Notes under the pieces: generated by a model
Told to the model about the DNA's origin: nothing
What the model saw: only the letters and a program-made list of their open reading frames with translations
Database searches by the model: none
Part shown: in pieces, positions 1-64,000 of the stretch
Numbering within the stretch: the first letter of the stretch is position 1
Layout: the number at the start of each line of letters is the position of its first letter
Origin: Serratia symbiotica
GTDB lineage: Bacteria; Pseudomonadota; Gammaproteobacteria; Enterobacterales; Enterobacteriaceae
Assembly (NCBI RefSeq): GCF_000821185.2
Contig: NZ_CP050855.1
Location: 372,001 to 436,000, forward strand
Direction: 5' to 3'
Length of the DNA stretch: 64,000 nucleotides
Translations under genes and position numbers: made by a program

Positions 1-698
1 ATAGCACGCGTAAAGAGATGCAGCGTCAGTTCCCTGGCTCACAATGGGAAGAGCCCGCACTGCGGTGGCTGGTGAGTCCGCGAAATGCTGGCCTGTCCGG
101 CAGCGGTGTAACTTACATTGCTGGCAGAGGCGACACTGCTAGCGGTATTGGGAACAGCTTGTCGCGCTTCACCTCTACTATCGGACTGGGTATGAAACAA
201 GTGGAGGCTTTACCAGGCTTTGATGCCTTAAAGCAGGCGCTGCCGATGATCCAGGCGCTGCTGCAAATGATGATCATCATAGTAATACCGGTACAGGTGA
301 TGTTCAGCGCCTATGAGCCTAAAACGATTGTGACTATCTCGTTTGCACTGTTTGCATTGCAGTTCATTACCTTCTGGTGGGAACTGGCGGGTTGGTTGGA
401 CGACAGGTTGATCACCATTTTGTATTCCAGCCTGGCCGCAAGTGGACTGGCATCGGGGGTGCCCATTGCGGATTTCCTGAGCTCTCCTCGTGATGGCTGG
501 ATCATGAATCTTGTATTGGGAATGATGTACGTGGTATTTCCTGGGTTCTGGGTGGGGATGCTGGGTTGGGTGGGTGTCAAAATAGGAGGAATTGCGGAAG
601 GGTTTATCAAGGGGGGCGCTCAGGCACAACAGGCTGGCCAAGAAGGGGGAGCTATGGCGGGGGAGGCAGTAAAATCCGGTGTAAAAAGAATTCTCTAA
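1..698 (+). CDS. ICE TraG-N-like conjugal transfer membrane protein, 3' part
   Basis: The reading frame is open from the window edge, so the 5' part lies outside; the ATG at 18 is internal. The visible ~231 residues carry about four hydrophobic segments (around the MMIIIVIPVQVMF, FALFALQFITFWW, ILYSSLAASGLA and LGMMYVVFPGFWVG stretches) and end in a Gly/Ala/Gln-rich tail. This layout matches the inner-membrane TraG N-terminal-like proteins of SPI-7/PFGI-1 type ICEs, which act in mating-pair formation. A second fragment of such a gene lies at 3401-3760, and the first 88 bases here match 3609-3696 with one mismatch. Family assignment is from memory of the protein pattern; I am fairly sure of the ICE context and less sure of the exact subfamily. 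Confidence 0.72.
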   Translation, partial: STRKEMQRQFPGSQWEEPALRWLVSPRNAGLSGSGVTYIAGRGDTASGIGNSLSRFTSTIGLGMKQVEALPGFDALKQALPMIQALLQMMIIIVIPVQVMFSAYEPKTIVTISFALFALQFITFWWELAGWLDDRLITILYSSLAASGLASGVPIADFLSSPRDGWIMNLVLGMMYVVFPGFWVGMLGWVGVKIGGIAEGFIKGGAQAQQAGQEGGAMAGEAVKSGVKRIL

Positions 699-744
699 AA
701 ATTAAACCCTTTTTCAAGACTGCCAGGAAGTTTGCTGGCAGTCC

Positions 745-972
745 CTAATAATCTTTATCGATTCTGGAATCGCCCACATACCAGCCATAACCTTCGGCAC
801 CATCACGAAAACCATCTTTCTGCTTTTTTTTCTTTATAGAAGCTGAATCCGGTATAAAAGATGCAATCAACGCCGCCGCAGAACATGCTACTCTGAAAGA
901 ATCTTTCAAATCCTTGCCAAAGCTGCGTCCATTTTCATACTTATGTAATTCTTTTTTCCAGTCACTGGCCAT
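745..972 (-). CDS. small hypothetical ICE protein
   Basis: A 75-residue basic-to-neutral protein convergent with the TraG-like gene. I chose the ATG at 972 over the GTG at 978 because an AGGG-type ribosome-binding site sits upstream of it. A short hydrophobic, Ala-rich stretch (VACSAAALIASFIP) in the middle could be a membrane segment; it is followed by a run of lysines. I do not recognise a family. Small ORFs of this kind occur next to transfer genes in ICEs, but nothing in the sequence gives a function. Confidence 0.45.
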   Translation of the reverse strand: MASDWKKELHKYENGRSFGKDLKDSFRVACSAAALIASFIPDSASIKKKKQKDGFRDGAEGYGWYVGDSRIDKDY

Positions 973-1484
973 CGTCACGCCCTTTTTAAGATACTAATTC
1001 AATATGGCCAAGTTACTAAATTTCTCTGCAAGCAGCAACTTTTGAGCAGTATCAATTGACAATGATGGAATGGATCGCTAACAACTATCTAATATGTAAA
1101 GACAGCCCTAATATTTAAGACATTATTGGAGCTAAAATCAGAAACTTGTGCAAGAAGAAGTGGACGCACATGCCGTTGGCAGAAGGCCCCGCCATTACAG
1201 CGACAGCATCCTGAAGAAGCTTATCACGTCTGTGAAATCCCCGGGCAGCATGCCATTTTGTGAAAAGTTACATGATGTGTTTCTGATACTACTAACCGAA
1301 TGCTTGTGATGCACAGTAGTTGAACGTTGATAAGGCTGTCTGACTGGTGCACAGAGTATTTATGTGAGCAAAATTATTCAAGATATTTTGGATAAGATGT
1401 AAGCTTGTCTATTTTTGAAAAATCTATAGTTCATTGCCAACTCAATAGGCGGAGGACGTAATTCTAATAATATTTATCATGGTG
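973..1484. other. intergenic stretch without a supported gene
   Basis: About 510 bases between the small ORF and the IS256-type remnant. It is AT-rich, has stops in all frames, and shows no RNA gene or clear repeat. It probably consists of eroded element DNA. Confidence 0.5.
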
Positions 1485-1918
1485 GCGACGATTTCACACG
1501 TGGTCATGCCTTTGGCGTACAGAGATAAAATCTGGCTGTCCATCTGCGTAATACGCGTCTGGTTTTTCTTAATCAGCTGCGGTTCGAAGGTATTTTCACG
1601 GTCACGCGGCGTGTTCAGTTCGATCTCGCCGTCATCGCAGAGCAGCGTTTTTGACGAGAAGCCATTGCGGGTGTTGGTGCCGGTTTTAGGTGCATTTTTC
1701 TCATGCCCGAGATGGTCAGTCAGTTCCGCATTGAGCGCTGTTTCGACGGTTAATTTCGTCAGCATCCGGGAAAACTGATTGAGGTCGGCTTCGGTTTTGA
1801 GGCCTTTAGCCAGTTCTGCCGCAAGGGCTCTGAGTTTCTTGTCGTCCATAATTTGCCTGTCTCCGTTGTTGGAGTGAACATATCAAAAACAGGCAATTAC
1901 ACAATTTAAATTACAGGC
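1485..1918 (-). mobile_element. IS256-family insertion sequence remnant
   Basis: On the minus strand the ORF starting at 1849 encodes the N-terminal ~120 residues of an IS256-family (mutator-type) transposase, recognisable by AAELAKGLKTEADLNQFSR and TDHLGHEKNAPKTG. The homology stops near 1485, at the VAT of the GMTTxEIVAT segment, after which the frame runs into unrelated sequence to 1442. Most of the catalytic domain (DDE) is therefore missing. The upstream end of the element lies near 1918, where the GCCTGTTTTTGATATG-type leader typical of these elements is present. It is an inactive remnant. Confidence 0.8.
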
Positions 1919-1942
1919 TCGTACGGTGCTTTAACGTGAAGT

Positions 1943-2233
1943 TCATCTGATATCGTTCCATTGTCTGTCTTGGTTTTCCCAATCTTCCCTTTCTGCTTCC
2001 CAGCTTTCACTCCACTCTTCATTTTGTTTTTTGCGTTCGGGAGAGGTAGTCAGAACATCTGCTATCCCAGCCAGTATGGCCGCTCCACATGCATTGGTTG
2101 CACTGGAGAATTCAAGTGGTTCTAGCGCTTTACATTTCAGCTTTGCTTCGTCATAAACGATGTTACGACGTTTACCGACGAACCGTGCCAGAGTGATGCT
2201 CAGGTCGTCAGCATCGAAGCCACTTTTACTCAT
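1943..2233 (-). CDS. small acidic Trp-rich hypothetical protein
   Basis: A 96-residue protein with a good AAAGGAGC ribosome-binding site 6-7 bases before its ATG. The N-terminal half is mixed (TLARFVGKRRN), the middle has an Ala/Gly-rich helix (ATNACGAAILAGIADVL), and the C-terminus is very acidic with four tryptophans spaced by about seven (EEW, ESW, EDW, RQW). It follows the toxin-antitoxin pair on the same strand, 31 bases after the toxin stop, so it may be co-transcribed. No family recognised; a third TA component is only a possibility. Confidence 0.55.
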   Translation of the reverse strand: MSKSGFDADDLSITLARFVGKRRNIVYDEAKLKCKALEPLEFSSATNACGAAILAGIADVLTTSPERKKQNEEWSESWEAEREDWENQDRQWNDIR

Positions 2234-2264
2234 GGTAAATGCTCCTTTTACTTGGGCTAGCTGG

Positions 2265-2591
2265 TTAATCCTTCACTAATTTTGACTTTAGCGCCTCGTA
2301 AACGTCTTCCCGACGGTCAACAGTTATGACGGTGATAACCACATCAACCTCTCCATCGTCACTTTCCAGCACATGGTAGACAAGCCTGAAACCATCCATA
2401 CGCAATTTAATTTTGTAACATTTTTCGACACCAGACAACTTATGTTTTATCGGGGTCAGTGCTGCCAGCGATTCAGCCCGTTTTTTTAATTTCTTTCGAA
2501 AGGTCTCTCTGATTTTGCTGTCCAGAGCATTCCATTCCTTTAGCGCTGATTTCTTAAATTTCAGTCGCGTTTTTAAGGCAGTCCCGGACAA
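2265..2591 (-). CDS. stbE: RelE/StbE-type toxin of a type II TA system
   Basis: A 108-residue RelE/ParE-superfamily toxin. The KFKKSALKEWNALD start, the KHKLSG...CYKIKLR core and the GFRLVYHV strand are the hallmarks of StbE/RelE ribosome-dependent mRNA interferases. The likely start is a TTG at 2591, directly after the antitoxin stop and in the same frame, so only one TGA codon separates the two proteins; no closer ATG fits the family start. A few residues (LESDDGEV) make the penultimate loop slightly longer than usual. Together with the upstream antitoxin it probably stabilises the element. Function is from family knowledge. Confidence 0.82.
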   Translation of the reverse strand: MSGTALKTRLKFKKSALKEWNALDSKIRETFRKKLKKRAESLAALTPIKHKLSGVEKCYKIKLRMDGFRLVYHVLESDDGEVDVVITVITVDRREDVYEALKSKLVKD

Positions 2592-2840
2592 TCAGAGGTT
2601 CTCCCAACTGACATCAACTTCATCTTCATCCTGGCGGCTACGGACAATATTAGCAAGCTCACGATCTTCAATGGCATCCAGCATTGCCGCATAAAGCTCC
2701 GCAGGAATGCAGTAGAACGAAGGTTTACTGTGGTTCAGGATAGCTACTGGTCGCCCCCCTGCTGACATCACTATCGCCGTCGGATTTTTTTTTAGCTCAC
2801 TGATAGTGGCTGAGCGATTAGCAAGGATTGCAGTTATCAT
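2592..2840 (-). CDS. stbD: Phd/YefM-StbD-type antitoxin
   Basis: An 82-residue antitoxin with the family N-terminus ILANRSATISELKKNP, the GRPVAILNHSKPSFYCIPAELY core that forms the Phd-fold DNA-binding dimer, and an acidic C-terminal tail that would wrap the toxin. It is the first gene of the pair and is expected to repress its own promoter, which should lie in 2841-2900. The next ORF downstream is the StbE-type toxin, separated only by the stop codon. Confidence 0.84.
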   Translation of the reverse strand: MITAILANRSATISELKKNPTAIVMSAGGRPVAILNHSKPSFYCIPAELYAAMLDAIEDRELANIVRSRQDEDEVDVSWENL

Positions 2841-3028
2841 TTAAAACCTCAATTAAGACCTGTTTTTAGCCCTAATGATAGTGAGAAAATCTTGTGAAAG
2901 CAATAACGAATAGTCCGTTTTTTGAGCGCGATCCGGTTGTTATCGTCCGTGTAAAAAATGAATCCAGAACAACATTCATATAATGCGTGATTGTATTCCA
3001 CGTTGTCAGAAGGCAGGTTGAGAATATA

Positions 3029-3400
3029 TTAAAATGGTTTTGGCCAGAATGATAACCTTCGGGATAATGTACTAACGTCACAGCTGAACATCTTACCATC
3101 GGAATTACCCCATTCCTGGTATTTTGAAAGAGGGATTTGAAGATCTGTTTTGCTGGCATAATTAATTACGTTACCACTGGATGCAGTGCAACTAAGAACA
3201 GCTTTAAAATGCGAATGTAATGAATATGAAAAAAGAGAGTAAACGTCAGGGGGGATGTGATAATTTATGACCAGCCATCCGTTGTTGTTAAGCCGGTCTG
3301 CACAGGACACTAGAAAGCTCCGCTTTGATTGTAGCGGAATCATAGCATCTTCTAAATAAAGGTCTGAAAATATAATATCATACCTGCCCGCATTAACTCT
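3029..3400 (-). pseudogene. spermidine-synthase-like protein, truncated C-terminal part
   Basis: From about 3400 downward the minus strand encodes a class I methyltransferase-fold fragment with AGRYDIIFSDLYLEDA and LNNNGWLVINYH, which resemble the D-[IV]-I-x-S-D active-site strand and the following strand of spermidine synthase-like proteins. The N-terminal part, with the SAM-binding Gly-rich loop, is missing: above 3400 the DNA is a TraG-like fragment read on the other strand. An intact ORF continues into that junk to 3481, but this is a chance fusion. It is a broken gene at a recombination junction. Confidence 0.55.
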
Positions 3401-3760
3401 GTGGGTTGGATAGGCAGCGACTACTTTCTGAATACCTCTGACTATTACGACGACTACACGTCCATGACGCCCCGTCGCCAATGGCCGTACGACGACAGTC
3501 GAGACAGTGGCTACGCTGATATCGGTCAGGGAGGCTATCCTACCTGCAAGACCTTGTGGTCAGACAGCAGCGTCGGGCTACGTAAACGCGTGCTGGCAAG
3601 CTTCAGCGATAGCACGCGTAAAGAGATGCAGCGTCAGTTCCCTGGCTCACAGTGGGAAGAGCCCGCACTGCGGTGGCTGGTGAGTCCGCGAAATGCCGGA
3701 CTTTCTGGAGGAGGGACTACCTATGCCATAGGCAGTGCAGATAATACGACAGGTATATAG
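3401..3760 (+). pseudogene. second TraG-N-like fragment
   Basis: Encodes about 119 residues of the middle of a TraG-N-like ICE protein (SDYFLNTSDYYDD, GGYPTCKTLW, LRKRVLASFSDSTRKEM). It is cut on the left by the spermidine-synthase-like fragment and on the right by a stop just after NTTGI, where AT-rich cargo DNA begins. The stretch 3609-3696 is nearly identical to 1-88, but after that the DNA diverges while the protein stays similar (AGLSGGGTTY against AGLSGSGVTY). This suggests mosaic copies from two related elements rather than a simple duplication. Confidence 0.65.
3609..3696 (+). repeat. direct repeat of window positions 1-88
   Basis: These 88 bases equal positions 1-88 except for one A/G difference (position 43 against 3651). 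Identity ends abruptly at the codon for Ala in SPRNAGL. The left limit of the repeat is outside the window. The two copies, 3.6 kb apart in direct orientation, could recombine and delete the TA region between them. Confidence 0.85.
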
Positions 3761-3891
3761 ACAAATAATTCCAAATCAAACCTATAAAAAACATAAAGAT
3801 ACGCCAACTATTTTTCACACATCAAACCTAGTTTGTTTGGCTTGATACTGATATGATGGTCTTTAAGTAAAGCTTTTAAAAGAGCCATAAA
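3761..3891 (+). promoter_or_regulatory. AT-rich upstream region of the methyltransferase module
   Basis: The ten-base word ATCAAACCTA occurs at 3775-3784 and again at 3821-3830, and the second copy is part of a small palindrome CAAAC-cta-GTTTG at 3823-3835. A weak TTGATA...TATGAT-like promoter lies at about 3842-3860. The spaced repeats would suit a regulator-binding site or a module boundary. No regulator gene is adjacent, so this is tentative. Confidence 0.3.
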
Positions 3892-5217
3892 ATGGATGTA
3901 CTAAATCAGGATAGAGGTCTTCTTAAAAGGATTGAAGCCTACTCGTTGGAGGATGAGGCATATTGGTCATTTAGAGGTCGTTCTAAAAGACATCACTGTC
4001 ATGATTTAATCCAATACCCAGCGATGATGATCCCGGAAATGCAGGGAGAACTTATTGATGCGGTATTGGAAGGAGATCGAAATGTACGCAGAGTGTTCGA
4101 TCCTTTCGTTGGATCTGGTACTACTCTCGGTGAAGCTATGTGCAGGGGGTTAGATTTTTTAGGGATAGATATTAATCCACTAGCGATTTTAGCATGCGAA
4201 GTCAAAAGTGGGCCACTTTATACCAAAAAGCTAAATGATAAAGCCGCACTGTTAATAAATGCAATTCAGAATGATGAGTCGGAGAAAATTGCAGTCAGCT
4301 TTGAAGGTATCGATAAATGGTTTATTAAATCTGCACAAATCGAATTAAGTGCAATATATAGAGCTATTAAAGCTGAACCTTCGAAATGGGCAAGGAAGAT
4401 TTTCTGGCTATCCATGAGCAGCACTGTAAGGGCCGTATGCAACTCGAGGAGTTCGACTTACAAGTTGCACATAAAAACTGAAGAAGCAATAGAAGCGACA
4501 CCTTCTGCGAGAGAGGTTTTTGAGAAAAAACTTCTAAAAAACATTGAGAACATTAAGGATCAAAAGCAGATTTTTACTGAAAATAACGTGCTAAAGATGG
4601 CATCGTCAATCAGTGATGTTATTATCAAAAATGCGAATTCTGCAAACAAAATAAGAAACTCACTAAAGTATGACTTGTTAGTCAGTTCACCTCCTTATGG
4701 TGATAACCAAACAACAGTCACATATGGACAATTCTCGTATCTTCCTTTGATGTGGATTGATTTGAGTGACATTGATAATTTGACTCAAGAAGGGCTTCTT
4801 GCGCATAAAAGTGCTATTGATTCAATGAGCTTGGGGGGGTCATTAAAAGATTCCGCAATTAAATATGAAGAAATAAAAATGCGATCTGTATCATTGGTCA
4901 ACAGTGTTGAAGAGATTAAGTCTGTTAATCCTGACAACATAAAGAAGCTAATTTCATTTGTTTATGATTTAGATTTATCTCTATGTAATTCTCTAAGTTT
5001 ATTGCGAGATAATGCATATATGATTTGGACGTTAGGGAATAGGAGAATTTCTAACATTGAGGTTCCATTAGATAGAATTATGAGAGAGCTACTTGAGTTC
5101 AGAGGATGCCACTTCGTTCATAAATTAGAACGAGATATACCTTCGAAGAGAATGGCCACAAGAAATCAAATAGCGTCAACTATGGGAAAGGAATCAATTT
5201 TAATAATGAGGAGATAA
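3892..5217 (+). CDS. DNA methyltransferase (N4/N6 amino type) of the GHKL-ATPase module
   Basis: A 441-residue protein with a SAM-binding motif I, DPFVGSGTT, at residues 70-78, followed by an acidic strand end (GIDINP), and a catalytic motif IV SPPY at residues 266-269. SPPY is more typical of N4-cytosine than N6-adenine enzymes, though this is not decisive. The ~190 residues between the motifs would hold the target-recognition region, giving an alpha-like motif order. GC content is visibly lower than in the ICE backbone, so it is likely acquired cargo. It is followed after 97 bases by the GHKL ATPase on the same strand; methyltransferases paired with MORC/MutL-like ATPases are known from restriction-like operons (Iyer, Abhiman and Aravind). 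No restriction nuclease gene is adjacent. Confidence 0.82.
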   Translation: MDVLNQDRGLLKRIEAYSLEDEAYWSFRGRSKRHHCHDLIQYPAMMIPEMQGELIDAVLEGDRNVRRVFDPFVGSGTTLGEAMCRGLDFLGIDINPLAILACEVKSGPLYTKKLNDKAALLINAIQNDESEKIAVSFEGIDKWFIKSAQIELSAIYRAIKAEPSKWARKIFWLSMSSTVRAVCNSRSSTYKLHIKTEEAIEATPSAREVFEKKLLKNIENIKDQKQIFTENNVLKMASSISDVIIKNANSANKIRNSLKYDLLVSSPPYGDNQTTVTYGQFSYLPLMWIDLSDIDNLTQEGLLAHKSAIDSMSLGGSLKDSAIKYEEIKMRSVSLVNSVEEIKSVNPDNIKKLISFVYDLDLSLCNSLSLLRDNAYMIWTLGNRRISNIEVPLDRIMRELLEFRGCHFVHKLERDIPSKRMATRNQIASTMGKESILIMRR

Positions 5218-5314
5218 TGGTGGGGTAACTTCACTAGTTTGGTCTATTTTTGTTTTTCATGTTTTTTGGTAAGTTTTAATAATTAAGTGCTATTTAGAAT
5301 AAGGGGGTTTTTTT

Positions 5315-7384
5315 ATGTCGTCTGCATCACTAAAATTTAGTGGAAACCTGATTGAGGAACTTTCGCAAAAGATTCCTTCGTCATTATTTGCGTTAAATGA
5401 ACTTATTAAAAATGCATACGACGCTTTTTCGCCTGACGTCGTGATCAATATCTCCCTTTCAAAACAAACCATAACAATTACTGATCACGGAAACGGTATG
5501 GGAACGGAAGATATTGAGTCTCTGTTCCATATATCAAAAAGCACAAAGCGCTACGGTTATGAAGTGGAGCAAGATGGTGTAAGAAGGCTTACTCAAGGCT
5601 CTAAAGGACTTGGGTTTCTTTCCGCTTTCAAATTTGGCGATAAAGTTGAATGGGTAACATGTAAGACTGGGGTTCGTAGTAAATTTTCAGTACGTAAGTC
5701 AGAGTTGGTAGCGAAAGATGATGTTGCTGGAACTGTAATACCAGTAATAACAGACTCTCATTCTGAGAGCGGAACAATAATCACTGTTTATTCAAATAAG
5801 GGTGAGATTGAAGAACTGTTATCAGATTTGTCTGACAATAGGGTTGTTGAGAAATTAGCAGCAGCAATAATTGATGACTCATTTAATATTAATATTAATA
5901 TTGAAAACCAACAGCAAGTCGTTTCAACAAAAAAGTTGAACTCATTTCAGAAAGAGAACGAAGAAAACCAGTTGTTTTATGTTGCATATGACTCGCTTGA
6001 AAATGAAATTGAATTTTATCACAAGGGTGAGCATGTAAAGTCTTTTCCATTTGAGCTGGAGAGGACTGACTATTCAGTCAGTTTAGAGTTGATTATCTTT
6101 CACTTTCAACAAGGTAAAAACTCTAAGTCTGTCTCGTCATTAAATAGAAGAACCCATGATGATTCTCTTTACCCACTAGTATACATAAATAGAAATCTTT
6201 TCAACAATACTGTTATTTTTGACCCTGAAGTACTGAGGAAGAAAAGCTCTGGAGAAACGCTCCCTCAGATGATAGGTAGAGTTAGCGTGACATGTCAGAG
6301 TAAATACATTGAATTTAATTCAGATAGAACAAACTTTGTTGAAAATAACTTAACGAGATCTCTGCTTAAAGATCTTGATGGTCTTAATAAGTTGATTCAA
6401 ACTAAGGGTGCCGAGTTAAAAAAAGGTCTAAGGAGTAACAAAAAAGTACCGACAGGAAAGGCAATGCCCGTTGAAAGCGCGAATGAACAAAAAAATGGTA
6501 CCGCATTGATATTAGTTGACAGGAAAAAGCCAACCACTTATTACACGCCTTCAGAGCAAATAGACTTGGAGGAATACATCTTTCAAGTTAGAAATAGTCT
6601 CGGCGAGGATGTAAAAAATGCCGAAGTGGAAATTATAATCGACGGAGAAAAATCAAGTAGTAGAGTGCTATCCTCGGTTGAGGAACCATGCGAGAAAAAA
6701 GTTTGTTTTAGATATCATGATACAATAACAAATCTTGTGTCGAAAGAGATAACTCTATCTTTCGAACTTAAAATTTCCAACATTTCTGGGACAGTTCAGG
6801 AGAAGTCTCTATTCACAATACAATCAGGTTCCAACTACAGCGTCAGAATAGAAACCGTTTCTGATCTTATCAATGCAATTGATAAAGCGTATTCGTCCAG
6901 GTCTAAAGAAGAATTTTTACCAGTAATTGCTTGCTCAATTAGATCAATATTCGAAATATCGTCAGATAAAATACTTAAAGCAAGAAAAAAATGGTTTGCA
7001 AAATTTGATGAAAGCAAGCTTAGTAGTACAGCTAAGAGGGAGATAAAAGATAAATTATTACTGAATGTAGTTCACCTTGTTCTTTTGTTGAAGAAAAATC
7101 CTAGGCTTGTAACTGAAATATCTGATGTATCAGGTGTGGCTTATTCGACCCTTAATAACTTGTTAGATGTAAGGGATTTCAGGAATTCTGTAAAAAATTC
7201 ACATGTCGGTGCTCACCAATCAACGAGATATTTATCTAAGCCTAAAGTCGAGTCTTGTGCGGATGCGTGTGGCCACTTTTCAGTTATATGTGATGTATTA
7301 TTAAATAGCAATAAAGTAGCGGCGTTTAATATAAATAAAGTAGATGAATCTGACATAGAGGAGGTGTTTGGGTTCATAGCGTAG
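5315..7384 (+). CDS. large GHKL (MORC/MutL-like) ATPase with HEPN-like C-terminus
   Basis: A 689-residue protein. The N-terminal 200 residues form a GHKL (Hsp90/MutL/MORC) ATPase: N-box NELIKNAYDAF with Glu29, Asn33 and Asp36, G1 motif DHGNGMG at 57-63, and G2 motif GSKGLG at 95-100. A middle transducer-like region (~200-390) includes YINRNLF and SDRTNF. Residues ~420-520 look like a beta-rich, Ig-like domain. The C-terminal ~170 residues are helical and carry RNSVKNSH (Arg623, His630) and GAH (634), which fit the R-x4-6-H motif of HEPN ribonucleases or the similar Abi_C domain. With the methyltransferase upstream it may form a modification-guarded defence system, the ATPase sensing and the HEPN-like part acting. 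The ATPase call is firm; the HEPN reading is inference. Confidence 0.8.
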   Translation: MSSASLKFSGNLIEELSQKIPSSLFALNELIKNAYDAFSPDVVINISLSKQTITITDHGNGMGTEDIESLFHISKSTKRYGYEVEQDGVRRLTQGSKGLGFLSAFKFGDKVEWVTCKTGVRSKFSVRKSELVAKDDVAGTVIPVITDSHSESGTIITVYSNKGEIEELLSDLSDNRVVEKLAAAIIDDSFNININIENQQQVVSTKKLNSFQKENEENQLFYVAYDSLENEIEFYHKGEHVKSFPFELERTDYSVSLELIIFHFQQGKNSKSVSSLNRRTHDDSLYPLVYINRNLFNNTVIFDPEVLRKKSSGETLPQMIGRVSVTCQSKYIEFNSDRTNFVENNLTRSLLKDLDGLNKLIQTKGAELKKGLRSNKKVPTGKAMPVESANEQKNGTALILVDRKKPTTYYTPSEQIDLEEYIFQVRNSLGEDVKNAEVEIIIDGEKSSSRVLSSVEEPCEKKVCFRYHDTITNLVSKEITLSFELKISNISGTVQEKSLFTIQSGSNYSVRIETVSDLINAIDKAYSSRSKEEFLPVIACSIRSIFEISSDKILKARKKWFAKFDESKLSSTAKREIKDKLLLNVVHLVLLLKKNPRLVTEISDVSGVAYSTLNNLLDVRDFRNSVKNSHVGAHQSTRYLSKPKVESCADACGHFSVICDVLLNSNKVAAFNINKVDESDIEEVFGFIA

Positions 7385-7407
7385 TATTTGAAGTGGTTAC
7401 TACTTTT

Positions 7408-7550
7408 AGTATGAAAATTTAATACTCGGCACTCGCTCCATATTGGAGCTGTCTTTCGTTTCAGTATGAAACTTTATTTTTTCTGACCCGTTCTCTCTTG
7501 CCAAAAAACAATGGCGACAGAGTAGCTTAGTATGACATTTTATTACTCTC
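7408..7550 (+). repeat. three spaced copies of an AGTATGA-type ~20-bp repeat
   Basis: Copies begin at 7408, 7463 and 7529 and share the pattern AGTATGA-(A/C)A-xTTTA-(A/T)T, the first and third ending in TACTC. Spacings are 55 and 66 bases. They lie between the ATPase gene and the serine recombinase, in otherwise non-coding DNA, and may be binding sites for the recombinase or for a regulator of the module. No function is shown by the sequence itself. Confidence 0.5.
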
Positions 7551-7559
7551 CCACAACTA

Positions 7560-7643
7560 ATGGCGTTGAAAGCGCATAACGAACAACTGGTGGTGTTGCT
7601 GGCCGGAAAAGCAGAACCGGAAGTAGTAAAAGCGAAAAAATAG
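7560..7643 (+). pseudogene. short ICE gene remnant (27 codons)
   Basis: A 27-codon reading frame (MALKAHNEQLVVLLAGK...) with a GC-richer composition than the preceding module, ending in a lysine-rich tail. It looks like the 3' end of a backbone gene left where the AT-rich cargo ends. I cannot assign it. The rest of 7644-7858 shows no gene. Confidence 0.3.
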
Positions 7644-7858
7644 GGCTACAGGATTTCGGTAGCTGTCCGGGTAATTTAAAATCAGCAGCAACTAATTTGT
7701 ATTAGCTCAAAAAACGTACTTAACGTACGTTCCTGGTAGCTGTCAACGAAGTTGTCACCCTTAATGAGTTTTCAGGCTGCTTTTTCTGATGCGTTTTGTG
7801 GCTTATCCGGATTTTGATACCATAGAGCTTAAGCAAACTTTTTTGAGCATCGTCTTTC

Positions 7859-8692
7859 ATGAAAAAATGTTACCTCTATATCAGGGTAAGTTCAGAGCAA
7901 CAGGTATCCGGCGATGGCCTAAACCGTCAGGAATCACTGCTCATTAAGTATTTTGAAGATAATGCCCCAGTGCAGGATTTCGATCCAGACTACGAGCTAA
8001 TTATCGATGAAGGGCGTTCAGTATTCAAAGCCGAACATTTGCATGAAAGTGCAGGGTTAGGACGATTTTTCAAGCGTGTTAATGATGGTGACATAGCCAA
8101 AGGCTCGGTACTCATCGTTGAAAGTCTCGATCGGTTCTCTCGCGAAAACCCTTTCAAGTGTGTCGAGTACATTTCTCAATTAGATCGTGCTCAAATCGAA
8201 CTGCATGATGTTGAGAAGCGGCTTATCATTAGCCGCAAGCACTCTAATAGCCTAACTTTTGCGACCATGATCGCCGAACGTTCTTACGAAGAGTCTTGTC
8301 TAAAGTCTACTCGTATACGGAAAGGTTGGGACAAACGACGCAAAAAAGCGAAAGATGAAGGACATTATATGATCAAAAACTGTCCGAAATGGATTGATGT
8401 GGTTGATGGGAAATATATACTAAATGAAAATCATATATTAGTACGTGAGGTATTTGATTTATATCTTTCTGGAATACGCAGTTATACGATTGCACAACAA
8501 TTGAACGCTGCTGGTAAGTTGATTGACAATAAAAAATGGGATAGTACTAAAATATGTCATTTATTGAGAAATAAACGATGTAAAGGTGAGTACACATCTA
8601 ATAGAACTGAGCGGAATTTTGACGACGATACGGTTATTTTAACTACTGAAATATATAAAATATATCCAAAGGCTGCGGAATGTTATGGTTGA
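7859..8692 (+). CDS. short serine recombinase (resolvase/invertase family)
   Basis: A 277-residue protein. The N-terminal catalytic domain has YIRVSSEQQ with the nucleophilic serine around residue 10, GLNRQE, and the ESLDRFSREN segment with conserved arginines. A recombinase domain follows (VREVFDLYLSG...IAQQLNAAG...ICHLLRNKRCKGEY). The C-terminal zinc ribbon and coiled-coil of large serine recombinases are missing, so it is either a naturally short form or truncated; the ORF ends about 100 bases before an IS3-type remnant. It may have brought in the upstream methyltransferase/ATPase module. Confidence 0.8.
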   Translation: MKKCYLYIRVSSEQQVSGDGLNRQESLLIKYFEDNAPVQDFDPDYELIIDEGRSVFKAEHLHESAGLGRFFKRVNDGDIAKGSVLIVESLDRFSRENPFKCVEYISQLDRAQIELHDVEKRLIISRKHSNSLTFATMIAERSYEESCLKSTRIRKGWDKRRKKAKDEGHYMIKNCPKWIDVVDGKYILNENHILVREVFDLYLSGIRSYTIAQQLNAAGKLIDNKKWDSTKICHLLRNKRCKGEYTSNRTERNFDDDTVILTTEIYKIYPKAAECYG

Positions 8693-8795
8693 AGTCGTTT
8701 ATGTTGAATGCGAATCTGTAACTTTATGAATATACTTATTTTAATTACTTATTTACTCGACGAAAAATGAAAGCACGAAAAATTTGTTTAATGTT

Positions 8796-9719
8796 CTATG
8801 TATTTAACATCACCACACCTTCACGCTGCCATTGACGACATTGCCTTGACCATCGACCCGGTCTGGCTTTCCTCGCTGCTTCATATACCGCTTTCCTGTT
8901 TGCCAGCAGGCTTATATCTTGTCCCTGGTGGCGCTGTTCCGGTGTGACATAACCGATGCCGCTATGCCGATGCGCTTCGTTATACCAGCGGCTAAAGCGT
9001 TCAACCCATCGTCTGGCTTCATCAAGTCCCGTGAAGCCCGCTGACGGCCAGTCCGGCACATATTTTAACGTTCTGAACAATGACTCCACGAACGGATTGT
9101 CGTTACTGACCCAAGGCCGACTGTGCGAACCCGTGATATTCAGTTCTTTCAGTTTTGCCTTTAACGTTTGGGACTTCATCGGCCCACCATTGTCGGCATG
9201 CACCACCAGCGGTTGCCGGTAGCATCGTTCTCGCAGCACGGCACGGTGCAGCATCGCGGCAGCGTGCTCACCGTTCTCCTCTTCATGAACCTCATAACCA
9301 ACGATTTTCCGGCTAAAAATATCTTCTATCAGGTACAGATAAAAATAACGGTCTCGTACCCGTGACGCGCACCACGTCACATCCCAGGTCCAGACCTGAC
9401 GGGGCGCAGTGGCATGGTAGCTGGTCGGCTTACTGATGGTTACCGGCGCCCGGCTACGACCGCGATGATGAACCTGACCATGGCGCCGGAGTATCCGGTA
9501 AAACGTTGATTCGCTCGCCAGATAGATGCCATTGTCCGCCAGACGCGGCACGCTCTGCGCAGGGGGCAGGCTGGCGTATTCCGGCTGGTTACACACGGCC
9601 AGTACCTGCTGTTCCTCCGCCAGCGTCAGTTTATTGCCCGGGGTCGGACGTACTGCGGCAGGACGCCGGTCTTCGGCCTGTCTGTGCCATCTCTTCCAGG
9701 TTCTCAGGCTGATATTCAC
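8796..9719 (-). pseudogene. IS3-family transposase (OrfB), 5' truncated
   Basis: About 307 residues of an IS3-family OrfB: an HTH-like start (LRTWKRWHRQ), then the DDE integrase core with WTWDVTW, VVHADNGGPM and the FVESLFRTLKY glutamate. The frame stays open upstream to about 9764 without an ATG, and no OrfA is present. The missing 5' end abuts the IS6-family copy, so the element was probably truncated by that insertion. The GTG at 9719 is only the first available start. Inactive unless complemented. Confidence 0.75.
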
Positions 9720-9787
9720 TTCCCGACAGGCCGGAGCCAGAGGGGGTTCCCGTACGGTTGGGCTTCAGACCCCGCCAACAGACAGAA

Positions 9788-10522
9788 TTATTCTGCCGGG
9801 GACAATCTATCTTCGGCAGGATGATGAAGCTGCCCTTTGCGTATCATGCGGATTAACTCAATGCCTGTCAGTATCGTCTGTGCTCGTCGAAACGATTTGA
9901 ATCCCAGCATCTGGCGTATCCGCCGTTTGATATTCCGGTGGTCCTGCTCCACAAGGTTGTTTAGGTATTTACTCTGCCTGACGGTAATGGATTCTTCATC
10001 AGGTTTACCGGTGTTGAGTGTGGCCAGAGCCGCAGTATCAGCGCCACTTTTATCAATGGTCACGACTTCAGGTTCACCGTGCTGGCGGATGGCCTTGCGG
10101 AAAAAGCGCAGCGCGGCGGCGGCATCCCGTTTAGCGGTCAGCAGGAAATCAATGGTCTGGCCGCTGCTGTCTACTGCCCGGTACAGATATTTCCACTGAC
10201 CTTTGACTTTGATGTAGGTTTCATCCATTCGCCACCGGCACCCTGGGAGACGTTTATGCCGACGCAACGCCTTATCCAGCAACGGCACCAGGCGGATACC
10301 CCAGCGCTGAAGCGTTGAATGGTCAACGACAATACCGCGTTCGGCCATCATCTCTTCCAGGTTCCGCAAACTCAGTGAGTAAGCGAGATACCAGCGAACA
10401 CATTGCGTGATAACATCGACAGGGTAATGCAGGCGACTGAAGGCTTTTCGGATCAGAGACATGGTCAGGGAGCATCAAGAAAAACAGTATATTACCTGAC
10501 GCCACCTTAATGCGACAGAACC
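9788..10522 (-). mobile_element. IS6-family element with transposase 9788-10462
   Basis: The 224-residue transposase shows the IS6/IS26 family pattern: N-terminal YPVDVITQCVRWYLAYSLSLRN, the DDE core with WRMDETYIKVKG, VTIDKSGAD and YLNNLVEQDHR. The end beyond the start codon reads GGTTCTGTCGCA inward from 10522, like IS6-type terminal repeats. A matching repeat was not found at the other side near 9770-9788, where the IS3 remnant begins, and the transposase C-terminus differs from the usual family tail, so the left end may be lost. Confidence 0.75.
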
Positions 10523-10615
10523 GTTTTTTTATTGACAATTCCCCGCTCATGTCTAGATCCTAATGACACATTAACTATATATATTAGTTAGCTATCTAAT
10601 AATAAGGTGTTGAAA

Positions 10616-12138
10616 ATGACAGAAGATCAACAAATTAAAACTACACAGCAAGTTATAAACAGCATATATTTTGGTCAGCTTAAGTGCTTACATGACTTCA
10701 TTATTGATTTTTAACCGCTTCCAGTGACTGCGATTTTGGGACCAAATGGCAGTGGCAAATCTACGATTTTACATGCGTTAGCAAGTGTATATCAGCCCAA
10801 AGATGTTGGTGAAAATAGAAAATTCAATGATTTTTTTCCTAGAAGTCCTGATGCAGAATGGAATGGTAGCAATTTAATTATCACTCACTCTTATCGTCGC
10901 GGTACTGAAACAAAAAACAAAGAGGAGGAAGCTTTCGGTAAAGCAGATGAAAATGGATCTCGATGGACTAAAATATACGCTAGGTGCCCATTTCGAGAGA
11001 TTTATTACATTGGAATAGATAGCTGTGTGCCCATGATAAAGTCCGGGAAAGTAAAGGGGTCATCTAAAATAAATTATGTTACAACTGTTTTGGAAGGAGC
11101 ACAGGAAAATAATTTGCTTGAGAAAGCCTCTGATGTTCTGAATAAAAAATATAAAAAAATAAATGAGAATAAACTAGTTAATGGTAAAAAGTTGATTGGT
11201 GTTTAAACAGAAGGTGTAACATATTCTGCGTATAGTATGAGTGCAGGGGAACAAAAGGTTTTCTTTATATTAGATAAAGTTTTTTCAGCAGGTAAATATT
11301 CATTAATATTAATAGATGAAATAGATCTTCTCCTGCATGACAAAGCCTTAAAAAATCTAATTACAACTATTAATGAGAGGGCTATTGAAAAAATCTACAA
11401 ATAATTTTCACAACACATAGGGAGATGATTATTTCACTTTCCCACATCGTGAATATTAGGCATGTTGTCAACGTTGACGGAAGAACTCTATGCTTTAGTG
11501 AAAAAAACCTGATGCAATAAATAGATTAACGGGGGCGTCGGTAAAGAAAATAGAAGTTTTCGTGGAGGATGATTTTGCGGAGGGAATCCTACAAAACACA
11601 ACAGGTAAAATGAAAGCCACTAAATATTTATCGGTTAACGCATATGGCGCTGCAATTAATGCTTTCACTATTCTATCTGGGCTTTTATTAAAGGGTGAGC
11701 CATGCGATGATATTTGCGTCGTTCTGGATGGCGATGAGTTTCGTACACCAGAAACTAAAGTTGAAAGAATTAATATGGCACTCACCGGTGAAGACGAAAA
11801 AGCGAAACGATTGAGGAGATTGGCAGGAAGTAAATCCTACAATTTAATCTCCCTGATGGCCATAATCCAGAGTCATATGTTCATTCGCTTTTGTGCTCTG
11901 ATTTAATAAAGGATTTAAAAGAAGAAGAAGCTGAAATTATCGAGGCAGCTAAAAAATAGAATTTGCTAAAGATAATCACAAATATATAGACAAAATTATA
12001 GATGAATTAGGTATTAACCGTGCAGTTGCTCTTAATAAAATCATTTCATTGGTTTCAAAACATCCGGGATGGGGGGAATTTATAGTACCCGTAGTCCACT
12101 GGATGACTCCAAGAGTGGAAGCCCTGAAAGAAAAATAA
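10616..12138 (+). pseudogene. OLD-like AAA ATPase/TOPRIM gene, multiply disrupted
   Basis: Read across frames, the region encodes an ABC-type ATPase with Walker A GPNGSGKST, signature YSMSAGEQK, Walker B SLILIDEID and H-loop FTTHRE, followed by a TOPRIM-like part (VEVED-type start KIEVFVEDD and VLDGDEF). This is the OLD-family layout found in anti-phage nucleases. In-frame stops occur at 10712 and 11204, and frameshifts lie near 11390 and 11507 in runs of A, near 11845, and near 11957. The original end is probably the TAA at 12136-12138. Several independent lesions make a sequencing artefact unlikely, although two are in homopolymers. Confidence 0.75.
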
Positions 12139-12192
12139 CTCTGGATCTTGCCTTGGTCATACAAGAATGATTAACATGCTTACTTTCTTACC

Positions 12193-12324
12193 GTTGCTTT
12201 AAGCAACATGCCAATGTCCCAGTGATCTGAGAGGGGTGCCTTCGGGTGATCGCACTGCCAATGCCACCATAACCTGAGAGGTGGTGCCTTCGGGCGGTAC
12301 CCCCGTCAACCTTTGAGAATGGGG
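12193..12324 (+). ncRNA. tandem-pseudoknot RNA element, copy A
   Basis: Starts with a hairpin GTTGC/GCAAC (12193-12207). Two ~47-nt units follow, each beginning TGCCAATG and containing CTGAGAG and GCCTTCGGG. Unit 1 pairs CCC 12218-12220 with GGG 12233-12236 and, crossing it, GTGATC 12222-12227 with GATCGC 12248-12253. Unit 2 pairs CCACC 12264-12268 with GGTGG 12280-12284 and ACC 12272-12274 with GGT 12296-12298. A last stem pairs CCCC 12301-12304 with GGGG 12321-12324. It lies 55 bases after the OLD-like pseudogene. Strand is chosen because all three copies share it. I do not recognise an Rfam family. Confidence 0.65.
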
Positions 12325-12383
12325 ATCGCTGTAAGGTCTCTTCTACTTCAATATGCTGATTTTACGCAATTACGGATGGCATA

Positions 12384-12523
12384 TTGACTTTAGCAGAAAA
12401 AATTCTCTCTGAGATGCTTTGGAACTGATCTATCAGCAACAGTTAACCGATGAAATGATTGCAAAACCTTGTAAAAGGATCGCAGTTCGATCTAATATCT
12501 TTCCTGTTGTAACGTTGCGATAA
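12384..12523 (+). pseudogene. possible small gene remnant between RNA copies A and B
   Basis: A reading frame (LAEKILSEML, then LIYQQQLTDEM and RIAVRSNIFPVV) can be followed if one frameshift near 12415 is allowed. It would start at the TTG at 12384 and stop at the TAA 12521-12523, which lies inside the first hairpin of RNA copy B. The peptide looks protein-like but matches nothing I know. Confidence 0.25.
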
Positions 12524-12644
12524 GCAACATGCCAATGTCCCGGCAATCTGAGAGGGACGCCTTCGGGTGATTGCATGCCAAAACTGTCATGACCTGAGAG
12601 ACGGTGCCTTCGGGCGGTAAACCCGTTAGCCTTTGAAAATGGGG
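12514..12644 (+). ncRNA. tandem-pseudoknot RNA element, copy B
   Basis: Same architecture as copy A. Leader hairpin 12514-12528. Unit 1: TCCC 12538-12541 with GGGA 12554-12557, crossed by GCAATC 12543-12548 with GATTGC 12569-12574. Unit 2: CTGTC 12584-12588 with GACGG 12600-12604, crossed by ACC 12592-12594 with GGT 12616-12618. Terminal stem CCCGTT 12622-12627 with AATGGG. Several pairs differ from copy A and C but remain paired, which supports an RNA (or single-stranded DNA) structure. Confidence 0.65.
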
Positions 12645-12652
12645 ATCGCGTT

Positions 12653-13042
12653 AACAGCGATAAAGGATATTACTTCACTGACAGCCTGCCTTTGGCAGCG
12701 CTTCGCGCAGACTGTTTAAGTCTGCCATCTTCGTTTCGTCTCGAATTTTTGACGACTGCATCCGTTGCAAACTTTGCGGCGTGGGGATGACCATTTGGCA
12801 CATTTGGGCATCTTCCACGACAGCATTGAGAGCAGAGGAGCGCGGCGTCACTTGCGTTCGAGTGAAACGAGTACCAAGTGACGCGCGCAGCGCACAACCG
12901 GCAGCACTGACGTACTGCCACTTCAACAACATTTCTACCATCTGACCAACACGTAGTGACGGTTTTAAAACGCATAACAGATCGTTTAACTGTCATTCAG
13001 GTCATTAATCACTCACCAACTGTCTTATCAGCGGAAACATGT
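12653..13042. other. non-coding stretch between RNA copy B and the hairpin-rich region
   Basis: About 390 bases, GC-rich in the middle. Minus-strand reading frames of 88 and 108 codons overlap here, but their composition (many Cys, Ala and Arg, with two frames open together) looks like chance. No RNA gene is recognised. Confidence 0.45.
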
Positions 13043-13132
13043 ATGAAGACAACTTTTAAATTAGAGGAGGTAAATCAACACGACATCGATGGCGACACCA
13101 GGAAGCTGGTGTGTGGAGGTAGACTGATGTAA
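13043..13132 (+). CDS. possible 29-residue peptide
   Basis: MKTTFKLEEVNQHDIDGDTR... starts at an ATG with only a weak ribosome-binding site and stops at the TAA at 13130-13132, inside the first hairpins of the following structured region. It may be a leader peptide or the 5' end of a lost gene. Not recognised. Confidence 0.25.
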   Translation: MKTTFKLEEVNQHDIDGDTRKLVCGGRLM

Positions 13133-13340
13133 ATCAGCCCGGCGTAAGCCGCGAACAGGTCTGAGACCTGGGGAGCCTCGCAAGAACTCAACATTTCGCC
13201 GCCCCGATGCACAGATGTCTGTTGAGACGCAGGAAGCGCAAAATTAACCGTGCCGTCGGGGTGAGATGTTTTTGACTGAAGTATCCGGGGAGCCGGTGAG
13301 TTAGGCATTCCGTTCACCGGGACGGAATGCCTAACTCACC
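13093..13340 (+). ncRNA. hairpin-rich leader with a 19-bp perfect palindrome
   Basis: Four short hairpins follow each other between about 13094 and 13170: ACACCAG/CTGGTGT, CTGAT-GTAA-ATCAG, CGGC-GTAA-GCCG (two GNRA loops) and CAGGTC-TGA-GACCTG. After a spacer comes a perfect 19-bp inverted repeat, 13295-13313 with 13322-13340, loop TCACCGGG. The palindrome ends 21 bases before the recombinase-like gene at 13362, and its ribosome-binding site lies just after it. It could be a structured leader, an attenuator, or a recombination site. The pattern is clear; the function is not. Confidence 0.5.
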
Positions 13341-13361
13341 TTGTGTCAATTTGGAGTGTTT

Positions 13362-14249
13362 ATGGCGAAATTAAATAAAAGCCTGGTCACACTTGCTCGC
13401 CAGGCGGGAGGCAGTTTTAAGACCGTTTCCGACAGAATGAAAATAGCCGATCGTTTGGCAGACCGTTTATTAAAAATGAATATTCAGATCCGCGATGCCG
13501 GGAACTTGAAAACACAGCATATTACTCTTTACATAGAAAGCCGGCTTTCAGAGGACATATCCAAACGTACGTTGCAAAATGAAATGGCGGCAATCCGGGC
13601 GATACTTCGTACTGCGGGTAAAACGTTTATGGCTAATCCAGAGCATGAGAAATTAAGCAACGCTGCGTTAGGTATTTCAGGCACCAGTCGAGATGGTACT
13701 AAAGTCGCCATTCCTGATGATGTATATAAAGAAACTCTTGATAAAATCCGTGAAGTTGATGCGGGGGCTGCGATCGCTATGGAATTATCGCGACATCTTG
13801 GTTTGCGTACGGAGGAAACGATGCAATCGGTTAAGTCATTAATGACCTGGCAAAAGGCCCTTCAGAGTGATATTGAAAAAGTCAGGATAGTTTTCGGCAC
13901 GAAAGGGGGGCGACCTCGCGACACGACAATTATTGACCGCCAGACTTTGCTTGGCGTCGTAAATAACGCAATACGCTTTATAAAAAATAACAACGGGAAA
14001 TTGATTGATAAAGCGGGGATCCACCTTGCCATTGAGCGATATCGCAATATTGTCAGAGATGCCGGTCTTGTGGGTAAATATGCCCCGCACAGTTTGCGAT
14101 ATGCTTATTCAATAGATGCAATGAAATACCATTTAGAAAAGGGATTTAGCCAGAAAGAAGCTGAAGCATTAGTTTCCATGGATTTAGGTCATGGGGACGG
14201 TCGGGGGCATTACGTGACTCGTGTTTATAACAAGGTAGATAGCGATTAA
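13362..14249 (+). CDS. tyrosine-recombinase-like ICE protein (Integrase_1 type)
   Basis: A 295-residue protein. The N-terminal ~110 residues fit a SAM-like core-binding domain (MKIADRLADRLL...LQNEMAAIRAILR). The C-terminal part is a tyrosine recombinase catalytic domain: GLRTEE with the first arginine, a TKGGRPR strand with the lysine, HSLRYAY as the H-x-x-R box, LGHGDGRG, and the tyrosine in VTRVY. I chose the ATG at 13362, with TTGGAG upstream, over the TTG at 13341. Such integrase-domain proteins are common ICE and plasmid genes of unclear role, distinct from the integrase at 26074. Its stop codon touches a miniature transposon. Confidence 0.72.
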   Translation: MAKLNKSLVTLARQAGGSFKTVSDRMKIADRLADRLLKMNIQIRDAGNLKTQHITLYIESRLSEDISKRTLQNEMAAIRAILRTAGKTFMANPEHEKLSNAALGISGTSRDGTKVAIPDDVYKETLDKIREVDAGAAIAMELSRHLGLRTEETMQSVKSLMTWQKALQSDIEKVRIVFGTKGGRPRDTTIIDRQTLLGVVNNAIRFIKNNNGKLIDKAGIHLAIERYRNIVRDAGLVGKYAPHSLRYAYSIDAMKYHLEKGFSQKEAEALVSMDLGHGDGRGHYVTRVYNKVDSD

Positions 14250-14252
14250 GAT

Positions 14253-14552
14253 GGACCAGCGGGAGCATTTGAACAAAGATTTACGGTTTCGCGCTATTGC
14301 TGGCCTGGTATACCCCCGATAAGAGGGTTGCGGTATCTTTTCTATCAAAACTCATGCAGGCCGGGACAATTGAGAATTTTGTTTTGAGAATGGATTTTGA
14401 GTATCGTAACATGTTGATATTACAATATGAACAGAGACGCAGTTTAGGTTCTCACAAATCCTCGTTTTAGTAGCGCCAATGGTTGGCAGTTATCGCAGTT
14501 ACCCGGTCGTTACCCAAACCGTAAGTTTCTGCGCTAATGCTCCCGCTGATCC
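14253..14552. mobile_element. 300-bp miniature inverted-repeat element with target duplication
   Basis: The ends form a 17-bp inverted repeat with one mismatch (GGACCAGCGGGAGCATT against GGATCAGCGGGAGCATT), and similarity continues inward with a shared TTACGGTTT. Both sides are flanked by AAGAT (14248-14252 and 14553-14557), a 5-bp target-site duplication. No transposase ORF is inside. The left duplication overlaps the stop codon of the recombinase-like gene. This is the pattern of a MITE mobilised by a transposase elsewhere. Confidence 0.72.
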
Positions 14553-14584
14553 AAGATAATAGGTTATGTGAACTGGAATGAATG

Positions 14585-14609
14585 ATTCTGGCCCATGTCG
14601 GGCCAGAAT
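14585..14609. terminator. bidirectional hairpin between convergent genes
   Basis: A perfect 10-bp stem, ATTCTGGCCC with GGGCCAGAAT, loop ATGTC, lies between the recombinase-like gene and the end of the protease gene. It is followed by a moderately T-rich run on the plus strand, so it likely ends transcription from both sides. Confidence 0.65.
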
Positions 14610-14614
14610 TCATT

Positions 14615-16816
14615 TTAGAGTATGACTGGGACTGGTACCGGGATGCGCGGCTGTATTTCAACAAGACGTGAGTCGGAATGTAGGATACCGGAAAATATTT
14701 CCGGAGTTTTTGGTGACTCAAGTGAGACTACAAATGCGTAGCGAATGCTCGCGGCTTTCGAACCTGTAATTTGATCGCCACCTTCACGAGCCATATAATG
14801 AATTTCAAAGCAAGGGCGAATCAATTTATCACCAATCTTATTTAGATCTGCGCTCAGTACCGATTCCCATTTCCCCGCGTCGGCACGCAGTTCAGCTTCA
14901 GTCGCGATGGATGTCTGTTTAAAGAAAGACTGGGTTTTTTCTGGGTCTGGCCTGAAAGTGATTTCCACGCCAGCGCGGGTGTACATCGACGTATCTTGCG
15001 GATCGACGGGACTTGAGAAACAGCAAGTAGCACGAATTTTTACTTTTCCTTTGATGCCTGATTCAGGGATTGGTAATGGCACGCGAAGATATTTCCCCGC
15101 AGCAAGTTCTCCCTGATAAAGGATACGAGCGGTACCCGGCGGAGATTCTATTATCTGGCTTATTGAATCAGGCACCTTTCCCCAGCCAACTTCTCCTTTT
15201 CCATGTTCAGCACGGTCAGCAGCATTAATTAATAGTGCTTTAATGGCGAGTGGTGAAATTTCATGGCCTAGAATGGCTCGAATGCCAACGGCGTAACGTA
15301 GTAAGAATGGTGCTGAAAAGCTGGTGCCACAAGTCGGCACAAGCTTGCCAAGATCGAGGTCGCTTGGGACGTGGAAGTATTGACGCGGTGTCCCCCCAAA
15401 AGCAACTAGATCGGGCTTCACCAGGCCAGGCGAGCGTCCAGGGCCTACGGCACTGTAAGATGCTCGCTTCCAGCCGGTTTCAACCTGATCTGTGGCTCCC
15501 ACTGATAGCGCGTTCACGCAGTCTGATGGCACTTGGATACGGTTAAGACCCAGAGAACTTTCACTGTCGCCATTATTACCCGCTGCGATGGTGAGGAAGG
15601 TGTCCCCGTCAGCAAGATAAATATCAATGAGGGATGTCCATGGATGAATTTCGTCGTCGTCTATCGGCAAAGCCGGGCCAAGACTTAGGTTCAGAAATTC
15701 ATACTGGCGGGAAAGTAGAATGTCTTCCAGATGTGACAACGTCCGGTAAAGCTCAAACGGATCTTCTGTGCCAATGTTGCTATCGAGGATGCGGTGGTGA
15801 TCAACATAGGAATAAGGCCGACTCGCCTTTTCTCCCGGCCATAGCGGGCCGAAGAGAAAAGCTGATGTCACACCTAAGCCATGTGAAGGGCCATCAGGGT
15901 GATCACTAGCACTGGCATCGGCGTGGGTATAATTGGTTACCCAAGGCTCCAAAACGTGACTTGCTGGCAATCCACCATCTAATATAGCGACGCGAATGTC
16001 AGAAGCATAGGGCTGAACGTCGGGCAGATTTATATTTGCTCCTACAGGCATTCCCCTTGTGATTGGCCGAAATGAACGCATGGCAGGCAGTGGCCTTATA
16101 ACACGCAGGAATGAAAATTTCGCAAGACGTGGCAGGCACTCTTCATCACCGGCTATTGGCATAAACCAGAGGTTGCCCACCTCGATGGCCATGCTATCTT
16201 TGACGTCAAATCCCAGCTCACCGGCATAGTTGATGAAGGAGGTTTTAATGAAGTCATTGCCCCCAACTGGCATCAACTGTAGGCCAACTTCCCAAAATCC
16301 TTTGTAAGCATCAGTGTTGTGTTTAATTTTATCGGCAATGTCAGGCTCGGTAACACTCCAGACACGAAACAGATCGGATGCCCCCCGACTATCTTCTGTG
16401 AAATAATTTAACTCTTGGCTGAACTCAGTCAGTCGGTAACGCTTGCCTGCGACAAAAATCTTTGTGGTTGGCGACTTAGCAGGTGGACCATTACGCGTCC
16501 AGCGATCGGGCAGGATTTCAACACCTTTGCTGCCGATTGAACTGACTGCCATTTCCTTAAAAAGGGTTCGAGGAAAATGTCCTTTTGCAATGTAAGACGG
16601 GTGTAGAGTGATAGCGGCAACAGCAAAATCCTTTGGGCAGACCTCATCGTCGAGGTCGTTCAGTCTACTTACAGTCTTTTCGAACTGTGGAATCAATCTT
16701 TCCATCACTTCGGGGAAGGTGTATATCGGGTCTGATTTTGGATTAATTTTTGGCGGTGGCGTATGAGATGCCAGAACCTCTGCCTTGCCAATAATATAAT
16801 TACGCTTTTCAGCCAT
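14615..16816 (-). CDS. ietS: IetS-like subtilisin-family serine protease
   Basis: A 733-residue S8-family protease. Catalytic triad: Asp280 in VAILDGG, His312 in SHGLGV, Ser499 in GTSFSAP, with the oxyanion asparagine in AAGNNG (411-416). A ~260-residue N-terminal region precedes the protease domain, and a C-terminal beta-rich domain (~570-733) follows. There is no signal peptide, so it acts in the cytosol. Its start overlaps the end of the AAA ATPase gene by 8 bases. An AAA ATPase and a subtilase in this order make up IetAS, a validated anti-phage system. The pairing and lengths fit; identity to a characterised IetS was not tested. Confidence 0.85.
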   Translation of the reverse strand: MAEKRNYIIGKAEVLASHTPPPKINPKSDPIYTFPEVMERLIPQFEKTVSRLNDLDDEVCPKDFAVAAITLHPSYIAKGHFPRTLFKEMAVSSIGSKGVEILPDRWTRNGPPAKSPTTKIFVAGKRYRLTEFSQELNYFTEDSRGASDLFRVWSVTEPDIADKIKHNTDAYKGFWEVGLQLMPVGGNDFIKTSFINYAGELGFDVKDSMAIEVGNLWFMPIAGDEECLPRLAKFSFLRVIRPLPAMRSFRPITRGMPVGANINLPDVQPYASDIRVAILDGGLPASHVLEPWVTNYTHADASASDHPDGPSHGLGVTSAFLFGPLWPGEKASRPYSYVDHHRILDSNIGTEDPFELYRTLSHLEDILLSRQYEFLNLSLGPALPIDDDEIHPWTSLIDIYLADGDTFLTIAAGNNGDSESSLGLNRIQVPSDCVNALSVGATDQVETGWKRASYSAVGPGRSPGLVKPDLVAFGGTPRQYFHVPSDLDLGKLVPTCGTSFSAPFLLRYAVGIRAILGHEISPLAIKALLINAADRAEHGKGEVGWGKVPDSISQIIESPPGTARILYQGELAAGKYLRVPLPIPESGIKGKVKIRATCCFSSPVDPQDTSMYTRAGVEITFRPDPEKTQSFFKQTSIATEAELRADAGKWESVLSADLNKIGDKLIRPCFEIHYMAREGGDQITGSKAASIRYAFVVSLESPKTPEIFSGILHSDSRLVEIQPRIPVPVPVIL

Positions 16817-17924
16817 TTATTATCTCCTTTGCTGTCAATCGCTTGCGGATTGTTTCCCTGCTTACATTAGCGATTTTTGCGGCTTTTTGCTGAGTGAGCC
16901 CATACTGACTAACCAATTTGACTGCAAAGCTAATTTTTTCTGCTTTAGTTTTGCTTCCTGCGTCAAAATCAAGCTGTGCAATCAGGTCAGTTTCAAAATG
17001 CTCTGGGCGAAGAATATGGAGTCGGCGCAGCTGTGAAATCTCGCGCTTGATGTTGCTGAAAGATTGCCCCCTAAAGCTTTCCTTTAGCAGGTCATACCAA
17101 GGTGCCAATACGACAAAATCATCACCAGCAAAGCGCTTAACGGCATCAGCTACCTGAGAATCATTTGGAAGTTTAAATGTCACTTCCAAATCAAACCTAC
17201 GCCATAAGGCGGGATCCACCAAATCTGGGTGGTTAGTTGCAGCGATCAATAAACCGCTTACTGGCCAGTCTTCGAGCTCCTGCAACATAATGGTCACCAG
17301 TCGTTTGAGCTCACCTACATCAGACTCATCTGTGCGCTTTTTGGCAATCGCATCGATTTCATCAAGCAAAAGAATAGATGGGTGAGACTTAGCAAAATCA
17401 ATAACGCTTCTAAGATTGCTGCCGGTTTTGCCTAGAAAACTACTCATCACAGTGGTTAGGTCTAAGGTGTAAAGTGGAAGTCCAAGCTTTTGCGAAAGCC
17501 ATTGCGCAGTCATTGTTTTACCCACGCCAGGTGGCCCACTGAAAATTAGCGATTTAGTGGGGACAAGACCGTGCCGAACCAACAGAGCACTTTTTTCTCG
17601 TTCCAATAAAACGTGCTCGAGCTGACTCTTAACTTGACCTTGCAACAGAGGAGGTTCCCTGTTTTCTATTGCTGGTTGCATTTTTAGCAATGTCTGAGGT
17701 ACTACATCGTCCGAAGCTGTGCCTGTGAACTCGAAGGAATGTGGCTCTTTTCTCATCACATTATGAGAGCGGGCAGGATGGAGTTTAAGTAGTTCCTCAA
17801 CTTTTGAAGCAAGCAACGGATCACTTTTTCGAAGTGATCGTACATGCTTGGCAAGATAGAGCCTTAAATCCTTATCATTCCCTTCAAGAGATAGCTTGAT
17901 AATACTGGCCAAATCGAGTTCCAT
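16809..17924 (-). CDS. ietA: IetA-like AAA+ ATPase
   Basis: A 371-residue AAA+ ATPase. N-terminal ~90 residues are helical and may bind the partner or substrate. The ATPase core has Walker A GPPGVGKT at 130-137, pore-loop-like SSFLGKTG at about 161-168, Walker B LLLDEID at 185-191, sensor 1 AATNHP and arginine finger region LWRRFD, as in the FtsH/katanin group. The C-terminus has a helix-turn-helix-like segment (TQQKAAKIANVSRETIRKR). It starts the two-gene operon with the subtilase and probably feeds or controls the protease in phage defence. Promoter expected in 17925-18000. Confidence 0.85.
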   Translation of the reverse strand: MELDLASIIKLSLEGNDKDLRLYLAKHVRSLRKSDPLLASKVEELLKLHPARSHNVMRKEPHSFEFTGTASDDVVPQTLLKMQPAIENREPPLLQGQVKSQLEHVLLEREKSALLVRHGLVPTKSLIFSGPPGVGKTMTAQWLSQKLGLPLYTLDLTTVMSSFLGKTGSNLRSVIDFAKSHPSILLLDEIDAIAKKRTDESDVGELKRLVTIMLQELEDWPVSGLLIAATNHPDLVDPALWRRFDLEVTFKLPNDSQVADAVKRFAGDDFVVLAPWYDLLKESFRGQSFSNIKREISQLRRLHILRPEHFETDLIAQLDFDAGSKTKAEKISFAVKLVSQYGLTQQKAAKIANVSRETIRKRLTAKEIING

Positions 17925-18245
17925 TATAGCACCTTGGTCATTTATAAATTTAACTAATTGATATTTATAGGTAAAAATAAATATTTCTTGTGGCGATTTA
18001 TAGTCATTTTTATCATTATAGACATAGTGGTTCAGGTTGTCAGTAGATACTGGTTTTTCTTACAGTGTGACTGCCACACTTACAGGTAAAAGAGATTACG
18101 GCTGTGTAGGTGGAGTTTCGAAAATAGTTGACGCCAAATAGTCAGTCCTAATGTGTACTAATGCTGTAAATCAGCCGCAGCGAGTTTTCTTTTAGCAGAT
18201 ACTATTGCCGGAGATGCACGTATTGTGTACGATTAATTTGCTTAC
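17925..18245. other. AT-rich divergent intergenic region upstream of the IetAS pair
   Basis: About 320 bases with no gene. It should carry the IetA promoter toward the left (AT-rich 17935-18010) and leads into RNA copy C on the right. No clear operator was seen. Confidence 0.5.
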
Positions 18246-18376
18246 GTTGTCTCTGACAACTGCCAATGTTCCGGTGATTTGAGAGGAACGCTTTCGGGTA
18301 ATCACATGCCAATGCCATCACAACCTGAGAGATGGCGCTTTCGGGCGGTTCAAACCTGTTAACCTTTGAAAACAGG
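18246..18376 (+). ncRNA. tandem-pseudoknot RNA element, copy C
   Basis: The most diverged copy, and the one that best supports the model. Leader hairpin GTTGT/ACAAC (18246-18260) against GTTGC/GCAAC elsewhere. Unit 1: TTCC 18269-18272 with GGAA 18285-18288, crossed by GTGATT 18274-18279 with AATCAC 18300-18305. Unit 2: CCATC 18315-18319 with GATGG 18331-18335, crossed by AACC 18322-18325 with GGTT 18347-18350. Terminal stem CCTGTT 18355-18360 with AACAGG 18371-18376. Every helix is kept by paired changes. Confidence 0.68.
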
Positions 18377-18503
18377 GACCCTGGCGGTTAAGGTCCATTC
18401 AACCCACTTCTTGATTTATCTACATTCCCACGGGACAACGCTTCCCCTCATGTGAGGATGAATTTCCGGATCGTACCTGGCAAATTATCCATGTTGCAGA
18501 GCT

Positions 18504-18737
18504 TTAGGTGAGACCTGTGAGCTGAATTTGATAACAGAGTATCTCTTTCAGCGTTACGTCTCCGAGGTGATACTTATCGGTCTCAGCGTTGATGAATGCG
18601 CCTTGAATTATTGATTCAGGCATGGCTTCAATAATACCCAACAGCAAATGGCCGAACTGAGCTGCCGTTTTGACTGAATTACCTTGATTAATCAACTCAC
18701 TTACCGGAGGGATCTTCCCTTCCGGGGAGGTCTCCAC
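18504..18737 (-). pseudogene. small hypothetical gene, probably broken by an early stop
   Basis: The 77-codon frame (SELINQGNSVKTAAQFGHLLLG...) reads like a real protein with amphipathic helices. Its first possible start is a GTG directly after a TAG, and the same frame continues upstream of that TAG as ATG-CCT-CCT-GAA-AAT. The simplest view is a gene of about 83 codons with a nonsense codon at position 6. No family recognised. Confidence 0.35.
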
Positions 18738-18829
18738 CTAATTTTCAGGAGGCATGATGATCCGCTTTACCTCAACGCAACTCCGTCCAGTTTTATCTCA
18801 AAAGGGAGGGATGCAACGCCTTCTGATAT

Positions 18830-19083
18830 GTGTTGGATCAGGTTATTCGGCTTGACTCAACGCGCGCAAAATCTGTTGATCGCAAGTTGTTCGACAACGC
18901 GGTGCGCCGCGTACGTGACTGCATCCGTCAGGTCATGTTGGACGGTTCCGTACGGTATACCTAATGTTTGAAGAACTTATTGTCGAAACCGACAGTGTGC
19001 TCCTTTTCGCCGAGCTTGGCGTCATCGGTGGCATACAACACCAAAAGCTATCCCTGAGCCGTCAGATGGCGCAGGTGGCTTGA
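18830..19083 (+). pseudogene. two overlapping small ORFs, likely gene remnants
   Basis: A frame from about 18830 (LDQVIRLDSTRAKS...DNAVRRVRDCIRQVML) ends at TAATG, where a second frame starts with ATG at 18964 (FEELIVETDSVLLFAELGVIGG) and ends at 19083. The stop-start overlap and the protein-like sequence suggest translationally coupled plasmid or ICE genes. Neither has a convincing first start, so both may be decayed. Unrecognised. Confidence 0.35.
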
Positions 19084-19112
19084 CCTTAATACGACGGCTG
19101 CGGTCGTCGTCG

Positions 19113-19172
19113 TCCCCCTGAGGGCATCTTCCTCAGGGGGATGCCCTCTTTTCATTTCCAACCGTAAAGAGG
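19113..19172 (+). promoter_or_regulatory. alternative-hairpin leader upstream of the Api92-like gene
   Basis: Three stems use overlapping bases. S1: 19113-19123 with 19131-19141 (TCCCCCTGAGG with CCTCAGGGGGA). S2: 19120-19128 with 19140-19148 (GAGGGCATC with GATGCCCTC), followed by TTTTC as in a terminator. S3: 19145-19151 with 19166-19172 (CCTCTTT with AAAGAGG), which would mask the ribosome-binding site of the gene at 19182. S1 and S2, and S2 and S3, exclude each other. This looks like an RNA switch; the same design precedes the next gene. Confidence 0.6.
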
Positions 19173-19181
19173 AGTACAACA

Positions 19182-20132
19182 ATGTTTCCATGGTGCCAAA
19201 ACCGTCTGGAAATTACCGGCAAGTCAGTCTGCATCGACGTGATGCAGTCATGGATTGCCGGCACGGAAACCCCGCTGTACCGCCATGCCATCCGGCAGGC
19301 AACAAAGCTTTTTCTGGCCGGTTGTGCCGGGATATTGAAGCCTGTGAAGGCGGTGGATTACGCGCCTTATCCGATGATGACCGCATCAGGCACGGGCGCA
19401 CCGACTTCCCCTAACCAGGCGTTCCAGCACTTTGTTGAGTTGTTGGAGCAGGACGCCTGGCTTGACAGCAAGACGCTCGCCCGAATGGAGAAGATCTGGG
19501 TACAGGCCGGCATTGATGCGCTGAAGTGGGAAAATATCCCTTCTTCAGCGCGGCAGGTCATGGCTCAACTGATGGCTGTGCACTATACCGACTGGTTCGG
19601 CGTGGCCGCTGCAAGCGGCAGGTTCGATCCGCAAGAGCGTTGGGAAGGGTTCAACGTCATGCCGGAGACGACTTGCCCGTGTGACATGTTGATGGTGATG
19701 CCATCACGCCTGGCAACGGAGCTCAACGGCGAGAGTGGCCTGTTTAAGGGACTCAACACCACGTCAGAACTGTATGTACAGCTCTTCGGTGTAGAGTTTC
19801 CGGCAGGCCATCAGGCCAGTTGGTGTCGCGAGGACGTCGGCTCACTGACATTGACCTTGTCATCCCCATGGTATCCGCCATCAGGTGAGGTCATGGGGGA
19901 AATGTCGCAGCTGTTTGACTGTGAAATCCGCCATTACTGGATTTCACCAGAGGCAGGCTTATCAGGCTACAGCTGTTTTGACCAGGGAGACCACGTCGAC
20001 AGCGGGCCGTATCCGGCAGAGGTACTGCGACAGACCACCGCCGGCGAGGGTGCCCGAATGTATCTGGTGACGCCCGAGGCCTCGCCTGTTCCTACTGTGA
20101 CCACTGCACATTACAGCAACATCCGCGTTTAG
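19182..20132 (+). CDS. DUF1281/Api92-like ferredoxin-fold protein
   Basis: A 316-residue protein starting FPWCQNRLEITG, the signature of the DUF1281/Api92-like family found in enterobacterial plasmids, ICEs and phages. The middle holds conserved WVQAGIDALKWENIP and YTDWFG segments, and the C-terminal half has the ELYVQLFGVEFPAGH...LTLSSPWYPPSGEV region with the predicted ferredoxin-like fold. Role unknown. A strong AGAGGAG ribosome-binding site precedes the ATG but can be hidden in leader stem S3. It is followed after 130 bases by the N6-methylase-like gene with a similar leader. Confidence 0.75.
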   Translation: MFPWCQNRLEITGKSVCIDVMQSWIAGTETPLYRHAIRQATKLFLAGCAGILKPVKAVDYAPYPMMTASGTGAPTSPNQAFQHFVELLEQDAWLDSKTLARMEKIWVQAGIDALKWENIPSSARQVMAQLMAVHYTDWFGVAAASGRFDPQERWEGFNVMPETTCPCDMLMVMPSRLATELNGESGLFKGLNTTSELYVQLFGVEFPAGHQASWCREDVGSLTLTLSSPWYPPSGEVMGEMSQLFDCEIRHYWISPEAGLSGYSCFDQGDHVDSGPYPAEVLRQTTAGEGARMYLVTPEASPVPTVTTAHYSNIRV

Positions 20133-20201
20133 CGCTGACAGAAAGCCGAACATTCGGCTTCATTCACCGGCTGCAGCGAAAGCTGTGGCCGTTTTTTCAC
20201 C

Positions 20202-20260
20202 CCACAAGGGAAACATCGTTTCCCTTGTGGACGCGTGTTTCCTTTTTTAACAGGAAACAC
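20202..20260 (+). promoter_or_regulatory. alternative-hairpin leader upstream of the N6-methylase-like gene
   Basis: S1: a 13-bp perfect stem, 20202-20214 with 20218-20230 (CCACAAGGGAAAC with GTTTCCCTTGTGG), loop ATC. S2: GGAAACA 20209-20215 with TGTTTCC 20236-20242, followed by six Ts as in a terminator. S3: GTGTTTCC 20235-20242 with GGAAACAC 20253-20260, covering the AGGA ribosome-binding site before ATG 20263. S1 excludes S2, and S2 excludes S3. The order and logic equal those at 19113-19172 although the bases differ. Confidence 0.62.
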
Positions 20261-20262
20261 TT

Positions 20263-20952
20263 ATGAAAAATGCTATCAACCATGAAAAGGCCTTCATTTC
20301 TCTTTTTAACCAGACAGCCCGTTATTATCACCGTCATCAGGTCTTTGAGGACTTCATCAGTTGCAGCGTTATCGCATTGCAAAACGGTCTGCATTTCTGC
20401 GACAAACGTGAGCAGAAATATATGCGCATTGTAGCCAGATACCAAAAGCCGGATGTATCGAACTTGGCGCAGTTGCTGGGGCATGTTGTTAATGGCCTGG
20501 AAGAGGCTCCGGGAGATTTTCTCGGGCGCGTCTTCATGCAGTTGGAGCTTGGCGACAAATACCGTGGCCAGTTTTTCACCCCGTGGAGCGTGAGCCTGAT
20601 GATGGCTCAATTGCAGCTCGGCAACGTTGGGGAACAGTTCAGTGACAAAGCCTTTATTACTCTGTCAGAACCCGCCTGTGGCGCGGGCTGCATGACGCTG
20701 GCCTTTGCCAGCGTGCTGCGGGAGGCAGGCTATTCTCCTCACCGTCACCTTTGGGTATCGGCAACTGATATCGATCCGCTGGCGGCTGGGATGGCCTATA
20801 TACAGCTTTCGCTGTGTGGAGTCGCTGGAGAAGTGGTCATCGGGAATTCACTCAGTGATGAGCGACGGCGTGTCCTGTATACGCCAGCACACCACTGGGG
20901 AGGATGGTCACTGCGCCTGAACACACATTTTAACACTGCTGTTGCAGTCTGA
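20263..20952 (+). CDS. N6-adenine DNA methylase-like protein
   Basis: A 229-residue protein. The GDKYRGQFFTPW segment and the SAM-binding EPACGAGCMTLAFA match the type I HsdM-like N6-methylase fold, with ATDIDPLA as the following acidic strand. The expected catalytic (N/D)PP(Y/F) motif IV is not present: the chain ends about 75 residues after the SAM motif, with IGNSLSDERR where it would be expected. Similar short proteins are common in plasmid leading regions and ICEs. It may be inactive as a methylase or bind DNA only. Confidence 0.72.
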   Translation: MKNAINHEKAFISLFNQTARYYHRHQVFEDFISCSVIALQNGLHFCDKREQKYMRIVARYQKPDVSNLAQLLGHVVNGLEEAPGDFLGRVFMQLELGDKYRGQFFTPWSVSLMMAQLQLGNVGEQFSDKAFITLSEPACGAGCMTLAFASVLREAGYSPHRHLWVSATDIDPLAAGMAYIQLSLCGVAGEVVIGNSLSDERRRVLYTPAHHWGGWSLRLNTHFNTAVAV

Positions 20953-20972
20953 AATCAGACTCGAACGCCAGG

Positions 20973-20998
20973 CAGGCCGTTACTACGGCCTGCTTTAT
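20973..20998 (+). terminator. rho-independent terminator after the N6-methylase-like gene
   Basis: Perfect 8-bp GC-rich stem CAGGCCGT/ACGGCCTG with loop TACT, followed by CTTTATTT, 21 bases after the stop codon. Confidence 0.8.
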
Positions 20999-21260
20999 TT
21001 ATGGTGCACCGGGCATGGCACGTAGCGCCCTGACAGGCGCTGCCTGACGAACATACCGTTAGGTATAAATCAATTGTTCAAATGATGGCAATCGACTAAA
21101 TAAAGAGAAATCAGTATTCAACTGTATTAGTCGCGACTTGATCTGACACATGACCTTGAAAGGTTGAGAGTTACCGGTTTTGATATGAGTCGCCTTTCAC
21201 AATAACAAAGCCATGATTTCCAAATTCAGATTCTACTACTTCGACACAGTTATCTTTTAA
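20999..21260. other. intergenic region between convergent genes
   Basis: No firm gene. On the minus strand a 28-codon protein-like tail (VEVVESEFGNHGFVIVKG) runs from the TraF stop to a TAA near 21171 without a start codon; it may be a gene remnant. Confidence 0.35.
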
Positions 21261-22469
21261 TCAAAACGTGAAGACAAGCTGCGCCGCTGCGCCATAGCTG
21301 CGATGGGTGCCGGCCATGCCGGTCAAATCTAGATGGACGACATCGAAGGGGGAGATCCCTATGCCGGCAGTGAACATGTTGTGGTCACTGTTGCGCATAT
21401 TGGCGCGATAGCCAGCACGCAGTTGTGCCCAGTTCCAGGCGTTGAGTTCGGCACCCACACCGGCATACCGGGCTTTTTCATCCGAGGAAAAGCCGCTGGC
21501 CGGGGTCAGGTCAATGTCTGTCGCCAGTGTGATGAAGCCGTTGCTCCATGCCGTGCCAGCGGTTGCCTGCGGGCGTATCTGAAAGGTGTCTTTCAGACTG
21601 TTAACCTCGCGGGTCTCCACGTTCCGTGAGACCAGGTTCTGCCCGGTCAGGCCCACCGCCCATTCCGGTGTCAGTTGCGCGGAGAAGCCGACGTCCACGT
21701 TGCCGCCGCTTTCGGAGTGCTTCCATTCGCCGCTGTGAAACTCAGAGGGGCTGTAATGGCTAATGGACACGTTGTAGTTCCACGTATCTACGCGCTGAAG
21801 TTTTGGCGTGATACCCACGGACATCGGTGTACTGACAAGGGTGAACGGATGTGCCAGCGCCAGACCATATTCACTGACCAGCGCGGCCACACCCTCAGCG
21901 CGTGACGTCAGTGGGTTAAGATTATCCTGAGTGGGAGAGAGAATGCCGGTCTGCGCGGCATCGAGATAGGCAAGGTCATGGCTGGTAACCAGCGCGCGTG
22001 CTTTTGCCTGTCCCCAGCCTTTTACGACCAGGGCAAAGGGCAGCGTGTCATTTGGGATGGCAATCACCGTAGATACGCCCGCGCTGGCGCGGCCGCTGTG
22101 GCCAGAAACGTCCAGCAGGGCTTTCTTGAGGGGGGTGGCCTGTGCTGAGCTGTTACCGCTGTCTGCCGGATCACTGAACCGGCTCCAGGTGTCCTTCACC
22201 TGGTTCAGTCCGTCCTGCAGGTTATCCGGATCGCTGACGTGTACGCCCACACCCGGCAGAATGACGCCCACGTGGTCGTGGGTATTGTGACGGGTCATCA
22301 GCGCGGGGTTGACCAGCGCTGCTGCAGCATACCCGGATGATGCCACACCGGTGCCCCCCATGGCATCGTTACGCGCTTCCGTCCAGGTAGTGGCGGCATG
22401 CAAGGCTGGAACGGAAGTGGTTACCAGAGCCAGAGTGAGACTGCGTGTAATCATGGTAATGTTCATCAT
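21261..22469 (-). CDS. TraF-like outer-membrane conjugation protein
   Basis: A 402-residue protein with an N-terminal signal peptide (LTLALVTTSVPALHAA, cleavage after about residue 26). The mature part begins with WTEARNDAMGGTGVASSGYAAAALVNPAL, the pattern of the TraF_2/FadL-like beta-barrel family annotated as conjugal transfer protein TraF in ICEs, and ends in aromatic-rich strands with a terminal Phe (AAQLVFTF), as usual for outer-membrane barrels. A clear AAGGAAAT ribosome-binding site precedes the ATG pair at 22469. It probably belongs to the ICE's surface or transfer apparatus. Confidence 0.78.
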   Translation of the reverse strand: MMNITMITRSLTLALVTTSVPALHAATTWTEARNDAMGGTGVASSGYAAAALVNPALMTRHNTHDHVGVILPGVGVHVSDPDNLQDGLNQVKDTWSRFSDPADSGNSSAQATPLKKALLDVSGHSGRASAGVSTVIAIPNDTLPFALVVKGWGQAKARALVTSHDLAYLDAAQTGILSPTQDNLNPLTSRAEGVAALVSEYGLALAHPFTLVSTPMSVGITPKLQRVDTWNYNVSISHYSPSEFHSGEWKHSESGGNVDVGFSAQLTPEWAVGLTGQNLVSRNVETREVNSLKDTFQIRPQATAGTAWSNGFITLATDIDLTPASGFSSDEKARYAGVGAELNAWNWAQLRAGYRANMRNSDHNMFTAGIGISPFDVVHLDLTGMAGTHRSYGAAAQLVFTF

Positions 22470-22573
22470 TTATTTCCTTTCGGTAGTGATGTTTTCAGGC
22501 AAAATAAATCCCTGATGCTGACGCACCAATAAATCTGGATGTTAGGTTTTATGTTTAAAAATGGATGTCTTTC

Positions 22574-23569
22574 TTACTTTATATGGCGGCTTATTTTATT
22601 ACGGTAGTCTTCCCATTCCGGTGACAGATAAAACTCGCTGTTCACAATACCTTTCATGTCGTCCACGCCCCAACAGTGAACTCCTCCTCTATTTTCTGAA
22701 AAAACACAGTAATTGTTCAGTGCGATGAAAACAGAAACAGGTATTTCACGGCCGTCGGCAAGCGTTGAGAAAAGGTGTTCGGGAGCCAGCAGGGTATTGA
22801 CAGCACCCAGCCGTGCCGCCTTTCTCATTGTTTCACAGAAAGCCAGAAACGCATCTGTGCTTTTATTCTCTGCCTTTGCATTGCGCATGACGCCGGTGAA
22901 ATCAATCACCCGGAGGTTAATTCCGTTGACCTTCTTCAGGCGGCTGATGCAGACAATAATATCGTCCTTGTGGCTGATAGTTCCGCACGTTGGCGGGGGG
23001 CTTTCCCGGCGCACCAGGTTTATGGTGGGAGCGGTTACGTCGCTGGCCGAAAAAAGCGGGTCAGCCACCTCGGACCAACGGGTCAGCATGACCGGCCTCA
23101 CTGGATGGTCATCGGTGCCGTCAAGCCAGTCCGGGGAGACGCCAAACGAGGCGGCGATATGACCGATAACTGGCGTGGTCAGGTAATCCAGCGTGCGCTC
23201 CCGGCTCTCCAGCACGCTAACCCCCATGTTCATATCAGCCAGGAGCGTAGCCACGTTTGTCAGGCTCAGCCTGTGTGCGTCCATCAACTGCCAGAAGCGG
23301 TCATACATATGCGTAACGGTGGCTTGACGTGGGGTCAGTGTATGGAGCATGACCCCCTCGATCACCATGTTGACCAGCTCGGCGGCAGAAATCCCCAGAT
23401 TGCGCGATACCCGCGTGATGAATTCCCGTACAGCGGGACGAAAGCGAATGGCCATTGGCGTGCCGCCAGTCTTTTTACCGTCGGAAAACTGACGGACCCG
23501 TTGCTGCGTTTCCGCATCCTGCTCCAGCGCAATACGTGAGAGAAGCGTTGTCATGTTTTTACGGTTCAT
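22574..23569 (-). CDS. conserved ICE protein of unknown function
   Basis: A 331-residue protein. I prefer the ATG at 23569, which has AGGGG upstream, over the ATG at 23596, which has none. The N-terminal part (residues ~30-75: TPMAIRFRPAVREFITRVSRNLGISAAELVNMVIEG) resembles a ribbon-helix-helix or plasmid-partition type DNA-binding segment, and HIAASFGVSPDWLDGTDD resembles the end of a helix-turn-helix domain. The C-terminal half is unlike anything I know. It lies between the TraF-like gene and a membrane protein on the same strand. A regulator is plausible but unproven. Confidence 0.6.
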   Translation of the reverse strand: MNRKNMTTLLSRIALEQDAETQQRVRQFSDGKKTGGTPMAIRFRPAVREFITRVSRNLGISAAELVNMVIEGVMLHTLTPRQATVTHMYDRFWQLMDAHRLSLTNVATLLADMNMGVSVLESRERTLDYLTTPVIGHIAASFGVSPDWLDGTDDHPVRPVMLTRWSEVADPLFSASDVTAPTINLVRRESPPPTCGTISHKDDIIVCISRLKKVNGINLRVIDFTGVMRNAKAENKSTDAFLAFCETMRKAARLGAVNTLLAPEHLFSTLADGREIPVSVFIALNNYCVFSENRGGVHCWGVDDMKGIVNSEFYLSPEWEDYRNKISRHIK

Positions 23570-23744
23570 AAAGCCCCTGGTGTTGGCTAATGCCATGATT
23601 AGATTTAAATCATGCTCATTTGTAGCCGCTGTGATTACGTTACCTGTGTCGGCGGCGCATGTATAACAGAGAAATTCGATCGTTCAGATCGATTACTCGC
23701 ATGTATCCAGTGTGCAGCGTCACTGTTGCCGGTGACAGCCGAAA

Positions 23745-24305
23745 TTATTTTCCCGCATCAGAAGAATAATTGCGTATCACCATCACGGGCCACTGCGTAC
23801 GGGCAGGGCTGCGCCAGCGCCACTGTCTGAAGAGGATTTCCAACTGCATCACCGCCCTGGCTGCTGGGGAGAACGGGACGTTGAACACCCTGTGCCTGAC
23901 CGGGCACGCGTTTTCCGTCAGGTGGGCCAGCAGTCGCCGCACACGGCTGCCGGTCAGCAGGTGAGAAGAGATAATAACGGTGTGGTTATCCGCCAGTGCT
24001 CGACAGGTTGAGGCATTGACGCTGCACCAGAACGCGTGGATCTGCTCAGGCGTCAGGTTCGTGGTGGGCTGCCAGGGGGCGAGATGTACCCACGCACGTC
24101 TGCGTCGGCGACTTATCAGCGTCAGCGAGGGGCGGAAGAGGCGCTCAGCCCGACCCAGCACGCGCAGTTGAAAGGGAAGGCTGAATATCAGCGGCCATAC
24201 AATGAATAACCCGCCACGGGTGGACTGAGCGGTATAGACATGGCTGACAAGCCCGGAAAGGACGAACCAGAAGAGGAGGGCGGCCACGACAATGCACTGC
24301 TGCAT
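23745..24305 (-). CDS. small basic membrane protein of the ICE
   Basis: A 186-residue protein with two N-terminal membrane segments (residues ~4-24 and ~33-50) followed by a very basic cytoplasmic part (LISRRRRRAWVHL) and a helical region. AGGAAG lies 7 bases before the ATG. Transcribed away from the TraI-like gene. Likely part of the transfer region; no family named. Confidence 0.6.
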   Translation of the reverse strand: MQQCIVVAALLFWFVLSGLVSHVYTAQSTRGGLFIVWPLIFSLPFQLRVLGRAERLFRPSLTLISRRRRRAWVHLAPWQPTTNLTPEQIHAFWCSVNASTCRALADNHTVIISSHLLTGSRVRRLLAHLTENACPVRHRVFNVPFSPAARAVMQLEILFRQWRWRSPARTQWPVMVIRNYSSDAGK

Positions 24306-24518
24306 GAGTCACTTCCTGATAGTGCGAAAAAATAAAATGAGGTTGGCAGGAGAGCATTCACGTCAGCATCTTGGCAGCCGGAAACTCTGAAGCGGTGCCT
24401 GAGATTTTATACAAGCGGGATTTGTAGAGCCGGCTGTTCCGGGTTTTCCGTTGCAAATCTGATGGAGGCTTTTAGCGTAACGTCATTTTATACGGGCAGA
24501 ATGCCAACGGAGGTGAGC

Positions 24519-26039
24519 GTGCGTGGGCTGAACTGGTTAACAGGAAGAGGCGGACTGAACAGAAAGACAGGCGCTCAGGCGCAGCCTGAACACGCCCACG
24601 CGGTGTCTGATGAGGGATTTCGCCCGGCACGGGCGGGCGAATCGCTGTTACAGACGGAAGAGCGGCGACGTCTAATCCGGGTGCTGTTGGAGAACAGCCC
24701 GCTGTCACCGCAGGTGACCGAGGCCTGGTGGCTGCGTCCGCTGGAAGAGATGGCGGCGTGTGTACAGGATTGCCCGGCGGCATGGCATGGCCCGTACTCT
24801 GGCGCTGGGGGATTTACCGACCTGAGCCTGCACGTGGCGGCGAGTGCGGTGAGGCGGGTGCGTGGCATGATGCTGCCACCGGGCTCGACACCCGAAGAGC
24901 AGGCTGAACAGATACCCGGCTGGGCCTGTGCGGTTTACTGGGCCGGGTTGCTTCACAATCTGGAGTGGCTGGCGCAGGTGGAGGGCGCGCTAAAAGGTGG
25001 AGGGCGGTGGTATCCGGGTCTGAGCGTGCCCGGAGGAATATGGCGGGTGCGGCCAAAGGCACCGGGAGCCGGGACGCAGAGTGGGATGTATATGGCAGTC
25101 AGGCTGCTACCGGAGGCGGGGCTGATATGGTTGCAGCGCTGGCCCGTTCTGTCTGACAGCCTGCTGATGTTTCTGTCCGGACGTCGTGCTGAAGCAGGGA
25201 TGCTGAGCAGCATTATCAGCGAAGCGCGAAATGGGTGTGGCATGCCTGTTACTGCGGTTTTATCTGCGCCGTCCCCTCACGCGAGCGTGCATGCGGGGCC
25301 AGAAAATGACCTCATCACCCCAAAATTATATGAAACTGATGCGCCGCCATTGTCCAGTGACAGCAGTGCTTTGGCACCTCTAGGGCCAATTATTTCTGAC
25401 GCATCACCCTATACTCCCACCCCGGAAAATGAAGCGCCTCCAGCGGTAGCGATGAAATTTCAACCGCCACTGACACTGGCGTCAGCGTTGTCAAATGATG
25501 AGGTAGCCGCCCCCGCAGACAATGACAGTCCTCCCGTTGATGGGCAGACGGGGGAGTCCTCTACCGGAAGTCTCCTGTCAATGCTGGATCTGATGGCAGA
25601 AGGAAAGCCGCTTACGCCATCTGATGCAGTCGCCGGGGTAATGAAAAACGGGGGAGTGGAAACAGGCATTGGTGAATTGTTTCTGGCCTGGCTGCAGGAC
25701 AGCATTGAGGACGGTACGTTGTCCATCAATGAGAAGGACAGCGTGCTGCACGTCCTGGCACAGTTTGTTTTTCTGGTATCCCCAGCCTGTTTTTACCGCT
25801 ACATCGCAACGGCAGGCGACGGTGTGGCAGATGATAAAGACAGGCTGCAAAAAAGTTTTGAGTCTCTGGGCGTACATCATTCACGAAATGGTAAGGGGCT
25901 GTTTCATTACCATCAATACGACACACCAGATAAAAGCGGTCGTTTTACCAAAGTGTCAGGCTACATGATCAACGCTGACATTATTTTTAAAAAAGGGTGC
26001 TGTCCGGCGGACAGTATATGGCTTTCAGCGAAAAAATAA
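24519..26039 (+). CDS. TraI/MobH-relaxase-like protein with degenerate metal site
   Basis: 506 residues from the GTG at 24519, which has GGAGG five bases upstream; the frame is open to an ATG at 24462. The N-terminal ~230 residues follow the TraI_2 domain of MobH relaxases (FRPARAGESLLQTEERRRLI, MMLPPGSTPEEQA), and the last ~120 residues follow the TraI C-terminal domain (ELFLAWLQDSIEDG...YFHYHQYD-like end). Where active enzymes have an HHH...EH cluster and LLHDIGK, this protein has AWHGPYSGAGGFTD and LLHNLEWL. The metal ligands are thus mostly lost, and it may be a non-catalytic homologue. The central ~170 residues are Pro/Ser/Ala-rich. Position next to the integrase is typical of this ICE class. 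Confidence 0.75.
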   Translation: MRGLNWLTGRGGLNRKTGAQAQPEHAHAVSDEGFRPARAGESLLQTEERRRLIRVLLENSPLSPQVTEAWWLRPLEEMAACVQDCPAAWHGPYSGAGGFTDLSLHVAASAVRRVRGMMLPPGSTPEEQAEQIPGWACAVYWAGLLHNLEWLAQVEGALKGGGRWYPGLSVPGGIWRVRPKAPGAGTQSGMYMAVRLLPEAGLIWLQRWPVLSDSLLMFLSGRRAEAGMLSSIISEARNGCGMPVTAVLSAPSPHASVHAGPENDLITPKLYETDAPPLSSDSSALAPLGPIISDASPYTPTPENEAPPAVAMKFQPPLTLASALSNDEVAAPADNDSPPVDGQTGESSTGSLLSMLDLMAEGKPLTPSDAVAGVMKNGGVETGIGELFLAWLQDSIEDGTLSINEKDSVLHVLAQFVFLVSPACFYRYIATAGDGVADDKDRLQKSFESLGVHHSRNGKGLFHYHQYDTPDKSGRFTKVSGYMINADIIFKKGCCPADSIWLSAKK

Positions 26040-26073
26040 TGCTCTTTGCATGAGTGAATAAACCGAGGTCTTT

Positions 26074-27033
26074 ATGATGGATTGTGTTTCATTTTATGAT
26101 GTTCTGGATGATTATTTCTTCAGTAAAACCCTGCGGGATGCAACCGAATGGAGTTACAAAAAGGTTCTCAGGTCTTTCCTCATTTTTGCAGGGGAGAATA
26201 TCCCTCCAGAGGGTGTGGATGATAAACTGGTATTGAACTGGCGTCGGCATGTAATTAATGAGGAAGGATTAACCAGGATTACATGGAATAATAAACTTAC
26301 CCACATGCGCGCAATATTTAATTTCGCCATAGCTGAAGGGTATGTTTCACACAAGAAAAACCCATTCAATGGCAAAGTGGCCCGTCCAGATGTGAAACGT
26401 AAAAAAACCCTGACCGATGAGCAGATCAAAAAGATATATCTGCTGATGGAAGCGAGGGAGGCTGATGAACTCATTGGAATGATAGAAATACGTAAATCTG
26501 CACTGCGGCCAGCCTGGTTCTGGTTAACCGTGCTTGATGCACTGCGCAGGACAGGGATGAGACAAAATCAGCTCCTTCATATCCGTCTTTGCGACGTTAA
26601 TTTAACTCATAACTGGATAAATCTGCGTCCGGAGGGGGCAAAAAATCACCGTGAACATCTTGTTCCCATTACCAGACACCTCCGGCCACGACTGGAAAGG
26701 CTGTATAACCGATCAATTGAGCTGGGAGCAAAAATGGAGGATCAGCTGTTCAATCTATCTCGTTTCGACGGACGTAAGATAGAAACTAGCGCAAATATGG
26801 ATCATCCACCGTTAAGGGCTTTTTTCAGGCGTCTATCCAACGAGTGCGGGTTTGTGGTAAGTCCTCATCGATTCCGGCATACGATTGCCACAAACCTGAT
26901 GAGCCTGCCCGAACGAAATCTTAAGATGGCTCAGGATCTGCTGGGGCATTCCACTCCTGCAGTTACACTCCAGTACGTACAGAGCGACATTAATAAGGTT
27001 AGAAGTTTGCTTGAACAAATCGATGCAGCCTAG
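26074..27033 (+). CDS. int: ICE tyrosine integrase at tRNA-Phe
   Basis: A 319-residue tyrosine recombinase. The N-terminal ~100 residues form the core-binding SAM-like domain; the catalytic domain has the first arginine in RRTGMRQNQ, a lysine in the GAKNHREH beta-hairpin, His265-x-x-Arg268 in HRFRH, His292 in LLGHS and the nucleophile Tyr301 in LQYVQ. The gene points at, and ends 233 bases from, the 3' end of tRNA-Phe, so it most likely integrates the element there. No excisionase gene was recognised nearby. Confidence 0.88.
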   Translation: MMDCVSFYDVLDDYFFSKTLRDATEWSYKKVLRSFLIFAGENIPPEGVDDKLVLNWRRHVINEEGLTRITWNNKLTHMRAIFNFAIAEGYVSHKKNPFNGKVARPDVKRKKTLTDEQIKKIYLLMEAREADELIGMIEIRKSALRPAWFWLTVLDALRRTGMRQNQLLHIRLCDVNLTHNWINLRPEGAKNHREHLVPITRHLRPRLERLYNRSIELGAKMEDQLFNLSRFDGRKIETSANMDHPPLRAFFRRLSNECGFVVSPHRFRHTIATNLMSLPERNLKMAQDLLGHSTPAVTLQYVQSDINKVRSLLEQIDAA

Positions 27034-27266
27034 GGATAAAGTGATTTAATCCTTTACAAAGGATTGACATAGAGATGATCTGAGGGTAAACACATTTATG
27101 ATGTGTATTTAATGGACGTGAGAAGTCTGGAGGATGGACGTAACATCCTCCAGACTTTACAGTCCCGTGTTCAACTATGGTGCGGTAAGCAAACTACCAA
27201 CATCATGCTGGGGACCACTGTCATGCCCGTTAGGGATCTCATCCCCTAACGACCAGGCTCTGAAGA

Positions 27267-27342
27267 TGGTGCCCGGACTCGGAATCGAACCAAGGACACG
27301 GGGATTTTCAATCCCCTGCTCTACCGACTGAGCTATCCGGGC
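27267..27342 (-). tRNA. tRNA-Phe (GAA)
   Basis: A 76-nt cloverleaf read on the minus strand: acceptor GCCCGGA/TCCGGGC, D-arm GCTC...GAGC, anticodon loop TTGAAAA giving GAA, T-loop TTCGATT, encoded CCA. Its 3' end faces the ICE, and the 3' part (about 27267-27290) is the likely attachment core; the duplicate end of the element is outside the window. Confidence 0.97.
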
Positions 27343-27352
27343 AACGGGGCGC

Positions 27353-27381
27353 ATTAAACCGTATTGGCCGGGAAGCGTCAA
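27353..27381 (-). promoter_or_regulatory. sigma-70 promoter of tRNA-Phe
   Basis: On the minus strand TTGACG (27376-27381), a 17-bp spacer, and TTTAAT (27353-27358), followed by a GC-rich GCGCCCC discriminator typical of stable-RNA promoters under stringent control. Confidence 0.8.
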
Positions 27382-27487
27382 CGGTTTTATGTGCTAAAAG
27401 TGTAAAAATGCATACGGTTGCTGGTTTTTCAGTCAAAGAGCGTATGAATCACCGCTTTGGCCTGTCAGCATGATCCGTTCTCTCCGC

Positions 27488-27705
27488 TTAGCGCGCTGTT
27501 TCTGCGGTACTGCGCCCCATTTGCAAGATATATTCGGCCAGCCGTTTGGCGGCCAATACGTCTAGGATCTGGTGCTTTACCCACAGTTTTTTCAGGCAGC
27601 ATTTCTATCTGCTGTGCTACCGTATCGGTGTCCATTTCGCGCAGCAGGCCGCTAGCCTCATGCTGTATCTTTGCGTTGCATTCTGCTTCTTTCCATTCGG
27701 TTCCG
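27488..27705 (-). pseudogene. yjdC: yjdC remnant (TetR-family regulator C-terminus)
   Basis: Downstream of dsbD, where enterobacteria carry yjdC, the minus strand encodes two pieces of a TetR C-terminal domain in different frames: LLREMDTDTVAQQIEMLPE and, after a frameshift, AAKRLAEYILQMGR ending at the TAA at 27488-27490. The DNA-binding half is gone. I assign it by position and by similarity to the YjdC tail. Confidence 0.6.
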
Positions 27706-27708
27706 TAC

Positions 27709-29400
27709 TTATTGCCCCGTTTTTTGCAAATGTGCGTTGAACGTTGGTGCATCCATAAATCCGGTAATTCGCTGGTCGGCCAGCTCTTGGCCAGTACCGT
27801 TAAAGAACAAAATAGTTGGTAACCCAATGACTCGCAGGCGTTTCAGCAACGCTGCTTGTTCGGCGTTATTGGCGGTCACGTTTGCTTGTAGCAATACCAC
27901 GTTGGCCAGCTTAGCCTGTACTGCTGCATCGCTGAAGGTATATTTCTCGAACTCTTTGCAGGCTACACACCAGTCGGCGTATAGATCCAGCATCACTGGT
28001 TTGCCCTGTGCCTGTTGCAGTGCCACCTCAAGTTGCTTGATGCTATTGATGTGGGTGAAGTTCAGGTGAGCCTGATGAACTTTCTGCGTGTTGTCAGCGC
28101 CGAAGACCCAATCCTGTAACGGTCTGGCGGTGATCACGGTTGCTGCCAACAGCAGGAGTTGCAGTGCCTGCACCCAGCCGCGTGAGGCTTTTAGGCTCAG
28201 GGTGAACGCCCAGCCGAAGAACGCCAGGCCGAGTAGGCTCCACAGGCGTAGTCCCCATACATCGCCGAGCACTCGTTCCATCAGGAATACAGGCAGCGCT
28301 AAGATCACAAAGCCGAAGCCCTCTTTCACATACTGCATCCACGGCCCGCTACGTGGCAGCAGGTGGTTACCGAATAGGGTGACGATCACCAGTGGAATCC
28401 CCATTCCGAGCGCGTACAAATACAGTGTGCCGCCGCCGGCCCACATGTTACCGCTTTGAGCGATATACAACAGGATGGCACTGAGCGGAGCGGTGGTGCA
28501 GGGAGAACAAATCAAGCCAGCTAGCGCGCCCATTAGGAACACACCGGTCAACGAGCCACCACGCTGGGTGTTGCTCCAGTTTGCCAGCCGGGTTTGCAGC
28601 GCAGAGGGTAGTTGCAACGAATACAACCCGAACATGGATAACGCTAAAGTGAAAAACAACACCGATAGGCCGATCAGCACGTAAGGGTGTTGCAGCGCAG
28701 CCTGAAATTGTAGCCCAGCAGCCGCGACCACCAGGCCCAACAGGGTATAGGTCAACGCCATGCCCTGCACATATACCACCGCCAGTGCCAGAATGCGCCC
28801 GCTATTGTGCGGTCTTTCGTAGCCAAGAATGATGCCGGAAATTAGTGGGTACATCGGTAGTACACAGGGGGTGAAAGCGATGCCGATGCCGATCAACAGT
28901 GCCCACAGCGGCGAGAACGGCAGGCTGGCCGGTTCTGTTTGAGCAGCGAGCGGCAAAGCAGTGACGGCATCCAGTGGGATAAGCCGTGTTTCCGGCGGAT
29001 AGCAGAAGCCAGCTTCTGCACAGCCCTGATAGGTGACGCTCAGGCTGGCATTGGATGCCGCCTGCTTTAGTGGAATGCTTAGGTTAAGCTGTTGTTTGAA
29101 AATGGCGACTTCCCCAAAGAACTCATCCTTATGGCTTAGCCCTTCTGGCAGTGTGAAAGCCCCCAGCGTTACCTGCTGAGGCACCAGTTTGATTTGCTGG
29201 CGATAGAGATAATAGCCGGGGCGAATTTGCCAGTTAAGAGTCAGTTGGCGATCCTGCTGCTTAAAATCGAAGGCAAAAGCTTGATCAACGGGAACGAACT
29301 GGTTACCGCCATTTTGGCCGAACAACGAAGCTTGCGCCGCCTGCGGCAAAAAAAATAGGCTGCAAAGCAGCAAAATCAGTTTAATAATATGTTGATCCAT
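27709..29400 (-). CDS. dsbD: thiol:disulfide interchange protein DsbD
   Basis: A 563-residue inner-membrane reductase that passes electrons from cytosolic thioredoxin to periplasmic DsbC, DsbG and CcmG. It has a signal peptide ([15 protein letters not shown]), an N-terminal periplasmic domain with the pair in CAEAGFC, an eight-helix membrane domain with the cysteines in FTPCVLP and CSPCTTAP, and a C-terminal thioredoxin-like domain with WCVAC. All six redox cysteines are present and the length is normal, so it looks functional although its neighbours cutA and yjdC are broken. Confidence 0.95.
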
Positions 29401-29687
29401 AAAGGTAATCTTTATCTCCGGCTATCGACGGCAGCACCAGTAGTTCGGATGTCTGGTACAGGCGATGTAGTTTAGGGGGCAGAGTCAGGCGTCTTGATGG
29501 CGATGATCGCGTTTGAATAACATCCGCACGTCGTATTTTTGCTCCAGTTCCCCGCCTTTACATCGTGCGGCAACGCGATGCAGGCATTCAGCACCACTGG
29601 TACCGCCAGTTGCTGAGCGTTGGCTTGGTCGGATGCGCTACAGAGTATGGTGACAGCTTCGCAATCTGGCATCTTCAGCCCTCTCAT
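29401..29687 (-). pseudogene. cutA: cutA remnant
   Basis: The ORF from 29687 begins like CutA1 (EAVTILCSASDQANAQQLA, NACIALPHDVKAG), then loses the frame. After a gap the last part (YQTSELLVLP, GDKDYL) is found in another frame up to the dsbD start codon. At least two frame changes have occurred, so the trimeric divalent-ion tolerance protein cannot be made. Order cutA-dsbD is as in other enterobacteria. Confidence 0.75.
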
Positions 29688-29888
29688 GGGATTGTGTGAG
29701 CACTATAACTTGAAGAGAGATTAGCTAGAAGCCAAGTTTATTCCCCGTGGGGAAATTGGGCCGCAGTGCTGCTGAACACCAAGCGCACAGGCACCTAGCA
29801 GCGAACTCAATACTGTCCAGCCTGGCACCTATTATATGACCATGAGAATAAATGAGGATTGAGCGTTAATTTTTGTGGGCGTAGGAAA

Positions 29889-29928
29889 ATAAAAGGCACG
29901 CTATCTAGCAGATTTAGCATGCCTTTTG
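29889..29928 (-). terminator. terminator of aspA
   Basis: On the minus strand, AAAGGCATGCTA pairs with TAGCGTGCCTTTT across an 11-base loop and runs into TTTTATTTTCC, 20-60 bases after the aspA stop codon. The rest of 29688-29949 holds no gene; dcuA, normally next to aspA, is absent. Confidence 0.7.
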
Positions 29929-29949
29929 GGCTACCAGCCTTTTCTGTTA

Positions 29950-30101
29950 TTATTCATTTTCCTCTGTACAGCGTTTGGCTTTATATGCCGGGTGCATCAA
30001 GTTCTCCACAGAGAAGATGTCATCTAGCTCGGCTTTGGTCAGCAGGCCGCGTTCCAGTACCACCTCGCGCACACTTTTGCCGGTTTCGGCGCAGATTTTC
30101 C
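29950..30101 (-). pseudogene. aspA: aspA, 3' fragment
   Basis: Encodes the last ~50 residues of aspartate ammonia-lyase ([35 protein letters not shown]), ending at 29950. It is cut at 30101 by an IS3-family element. The 5' fragment lies beyond the element at 31351-31672, and about 320 residues in between are missing. Confidence 0.9.
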
Positions 30102-30173
30102 TGTAGTGGCACACTGAATTTGGCCACCTGAACAGAGGTGATATGCTCACCTCAGGACATTACAGGTGCTTCA

Positions 30174-31342
<1,169 letters not shown>

Positions 31343-31350
31343 CCACTACA

Positions 31351-31672
31351 TGTTCAGCGAAGTACCCGCACCGCCTTGGAATACGTCTACCGGGAACTGA
31401 TCCATGCATTTACCCTTGTCTAGCACTTCGTTACAGGCTTGGATGATGGTATCGGCGATGTTGCGTGGAATGGTTTTGAGTTCTTTATTCGCCATCGCTA
31501 CCGCTTTTTTCACCATTACCATGCCACGGACAAACTCAGGAACATCGCTGATATTACTGTTGCTGATATAAAAATTTTCAATTGCACGCAGAGTGTGAAT
31601 ACCATAGTAGACTTCTGCGGGTACTTCTCGTTTCCCTAATAGGTCTTCTTCGATACGAATGTTGTTTGACAT
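31351..31672 (-). pseudogene. aspA: aspA, 5' fragment
   Basis: Encodes the first ~107 residues of aspartate ammonia-lyase ([31 protein letters not shown]), starting at the ATG at 31672. The frame stops at the IS3-type element. Without the central and C-terminal active-site segments no lyase can form, so aspartate deamination to fumarate by this gene is lost. Confidence 0.92.
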
Positions 31673-32038
31673 GAGAACCTTCTCTAATGATGTTGTTGAA
31701 TTAATTATTTTCAGGCCAAAGGCTATTGAGATGCCGCCTAAATTTATGTTGCTAGGAGCTTTGGGAATGAAACGATTGACCACTACGCCCATCGTAGTCC
31801 AGCATCATATGTTGGATAGGAATAAATGACTAAAGCCAGATCACCTTATGAGGCTTATAAAATCATGCTTTTCTTGTTCTGTGATCCCTTTCACGTTTGC
31901 TAACCTGAGTAATGAAAAAAGGTTGTTAGTTGAAATGGGCAGCGGATATCCCAATTGTATCAATCAGTCTTGTACAGCCGCCCTTTTCGCTTAGGCACCT
32001 CAGAGCGGTTGCGCTCTATTTATCGATAGGAGAACCAG
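31673..32038. other. aspA-fxsA divergent regulatory region
   Basis: Holds the promoters of the broken aspA (leftward) and of fxsA (rightward). No gene and no unambiguous CRP or FNR site could be picked out by eye. Confidence 0.5.
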
Positions 32039-32530
32039 GTGCGCTGGTTACCAATACTGCTAATATTTCTGCTGGCTTATATAGAAATATCCTTATTTAT
32101 CAATATTGCTGATGTACTTGGTGTGGCTTTTACCTTGTTGCTGGTGATCTTCACCTCTTGCGTTGGCATTTCGCTGATGCGCAACCAAGGTATGAGAACC
32201 TTCGTACAAATACAGCAAAAGTTGTCTGCTGGTGAAAGCCCAGCGCTGGACATGGTGAGAAGTGTCTCGCTGGTGATCGCTGGCTTCTTGCTGATGATCC
32301 CGGGCTTTTTTACCGATTTTCTCGGCCTGCTATTGCTGCTGCCACCGGTACAGAAATTGCTGACGCTGAGGCTGATGCCACATCTGTCCGTTTACCGTTT
32401 TGGCGGTTTGGGGCCAGGTGGTAACGCCGCCACTGGCAGCACCTTTGATGGCGAATTCCAGCGCAAAGGCGACGAGCGCTATATGCTGGAGCAGCGGCCA
32501 GATGATCACGACAAGCATAATGATTGCTAA
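32039..32530 (+). CDS. fxsA: inner-membrane protein FxsA
   Basis: A 163-residue protein with three to four hydrophobic helices (ILLIFLLAYIEISLFI, VAFTLLLVIFTSCVG, VIAGFLLMIPGFFTDFLGLLLLLP) and a polar C-terminal tail. The PGFFTD motif and position between aspA and groES identify FxsA, whose overproduction relieves phage T7 exclusion by F; its normal role is unclear. The GTG at 32039 is the start, with AGGAG upstream. Confidence 0.92.
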   Translation: MRWLPILLIFLLAYIEISLFINIADVLGVAFTLLLVIFTSCVGISLMRNQGMRTFVQIQQKLSAGESPALDMVRSVSLVIAGFLLMIPGFFTDFLGLLLLLPPVQKLLTLRLMPHLSVYRFGGLGPGGNAATGSTFDGEFQRKGDERYMLEQRPDDHDKHNDC

Positions 32531-32608
32531 AAAATGCGGCTTAAACCGCGTTTTTTGTTTCAGTTGCTAAGGATGATCCTTAAAAGCGAAAATTTTTTTG
32601 ATCGACCC

Positions 32609-32634
32609 CTTGAAGGGGGATGGAATGCCCCCAT
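32609..32634 (+). promoter_or_regulatory. sigma-32 heat-shock promoter of groESL
   Basis: CTTGAA at 32609-32614 and CCCCAT at 32629-32634 with a 14-base spacer match the sigma-32 consensus; groES starts 90 bases downstream. Confidence 0.9.
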
Positions 32635-32723
32635 CTCAAATCCCACGTTGCCGGTGATAACAATAAACCCGGTGAACAACCCTAGATCCGATAGAAACCT
32701 TCTTACTTACAGGAGAGCGTTCA

Positions 32724-33017
32724 ATGAGTATTCGTCCATTGCATGACCGTGTTATCGTCAAGCGCAAAGAAGTTGAGTCAAAATCTGCTGGCGGCATTGT
32801 TCTGACTGGCTCTGCAGCGGGTAAATCTACTCGTGGTGAAGTGGTAGCAGTTGGGAAAGGACGTGTGTTGGAAAGCGGAAACGTCCAACCGTTGGATGTG
32901 AAGGTTGGCGATACTGTGATTTTCAATGATGGCTACGGTGTGAAAGTAGAAAAGATCGACAATCAAGACGTGTTGATCATGTCCGAAAGCGACATTCTGG
33001 CAATTGTTGAAGCGTAA
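32724..33017 (+). CDS. groES: co-chaperonin GroES
   Basis: A 97-residue GroES with the usual N-terminus ([11 protein letters not shown]), the mobile loop around GGIVLTGSA that binds GroEL, and the C-terminal ILAIVEA. Full length. It caps the GroEL ring during ATP-driven folding. First gene of the heat-shock operon; groL follows after 44 bases with a good ribosome-binding site. Confidence 0.97.
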
Positions 33018-33049
33018 TTGCGCTTTATCTTCTGAACTGAACGAGTTGA

Positions 33050-34717
<1,668 letters not shown>

Positions 34718-34743
34718 TATCCCCCACGCTTGCGTGTGCTATG

Positions 34744-34777
34744 AAACCCCGGTCAACGGTGAAACTGGCCGGGGTTG
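34744..34777 (+). terminator. hairpin after groL
   Basis: CCCCGGTCA (34747-34755) pairs with TGGCCGGGG (34766-34774) with one G-T pair, followed by TTGAAT. A first, weaker terminator of groESL. Confidence 0.6.
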
Positions 34778-34793
34778 AATAAAATGGTCACTC

Positions 34794-34828
34794 CACCCTG
34801 TGAGCAGTATGCTGACAGGGTGTTTTTC
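34794..34828 (+). terminator. rho-independent terminator of groESL
   Basis: CACCCTGT (34794-34801) pairs with ACAGGGTG (34815-34822), followed by TTTTTCTTTCT. Confidence 0.82.
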
Positions 34829-34995
34829 TTTCTGCGGGACAGCATGCAAAATGTTATGCTCATTAGCTGGTAAACTGAAAAGTCATCAACGGTCACTTAA
34901 GGCGTTGGTCAAAAGTTGAGGCAACGGATGCTTAGGGGATAGCAACGTTTAAAAACAATTTTTTTATTAATTTTCAACATGATATGGGGAATAAA

Positions 34996-35340
34996 ATGCG
35001 GATTAAAGCCTTGCTGGGTCTCTTGACCGTTGTACTGCTGGCAGGTTGCAGCACTTCTCATAAACTCACTACTGCAGGTCAGCAGATCACATTTACTGAT
35101 AGCAAACAGGCGGCGGAATGCCAGTTACTTGGCGAAGTGACGGGTACTCAGAGCAATTGGTTGTCCGGTAACGGCGGTGAAGGTAGCTCAATACGCGGTG
35201 CAGCTAACGATCTGCGTAATAAGGCAGCGGCCATGGGAGGCAATATGATCTACGGTGCCAATAGCCCGAGCCAGAACCTGCTGGCGAGTTTCGTTCCACT
35301 GGATAGTAAAATGGTTGGGCAAGTTTATAAATGCCCTTAA
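34996..35340 (+). CDS. yjeI: DUF4156 lipoprotein YjeI
   Basis: A 114-residue lipoprotein with signal sequence and lipobox LLAGC (lipid on that Cys). The mature part has a pair of cysteines (AECQLLGE and the C-terminal YKCP) and the family segments LRNKAAAMGGNMI. The ATG at 34996 has GGGGAA at a good distance; the ATG at 34984 overlaps that site and is less likely. Function unknown. Confidence 0.9.
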   Translation: MRIKALLGLLTVVLLAGCSTSHKLTTAGQQITFTDSKQAAECQLLGEVTGTQSNWLSGNGGEGSSIRGAANDLRNKAAAMGGNMIYGANSPSQNLLASFVPLDSKMVGQVYKCP

Positions 35341-35384
35341 TAAATAAAAAAGAGGAATGCCTAAATATGACTCAGATTGATGAC

Positions 35385-35420
35385 AAACCCCAGATGATGT
35401 CTTTCTGGGGTTTATTTTTT
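35385..35420 (+). terminator. rho-independent terminator of yjeI
   Basis: AAACCCCAGA (35385-35394) pairs perfectly with TCTGGGGTTT (35404-35413), followed by ATTTTTTT. Confidence 0.9.
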
Positions 35421-35559
35421 TAATTAATGATATTTAATCTATGGATTTATCGTGCTCGGGTGATGTGGTTCAATTATCGCCATCGGTTCTAGAAACACTT
35501 TGTCAGCAGTCTGAAAAAAATACCTAGGCATTTCTCTTTTTTTGCCTCTGCGGCGTACT

Positions 35560-36588
35560 TCAATCTTGTATTAGATGTAGGTCGAGCGGCGTTTTGCTCG
35601 GTTTGCCGCCCACTTCGCGCGTCAGGCGCGGCACCAGATAGCCGGAAACTTTGCTCAGCAGCGCCTGCATAATGGTGCGTGCTTCGTCGTCGCTTACCAT
35701 GAAGTGCGCTGCCCCCTGTACCTTGTCCAGCATGTGGATGTAGTAGGGCAGAATACCGGCATCAAATAGCGCGTTGCTTAGCGCCGCCAGCGTGTCGGCA
35801 TCGTCATTGATGCGACGCATTAGTACACTCTGGTTGAGCAGCGTCACCCCGGCCAGACGCAACTGTGCCATGGCCGCTTGCAGTTCGCGGTCAATCTCGT
35901 TTGCATGGTTGATATGGGTGACCATCAGCACCTGTAGACGCGATGCTGATAGCCATCGGCACAGTTCGGGTGTAATGCGTGCCGGGATCACTACCGGCAG
36001 GCGGGTATGAATACGCAGGCGCTTTAGGTGCGGGATAGCCGCCAACTCGCCGATCAGCCAGCCCAACTCATGATCTTTCGCCATCAGCGGATCGCCGCCT
36101 GAGAAAATAATTTCATCCAGTTCTGGATGTTGGCGGATATAATCCAGCGCCTGACGCCAGTTAGCCTTGTTGCCCTGATTGTCCTGATACGGGAAATGGC
36201 GGCGGAAGCAGTAGCGACAGTTGACTGCACACCCTCCCTTGACTAGTAGCAGCGCGCGATTGTGGTATTTGTGCAGCAGGCCCGGCACTACGCTGCGCTG
36301 TTCATCCAGCGGATCAGTGGTGAAACCGGGGGCGTTGATGAATTCTTCTTTGGCAGTGAGCACCTGGCGCAGCAGCGGGTCATTGGCATCGCCGGGCCGC
36401 ATGCGCGCAGCAAAAGCGCGCGGCACCCGCAGCGCGAACAGCCGACGGGCATCGCGCCCCTGTGACAGTTCTGGATGTGTACTCAATGACAAAAGCCGCA
36501 GTAATTCATCAGGATTGGTAATAACATCGGCGAGTTGATGTAACCAATCTTCTCTATAAGCTGTATTTTGAGTTACAATGTGTGCCAT
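35560..36588 (-). CDS. epmB: EF-P beta-lysine aminomutase EpmB
   Basis: A 342-residue radical-SAM lysine 2,3-aminomutase that turns (S)-alpha-lysine into (R)-beta-lysine for EF-P modification. The iron-sulfur motif CAVNCRYCFRR, the FSGGDPLM segment that binds SAM, and the PLP-lysine region near the C-terminus are present. It is divergent from efp, whose start is 41 bases from its own, and epmA lies 5 kb away; together they form the EF-P lysylation pathway. Confidence 0.95.
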   Translation of the reverse strand: MAHIVTQNTAYREDWLHQLADVITNPDELLRLLSLSTHPELSQGRDARRLFALRVPRAFAARMRPGDANDPLLRQVLTAKEEFINAPGFTTDPLDEQRSVVPGLLHKYHNRALLLVKGGCAVNCRYCFRRHFPYQDNQGNKANWRQALDYIRQHPELDEIIFSGGDPLMAKDHELGWLIGELAAIPHLKRLRIHTRLPVVIPARITPELCRWLSASRLQVLMVTHINHANEIDRELQAAMAQLRLAGVTLLNQSVLMRRINDDADTLAALSNALFDAGILPYYIHMLDKVQGAAHFMVSDDEARTIMQALLSKVSGYLVPRLTREVGGKPSKTPLDLHLIQD

Positions 36589-36629
36589 TTTTTGGCTAAG
36601 CTACCAGTTCAAATATTTAGAGGGCCATC

Positions 36630-37196
36630 ATGGCGACTTATTCTAGCAACGATTTCCGTCCGGGTCTTAAAATCATGTTCGAGGGCGAACCTTACGCTGT
36701 CGAGTCAAGCGAGTTCGTTAAGCCTGGTAAAGGCCAGGCGTTTGCCCGCGTAAAAATGCGCCGTTTGTTGACTGGCACCCGCGTGGAAAAAACTTTTAAA
36801 TCTACCGATTCTTGTGAAGGCGCAGATGTTATTGATACCAACATGAACTACCTGTACAGCGACGGTGATTTCTATCACTTTATGCACCCTGAGACTTTTG
36901 AGCAGCATCAGGTTGAAGCAAAAACCGTCTCTGATGCGGCAAAGTGGCTCCAGGATAATGCGGAATGTATTATCACTCTGTGGAACGGCCGTCCTATCGC
37001 TGTTCAGCCACCAAACTTTATCGAAGCAGAAATCACTGATACCGATCCAGGGCTGAAAGGTGATACTGCAGGTTCTGGTGGTAAGCCAGCAACCCTGAGT
37101 ACCGGTGCTGTGGTTAAAGTGCCATTGTTCGTACAGATTGGCGAAGTGGTTCGTGTTGACACCCGTTCTGGCGAGTACGTCTCTCGCGTTAAATAA
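36630..37196 (+). CDS. efp: translation elongation factor P
   Basis: A 188-residue EF-P with three beta-barrel domains. The modification site is Lys34 in VKPGKGQA, within the loop that reaches the peptidyl-transferase centre and rescues ribosomes stalled at polyproline. C-terminus [13 protein letters not shown] is conserved. Full length and divergent from epmB. Confidence 0.97.
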
Positions 37197-37266
37197 TTGT
37201 CAAGGCAGAGGAGCCACTGTGCTTCCTCTGTTTTATCCCTGCCCGTTGCACGTTGGCAGACTCCAC

Positions 37267-37335
37267 ATGATGGAGAAAACTCTGTTGGCTGTGGTCACCC
37301 TGTGATTACTGATGTTCTTTAGCGGTTGTAAGTAG
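37267..37335 (+). pseudogene. ecnA: entericidin (ecnA) remnant
   Basis: MMEKTLLAVVTL, then an in-frame TGA, then LLMFFSGCK and a TAG. This is the signal peptide and lipobox of an entericidin-type lipoprotein, which sits between efp and sugE in enterobacteria. It is cut short by the two stops. Confidence 0.6.
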
Positions 37336-37400
37336 GTTTCGCGGTTCTGGCGAAGATGTTTAGGCTATATCGCTTACAGCCAGCTAAGATCACTAGATAT

Positions 37401-37597
37401 ATACCCGTCATACATTGAGTTGCCTATGCGTGAGCTTTCTTCGCTCACCCCAGTCACTGACGGGTGTCAGCGCCTGGGGACGAATCAACCTCATCTCTGA
37501 GGTTCAGCCGGTGCCCACGCCAGCGCTGTTCAAATCAGTTCCCAACCGATTTGTCACTGCGTTGCCGCCTTCCTGCCACTCGAATGATTTAGGGTAT
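37401..37597. repeat. Serratia/Yersinia-type intergenic palindromic repeat, copy 1
   Basis: Begins ATACCCGTCAT...GAGTTGC and ends CACTCGAATGATTTAGGGTAT, so the ends are imperfect inverted repeats; the inside has the typical CTCACCCCAGTCACTGACGG and CGCCTGGGGA words. Such ~130-200 bp non-coding elements are scattered between genes in Serratia and relatives. A second copy lies at 48104-48231. The ORF across it is not a gene. Confidence 0.65.
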
Positions 37598-37712
37598 AGT
37601 TATGTATTCGTGCGAAGAAAGGCGGTATTAGACCGCAAGCCTTACTAAATTTTACGCAGTTTAGGACGCGGCTTGCCCACTTAAAGGGCTGTTGTTTGGC
37701 CGTTATCAAGCG

Positions 37713-37758
37713 AACGGGCCGACCCGTTTACGCATCATTATTTTGGGACGCCCCCAAA
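37713..37758 (+). promoter_or_regulatory. probable guanidine-II (mini-ykkC) riboswitch, degenerate loops
   Basis: Two hairpins just before the guanidinium exporter: AACGGG-CCGA-CCCGTT (37713-37728) and TTTGGG-ACGCC-CCCAAA (37742-37758). Guanidine-II riboswitches have two such hairpins with ACGR loops; here the loops are CCGA and ACGCC, close but not exact. The second hairpin ends 5 bases before the GGAGG ribosome-binding site, as expected for translational control. Loop changes may mean loss of guanidine control. Confidence 0.5.
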
Positions 37759-37775
37759 CTTATGGAGGCCGTTTT

Positions 37776-38093
37776 ATGGCCTGGATTGTTTTGCTTATTG
37801 CTGGTTTGCTCGAAGTGGTGTGGGCTATTGGTCTGAAATACACCCAGGGTTTCACCCGTTTGACCCCCAGCATCATCACCATCGCCGCGATGGTAATCAG
37901 CATGTTGCTGTTGGCGCATGCGATGAAAACGTTGCCTACCGGCACCGCCTATGCGGTGTGGACTGGCATCGGTGCGGTAGGGGCGGCAATTATGGGGATG
38001 GTACTGTTGGGCGAGTCGACCAACATCGCTCGTATTATCAGCCTGTGCCTGATTGTGATCGGTATTCTTGGCCTGAAGTTCAGCAGTCATTAG
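37776..38093 (+). CDS. gdx: guanidinium exporter Gdx (SugE)
   Basis: A 105-residue SMR-family transporter with four membrane helices. The N-terminal helix has the essential glutamate ([13 protein letters not shown]) and helix 3 has the [14 protein letters not shown] packing motif that marks the SugE/Gdx branch. It exports guanidinium in exchange for protons as an antiparallel dimer. I use the ATG at 37776 with GGAGG upstream; the longer frame is the leader. Its 3' end overlaps the end of the truncated frdD on the other strand by 14 bases. Confidence 0.93.
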
Positions 38094-38301
38094 GAAGTTG
38101 GGAGAGGCGGCCGATCAGGCTTTGGCAGAACGCCAGCACTCTTTCATAGCTCAGTGCTTCGCCGGGGAACAGTCCCAACGGCAGCAGAATGCCGACCAGT
38201 AACACCATGGCTGGCGCGGCTATCGCACTCCACATGCCGCCAGCGCCGAACAATCCCCAGAAAATTGGTTCGTCAGAGCGTTCAGGTGCTTGATTTATCA
38301 T
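38080..38301 (-). pseudogene. frdD: frdD, truncated (fumarate reductase membrane subunit)
   Basis: The first ~66 residues match FrdD ([28 protein letters not shown]), covering the first helix and part of the second. FrdD is normally ~119 residues; here it ends after IGRL with an unrelated SQLPNDC tail at the sugE end. A deletion joining frdD to sugE, which also removed blc, explains this. The quinone-binding anchor is incomplete. Confidence 0.85.
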
Positions 38302-38313
38302 ATTTCCTCCGTA

Positions 38314-38706
38314 TTACATCAGGGTCACGGCCAGAATGATCACACTGACTACCAGGGTGACCGCCCATAGTCCTATGACGATCGGCATTGGCCCCATTCT
38401 TTCGCTGTTAATCACGATATTGGCGGCTTTTGGTGCCAGATCGAACCAAGTTTTGGTGTGCAGTATCGCTGCCAGCAGGGCGACCACATGAATCAGTAGC
38501 ACCAACGGGTTTTGCAGGAAACCGACGAAATTGGCCCAGTTGTCCGCGCCGCCTTTCAGCGCGAACACGCCATACAGCAGCACGATGCTAAACCATACCG
38601 CCAGCACCGAGGTGCCTTCGCGCAGCATATAGAAGCGATAGAAGCCAAGTTTTTGCCACCAAGACGGCGTCATGGCGCGCACATAGGGCTTACGTTGAGT
38701 TTTCAT
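38314..38706 (-). CDS. frdC: fumarate reductase membrane subunit FrdC
   Basis: A 130-residue protein of normal length with three membrane helices ([51 protein letters not shown]). It anchors FrdAB with FrdD. Intact itself, but its partners FrdA and FrdD are broken, so it probably has no function now. Confidence 0.92.
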
Positions 38707-38721
38707 GGTAAATTTTCTCCC

Positions 38722-39456
38722 CTATTGCGGCTTCAGCATGGTGATCATGAAGTCTTTAGTGCTTTCCACTTTGCCTTGCTGAATGGCGGCGGCCGGATCG
38801 ACGTGTTTCGGACAGACTTCGGAACAATAGCCGACGAAGGTACAGCTCCAGACGCCATTCTGGCCGTTGAGCGGCACCATGCGCTTTTTTTTGCCGTGGT
38901 CGCGGTTATCCAGGTTGTAGCGCTGCGCCAAGGTGATCGCCGCCGGGCCGATAAATTGCGGATTGAGGCCGAACTGCGGGCAAGCGGCATAGCACAGGCC
39001 ACAGTTGATGCAGCCGGAAAACTGGTGATACTTTGCCATTTGTGCTGGGGTTTGCACGTTCGCGCCTTCCTCCGGTTTGCGGTTGTTGCCGATGATATAG
39101 GGCTTCATCGCCTCCAGGCTCTCAATAAAGTGGGTCATGTCGACCACCAGATCGCGCTCGATCGGGAAGTTGCCCAGTGCTTCGGCCTTCATGCCGTCGC
39201 TGTATTCACGCAAGAAGGTTTTGCAGGCCAACTTCGGCACTTGGTTGACCATCATGCCGCATGAACCGCAGATTGCCATGCGGCAAGACCAGCGGTAGGA
39301 AAGATCCGGTGCCAAGTTATCCTTGATGTAACCTAATGCGTCGAGCAGCGAAGTCTGCTCATCGTAAGGCACCGAGAAGGTCTCGAAATACGGTTTGGTA
39401 TCGCATTCTGGGTTGTAGCGCATGACTTCGATTTTCAGGGGGGTCATCTCAGTCAT
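38722..39456 (-). CDS. frdB: fumarate reductase iron-sulfur subunit FrdB
   Basis: A 244-residue subunit with the [2Fe-2S] cysteines in [10 protein letters not shown] and the [4Fe-4S]/[3Fe-4S] cysteines in [12 protein letters not shown] and [12 protein letters not shown]. The start is the ATG at 39456 ([10 protein letters not shown]); the longer frame to 39501 overlaps frdA. The reading frame is intact, although the catalytic subunit upstream is disrupted. Confidence 0.92.
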
Positions 39457-41232
39457 TGGCCTGCTCCTTATTCTTTTTCTCGTGCGCATCGGCTTCAGCA
39501 CCGTAAACGCGTTTCGCTGGTGGCAGTTTGGTGATTTTCACATCGCTGTACTCTAGGTGTGGTGCGCCATTTGGGTTATGAAACGTCAGCGTGTGCTTGA
39601 GAAAGTTGACATCGTCACGTTCGGTGCAGCCTTCGTCCAAACGCTGGTGTGCACCGCGTGATTCTTTGCGATTGATGGCGGAGTGCGCCATGCATTCGGC
39701 AACGTCTAATCCGTATCCCAGCTCGATGGTGTATAGCAGGTCGGTGTTGAATACGCTGGCGTTGTCGGTGATTTTGACCCGTTTGAAGCGTTCTTTCAGT
39801 TCCGCCAGCTTATCGATGGTTTTTTGCATCAGATCTGGCGTACGGTAGATACCGCAACCTTCTTCCATCGATAGACCCATTTCGTCGCGGATCTTCGACC
39901 AATTTTCGTTGCCTTCTTGTGTCATCAGGCTGCTTAGTCGGGTCTCGACATCGCGTCCTTGGGCTTCAAGTACACTACTGTTGGCCGGGCCGCTTTCCAG
40001 CGCCCATCGTGCGGCGTGTTCACCGGCTACCTTCCCGAATACCACCAACTCGGCCAGCGAATTGGAACCGAGGCGGTTGGCACCATGCAGCCCAACGGAA
40101 GAGCACTCGCCAACCGCGAATAACCCCTTGATACGGGTTTCGCAGGTCTGGTTGGATTCAATGCCGCCCATGGTGTAGTGCACAGTTGGGCGTACTGGGA
40201 TCGGCTCCTGCACGGGATCGACGCCGACGTAGTCTATGGCCAGCTCGCAGATGAACGGTAGCCGCTCCAGTAGCTTTTTCTCACCCAGATGGCGCAGATC
40301 AAGATAGACTAGATCGCCGCGTGAGGTGGCGATGGTGCGGCCAGCACGCCATTCGTGCCAGAACGCCTGGGAGACTTTGTCGCGTGGGCCAAGCTCCATG
40401 GTTCGCCTACTGGTGTTTCCGGCCCCATACCGTAATCCTGTAGGTAACGGTAGCCATCCTTGTTGATCAGAATGCCACCTTCACCACGGCAGCCTTCAGT
40501 CATCAGGATACCGGAGCCGGGTAGGCCAGTTGGGTGATATTGTACGAATTCCATATCGCGCAATGGCACGCCATGGTGGAACGCCATGCCCATGCCATCA
40601 CCGGTGACGATGCCGCCGTTGGTGTTGTAACGATAAACGCGCCCAGCACCGCCGGTGGCCATGATGACAGCATTGGCATGGATCGGCACACGGGTGCCTT
40701 CCAGCATATTCATCGCCACTAGGCCGCGTGCCTGCCCCTCATCCACCAGGATATCCAGCACAAAATGCTCGTCGAAGCGCTGGATCTGCGGGTACTTTAG
40801 CGAGGTCTGAAATAGGGTATGCAGCATATGGAAGCCGGTCTTGTCGGCGGCGAACCAGGTGCGCTCAATCTTGATGCCGCCGAAACGGCGCACGTTGACT
40901 GAGCCGTCCGGTTTGCGGCTCCATGGGCAGCCCCATTGTTCGAGTTGGGTCATTTTACGTGGGCATTGATGCACGAAATGATCGACTACATCCTGCTCAC
41001 ACAACCAATCGCCGCCAGCGACGGTATCATGGAAGTGGTAATCAAAGGTATCGTGATCCTGAGTGACAGCAGCGGAACCCCCTTCAGCGGCGACCGTATG
41101 GCTGCGCATCGGGTAAACTTTAGAGATCAGTGCGATTTTAAGTTGGGGGTTGGCTTCCGCTGCGGCTATTGCGGCACGTAAACCAGCGCCCCCGGCTCCA
41201 ACAATGGCAAGATCGGCGTTAAAAGTTTGCAC
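39449..41232 (-). pseudogene. frdA: frdA, frameshifted (fumarate reductase flavoprotein)
   Basis: The N-terminal frame (41232 down to about 40400) has the FAD-binding [11 protein letters not shown] and the covalent-flavin histidine region [10 protein letters not shown]; the C-terminal frame (40399-39449) resumes at [11 protein letters not shown] and has the HGANRLGSNSLAE motif. They join at PVGEP/MEL, where the family usually has a short linker, so about 13 bases are missing and the frame shifts. A full FrdA cannot be made. Stop overlaps the frdB start as normal. Confidence 0.9.
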
Positions 41233-41557
41233 TGCATTCCTCCAATGTTCTGCTAAGAGCGGTAAAATTTAAAAATTAGTGAAACTCTTTGGGTGTTAAT
41301 TTATTAACATTGTTATTTTTTTGTTAATTTTGGCTATCTCCCATCAGTTTATGCGGAATTAACTATACCTAAAGCCCAGCAGGAGAAATTTGCTGTAATC
41401 GATTGTTTTGTCGATTAACTACCCATCGGCGTGTTTAGCGCGCTTTCACCTTTATTCTTGGCTTTTTAATGTGATCACTCCGCCGCAGGTGAAGAATTTG
41501 TTTGCGTGATGGGATACGAGTAGACTGCATCTCCTGTTTGATTTCGGAGTATTGAGC
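41233..41557. other. frdA-epmA divergent regulatory region
   Basis: AT-rich 325 bases with promoters for frdA (leftward) and epmA (rightward). No gene. I could not pick a convincing FNR site by eye. Confidence 0.5.
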
Positions 41558-42535
41558 ATGAGCGAAGCGGCAAGCTGGCAACCAAGTGCACCCATCGCCA
41601 ATTTGTTGAAACGCGCAGCAATCCTGGCTGAGATCCGGCGTTTCTTCGCCGATCGTGGCGTGCTTGAAGTTGAGACGCCCACCATGAGTCAGGCGACGGT
41701 TACCGATATTCACCTGTTTCCGTTCCAGACGCGTTTCGTCGGGCCGGGGGCGGCGGACGGCCTGACGCTTTATATGATGACCAGCCCGGAATACCACATG
41801 AAACGCTTGCTGGCCGCAGGTAGTGGTTCGATTTATCAGTTGGGCCGCAGTTTCCGCAATGAAGAGGCTGGGCGCTATCACAACCCGGAATTCACCATGC
41901 TGGAATGGTACCGCCCCCACTACGACATGTACCGGCTGATGAATGAAGTGGACGATCTACTGCAACAGGTGTTGGATTGCGCTAGCGCGGAGACCCTGTC
42001 CTATCAGCAGGCGTTCCTGCGCCACTTGGATATCGATCCGCTGTCGGCAGAGAAAGCACAGTTGCGCGAAGTGGCAGCCAAGCTCGATCTGAGCAATGTT
42101 GCCGATAGCGAAGAAGATCGTGACACCTTGCTGCAACTGTTGTTCACCATTGGGGTGGAGCCACTCATTGGCCGTGAAAAGCCTGCTTTTGTGTACCACT
42201 TCCCGGCCAGCCAGGCGGCATTGGCGGAGATCAGCACCGAAGACCACCGAGTGGCGGAGCGTTTTGAGGTGTACTTCAAAGGTATCGAACTGGCGAATGG
42301 CTTCCGTGAACTGACCGATGGCAGCGAACAGCGTCAACGTTTTGAGCAGGACAACCGTAAACGTGCGCAGCGCGGCTTGCCGCAGCACCCGATCGACAAC
42401 AATTTGCTGGATGCCCTGCAACATGGCATACCCGCCTGCTCCGGAGTGGCGTTGGGCGTCGATCGGTTGGTGATGTTGGCGCTAGGTGCCGAGAGCCTGA
42501 GTGATGTGCTGGCCTTCCCGGTAGGGCGCGCGTAA
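41558..42535 (+). CDS. epmA: EF-P--(R)-beta-lysine ligase EpmA
   Basis: A 325-residue class II aminoacyl-tRNA-synthetase homologue without an anticodon domain (formerly PoxA/GenX). Motif 2 ([20 protein letters not shown]) and motif 3 ([14 protein letters not shown]) are present. It activates beta-lysine from EpmB and attaches it to Lys34 of EF-P. I start at the ATG at 41558, with CGGAG upstream, rather than the TTG at 41552. Confidence 0.95.
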
Positions 42536-42574
42536 ACATCCGCTTCTCTGAATAGCAAAAGGGTTCGCATTGCA

Positions 42575-42690
42575 TGAACTGCCCCCCGGAAGTTGGACGG
42601 GGTAAATTCAAGGGGCCTGGAGAGGTGCAGTTTTTATCAAGTATTCACTCCAGTTCAAACTCGACGCCATCCGGTATTATCTTACTGAAC
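42575..42690 (+). mobile_element. IS150-like (IS3 family) end remnant
   Basis: TGAACTGCCCCC...AAGTTGGAC is an IS150-subgroup terminal repeat, and the following bases in the right frame read KYSLQFKLDAIRYYL, a typical OrfA start (the ATG is changed). The rest of the element is gone. It lies between the convergent epmA and mscM genes, and the mscM C-terminus ends close by. Confidence 0.6.
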
Positions 42691-42711
42691 CCTTTTTTAC
42701 TGCTCCATTGG

Positions 42712-45700
42712 CTACAGGCTACCGGATTCGCGTTTGGTGTTATGCGGCGGCGTGGAAGGTGGTATGCGGCCATTGTTGGTCAGCCGCGATAGTGTCTCGC
42801 TGCGTACCTGGAATGGCGGGTATGGTAGGGTAATGCCATGCTGGCGGTAGCCGGAAAGGATCAATTGGTGAATTTCATGGCGCAGCGGCATGCGGTGACC
42901 CATCTCGGCGGCGTAGATGCGCAGTTCGAAGATCTGAATGCCCTGTTGCAGATCGACCAGATAAACCTCTGGTGCCGGGTTGTCCAACACCAGCGAACAG
43001 CGCTCGGCGGCGTTGGTCAGGATCTTGGTCACCTCTTCGCTGTTGGCATCGGCTGGGGCTGGTACGGTCAGCACCACACGAGTCAGGGTGTCCGATAGCG
43101 ACCAGTTGATGAATTGCTCGGTGATGAATGCCTTGTTTGGCACGATGATCTCCTTGCGATCCCAATCCGAAATAGTGGTGGCACGGGTGTTGATCTTGGT
43201 AACGCTGCCAGTCAGATTGCGGATCGTTACCGTATCGCCGATGCGGATCGGTTTCTCAAACAGGATAATCAGGCCGGAGATAAAGTTGGAGAAGATTTCC
43301 TGCATACCGAAGCCCAACCCCAGACTGAGCGCAGTGACCACCCATTGCAGTTTCGACCATTCGATGCCAATCCAGGAGAAGCTGAGCACTGCACCAAACA
43401 GCAGCAGCAGATACTTGGTGATGGTGGTAATGGCGTATCCGGTACCTGGCGTCAGATCCAGATGTTGCAGCACCGCCAGTTCCAATAGTGCCGGTAGGTT
43501 GCGCACCAACTGCATGGTGATGATCAACACTAGAATGGCGATCAGCACGGCACCCAAGGTGATTGGGTGCGTGGTTTCCACGCCATTGACCATCGAGGTA
43601 ACGTCCCATAGGGAGATGTTTCCCAGGAAGGCAAAGGCGGAGTGGATCTCTGACCACAACACGATCACCGACATCAACGCGATCATCGTCAGGATCGAGC
43701 GCACCAACTGCAACGATTGGGCGCTGATGGCGTCCAGATTGATCTCTGAATCATCCATATCCATCGAGCCTTCGATACTGTTCGGTGTATGCGGCGTTTC
43801 TTCTTCGCCACGGGTGCGCTGCGCCAGAATGTCGGCACGGCGCTGCTTGGCACGGTCAAAGGCGATGCGCCGTCGCTGGATCAGCATCCAGCGACGAATA
43901 ATGTGATAAACCACCAGTAGGAAGAACCAGATCGCGACCGAGGTTTCTAACCGTGCCAGCAATGCCTGTGAGGTGGCCAGGTAGCCAACGCTGGCGGCCA
44001 GTGCCGCCAGCAAGGGTGCTGACAGCAGTAGCCCCCACAGCGCGCTGTTGACCATGTTGTCGCCGGAGCCTTTTTTGTCGAGATGCAGCGGGATGCCAGC
44101 GCGTTTCAGGCTGTTGGTGACGATGGCCAGTGCCAGGCACAGCAGGATGAAGCACAGCCGGCCCAGAGTATTGGCAAATTCACGTTCTTTCAGGCTGTCA
44201 AAGGTGATCAACGCCATGAGTAATGGCACGATCAGCCAGATCGACATCTTGTAGTAGCGCATGGCCAATGAAACCTGTTTCACTGGCCAGCGGAAGTGCA
44301 CGATAAAAAGTCCTTGCGGATGGGCGAAGGCGGCGCAGATCATGCATACCCACAGGATCGGTAGTGTGGCAGTGACCCCCTTGCCGATCGCTTCTGCCAC
44401 CGGGTAGTTCCAGGCGCTCTGCAAGCCAAAGCCGAGCGCTGCCCATAGCACTGGCAACGGTAGCGCCACCAGAATCGACCAGAATACGGTACGCAGCGTC
44501 AGGGAGAACTCGTCTTGCGTGACCTTGCCCACTCGGCTGCTGGCGCGCGCCAGGAAGGCGTGATAGTGCTTGCGTGAGCTGATGCTGAAAATCACCAGCA
44601 GTAGGGCACCAAAGATCGGGATCAGCGTTTCGCGGCTAGTCACCATCATCATAAAGGCACCGCCAAGCTGTGCCAGCGTATCTAGCGACAACAAGCGTGT
44701 CAGATCGTGCGCGACGTTAAGGGGGGAGGACAGGGTGATCGGATTGACGTTCGGCACCCAGAACAAATAACGATGGGCGGCGTCGCGGATTTCATTCAAG
44801 GCCTCAATCCACTGAGTGTTGGCGACTTTCAGTTTGGTCAGTTCGATGATCTGGGTATCGCAGCCGGATAGCAGCGAGTTAAGCAATTCACGTTGAGTGC
44901 GCAGTTGCGCATCAGCGATGCGGCGCTCCGCGTTGGTCAGTTCACTGCCATCGTCGCGCTTGAATTGGTGTTGTGGCAGTTTCTCCAACTGATTTTCAAA
45001 CCGCAGACGCTGTACGCGTAACTGAACCATATCGCCGTCTAACTGCTGCGGTTTGGGCATATCTGGCAGCGTTGCTACTTGGGCGCGCAGGGTTTCACCC
45101 AACACCGACGAGGAACCGAGCCATTGTGCCTGCTCAACGATGGTGCTTAGCGCCTGACGCACCTGTAACGTTTGTACTGCGGCCTGCCGTTGTTGGGAGG
45201 AGATCAAATCCATACGCTGTGCTTGGTTGTTCAGCGCAGTAGAAAGGACACGGTTAATCTGCAACTGTTCACTGATGCTTTTTGGCAGATTGCCGTTTTG
45301 TTCCGCCAACTGCTCGGTTCTTTCCAACGCCAGTTCGGCTTCGCGTTGGCGCTGTGCGTTGAGGTTGTTACGTAGTGCCAGCAACTGAACGTCAAATTTC
45401 TCGTGGCGCTTTTTGTAAACCTCAGCGCGCATCCGCGCCAGTTCCTGGCGGTTGTTGGCCGACAGTTGCGCCAGTTCTAGCTCATCCACCTTGGCTTTGC
45501 GTGCTGCGGCTTCTGCCTGTAACAGCACCAGCGCCGCTTGAGTATATGCGGTGGTAGATTGCGCTTGCAGGCGGCGCTGTACTTCGGCCAGCGCCCGGCG
45601 AGCATCGGTCTGTTGTTGCAACTGTTGGCCGAGTGAATCGCTAATTTCCCGTGTACGTTCCTGTTCCTGTTGCAGCAGACGTGCCTGTTCCAGCAGTAGG

Positions 45701-46092
45701 CTGCTGGTCTGTAGGATCTGCTGTTCCAGAACGCTGGCCGGTAGATTGTCGCTATTGGGTAGGATTTTGCTGTTTTCCTGCGCTAACTGATGGCGCAATT
45801 CCAGCATCATCTGCGGGAAGTCATCGATTACCCGCTGATACTGTTCGGAACGTGCCATCGACTCCTTACGCTCCGAGAGCCAGTTGAGGGCGCTATGCAG
45901 CGTCTCAATGGTTTCCACCTGATTAGGCGTGTTCTTATTACCCTCGGCCTGTTTCAACTCTTGCTGGAGCTGAGCTTCAGTGGGTACCGTGGCGGCCAGC
46001 ACCGGTTGGAATAGTAAATAGCCGAGCAGTAGCGTAATAATCAGGCGCACAGCGTTAATTCCTTCAGATCTGCGGTGATTCAGCAGCGGCAA
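42712..46092 (-). CDS. mscM: miniconductance mechanosensitive channel MscM
   Basis: A 1126-residue MscK/MscM-type channel (formerly YjeP). It has a signal peptide, a ~450-residue periplasmic coiled-coil region rich in Gln and Leu, about eight N-terminal membrane helices, then the MscS core with the pore helix region ([20 protein letters not shown]), the [11 protein letters not shown] beta domain and the C-terminal alpha-beta domain. It releases solutes under hypo-osmotic stress. Its start overlaps psd by 29 bases; the two form an operon as in E. coli. Confidence 0.93.
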
Positions 46093-46960
46093 CTGCGGCT
46101 AGGATTTCGGCAAAAGCCTCGCCCATGCGTGTGACGCTGCCGTTATTCAACTGTGGTGCGAACTGCACGCTGCCTGCGGTAAACAGGTTGATCACCGTCG
46201 AACCGAGTTTGAAGCGGCCCATTTCGGCACCTTTTTCCAACGCAATCGCCCCTTCTTCACCTGTGGCAGGGTAAGCCCAGCGTTTGATGATACCTTCGCG
46301 TGGTGGTGTGACGGTACCAGCCCAGACGGTTTCGATGCTGCCGACGATGGTGGCACCGACCAGGATTTGCACCATTGGACCTATGGCGGTATCAAACACG
46401 CAGATCACGCGTTCGTTGCGCGCAAACAGGTTTGGCACGTGGGCGGCGGTGAGCGGATTCACCGAGAACAAATCGCCGGGCACGTAGATCATTTCGCGCA
46501 GCACGCCAGCGCACGGCATATGCACGCGGTGATAGTCGCGCGGTGCCAGGTAAGTAGTAGCAAACAAGCCGTTGCGGAAAGGTTCAACCAGCATAGAGTT
46601 ACCGGCCAGCAGCGCTTCCAGGCTGTAGTGGTGACCTTTGGCCTGGAAAATCAGGTCGTCGCGGATCGGGCCGAGCTGGCTGATGGTGCCATCGGCAGGT
46701 AGGGCAAGCCAGTTGGTGTCGCCGATGATTGGCCGCGCGCCTTCACGCAGCGGACGCACGAAGAAATCGTTAAAGGTTACGTAGGAGGCCAGATCTGGAT
46801 TTTGTGCTGTCTGCATATCTACACGGTAGTAGCGGGTGAAGGTTTTCACTACCAGTTGGGTCAGCCAGCCAGCTTGTTTACTCGCACCCCAGCCAGCCAG
46901 ACGGGTCAGTGCCTGTTTTGGCAACCAATACTGCAATTTAATCTTGATGTTATCTAGCAC
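46064..46960 (-). CDS. psd: phosphatidylserine decarboxylase proenzyme
   Basis: A 298-residue proenzyme that makes phosphatidylethanolamine at the inner membrane. The self-cleavage motif LGST near residue 253-256 yields the pyruvoyl group from the serine. Catalytic HRVHMP histidine segment (DYHRVHMP) is present. Normal length. Probably transcribed with mscM; rsgA lies upstream on the same strand. Confidence 0.95.
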
Positions 46961-47032
46961 ATTAACCTCTTGAATAATAAAGGGTACGCATTGTAATGTG
47001 GGTTACCCCACTGCCAATGTTGCTCGCGATGA

Positions 47033-48082
47033 TCAGTCTGCCGCGTCAGTGAAGTTTTTACGTCCCCTTACCTGCGCCATGCTTTCCAGAATACGGTGAT
47101 AATTGTCAAAACGTTCTTCCGCGATATCGCCTTTCTCCATCGCCGCGCGGATGGCGCAGCCCGGATCGGTGTCGTGGCGGCAGTCGCGGAATTTGCAAGC
47201 GCCTAAGTAATTACGGAATTCGACAAAACCTTGAGTGATTTGTTCCGGCTCCAGATGCCACAGGCCAAACTCGCGTACTCCTGGGGAATCGATCACATCC
47301 CCGCCGTGCGGGAAATGGTATAGCCGTGCGGTGGTGGTGGTATGTTGCCCTAGGCCCGACACCTCGGAAACCTGATTGACCTGAATTTGCTGTTTGGACG
47401 GTGGCAGCAGCGCGTTCAGCAGGCTGGACTTGCCGACCCCGGACTGACCGGCGAAGATACTAATGCGCCCGGCCAGTGCCTGTTCAAACGCCGCCATGCC
47501 TTCGAGCGTCTGGCAGGATACTTCCAGCACCCGATAGCCAATCCTGCGGTAGGTCTCCATCATGCCGTCAATCCGCTGGCGTGCGGCGGTGTCTAGCAGG
47601 TCGATCTTGTTCAACACGATCAGGGCTTCAACCCCCAGCGTTTCACAGGCTACTAGATAACGGTCGATGATGTTTAGCGAAAGCTCGGGCAGGATCGCCG
47701 AAACGATAACGATCTGATCGATATTGGCGGCGATCGGTTTCACGCCGTCATAAAAGTCTGGGCGCGTTAGCACGGAAGTGCGTTCGTGCACTGCTTCCAC
47801 AATGCCTTTCACCCCTTCATGGGTACCGACGCCGGGACGCCACACGACACGGTCACCGGTAACCAGCGATCGCAACGTGCGGCGGATGTTGCAGCGGTGC
47901 TGGGTGCCATCTCTCGCTTCAACGTCGGCGTGCATCCCAAAACGGCTGATCACCCTGCCGTCCTGCGGTTCCCCCAGTTGGGAATCATCCAACTCTGGTT
48001 TGTTATCAGCGCGCTTTAGGCGACGCTGATGGTTCGCCTGAACGCGGCGTTGTTGACCTTTGGACAGTTTGTTCTTGCTCAC
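47033..48082 (-). CDS. rsgA: ribosome small-subunit GTPase RsgA
   Basis: A 349-residue circularly permuted GTPase that helps 30S maturation. An N-terminal OB-fold is followed by G4 (NKIDLL), G1 ([10 protein letters not shown]) and G3 (DSPGVREFG) in the permuted order, then a zinc knuckle (CKFRDCRH...CAI). The basic N-terminus ([16 protein letters not shown]) binds rRNA. Intact and divergent from orn. Confidence 0.95.
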
Positions 48083-48103
48083 TGCGCCTCACTTGGATCC
48101 GCT

Positions 48104-48231
48104 TTATAGCCTTCATATTTCAGGCCGCAGCGGCGTTGGCTTCCCTTGCTCACTCTAGTCACTGGGTTGACCAAGCTCCTAGGGATTTGCACGTTCGCCA
48201 CCTTGCCGTAGCCTAGAATCTATTGGGTATA
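48104..48231. repeat. Serratia/Yersinia-type intergenic repeat, copy 2
   Basis: TATAGCCTTCATATTTCAGG at one end and TCTATTGGGTATATA at the other, with GCTCACTCTAGTCACTGG and AGCTCCTAGGGATT inside, resembles copy 1 at 37401-37597. It lies between rsgA and orn and has no coding content. Confidence 0.6.
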
Positions 48232-48366
48232 TATCGCCGATGGCGACCAAAAAGACTATGATACACACTATTTTATATTAAATAACCGTTGTCAGCCGCC
48301 ATGTTTGGCGAAGGGGTGGCACCGCCCGCGTATTGTTTATCTTTCGGCTTTTAGGCAGGAAATATC

Positions 48367-48912
48367 ATGACAGGAAACGAAAGCAACCTGATTTGGATCG
48401 ATCTGGAGATGACTGGGCTAGATCCAGAACGTGACCGTATCATTGAGATCGCCACGTTGGTCACCGATGCCAATTTGAACATTTTGGCCGAAGGGCCAGT
48501 GATCGCTGTGCATCAGTCTGACGAACAACTTGGGCTGATGGATGACTGGAATGTGCGCACTCACATGGGCAGTGGGCTGGTGGCACGGGTGAAGGCTAGC
48601 CATCTTGACGATCGTGCCGCAGAGATGGCCACCATCGCTTTCCTGCGGCAGTGGGTACCAGCCGGTAAATCGCCTATCTGCGGGAACAGCGTGGGCCAGG
48701 ATCGACGTTTTCTGTTCCGCTACATGCCTGAACTGGAGGCTTACTTCCACTATCGTTATCTGGATGTCAGCACCTTGAAAGAGCTGGCGCGCCGTTGGAA
48801 GCCGGAAATTCTCAACGGCTGCAAGAAGCAGAGTACCCATCAGGCGATGGATGACATCCGCGAATCGGTCGCTGAACTGGCGTATTATCGCGAGCATTTT
48901 ATTCAGCTATAA
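48367..48912 (+). CDS. orn: oligoribonuclease
   Basis: A 181-residue 3'-5' DEDDh exonuclease that degrades di- to pentanucleotides, an essential step in enterobacteria. Active-site motifs [10 protein letters not shown] (Asp, Glu), the middle [15 protein letters not shown] region and [10 protein letters not shown] (His, Asp) are present. Full length. Confidence 0.96.
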
Positions 48913-49019
48913 CGGCTCCAATATTTGCGCTGAAAACGCCCATTTCTGCCGCTTAATTTACTGACTTGATGCTTTATGCGGCAGTCAGACAAAAAAGGCA
49001 TTTTTTTGCTTTTTAGGGC

Positions 49020-49047
49020 TTGCGGCTAAAAGGATTTCTCGTATAAT
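49020..49047 (+). promoter_or_regulatory. sigma-70 promoter of the tRNA-Gly genes
   Basis: TTGCGG at 49020-49025, a 16-bp spacer and TATAAT at 49042-49047, followed by GCGCACCCC, a GC-rich discriminator typical of stable-RNA promoters. Confidence 0.82.
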
Positions 49048-49100
49048 GCGCACCCCGTGCCGATGAAGAATTCGTTAAGCTTTCAACATCGATACGCTGT

Positions 49101-49176
<76 letters not shown>

Positions 49177-49229
49177 AAATTCAAAATCCATGCTATTGTT
49201 TGATGGGTGGATGTCAAAAGTACCTCAAT

Positions 49230-49305
<76 letters not shown>

Positions 49306-49729
49306 GTTTTCTCTTTTTTCTAGCTCCGTTCAGCGCCTGTTCTAGGGCGGTGCTTTGTTGCATTTACACACTTGGTATAAGTGTTGTGAACAGACTTATC
49401 CACAGTTCGTCTATATAACGCCCTAGTCTAAAAAATCAATACTGTGCAAGCAGGGTGTTTATTAAATTGATTTATAACGATCTTTTTTATATAAAAACAT
49501 TACCTCGATCACTTGCTCTTTTTTTTACAGTTGAAAGACAACGCATTTTTATTTTTATCCACAAATCCATAAACAGACTTGGCCTCCCGGTTTATAGGTC
49601 TGCCATTGGCTTTAAGCATCCCGATACCTTTTCCACAGCCCGTATCAAGCGTTTTTCATGCCGTCGGCCCCCTAGGCTCTAAGCTTTGTGCGGGGACATG
49701 CGCACCTTGCGCGTTATCCACCGACAATT
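49306..49729. other. degraded interval with DnaA-box-like sites
   Basis: No gene; queG would be expected here in relatives. The AT-rich sequence has two perfect TTATCCACA words (near 49400 and 49555) and a TTTTCCACA near 49630, all in one orientation, plus GATCTTTTTTATA at about 49480. They may be chance or a DnaA-binding cluster. Confidence 0.35.
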
Positions 49730-49934
49730 GATGCACTGAACTTGCTGGCATTAAATCCTGAGAAGCGTCAGAATCCCGTGATCACTGTGCATTCTGAGGA
49801 AGGCTGCGCTTGTTAGGATATCGCAGTACCTGCTACCGTTTCGCAAGGCGTGAATACAAAGAATAAGGAACAGGTTGGCAACAGATTTATTGCCGCACAT
49901 CCTTCATTTCGTTAATCCTGAGTGGGCAAAATAG
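49730..49934 (+). pseudogene. nnr: nnr (yjeF) remnant
   Basis: Pieces of the NAD(P)HX dehydratase domain are readable: DALNLLALNPEKRQNPVITVH after the start, then a stop, and at the end [18 protein letters not shown] directly before tsaE. Several hundred codons, including the whole epimerase domain, are missing. Position before tsaE is that of nnr in enterobacteria. Confidence 0.7.
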
Positions 49935-49944
49935 ACTTTATCAC

Positions 49945-50409
49945 ATGAAAGAACATGTTTTACCTCTGCCGGATGAGGCAGCGACTGTCGCAATAGGTGC
50001 CGCCTTGGCCAAAGCCTGTGATCGCGCTAGCGTAATTTATCTTTACGGTGATCTGGGCGCAGGTAAAACCACCTTCTGCCGTGGTTTTTTACAGGGCTTG
50101 GGTCATCAGGGGAAGGTAAAAAGCCCTACTTTCACGCTGGTGGAACCGTATGCGCTGCATCCGCTGACGGTTTATCACTTTGATCTGTATCGATTGGCCG
50201 ATCCAGAAGAACTCGAATTTATGGGCATTCGCGATTATTTTGTTCAGGATGCCATTTGCCTGGTTGAATGGCCACAGCAGGGCAGCGGCGTGCTGCCGGA
50301 AGCGGATCTGGTGCTGTATCTCAGCTATCATAATCAGGGGAGAGCAGCAAAGATTCAGGCGGTTTCCGCTTATGGTAGCCAGCTTCTAGAGCGTATTCAC
50401 GGGCAATAG
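49945..50409 (+). CDS. tsaE: tRNA t6A biosynthesis ATPase TsaE
   Basis: A 154-residue P-loop protein (YjeE) with Walker [20 protein letters not shown] as switch-like segment and LVEWPQ near the C-terminus. It drives the TsaBD complex that makes t6A37 in tRNA reading ANN codons. The start lies 10 bases after the nnr remnant. amiB follows after 13 bases. Confidence 0.94.
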
Positions 50410-50422
50410 GAATGACGCCGTA

Positions 50423-52123
50423 ATGATGTATGCGTTGAGAAAACTCGTCTTAATCGCCTTGATCGCCGTGCTGGGTTCATTGGGTGCGGTCAGTGCGCTG
50501 GAGGCGTCTGCGTTATCCCACATCAACGTGTCCAGTACCCCGCGCGAAGCAACAGTTTCGGTGAGCTTTAATGGCCCACCAAGCTATGCTTTTTTCTCGC
50601 TGCATGGGCCGGAACGTGTGGTGCTGGACGTGAACCAGAAGGGTAAGGTCGGTGGCCTGCCGCTGAACTTCAGCGGCCAAAATCTGGTGAGAAGCATTCG
50701 CTCCAGCGCGCCAAAAGATAATCAGAGTGTGCGTCTGGTGTTCGATTTGACCCAGCGCGCCAAGATCCGCGTGGCTGAGCGCCAGAACGGTGGGGTGCAT
50801 ATCCTGGTGTTCACCCTTGTCGCTGAGGGCGGCGCTAACGCGACTTTGGTACGTAAGGCTGCGGTGGCTGCTCCGGTGACGATAAGCCAACCGCAGCCGA
50901 TGCGGCTAGCGCCAAGCGGCGCTAATCCTTTTACCAATAAGCCTAGCATGGTGGCGGGTATCACAACGGGAGTCACACCGCGCAGCAGTCGCGTTTCCGC
51001 TGGTTCTGGCGACCGGGTCGTGGTGGCAATCGACGCCGGACACGGCGGGCAAGATCCGGGTGCCATTGGCCCGAATGGTCTGAAAGAAAAGAACGTTACC
51101 ATCGCTGTCGCGCGCCGTTTGCAGGCGTTGCTGCATGATGATCCGCAGTTCAAACCGGTGTTGACGCGTAACGGCGATTACTTTATCTCGGTGATGGGGC
51201 GTTCCGATGTGGCACGCAAACAGGGTGCCAACGTGTTGGTTTCGATCCACGCTGATGCTGCACCTAATCGCAGCGCCAACGGCGCATCAGTCTGGGTGTT
51301 GTCCAACCGCCGTGCCAACAGCGAGATGGCCGGCTGGCTTGAGCAACACGAGAAACAGTCTGAACTGCTCGGTGGCGCTGGCGATATGCTGGCCAATAGC
51401 CAGGCCGATCCTTATCTAAGCCAAGCAGTGCTGGATCTGCAATTTGGTCATTCGCAGCGCGTGGGTTACGACGTGGCGCTGAAGGTGCTGCAACAGTTGC
51501 AGCGCGTAGGTTCGCTGCACAAGCGTCGGCCAGAGCACGCCAGCCTTGGTGTGTTACGCTCGCCGGATATTCCATCGCTGTTGGTGGAAACAGGATTTAT
51601 CAGTAATAGCAAGGAGGAGCGGCTGCTAGGCAGTAGCGCGTATCAGGATAAAATTGCTGGGGCCATCTATAATGGCCTACGCGATTATTTCTTGGTGCAT
51701 CCGCTACAAGCCGATCCAAAGATGGAAAGCCGACCGTTGGACAATGTGGCTGGCACCAGTCGCCGCGTAGGTGGCAAGACCCAGATACATGTGGTTAAGC
51801 GCTCGGAAACGCTGTCTGGTATCGCCGACAGCTACGGCACCACCCTGGCTGTGTTACGCGAATTGAACAAACTGAAAAAGGATGGCGTGTGGGTTGGTCA
51901 ACGCCTTAAAGTGCCGGCCGATAAAACTGCGGCTACCGTTACCTCTATCACCAAGGCGAAAACGCTGGCGCAAAAAACCGTTAAACATAAGGTGACCCAG
52001 GGTGATACGCTGTCATCTATAGCTACGCGTTATGGTATTAGCGTCAACACCCTGAAGCAGGTGAATAAATTGAAATCGGACGTTGCGCCGCTGGGTCGGA
52101 CGCTGACTATTCCGCAGGCCTAG
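50423..52123 (+). CDS. amiB: N-acetylmuramoyl-L-alanine amidase AmiB
   Basis: A 566-residue periplasmic amidase that splits septal peptidoglycan under EnvC/FtsEX control. Signal peptide ([19 protein letters not shown]), an AMIN domain (~30-130), a linker, the Amidase_3 domain with zinc ligands in [22 protein letters not shown] and the VETGFISN glutamate, and two C-terminal LysM repeats ([32 protein letters not shown]). Complete. Confidence 0.95.
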
Positions 52124-52145
52124 CGTCATCATCATAGGAGTCAAC

Positions 52146-54008
52146 ATGCCTATCCAGGTGTTACCGCCACAACTTGCCAACCAGATCGCTGCCGGAGAAG
52201 TGGTCGAACGGCCAGCATCTGTGGTGAAGGAACTGGTGGAAAACAGCTTGGATGCTGGGGCAACTTGCATTGATATCGATATCGAACGCGGCGGTGCCAA
52301 GTTGATCCGCATTCGTGATAACGGCTGTGGCATTGGCAAAGATGACCTTGCGCTGGCTTTGGCGCGCCATGCCACCAGTAAAATAAGCACCCTCGACGAT
52401 CTGGAAGCCATCGTCAGCCTTGGTTTTCGCGGCGAAGCACTGGCCAGCATCAGCTCTGTTTCCCGTTTGAGCCTTACCTCACGTACCGCCGAACAGAGCG
52501 AAGCCTGGCAAGCTTATGTTGAAGGCTGCGATCAGACGGTGACGGTCAAACCCGCTGCGCATCCGGTCGGCAGTACGCTGGCAGTGCTGGATCTGTTTTA
52601 CAATACCCCGGCACGCCGCAAGTTCATGCGTACTGAGAAAACCGAATTTGGTCATATTGATGAAGTAGTGCGGCGTATAGCGTTGGCACGCTTCGATGTA
52701 GCGATCAACCTTAGCCATAATGGCAAGCTGATTCGTCAGTACCGCGCGGCGAAAGAGAAAAACCAGCATGAGCGCCGGCTGAGCAGCATTTGCGGTTTAG
52801 CTTTTTTGCAGCATGCACTGAACCTTTCCTGGCAGCATGGCGAGTTGTCAATCTGTGGTTGGGTGGCCGATCCCGCTGGCGCACGACAACTGGGTGAAAT
52901 TCAGTACTGCTACGTTAACAGCCGCATGATGCGCGATCGCTTGATTAACCACGCGATCCGCCAAGCCTATCAGGATCAGCTCAAAGACAATCAGCAGCCC
53001 GCTTATGTGCTGTATCTTGAGGTAGATCCGCATCAAGTGGACGTAAATGTTCACCCAGCTAAGCATGAGGTGCGCTTCCATCAGGCGCGTCTGGTGCACG
53101 ATTTTATTTATCAGGCGGTAACCCGGGTGTTGCAGCAGGCTGGCTCTGCGCTGCTGGCGGAGGAACCGGCCGAAAAGGAAACACCGACCTGGCAGCCGGA
53201 AAATCGCATCGCCGCTGGCGGCAACCACTTCTCTCAGCCTACACCGTGTTGCGAAAAAACACCGTCTTCACCACCAGCGTCCGCTCGCGGACGCGCACCA
53301 CAGCCAGCCTATCATTCGGGCAGCGGCTACCAAAAGCGTGAAGGTGAGTTGTACGGCAAGCTGTTGCAAGCTGCCAAGCCCCAGGACGAAATGTCAAAGC
53401 AACCGCTATTTCCACCGGTAAAGTCCGCGCAGGAAGCGCTGCCAGCAAGCAACTCGCACAGTTTTGGTCGGGTAATGATGATCCATCCGCCGTGTTACGC
53501 ACTGATTGACTGGCAGCATCAGCCCGCTTTACTCAACCTGCTGGTGGCGGAGCGCTGGCTGCGTCAGACACAGCTCAACCCGCCGGAAGAAGGGTTGCGC
53601 TCACAGCCGCTGCTGGTTCCGATCAAGCTGGTGTTGAGCAAAAATGAAGCGACGGCGATAGTGCGCCATCAGGCGCTGTTGGTGAAAATGGGGTTGGATT
53701 TGCAGGCGGATCACGGCCATGTGATGCTACGGGCAGTGCCTTTACCATTGCGTCAACAAAATTTACAAAAACTCATTCCTGAGCTGTTAGGCTATCTGGC
53801 CGGGCACCAGGAAATGTCACCTACAATGTTGGCCATTTGGCTCGCTCAACGTTTAGGCAGTGAGCATCAACAGTGGAACTCCTCGCAAGCGATACAATTG
53901 CTGACCGATGTTGAACGACTCTGCCCGCAGTTGGTCAAATCGCCACCGAGTGGGCTTTTACAACCCGTTGATCTCCAGGCCGCACTGGCGGCTCTTAAGC
54001 ATGACTGA
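52146..54008 (+). CDS. mutL: DNA mismatch repair protein MutL
   Basis: A 620-residue GHKL ATPase. N-terminal motifs [22 protein letters not shown] and [12 protein letters not shown], then the transducer with HPAKHEVRF, a Pro/Ser-rich linker (~340-430) and the dimerisation domain. It lacks the DQHAxxER endonuclease motif, as expected where MutH is used. Full length, so mismatch repair is kept at this step. Its stop overlaps the miaA start. Confidence 0.95.
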
Positions 54009-54936
54009 AATAACACCACGTCCCCCGGCTATTTTTATCATGGGGCCGACTGCTTCGGGCAAAACTGAGCTAGCGATCGCGCTGCGGCAGCGCCTGCCTG
54101 TGGAACTGATCAGCGTGGATTCCGCATTAATTTATCGCGGTATGGATATCGGCACCGCCAAGCCAAGCGCCGGAGAGCTGGCGCAGGCACCGCATCGGCT
54201 AATTGATATCCGCGATCCGGCGCAAATCTACTCAGCGGCGGATTTTCGCGCCGACGCGTTAAAAGAGATGGCTGACATCACCTCCGCTGGGCGCATTCCG
54301 CTGCTAGTGGGTGGCACCATGCTGTATTATAAGGCGCTGTTAGCAGGGTTATCGCCGCTGCCTCCCGCCGATCCGTCGGTACGCGAGTGTATAGAACAGC
54401 AGGCGGTGGAACAAGGGTGGAAGGCTTTGCACCGCCAGTTGCAGGAAATCGACCCGGTTGCGGCATTAAGAATTCATCCGAATGATCCGCAGAGACTCTC
54501 CAGAGCACTGGAAGTTTTTTTTATTTCAGGTAAAACTTTAACGGAAATGATTAAAATTTCGGGTGAATCGTTGCCGTATCATGTCCACCAATTTGCGATA
54601 GCGCCGTCCAGCCGTGCGTTGATTCATCAACGCATTGAGCTGCGGTACCAGCAAATGTTGGCGGCGGGTTTTGAGGCGGAAGCGCGCGCACTTTTTGCAC
54701 GGGATGATTTGCATATAGATTTGCCTTCCATTCGCAGTGTTGGCTACCGCCAGATGTGGTCATATTTGTCTGGCGAAATGAGTTACGATGAGATGGTTTA
54801 TCGTGGTATTTGCGCAACGCGTCAGCTAGCCAAACGCCAAATGACCTGGTTACGCGGCTGGAATTCGGTGCATTGGCTGGACAGTGAGAAGCAGGGAGAG
54901 GCTTTGAACGCGGTAATACAGGTTGTTAGTGCATAG
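54001..54936 (+). CDS. miaA: tRNA dimethylallyltransferase MiaA
   Basis: A 311-residue enzyme that prenylates A37 of tRNAs reading UNN codons. P-loop [25 protein letters not shown] and the conserved [16 protein letters not shown] end are present. I start at the ATG at 54001, which overlaps the mutL stop by 8 bases, not at the upstream frame start. Confidence 0.96.
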
Positions 54937-55051
54937 GTTGAGTGATTGTGTACAATTGATGAGTATTCAGCGCGCAAATTTTTGCATCGTTTATTTTATA
55001 GAGCCAGCAGGCTCTTATTTACAAACAACAAGCATATAAGGAAAAGATAGA

Positions 55052-55360
55052 ATGGCTAAGGGGCAATCTTTGCAAGATCCGTTCCTGAACGCATTGCGTC
55101 GTGAACGGGTTCAGGTTTCTATTTATTTGGTAAATGGTATTAAGCTGCAAGGCCAGATTGAGTCTTTTGACCAGTTTGTCATCCTGTTGAAAAACACCGT
55201 AAGCCAGATGGTTTATAAGCATGCTATTTCTACGGTTGTTCCGTCACGTCCGATTTCACACCATAGTAATAATCCGAATGGCGGTACCAGTAATCATCAC
55301 CATGTTAACAGTCCGTCTGCGCCGCAGCAGCCACCGCAGGAAAGTGATGAAGCTGAATGA
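55052..55360 (+). CDS. hfq: RNA chaperone Hfq
   Basis: A 102-residue Sm-like protein. Sm1 ([26 protein letters not shown] region) and Sm2 ([10 protein letters not shown]) form the hexamer ring that pairs small RNAs with mRNAs; the N-terminus [12 protein letters not shown] is standard. The C-terminal tail is His/Asn/Pro-rich and ends in acidic residues (ESDEAE). AAGGAAA ribosome-binding site upstream. Confidence 0.97.
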
Positions 55361-55390
55361 AGCGCTTTGTCAGCCCGCCATGGCGGAGAA

Positions 55391-55415
55391 CATAAACAGC
55401 GCACAGCTGTTTATG
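55391..55415 (+). terminator. hairpin between hfq and hflX
   Basis: Perfect 10-bp stem CATAAACAGC/GCTGTTTATG with loop GCACA, followed by TTCCTT. A partial terminator that would reduce hflX transcription relative to hfq. Confidence 0.65.
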
Positions 55416-55458
55416 TTCCTTAACCTTGTTGTTTATGTCTGTTTGAGAGGTTGCACGC

Positions 55459-56739
55459 TTGTTTGACCGTTATAAAACCGGTGAGCAGGCCGTCTTGGTT
55501 CATATTTACTTCTCGCAAGACAAAGATACTGAAGATTTCAGCGAGTTCGAATCCTTGGTGTCCTCGGCGGGTGTCGAAGCTTTGCAAGTGGTGACAGGAA
55601 GCCGCAAAGCTCCACATCCTAAGTACTTTGTCGGCGAAGGAAAGGCCGAAGAAATCGCCGATGTAGTAAAAGCCAGCGGCGCATCTGTTGTTCTGTTTAA
55701 TCACTCCCTCTCCCCGGCGCAGGAGAGAAACCTTGAGCGTCGGTGTGAATGCCGGGTGATTGATCGCACCGGGTTGATTTTAGACATCTTTGCCCAACGC
55801 GCTCGCACCCATGAAGGTAAGTTGCAGGTAGAGCTGGCGCAGTTGCGCCATATCGCCACACGCTTGGTGCGTGGTTGGACGCATCTGGAGCGCCAAAAAG
55901 GGGGGATTGGCCTGCGTGGGCCGGGCGAAACTCAGTTAGAAACTGACCGTCGTTTGTTGCGTGATCGCATCAGCTTGATTTTGCGCCGTCTGGGGCGGGT
56001 TGAAAAGCAGCGTGAACAAGGCCGACGGGCGCGAACCCGTGCTGATGTGCCTACCGTGTCGCTGGTGGGTTACACCAACGCTGGCAAGTCCACCTTATTT
56101 AACCGAATGACATCTGCCGGGGTGTACGCAGCAGACCAGCTATTTGCCACCTTGGATCCCACTCTGCGGCGTATTAGTGTGGCGGATGTGGGCGATACTG
56201 TGTTGGCGGATACCGTAGGCTTTATCCGGCACTTGCCGCACGATCTGGTGGCTGCCTTTAAGGCGACACTACAGGAAACGCGTCAGGCGTCTTTGCTGTT
56301 ACATGTTATCGATGCCGTAGATATCCGCGTCAATGAAAACATGGAAGCGGTTAACACCGTGCTGGCGGAGATTGACTCGGATGAGATCCCTACACTGTTA
56401 GTGATGAACAAAATAGATATGTTGGATGATTTTGTTCCGCGTATCGATCGCAACGATGAAAACTTACCGATCCGGGTGTGGCTGTCCGCCGCCAGTGGTG
56501 AAGGTCTCTCGTTGCTATATCAGGCGTTGACGGAGCGCTTATCGGGGGAAATCGCGCATTATGAGCTGCGTTTACCGCCACAGGCAGGCCGTCTTCGCAG
56601 CCGTTTTTACCAGCTTCAGGCAATTGAGAAAGAGTGGAACGAGAAAGATGGCAGTATTGGCGTGGTGGTACGTATGACTAGCGTTGAGTGGCATCGCCTC
56701 TGCAAACAGGAACAGAGCCTGATTCACTTTATCGTATGA
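55459..56739 (+). CDS. hflX: ribosome-rescue GTPase HflX
   Basis: A 426-residue GTPase that splits stalled or heat-damaged ribosomes. N-terminal HflX domain (KYFVGEGKAEEI, FNHSLSPAQERNLE, GPGETQLETDRRL) and a G domain with GYTNAGKSTL, DTVGFI and NKIDM. Starts at a TTG at 55459 with GAGAGG upstream. Upstream of hflKC as in other enterobacteria. Confidence 0.94.
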   Translation: MFDRYKTGEQAVLVHIYFSQDKDTEDFSEFESLVSSAGVEALQVVTGSRKAPHPKYFVGEGKAEEIADVVKASGASVVLFNHSLSPAQERNLERRCECRVIDRTGLILDIFAQRARTHEGKLQVELAQLRHIATRLVRGWTHLERQKGGIGLRGPGETQLETDRRLLRDRISLILRRLGRVEKQREQGRRARTRADVPTVSLVGYTNAGKSTLFNRMTSAGVYAADQLFATLDPTLRRISVADVGDTVLADTVGFIRHLPHDLVAAFKATLQETRQASLLLHVIDAVDIRVNENMEAVNTVLAEIDSDEIPTLLVMNKIDMLDDFVPRIDRNDENLPIRVWLSAASGEGLSLLYQALTERLSGEIAHYELRLPPQAGRLRSRFYQLQAIEKEWNEKDGSIGVVVRMTSVEWHRLCKQEQSLIHFIV

Positions 56740-56821
56740 TCATCTCCTGTTACATTTGATAACCTGCTGTACTAGTAAGTGTCAGCCTGAAGTACCTAAA
56801 TCACAAAATATGGAGCTAAAC

Positions 56822-58081
56822 ATGGCGTGGAATCAGCCCGGTAATAACGGACAGAACCGCGACCCGTGGGGGAGCGGCAAAAATAATGGCGGCAACTCCG
56901 GCGGTAACAACAAAGGTGGTCGTGACCAAGGGCCACCTGATTTGGACGATGTCTTTCGCAAACTGAGCAAGAAATTGAGCAGTTTGGGGGTGAGTAAACG
57001 CTCCAACAGCAATAGCGGCGGCACCGACACCTCAGATCCAGGCTATAGCGGCCGTATCATCTGTATCGCGGCGGTTGCCGTAGTGGTGATCTGGGCCGCC
57101 AGCGGCTTTTACACCATCAAGGAGGCCGAACGCGGTGTAGTGACTCGCTTCGGTAAGTTCAGCCATCTGGTACAGCCGGGTCTGAATTGGAAGCCGACTT
57201 TCATCGACGAAGTGCGCCCGGTTAACGTAGAGTCTGTGCGTGAACTGGCGGCCTCTGGCGTGATGTTGACTTCCGATGAAAATGTGGTGCGCGTAGAAAT
57301 GAACGTACAGTACCGTGTGACCAATCCAGAAACCTATCTGTTTAGCGTGGTGAATGCCGACGACAGCCTGAGTCAAGCGACTGACAGCGCCCTGCGCGGC
57401 GTGATCGGCAAATACTCGATGGATCGTATCCTGACCGAAGGCCGTACCGTGGTGCGTAACGATACTCAACGCATGTTAGAAGAGACCATCCGTCCTTACA
57501 ACATGGGTATCACGCTGCTGGACGTCAACTTCCAGGCTGCGCGTCCGCCGGAGGAAGTTAAAGCATCGTTCGATGACGCTATCGCTGCGCGTGAGAACGA
57601 GCAGCAGTACATTCGTGAAGCGGAAGCCTACGCTAACGAGGTGCAGCCGCGTGCCAACGGTCAGGCGCAGCGCTTGTTGGAAGACGCCAAGGCATACAAA
57701 GATCGTACCGTTTTGGAAGCCCAGGGTGAGGTAGCTCGCTTCGCCAAGCTGCTGCCGGAATACAAATCAGCCCCAGACATTACCCGTGAGCGTCTGTATA
57801 TCGAAACCATGGAAAAAGTCTTGAGTCATACCCGTAAGGTGCTGGTCAGTGATAAAGGCAATAATCTGATGGTGTTACCGCTGGATCAAATGCTACGCGG
57901 CCACGCTAATGTTCCGGCGGACAGTAGCGACAAAGACACCAGCCTGATTCGTCTCACCCCTGTTCCCTCTGCCAACGGCGGCAGTAGTTCCAACAGCCAG
58001 CAAACCCGCAGAGGTTCGAGCATGAACCAACGCCAGGCAAATGCGCAGCGCGACAACACCACTCGCGTAGGGAGAGAGTAA
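56822..58081 (+). CDS. hflK: FtsH modulator HflK
   Basis: A 419-residue SPFH-domain membrane protein. Gly/Asn-rich N-terminus, one membrane helix (IICIAAVAVVVIWAASGFYT), the SPFH domain, a long Ala/Glu-rich coiled coil and a Ser/Gln-rich tail. With HflC it forms the cage around FtsH and tunes degradation of membrane proteins and CII. I use the ATG at 56822, with GGAG upstream. hflC follows after 3 bases. Confidence 0.95.
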   Translation: MAWNQPGNNGQNRDPWGSGKNNGGNSGGNNKGGRDQGPPDLDDVFRKLSKKLSSLGVSKRSNSNSGGTDTSDPGYSGRIICIAAVAVVVIWAASGFYTIKEAERGVVTRFGKFSHLVQPGLNWKPTFIDEVRPVNVESVRELAASGVMLTSDENVVRVEMNVQYRVTNPETYLFSVVNADDSLSQATDSALRGVIGKYSMDRILTEGRTVVRNDTQRMLEETIRPYNMGITLLDVNFQAARPPEEVKASFDDAIAARENEQQYIREAEAYANEVQPRANGQAQRLLEDAKAYKDRTVLEAQGEVARFAKLLPEYKSAPDITRERLYIETMEKVLSHTRKVLVSDKGNNLMVLPLDQMLRGHANVPADSSDKDTSLIRLTPVPSANGGSSSNSQQTRRGSSMNQRQANAQRDNTTRVGRE

Positions 58082-58084
58082 TCA

Positions 58085-59089
58085 ATGCGTAAGTCTTTTG
58101 TAGTTATCGTCCTCGCGGTGCTGATGGCGCTATACACTTCACTGTTTGTGGTGCAGGAAGGTCAGCGTGGCATTGTGCTGCGCTTTGGCAAGGTGCTGCG
58201 CGACAGTGAAAACAAACCGCTGGTGTATGCACCGGGTATGCACTTCAAGATCCCGTTTATTGAAACCGTGAAGAGCCTGGATGCGCGTATCCAGACTATG
58301 GACAACCAGGCCGATCGTTTCGTCACCAGTGAAAAGAAAGACCTGATCGTTGACTCCTACCTGAAGTGGCGTATCAGCGATTTCAGCCGTTACTATCTGG
58401 CGACTGGCGGCGGCGATGTCTCTCAGGCAGAAGTGCTGTTAAAACGTAAATTCAGTGACCGTTTGCGTTCCGAGATCGGCCGTCTGGACGTGAAGGAAAT
58501 CGTGACCGACTCGCGTGGAAAGTTGATGTCAGACGTGCGCACTGCACTGAATACCGGCACTGTGGATGATGGCGAAGAAGTGGCGGCCAGTGGGGCCGAT
58601 GACGCTATTGCCTCCGCAGCGGCGCGCGTTGAGCGGGAAACCACCGGCAAACAGCCGCCGCTTAACTCGAACAGCATGGCAGCGCTGGGCATCGAAGTGA
58701 TCGACGTGCGTATCAAGCAGATCAACCTGCCGGCCGAAGTGTCTGACGCTATCTACCAGCGTATGCGCGCTGAACGTGAAGCGGTAGCCCGCCGTTTGCG
58801 TTCGCAGGGCCAGGAAGAAGCGGAGAAGCTGCGTGCCAGTGCGGACTACGAAGTGACGCGTACCTTGGCGGAAGCTGAGCGTCAGGCGCGAATCACTCGT
58901 GGTGAAGGCGATGCCGAATCGGCTAAGTTGTTCGCTAGCGCGTTCAGCCAGGCTCCAGACTTCTACGCCTTTATCCGTAGTTTGCGTGCTTATGAAGCCA
59001 GCTTCAGCAACAATCAGGACGTGATGGTACTCAGCCCAGATAGCGATTTCTTTCGCTATATGAAGTCGCCTGACTCCACGCGTAAGTAA
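58085..59089 (+). CDS. hflC: FtsH modulator HflC
   Basis: A 334-residue partner of HflK with an N-terminal membrane anchor (VIVLAVLMALYTSLFVV), the SPFH domain (GQRGIVLRFGKV) and a coiled coil (RSQGQEEAEKLRASAD, EAERQARITRGEGDAE). Translationally close to hflK; full length. Confidence 0.95.
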   Translation: MRKSFVVIVLAVLMALYTSLFVVQEGQRGIVLRFGKVLRDSENKPLVYAPGMHFKIPFIETVKSLDARIQTMDNQADRFVTSEKKDLIVDSYLKWRISDFSRYYLATGGGDVSQAEVLLKRKFSDRLRSEIGRLDVKEIVTDSRGKLMSDVRTALNTGTVDDGEEVAASGADDAIASAAARVERETTGKQPPLNSNSMAALGIEVIDVRIKQINLPAEVSDAIYQRMRAEREAVARRLRSQGQEEAEKLRASADYEVTRTLAEAERQARITRGEGDAESAKLFASAFSQAPDFYAFIRSLRAYEASFSNNQDVMVLSPDSDFFRYMKSPDSTRK

Positions 59090-59151
59090 TCGCAACAGCT
59101 AAATTATCAGGGGTCCGTTTAATCGCGGGCCTTTTCTTATTTGGGGGATGC

Positions 59152-59352
59152 ATGAATTCAACAATCTGGTTGGCGCTGGGGTTGGTTTTAGTGCTGGAAG
59201 GGCTAGGGCCGATGCTGTTTCCACAAGCCTGGCGCCGAATGATATTGGTGATGACTCAGTTGCCTGATACTAGGCTGCGGCGATTTGGCGGTGGAATAGT
59301 GGTTGCGGGTTGTGTGATCTATTACCTTTTGTGCAGCCATGCAGAGGGATAA
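59152..59352 (+). CDS. yjeT: DUF2065 small membrane protein YjeT
   Basis: A 66-residue protein with two membrane helices around the LVLEGLGPMLFPQAWR motif that defines DUF2065. Located between hflC and purA as in E. coli. Function unknown. Confidence 0.9.
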   Translation: MNSTIWLALGLVLVLEGLGPMLFPQAWRRMILVMTQLPDTRLRRFGGGIVVAGCVIYYLLCSHAEG

Positions 59353-59447
59353 AACTTAGTCTAAAAAATGCGCAATTGCATGCTAAAAGTGCTGAAAATC
59401 GAAAATTACGGTGGTAGAATCCATTTTTAAGCAACCGGTGATTTTGA

Positions 59448-60749
<1,302 letters not shown>

Positions 60750-61007
60750 TCAGTCCAGGGCTGTACCACGATTGCGGGGTGCGGCCTGTTTAATCTGGGC
60801 GTGTTCCTTCCCGTTCTTTATCCTGTTTACTCTCCTCGGTTGCGGATCCACAGCAAAAAATCTTTTTTAATACCTGCTCCAAAACTTGAGACACGCTAAA
60901 TAATTAGCTACGAACTCTCTGGCTGGTTTATTATCCAAGGAGTCATCTTCTAAATAAAGCCGCAAAGCGGCCTATCAAGACGGGTAACGTGATACCTAGA
61001 GGTAGAT

Positions 61008-61433
61008 GTGCAGTTAACGAGTTTCACTGATTATGGCTTGCGGGCGCTAATCTACATGGCCTCACTGCCACCGGACAAAATGACCAGTATATCGCAAGTG
61101 ACCGAGGTCTACGGCGTGTCTCGCAACCATATGGTTAAGATAATCAATCAGCTAAGCCGTGTTGGCTTTGTCACTGCGATACGCGGGAAAAACGGCGGCA
61201 TCCGTTTGAGTAAACCAGGCGAAACTATTCGCCTCGGTGATGTGGTGAGAGCGCTGGAACCGCTTTCATTGGTCAACTGCCACAGTGATTTCTGCCACAT
61301 AAGTCCTGCCTGCCGCTTGAATCAGGTGCTCCATCAGGGCGTACAAAATTTCCTTGAAGAACTGAATAATCACACCCTAGCCGATATGGTCGAAGGCAAT
61401 TCCCTACTCTACAAGCTGCTGCTTGTCGAATAA
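61008..61433 (+). CDS. nsrR: nitric-oxide-sensing repressor NsrR
   Basis: A 141-residue Rrf2-family regulator. Winged HTH with [19 protein letters not shown], and the iron-sulfur cluster cysteines at 91, 96 and 102 ([14 protein letters not shown]). It represses NO-detoxification genes until NO damages the cluster. Upstream of rnr; the nsrR and rnr starts are 59 bases apart from stop to start. Confidence 0.94.
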
Positions 61434-61491
61434 AACGTCGTTGAGAGACAAAATTCAGCGATATCCTGCTGATGACAACGGAGGTACCGCA

Positions 61492-63978
61492 ATGTCACAA
61501 GATCCATTTCTGGAACGAGAAGCAGAAAAATATGAATCCCCGATCCCTAGCCGAGAATATATTCTGGCTCATCTGGCGAAACGAGAAACGCCAGCCAGCC
61601 GCGAAGCGCTGTCCAAAGAGCTGGATTTAACTGGAGAAGAACAGTTGGAAGCCTTGCGCCGTCGCCTGCGTGCGATGGAGCGTGACGGCCAATTGATATT
61701 TACCCGCCGTCAGTGCTATGCGTTGCCAGAACGTCTGGACTTGCTGCGCGGCACCGTTATTGGCCACCGCGATGGCTACGGCTTCCTGCGTATCGAAGGC
61801 AGCAAGGATGACTTGTACCTTTCTGCCGAGCAGATGAAGATGGCGATTCACGGCGATGTAGTGTTGGCGCAGGCGCTGGGTGCCGATCGCAAAGGCCGCC
61901 GCGAGGCGCGTATCGTGCGCGTGCTGGTGCCGAAAACGAGCCAGATTGTTGGTCGTTTCTTCGTGGACGCTGGTACCGGGTTCGTGGTGCCGGACGACAG
62001 CCGCCTGAGTTTCGATATTCTGGTTCCGGCCGATGCTGTCAACGGCGCACGTATGGGCTACATGGTAGTGGTAGAGCTGACCCAACGCCCGACCCGCCGC
62101 ACCAAGGCAGTGGGTAAGATCGTTGAGATCCTCGGTGATAAGATGGGTACCAGCATGGTGGTGGACATCGCACTGCGCACCCATGAGATCCCGCATAATT
62201 GGCCCCCTCAGGTAGCAGCACAGGTGGCTGATCTCAGCGAACAGGTGCCGGAAGTGGCCAAGAAAGGCCGGGTTGATCTACGTAAGCTGCCATTGGTTAC
62301 CATTGATGGTGAAGATGCACGCGACTTTGATGATGCGGTTTACTGCGAGAAGAAACGCGGCGGCGGCTGGCGCTTATGGGTGGCGATTGCCGATGTTAGC
62401 TATTATGTGCGTCCGCGCACCGCGCTGGATGATGAGGCGCGCAACCGCGCCACATCGGTATACTTTCCATCGCAGGTGATCCCGATGCTGCCGGAGGTGC
62501 TGTCCAACGGGCTATGCTCCCTCAACCCACAGGTCGATCGCTTGTGCATGGTGTGCGAGATGACCCTTTCCGCCCAAGGGCGGCTTTCGACGGCCAAGTT
62601 CTACGAAGCGGTGATGAGTTCCCACGCGCGTTTAACCTACAACAAGGTCTGGCGCATTTTGCAGGGCGATCAGGCACTGCGTGAGCATTATCATCCGCTG
62701 GTCAAACATCTGGAAGAATTGTATGCGATGTACCACGTGTTGGATCAGGCGCGCGCTGAGCGCGGCGGCATCGCCTTCGAAACCGAAGAAGCCAAGTTCA
62801 TCTTCAATGCCGAACGCCGCATTGAACGCGTTGAGCCGACAGTGCGTAACGATGCCCACAAGTTGATCGAAGAATGCATGATCATGGCTAACGTTGCCGC
62901 TGCGCGCTTTGTCGAGAAGCATAACGAGCCAGCGCTGTTCCGCGTCCACGATCGCCCAAGCGACGATCACATCTCCGCATTGCGCAGTGTGCTGAGCGAA
63001 CTGGGGCTGACGCTGGGTGGCGGCAATAAACCGCAGCCGAAAGATTACGCCACATTGATGGATGAAGTTGCCGAACGTCCCGATCATGAAATGCTGCAAA
63101 CCATGTTACTGCGTTCGATGAAACAGGCGATTTATGATCCGGAAAACCGTGGTCACTTTGGTTTGGCGCTGGCTTCTTACGGCCACTTTACCTCGCCAAT
63201 CCGCCGTTACCCGGATTTGGCGTTACACCGTGCTATCAAATACCAGTTGGCCAAAGAGCATGGTGAATTGAAAGAGCGTTGGACACCAACTGGCGGCTGG
63301 CACAGCGAATTTGAAGAGATGTTGCAGTTAGGTGCGCATTGCTCAATGGCCGAACGTCGTGCAGACGAAGCAACGCGCAACGTTGCCGACTGGCTGAAGT
63401 GCGACTATATGCAGGATCACGTTGGTGCCGTGTTCAGTGGCATCATCGCCAGCGTAACCGGCTTCGGTTTCTTTGTGCGCCTAAACGATCTGTTCATCGA
63501 TGGCCTGGTACACGTATCGTCGCTGGATAATGATTATTATCGCTACGATAATATCGGCCAACGTCTTATCGGCGAATCCTCTGGCGTGGTTTACCGTCTG
63601 GGTGATACGGTGGAAATCCGTGTTGAAGCGGTGCATATGGACGAACGCAAGATCGATTTCGCACTGGTCTCCAGCAGCCGCAAACCCCGTGGCGCTGGCA
63701 AAACCGAACGCGATCGTGCCAAGAACGGCGGCCAACGCACTCTGCGCGATGGTACTGGGGCTGGCGCAGTGCGTGCTCAAACGCAGCGCAAACGTCGTGG
63801 CGGCAAACCGCCGGCCAACTTTGAGCCGGACAGCACCTTCCGCAAAGACGGCGACAAGCCCGCCGACACAGTGAAGAAGGACAAAAAGACCAAGGTCAAG
63901 AAAGCGTCGGACAAAACCCGGAAAATAGCGGCGGCGACCAAAGCCAAGCGAGCGACCAAGAAGAAAGGTGCCGAATAG
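61492..63978 (+). CDS. rnr: ribonuclease R
   Basis: An 828-residue 3'-5' exoribonuclease that degrades structured RNA. N-terminal HTH, two cold-shock domains, the RNB core with [13 protein letters not shown] (catalytic aspartates) and [16 protein letters not shown], an S1 domain ([18 protein letters not shown]) and a Lys-rich tail. I use the ATG at 61492, with CGGAGGT upstream, not the frame start at 61423 inside nsrR. Confidence 0.95.
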
Positions 63979-64000
63979 GTTTAACCTATCGCACCTCATT

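Follow-up and report, generated by a model that had tools for sequence, protein, structure and literature searches.

The three tandem pseudoknot elements found in one mobile element of Serratia symbiotica are, as we regard as practically certain, copies of the STAXI RNA (RF01728), and a sigma70-like promoter lying at a fixed distance before most of the non-redundant copies compared, together with the folding of the coding-sense strand, makes it very probable that STAXI is the transcribed 5' leader of the RNAs that it heads. It furthermore appears fairly likely that one promoter gives rise to a single conserved RNA of about 0.46-0.82 kb, with STAXI at one end and the EFASI RNA at the other. Coordinates (Table 1) refer to the window, i.e. 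the whole stretch of 64,000 nucleotides that was analysed, and the host element of the three copies is an integrative and conjugative element (ICE) of the PFGI-1/SPI-7 type.

Identity and structure of the STAXI copies

In a cmscan search against Rfam all three elements matched RF01728 at 108.6 to 122.6 bits, the gathering cut-off being 40.5, so that a preliminary description, which rightly saw a repeated RNA element on a mobile element and recognised no Rfam family in it, has to be amended on the latter point. The radC RNA (RF01754) did not reach its cut-off in the window, and cmscan lists the three copies as STAXI only. The pseudoknot unit, which is repeated at least twice in RF01728, occurs twice in each window copy, followed by a terminal pseudoknot, and of the gene types near which the family is found (SSB, topoisomerase, antirestriction or XerCD-type integrase) an integrase gene is present. 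The copies had been placed at the right three sites, but by the limits of the covariance model each of them runs 17-27 nt further than was thought, and what had been taken for a final stem is in fact a third pseudoknot with the topology of the units (helices 8-10: CCTGTT/AACAGG and AACCTT/AAGGT, with a hairpin in between), the helix 9 of which is paired in 90.2% of cells and shows little variation. Motifs described as constant are likewise not fully so: in copy 3 unit 1 reads TTGAGAG and both units have TTTCGGG, and in copy 2 TGCCAAAA precedes unit 2. Among the window copies and their relatives the number of units ranges from one to four, and a BLAST search with copy 3 gave no match among 50,697 phage records.

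The paired changes that had been quoted in support of three tandem H-type pseudoknot copies are readable in the sequence, and covariation is borne out by a wider alignment of 39 copies. With the crossing helices written in, standard pairs make up 97.2% of its 1850 pair cells and 28 of 48 pairs show two-sided changes; none of 500 shuffles matched either value, and pairing falls to 36-52% when the partners are shifted by 1-3 columns. This alignment takes in the three window copies and consists of 21 of 22 rows picked by script (the three-unit L045 was dropped) and 18 picked by hand. STAXI folds in the coding-sense strand, since G-U pairs number 128 against 13 A-C, or 79 against 13 once the two UUCG stems, which are partly fixed by the search pattern, are removed, and helix 1 alone has 30 G-U and 5 A-C among 640 pairs from 128 distinct units. 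The TGAGAG and UUCG loops are near-constant beside these covarying stems.

Table 1. Features of the window discussed in the text
Feature	Position	Strand	Remarks
Sigma70-like promoter, copy 1	12148..12177	+	TTGCCT (12148-12153), 18 nt, TAACAT (12172-12177); register as in 36/45 copies
STAXI copy 1	12192..12341	+	cmscan 108.6 bits; leader hairpin, two pseudoknot units, terminal pseudoknot
Promoter-like site, copy 2	12469..12498	+	TTGTAA (12469-12474), 18 nt, TAATAT (12493-12498); by eye
STAXI copy 2	12513..12671	+	cmscan 110.2 bits; heads STAXI-EFASI-integrase unit
Weaker terminator-like hairpin	12707-12725		Between copy 2 and EFASI; laxer tool scan
CCATTTGGNACATTTGG element	12787..12812	+	In the STAXI-EFASI interval; covered by neither of the two Rfam models
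Conserved hairpin, GCGTCACTT-(variable inner hairpin)-AAGTGACGC	12845..12884	+	Between STAXI and EFASI; pattern match
EFASI RNA	13075..13224	+	cmscan RF02957, 86.5 bits, cut-off 51.2
Probable EFASI 3' extension past Rfam model	13225..13262	+	CCCCGA (13202-13207) with TCGGGG (13256-13261), by eye
Tyrosine recombinase (Integrase_1, XerC-like)	13362..14249	+	Pfam PF12835/PF12834
Promoter-like site, copy 3	18205..18233	+	TTGCCG (18205-18210), 17 nt, TACGAT (18228-18233); by eye
STAXI copy 3	18245..18398	+	cmscan 122.6 bits; upstream of DUF1281 and N6-methylase genes
Strong terminator-like hairpin	19111-19149		Between copy 3 and DUF1281 gene; laxer tool scan
DUF1281 gene	19182-20132		3' of STAXI copy 3; Pfam
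N6-methylase gene	20263-20952		3' of STAXI copy 3; Pfam

A promoter-like site at a fixed distance

In 36 of 45 non-redundant STAXI copies a -10 hexamer starts 18-22 nt upstream of the leader hairpin, as against 16% in shuffles (100 each), and the promoter score is 8.47 compared to 5.46 (sd 2.07) for dinucleotide shuffles. This sample was obtained from 84 instances by dropping the 13 without a detectable leader hairpin and then copies more than 80% alike in the upstream 60 nt. At EFASI loci, 7 of 24 of which were excluded for want of a usable leader hairpin, the promoter is in register (-22 to -17) in 14 of 17, with 19% expected from shuffles. An in-register promoter is lacking in 9 of the 45 copies and 3 of the 17 loci, in some of them since the script took the wrong hairpin, and for the same reason the site of copy 2 was read by eye, the script having anchored on another hairpin there; that of copy 3 was read by eye too, following the register in which L059, L091 and L098, which are related copies, had been scored. 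A consensus promoter scan lists none of the three window sites, that of copy 1 being too weak for it, and finds no promoter excess in the region (11 versus 10.9 expected), and the case for the promoter therefore rests on its position across relatives. In six copies the promoter stretch was also folded as template strand, and it did not surpass its shuffles (z -0.85 to 0.53).

The STAXI-EFASI module

The EFASI match of the window scores above its cut-off and lies 3' of STAXI and 5' of the integrase gene, and EFASI is indeed, according to the available text on its Rfam entry, often located several hundred bp 3' of STAXI and 5' of integrase genes (PMC12370729). The preliminary description recorded neither EFASI nor the conserved hairpin that lies between copy 2 and EFASI. 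Pairing seems to continue for about 40 nt beyond the Rfam model, as the CCCCGA and TCGGGG sides of the putative extension change together in an alignment of relatives judged by eye. The conserved hairpin is present in all 20 window-type modules checked and at 28 of 30 other EFASI loci, and among the matches listed hairpin and EFASI occur together in 86 of the 94 genomes holding either, EFASI being without the exact hairpin pattern in seven and the hairpin without EFASI in one. Counted by place, with 86 EFASI places compared, at least 69 of 75 hairpins have a matching EFASI, a lower bound because at least G513, counted as an unmatched hairpin, does have one. RNAalifold of the middle regions returned this one conserved hairpin only, with 12 pairs in each case and two-sided changes at 2 and 4 of them, while the CCATTTGGNACATTTGG element can be recognised by eye in about 12 of 20 aligned modules.

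Of the 30 EFASI loci 24 possess a STAXI-like head, which matches the Rfam STAXI model in 8, the radC RNA in 2 and neither above cut-off in 14; a full-length match is missing at six (L120, L122, L123, L137, L142 and L145), and at L117, L126 and L134 a STAXI-like match lies about 1.1 kb upstream of EFASI as opposed to the usual 0.2-0.7 kb. L127, L137 and L141 were excluded from the EFASI-locus alignments. At two further loci (L014, L058) an integrase gene follows STAXI, with no EFASI match above cut-off. Such exceptions, together with the eight genomes that hold the hairpin pattern or EFASI but not both, count against reading STAXI and EFASI as one unit. The radC RNA motif, listed with type Cis-reg (PMC2864571, in the portion available), matches at the STAXI position of the EFASI units L130, L131 and L173 (44.8-46.4 bits, cut-off 40), and in the L173 copy the hairpin, the pseudoknot unit and their order look the same as in STAXI when compared by eye; it is relatives only that match radC RNA, whereas the window copies match STAXI. 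In 20 of 21 modules the interval from STAXI to EFASI holds sense reading frames of at least 40 aa, one of 57 aa being annotated in L108, but their places and lengths vary, and a coding role of the interval was rejected as no conserved frame was seen by eye. Genomes with an EFASI module make up about a quarter of the sample (93 of 392), and vesicles of a single E. coli strain have yielded cDNA of both STAXI and EFASI, as stated in the available part of PMC12370729.

Genes and replicons

The recombinase downstream of copy 2 carries the R-K-HxxR-H-Y residues in an alignment of 31 homologues, and its match to the XerC model is far below cut-off. A 19-bp palindrome precedes its gene. A fourth STAXI copy in the same chromosome (L001) precedes a DUF3577 gene, and in ICEs of the SPI-7/PFGI-1 type STAXI heads three kinds of transcript, namely those of the DUF3577 gene, the antirestriction region and the EFASI-integrase unit. 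Of the distinct proteins encoded downstream in relatives, 45 in number, Pfam assigns 13 to DUF3577, 10 to Integrase_1 and one each to SSB and Antirestrict, the rest being other or unmatched; transposase types are also among the families matched. By a crude ORF caller the first downstream frame of at least 85 aa is on the opposite strand in 20 of 77 STAXI instances, a count that speaks against the leader mechanism proposed below. L047, a chance match in a Bacteroidota MAG, was excluded from the counts, as were L002, L003, L004, L007 and L031, which duplicate stretches of the window.

The order STAXI-hairpin-EFASI is kept on ICEs, on large and small plasmids and beside P4-like primase genes. The recombinase gene adjoins the module in most loci, and the module is also found on plasmids of 3-7 kb without an integrase. 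On one E. coli plasmid of 3140 bp it takes up about a quarter of the length, the sole annotated features being rep and, inside the module, a hypothetical ORF of 57 aa. On eight small plasmids the first gene annotated past EFASI lies on the opposite strand in six, is a partial pseudogene in L109 and falls beyond the record start in L010, so that acting purely as an mRNA leader cannot be all that the RNA does; the plasmid annotations furthermore hold no gene common to all eight. As to the direction of transfer in this class of ICE, the literature gave oriT1 and oriT2 of ICEclc and no usable map.

Possible mechanism and alternatives

A tentative mechanism, which we nevertheless find the likeliest, is that the leader acts in cis in an antiterminator-like or stabilising manner. 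A sigma70-type promoter would start transcription about 7 nt before the leader hairpin, judging from the hexamers, and the nascent RNA would fold into the leader hairpin, one to four pseudoknot units and the terminal pseudoknot. From copy 2 the transcript would continue across the conserved hairpin and then EFASI in the direction of the recombinase gene, a stretch that we infer to be one transcript, while copy 3 would head the DUF1281/methylase region and the L001 copy its DUF3577 gene. The folded leader may then act on RNA polymerase or on transcript survival in the manner of the HK022 put RNA, which suppresses termination and binds RNA polymerase, and we propose that the genes of the mobile element and the long untranslated STAXI-EFASI RNA would thereby be fully made. 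Like STAXI, the put RNA is a promoter-proximal element of the early transcripts of a mobile element (PMC9378689, available text), a position on the nascent RNA that the fixed promoter spacing indicates for STAXI at the level of sequence. The put RNA is however, in the same account, about 70 nt long with two stem-loops where STAXI has some 150 nt of tandem pseudoknots, and the likeness is one of position and favoured mechanism, with no kinship of sequence or fold claimed. A terminator-like site within 250 nt after the loop of the first unit was found by our own script in just 1 of 85 STAXI instances, a few of them cut short by the locus end, which disfavours a stand-alone small RNA ending after STAXI, yet a laxer scan lists two hairpins in the window. 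These would be targets if antitermination holds, and otherwise the transcript ends there. In six loci (L013, L052, L075, L080, L100 and L101) a terminator-like site lies 3' of the DUF3577 gene; processive antitermination should read through such sites, and they speak against it.

That one leader precedes unrelated genes within a single kind of element, that its similar units vary in number, that its loops are near-constant and that the Cis-reg radC RNA occurs at the same position would also suit a regulon of several transcripts controlled by one shared protein of element or host, which would bind the STAXI leaders with repeat number tuning the binding. We consider this somewhat unlikely, since the small plasmids bear the RNA and no gene common to all eight is annotated, so that the protein partner would have to be the host's. 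The long STAXI-EFASI RNA may on that reading compete for the same protein, and titration as by CsrB of CsrA is the comparison for such an RNA. It is likewise unlikely, and a little more so, that the STAXI-EFASI RNA forms a functional pair with the adjoining tyrosine recombinase, in which case small plasmids lacking a recombinase would use or counter that of co-resident elements. A trans-acting role for the module, as a long non-coding RNA in anti-defence, in copy control or as a recombinase partner and with the leader copies secondary, would agree with its share of the 3140-bp plasmid and with its preserved order across replicons, but STAXI also precedes protein genes with no EFASI in between, and we find this distinctly unlikely. 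RNAs such as GOLLD, ROOL and OLE are often found on mobile DNA. Compared by description only, these large ornate RNAs are long, multi-domain, conserved and non-coding like STAXI-EFASI (PMC12286853, as far as its available text goes).

A role as structured single-stranded DNA, i.e. as a promoter or priming site of the Frpo/ssi kind or as an origin of transfer, was considered for STAXI by Weinberg et al. in 2010 (PMC2864571, available portion). SSB, antirestriction and methylase neighbours are typical of leading regions, and Frpo/ssi promoters likewise stand in several copies before establishment-type genes (both from the available part of PMC11541004); relaxase-less plasmids with the module would furthermore fit mobilisation in trans, and the near-invariant palindromic arms GCGTCACTT and AAGTGACGC resemble a protein site. 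However, the excess of G-U over A-C points to the coding-sense strand, and the UUCG loops favour RNA (PMC2864571, same portion). In Frpo it is the promoter that folds, and does so on single-stranded DNA, in the available description (PMC11541004), whereas STAXI has a coding-sense fold and follows, at fixed spacing, a promoter-like site that lies outside the fold and whose template strand folds like shuffles in the six copies. Strand bias, promoter position and the lack of a template-strand fold thus make this reading improbable, the palindromic hairpin being less clear-cut. A type III toxin-antitoxin RNA, to which the preliminary description had compared the elements, shares with them the tandem pseudoknot repeats, but here the repeats lie within a promoter-proximal leader ending in a terminal pseudoknot, and Pfam gave no ToxN/AbiQ-type match among 20 window ORFs flanking the copies and 45 downstream proteins of relatives; the comparison is hardly tenable.

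Implications

The window agrees with the STAXI motif of Weinberg et al. (PMC2864571) in sequence, tandem pseudoknots, UUCG loops and neighbouring genes, and to that motif, as set out in the available text, are added here the fixed promoter and the strand, three kinds of transcript in one kind of ICE, and STAXI and EFASI as probably one RNA. Relative to the EFASI motif as given in the available part of PMC12370729, the STAXI-like heads, the linking hairpin and the apparent 40-nt extension are additional. No function has been assigned to STAXI since 2010 in the literature searched. With STAXI probably at the 5' end of a transcript and as RNA of coding sense, the choice between RNA and single-stranded DNA becomes directly testable, and the linking hairpin, shared by 86 of the 94 genomes with hairpin or EFASI among the matches listed, would make one larger object of two orphan Rfam families. 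Should the RNA act together with the recombinase, it would represent a new kind of mobile-DNA machinery in which a large structured RNA is coupled to a tyrosine recombinase; should STAXI prove to be a leader of the put kind instead, mobile elements would have in it a widespread RNA antiterminator.

Family identity and fold

The three copies in the window are members of a known family, STAXI (Rfam RF01728, cut-off 40.5 bits), and are accompanied by one match to EFASI (RF02957, cut-off 51.2 bits). A genome search returned six STAXI matches in the host genome, five of them above the cut-off, and a single one to EFASI. An additional STAXI copy in the same genome (locus L005 1501-1613, at C1:3123660; 42.2 bits) begins, as judged by eye, like the type found at L144, and its second half is unlike STAXI. 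According to the available text of Weinberg et al. (PMC2864571), STAXI was named after its neighbours, and single-stranded DNA was considered for it but RNA preferred because of the UUCG loops; EFASI is spelled out in the available text of PMC12370729 as Enterobacteriaceae, Frequently Around STAXI and Integrases.

Window features and their coordinates
Feature	Position	Strand	Remark
STAXI copy 1	12192-12341		RF01728 whole-model match, 108.6 bits
STAXI copy 2	12513-12671		RF01728 whole-model match, 110.2 bits
Weak terminator-like hairpin	12707-12725		between STAXI copy 2 and EFASI; laxer scan
EFASI	13075-13224		RF02957 match, 86.5 bits
Perfect 19-bp palindrome, 8-nt loop	13295-13340		between EFASI and integrase gene
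STAXI copy 3	18245-18398		RF01728 whole-model match, 122.6 bits
Strong terminator-like hairpin	19111-19149	+	between STAXI copy 3 and DUF1281 gene; laxer scan

In an alignment of 39 two-unit copies, with the structure written with crossing helices, STAXI consists of a leader hairpin followed by three units, each formed by helix 1, a crossing helix 2 and a hairpin set between the 3' strands of the two helices. The final stem of the preliminary description does exist, but is really a third unit with the same topology as the other two. Pairing holds in 97.2% of 1850 cells and two-sided changes occur at 28 of 48 pairs, values reached by none of 500 shuffles, and sliding the partners by 1-3 columns lowers the pairing to 36-52%. 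Furthermore, G-U pairs occupy 128 cells against 13 for A-C, or 79 against 13 without the two UUCG stems, which are partly fixed by the search pattern and hence discounted in this separate count; in helix 1 of 128 distinct units the corresponding numbers are 30 and 5 of 640. Since G-U is far above A-C, the coding-sense strand is the folding strand. By eye, each STAXI has between one (L119) and four (L068) units with a TGAGA-type loop, the terminal unit being extra.

Promoter register and genomic setting

Among 45 copies less than 80% alike over the 60 nt upstream, the mean score of the best sigma70 site is 8.47, as opposed to 5.46 (sd 2.07) in dinucleotide shuffles, and the -10 hexamer starts 18-22 nt 5' of the leader hairpin in 36 copies, compared with 16% in shuffles. 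A second set, the heads found at EFASI loci with our own STAXI model, has 14 of 17 in register (-22 to -17) against 19%. One by one the sites are weak, none of the three in the window being listed by a consensus scan, which gave 11 promoter-like sites against 10.9 expected. The template strand of the promoter stretch folded no better than shuffles in the six copies analysed. On this evidence STAXI is most likely the 5' end of a transcript begun at an ordinary promoter.

BLAST and a collection scan place STAXI in SPI-7/PFGI-1-type ICEs, and the relaxase in the window is of the PFGI-1 class. STAXI precedes the STY4534/DUF3577 gene at L013, one gene past topoisomerase III, and likewise a DUF3577 gene at a fourth copy on the window's own chromosome (L001). 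In E. coli LF82 (L012) the order is STAXI, EFASI, an 'integrase domain' gene, STAXI, and antirestriction and ArdC genes; at L014 an integrase gene is flanked on both sides by STAXI with no EFASI above the cut-off. A pattern scan of genome contigs gave 67 stretches, one of which (L047, from a Bacteroidota MAG) was judged a chance hit. The 45 distinct downstream proteins comprise DUF3577 (13), Integrase_1 (10), one SSB and one antirestriction protein, the remainder being other or unmatched. With our own script a terminator-like site was found within 250 nt past the loop of the first unit in 1 of 85 instances; the laxer scan of the window found 16 such sites against 7.4 expected. Between copies 2 and 3 of the window (14615-17924, minus strand) a subtilase (S8) gene adjoins an AAA ATPase gene, which near the integrase looks like a defence-type cargo pair; another cargo region (2592-7384), adjoining a mutator-family transposase fragment, encodes a Phd/YefM-type antitoxin, a HATPase-domain protein and a DNA methylase.

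The STAXI-EFASI module

Conserved elements absent from both Rfam models lie in the middle of the module, between STAXI and EFASI, the clearest being a hairpin, GCGTCACTT, a variable inner part of 10-22 nt and AAGTGACGC, present in all 20 window-type modules checked (the second pair shows a compensatory change at L010) and in 28 of the 30 best other EFASI loci. De novo folding of the middle supported just this one hairpin; two alignments each gave 12 pairs for it, 2 of which change on both sides in one alignment and 4 in the other. Among 392 sampled genomes from the family to which the window belongs, 93 have EFASI, 87 the hairpin pattern and 1 a reversed control pattern; 86 have both EFASI and the hairpin, 7 EFASI alone and 1 the hairpin alone. 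Of the 75 hairpins listed, at least 69 are followed on the same strand by EFASI at a distance of 95-198 nt. By pattern match alone, 23 stretches on viral contigs (L147-L169) also fit the hairpin.

At the 30 best EFASI loci Rfam matches STAXI in eight (L118, L121, L125, L128, L129, L135, L138, L144) and radC RNA in two (L130, L131), in all ten upstream and on the EFASI strand. Our own model, built from the 39-copy alignment with helices unused by Rfam's model, finds at E <=0.05 a full-length STAXI-like element upstream on that strand in 24 of the 30, including all ten, and no full-length match at L120, L122, L123, L137, L142 and L145; at L117, L126 and L134 the upstream distance to the element is about 1.1 kb. 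Applied to 343 kb of other loci, the model gave 15 matches, none judged chance; one of them, L172:3353-3530, is a STAXI-like candidate (44.8 bits) about 7.7 kb upstream of EFASI and unlisted by Rfam's STAXI model. An earlier RF01728 search had a match in 7 of 394 genomes, which understates the spread of STAXI, because its stricter filters lose weak matches and the genome draw differs. RadC RNA (RF01754, Rfam type Cis-reg) is seen at STAXI's place in L173 (10945-11084) and in L130 and L131 (1979-2116, minus strand); by eye the L173 copy has the same layout, and the two families may therefore be kin. An internal terminator-like site was found in 1 of 21 modules (own script). Read most simply, these sequences would give a single RNA of 0.46-0.82 kb that starts with STAXI and carries EFASI towards the 3' end.

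A long ORF begins 20-170 nt past EFASI in 26 of the 30 loci, and 25 of these resemble a single family, that of L127 being read in a longer frame. Across 31 alignable homologues from both sets R, K, HxxR, H and Y, which we take to be the tyrosine-recombinase residues, are conserved almost throughout; L040, L142 and L143 are divergent or cut near the C-terminus and L124 is without the lysine. The palindrome before the integrase gene recurs at the same place in L054 and L059 with a different yet perfect stem and its ends kept (GGTGA..TCACC), so that its two arms vary in step across relatives. At two of four other EFASI loci whose wider surroundings were scanned (18 of 55 ORFs), the recombinase is followed by an Ash-like or small protein and then a P4-type primase-helicase, and C4 antisense RNA lies near EFASI at 7 of the 30 loci (L118, L124, L125, L128, L129, L132, L135); the module is thus not limited to ICEs. 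EFASI-recombinase units immediately precede P4-like primase-helicase genes in L171 (12561-14754) and L172 (12456-14901), one of them following a gene of the Ash family with a C4 RNA match.

Eight small plasmids of 3.1-7 kb from Rahnella, Pantoea, Cronobacter and E. coli carry STAXI and then EFASI on the same strand, across the record start in L110. None of the eight has an annotated integrase, and in six the next annotated gene past EFASI is on the opposite strand. On the 3140-bp E. coli plasmid (L108) the only annotations are rep and a hypothetical ORF of 57 aa that lies within the module; a 5319-bp plasmid (L109) carries, besides the module, one gene for replication, one of LysE type and a partial pseudogene. 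Two Rahnella plasmids have a DUF29 gene immediately 5' of the module (L008 2260-2691, L009 2065-2637), and those of Pantoea and Cronobacter have a divergent DUF2442 gene beside it.

Possible function

STAXI and EFASI as a single RNA were not found in the searchable literature, which omits most subscription papers, and the searches likewise gave no description there of the promoter register, of the transcript classes or of a unit shared with EFASI and the recombinase. We favour STAXI as a cis-acting leader that would act on RNA polymerase or on decay, since it could fold once the promoter is cleared, recurs ahead of different, unrelated genes, shares its place with radC RNA, itself of the Cis-reg type, and is followed by a long untranslated RNA. 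The put RNA of HK022 is the established example, for which no dedicated protein is needed and in which putL lies just downstream of its own promoter (available text of PMC9378689). The lack of a recognised fold kinship between put and STAXI counts against such a leader, as does the terminator-like site after the DUF3577 gene in six loci (L013, L052, L075, L080, L100, L101).

Control of the STAXI-bearing genes as a regulon by a protein is a close rival, and so is action of STAXI-EFASI in trans as a long RNA. Single-stranded DNA as the functional form retains some weight for the palindromic hairpin only.
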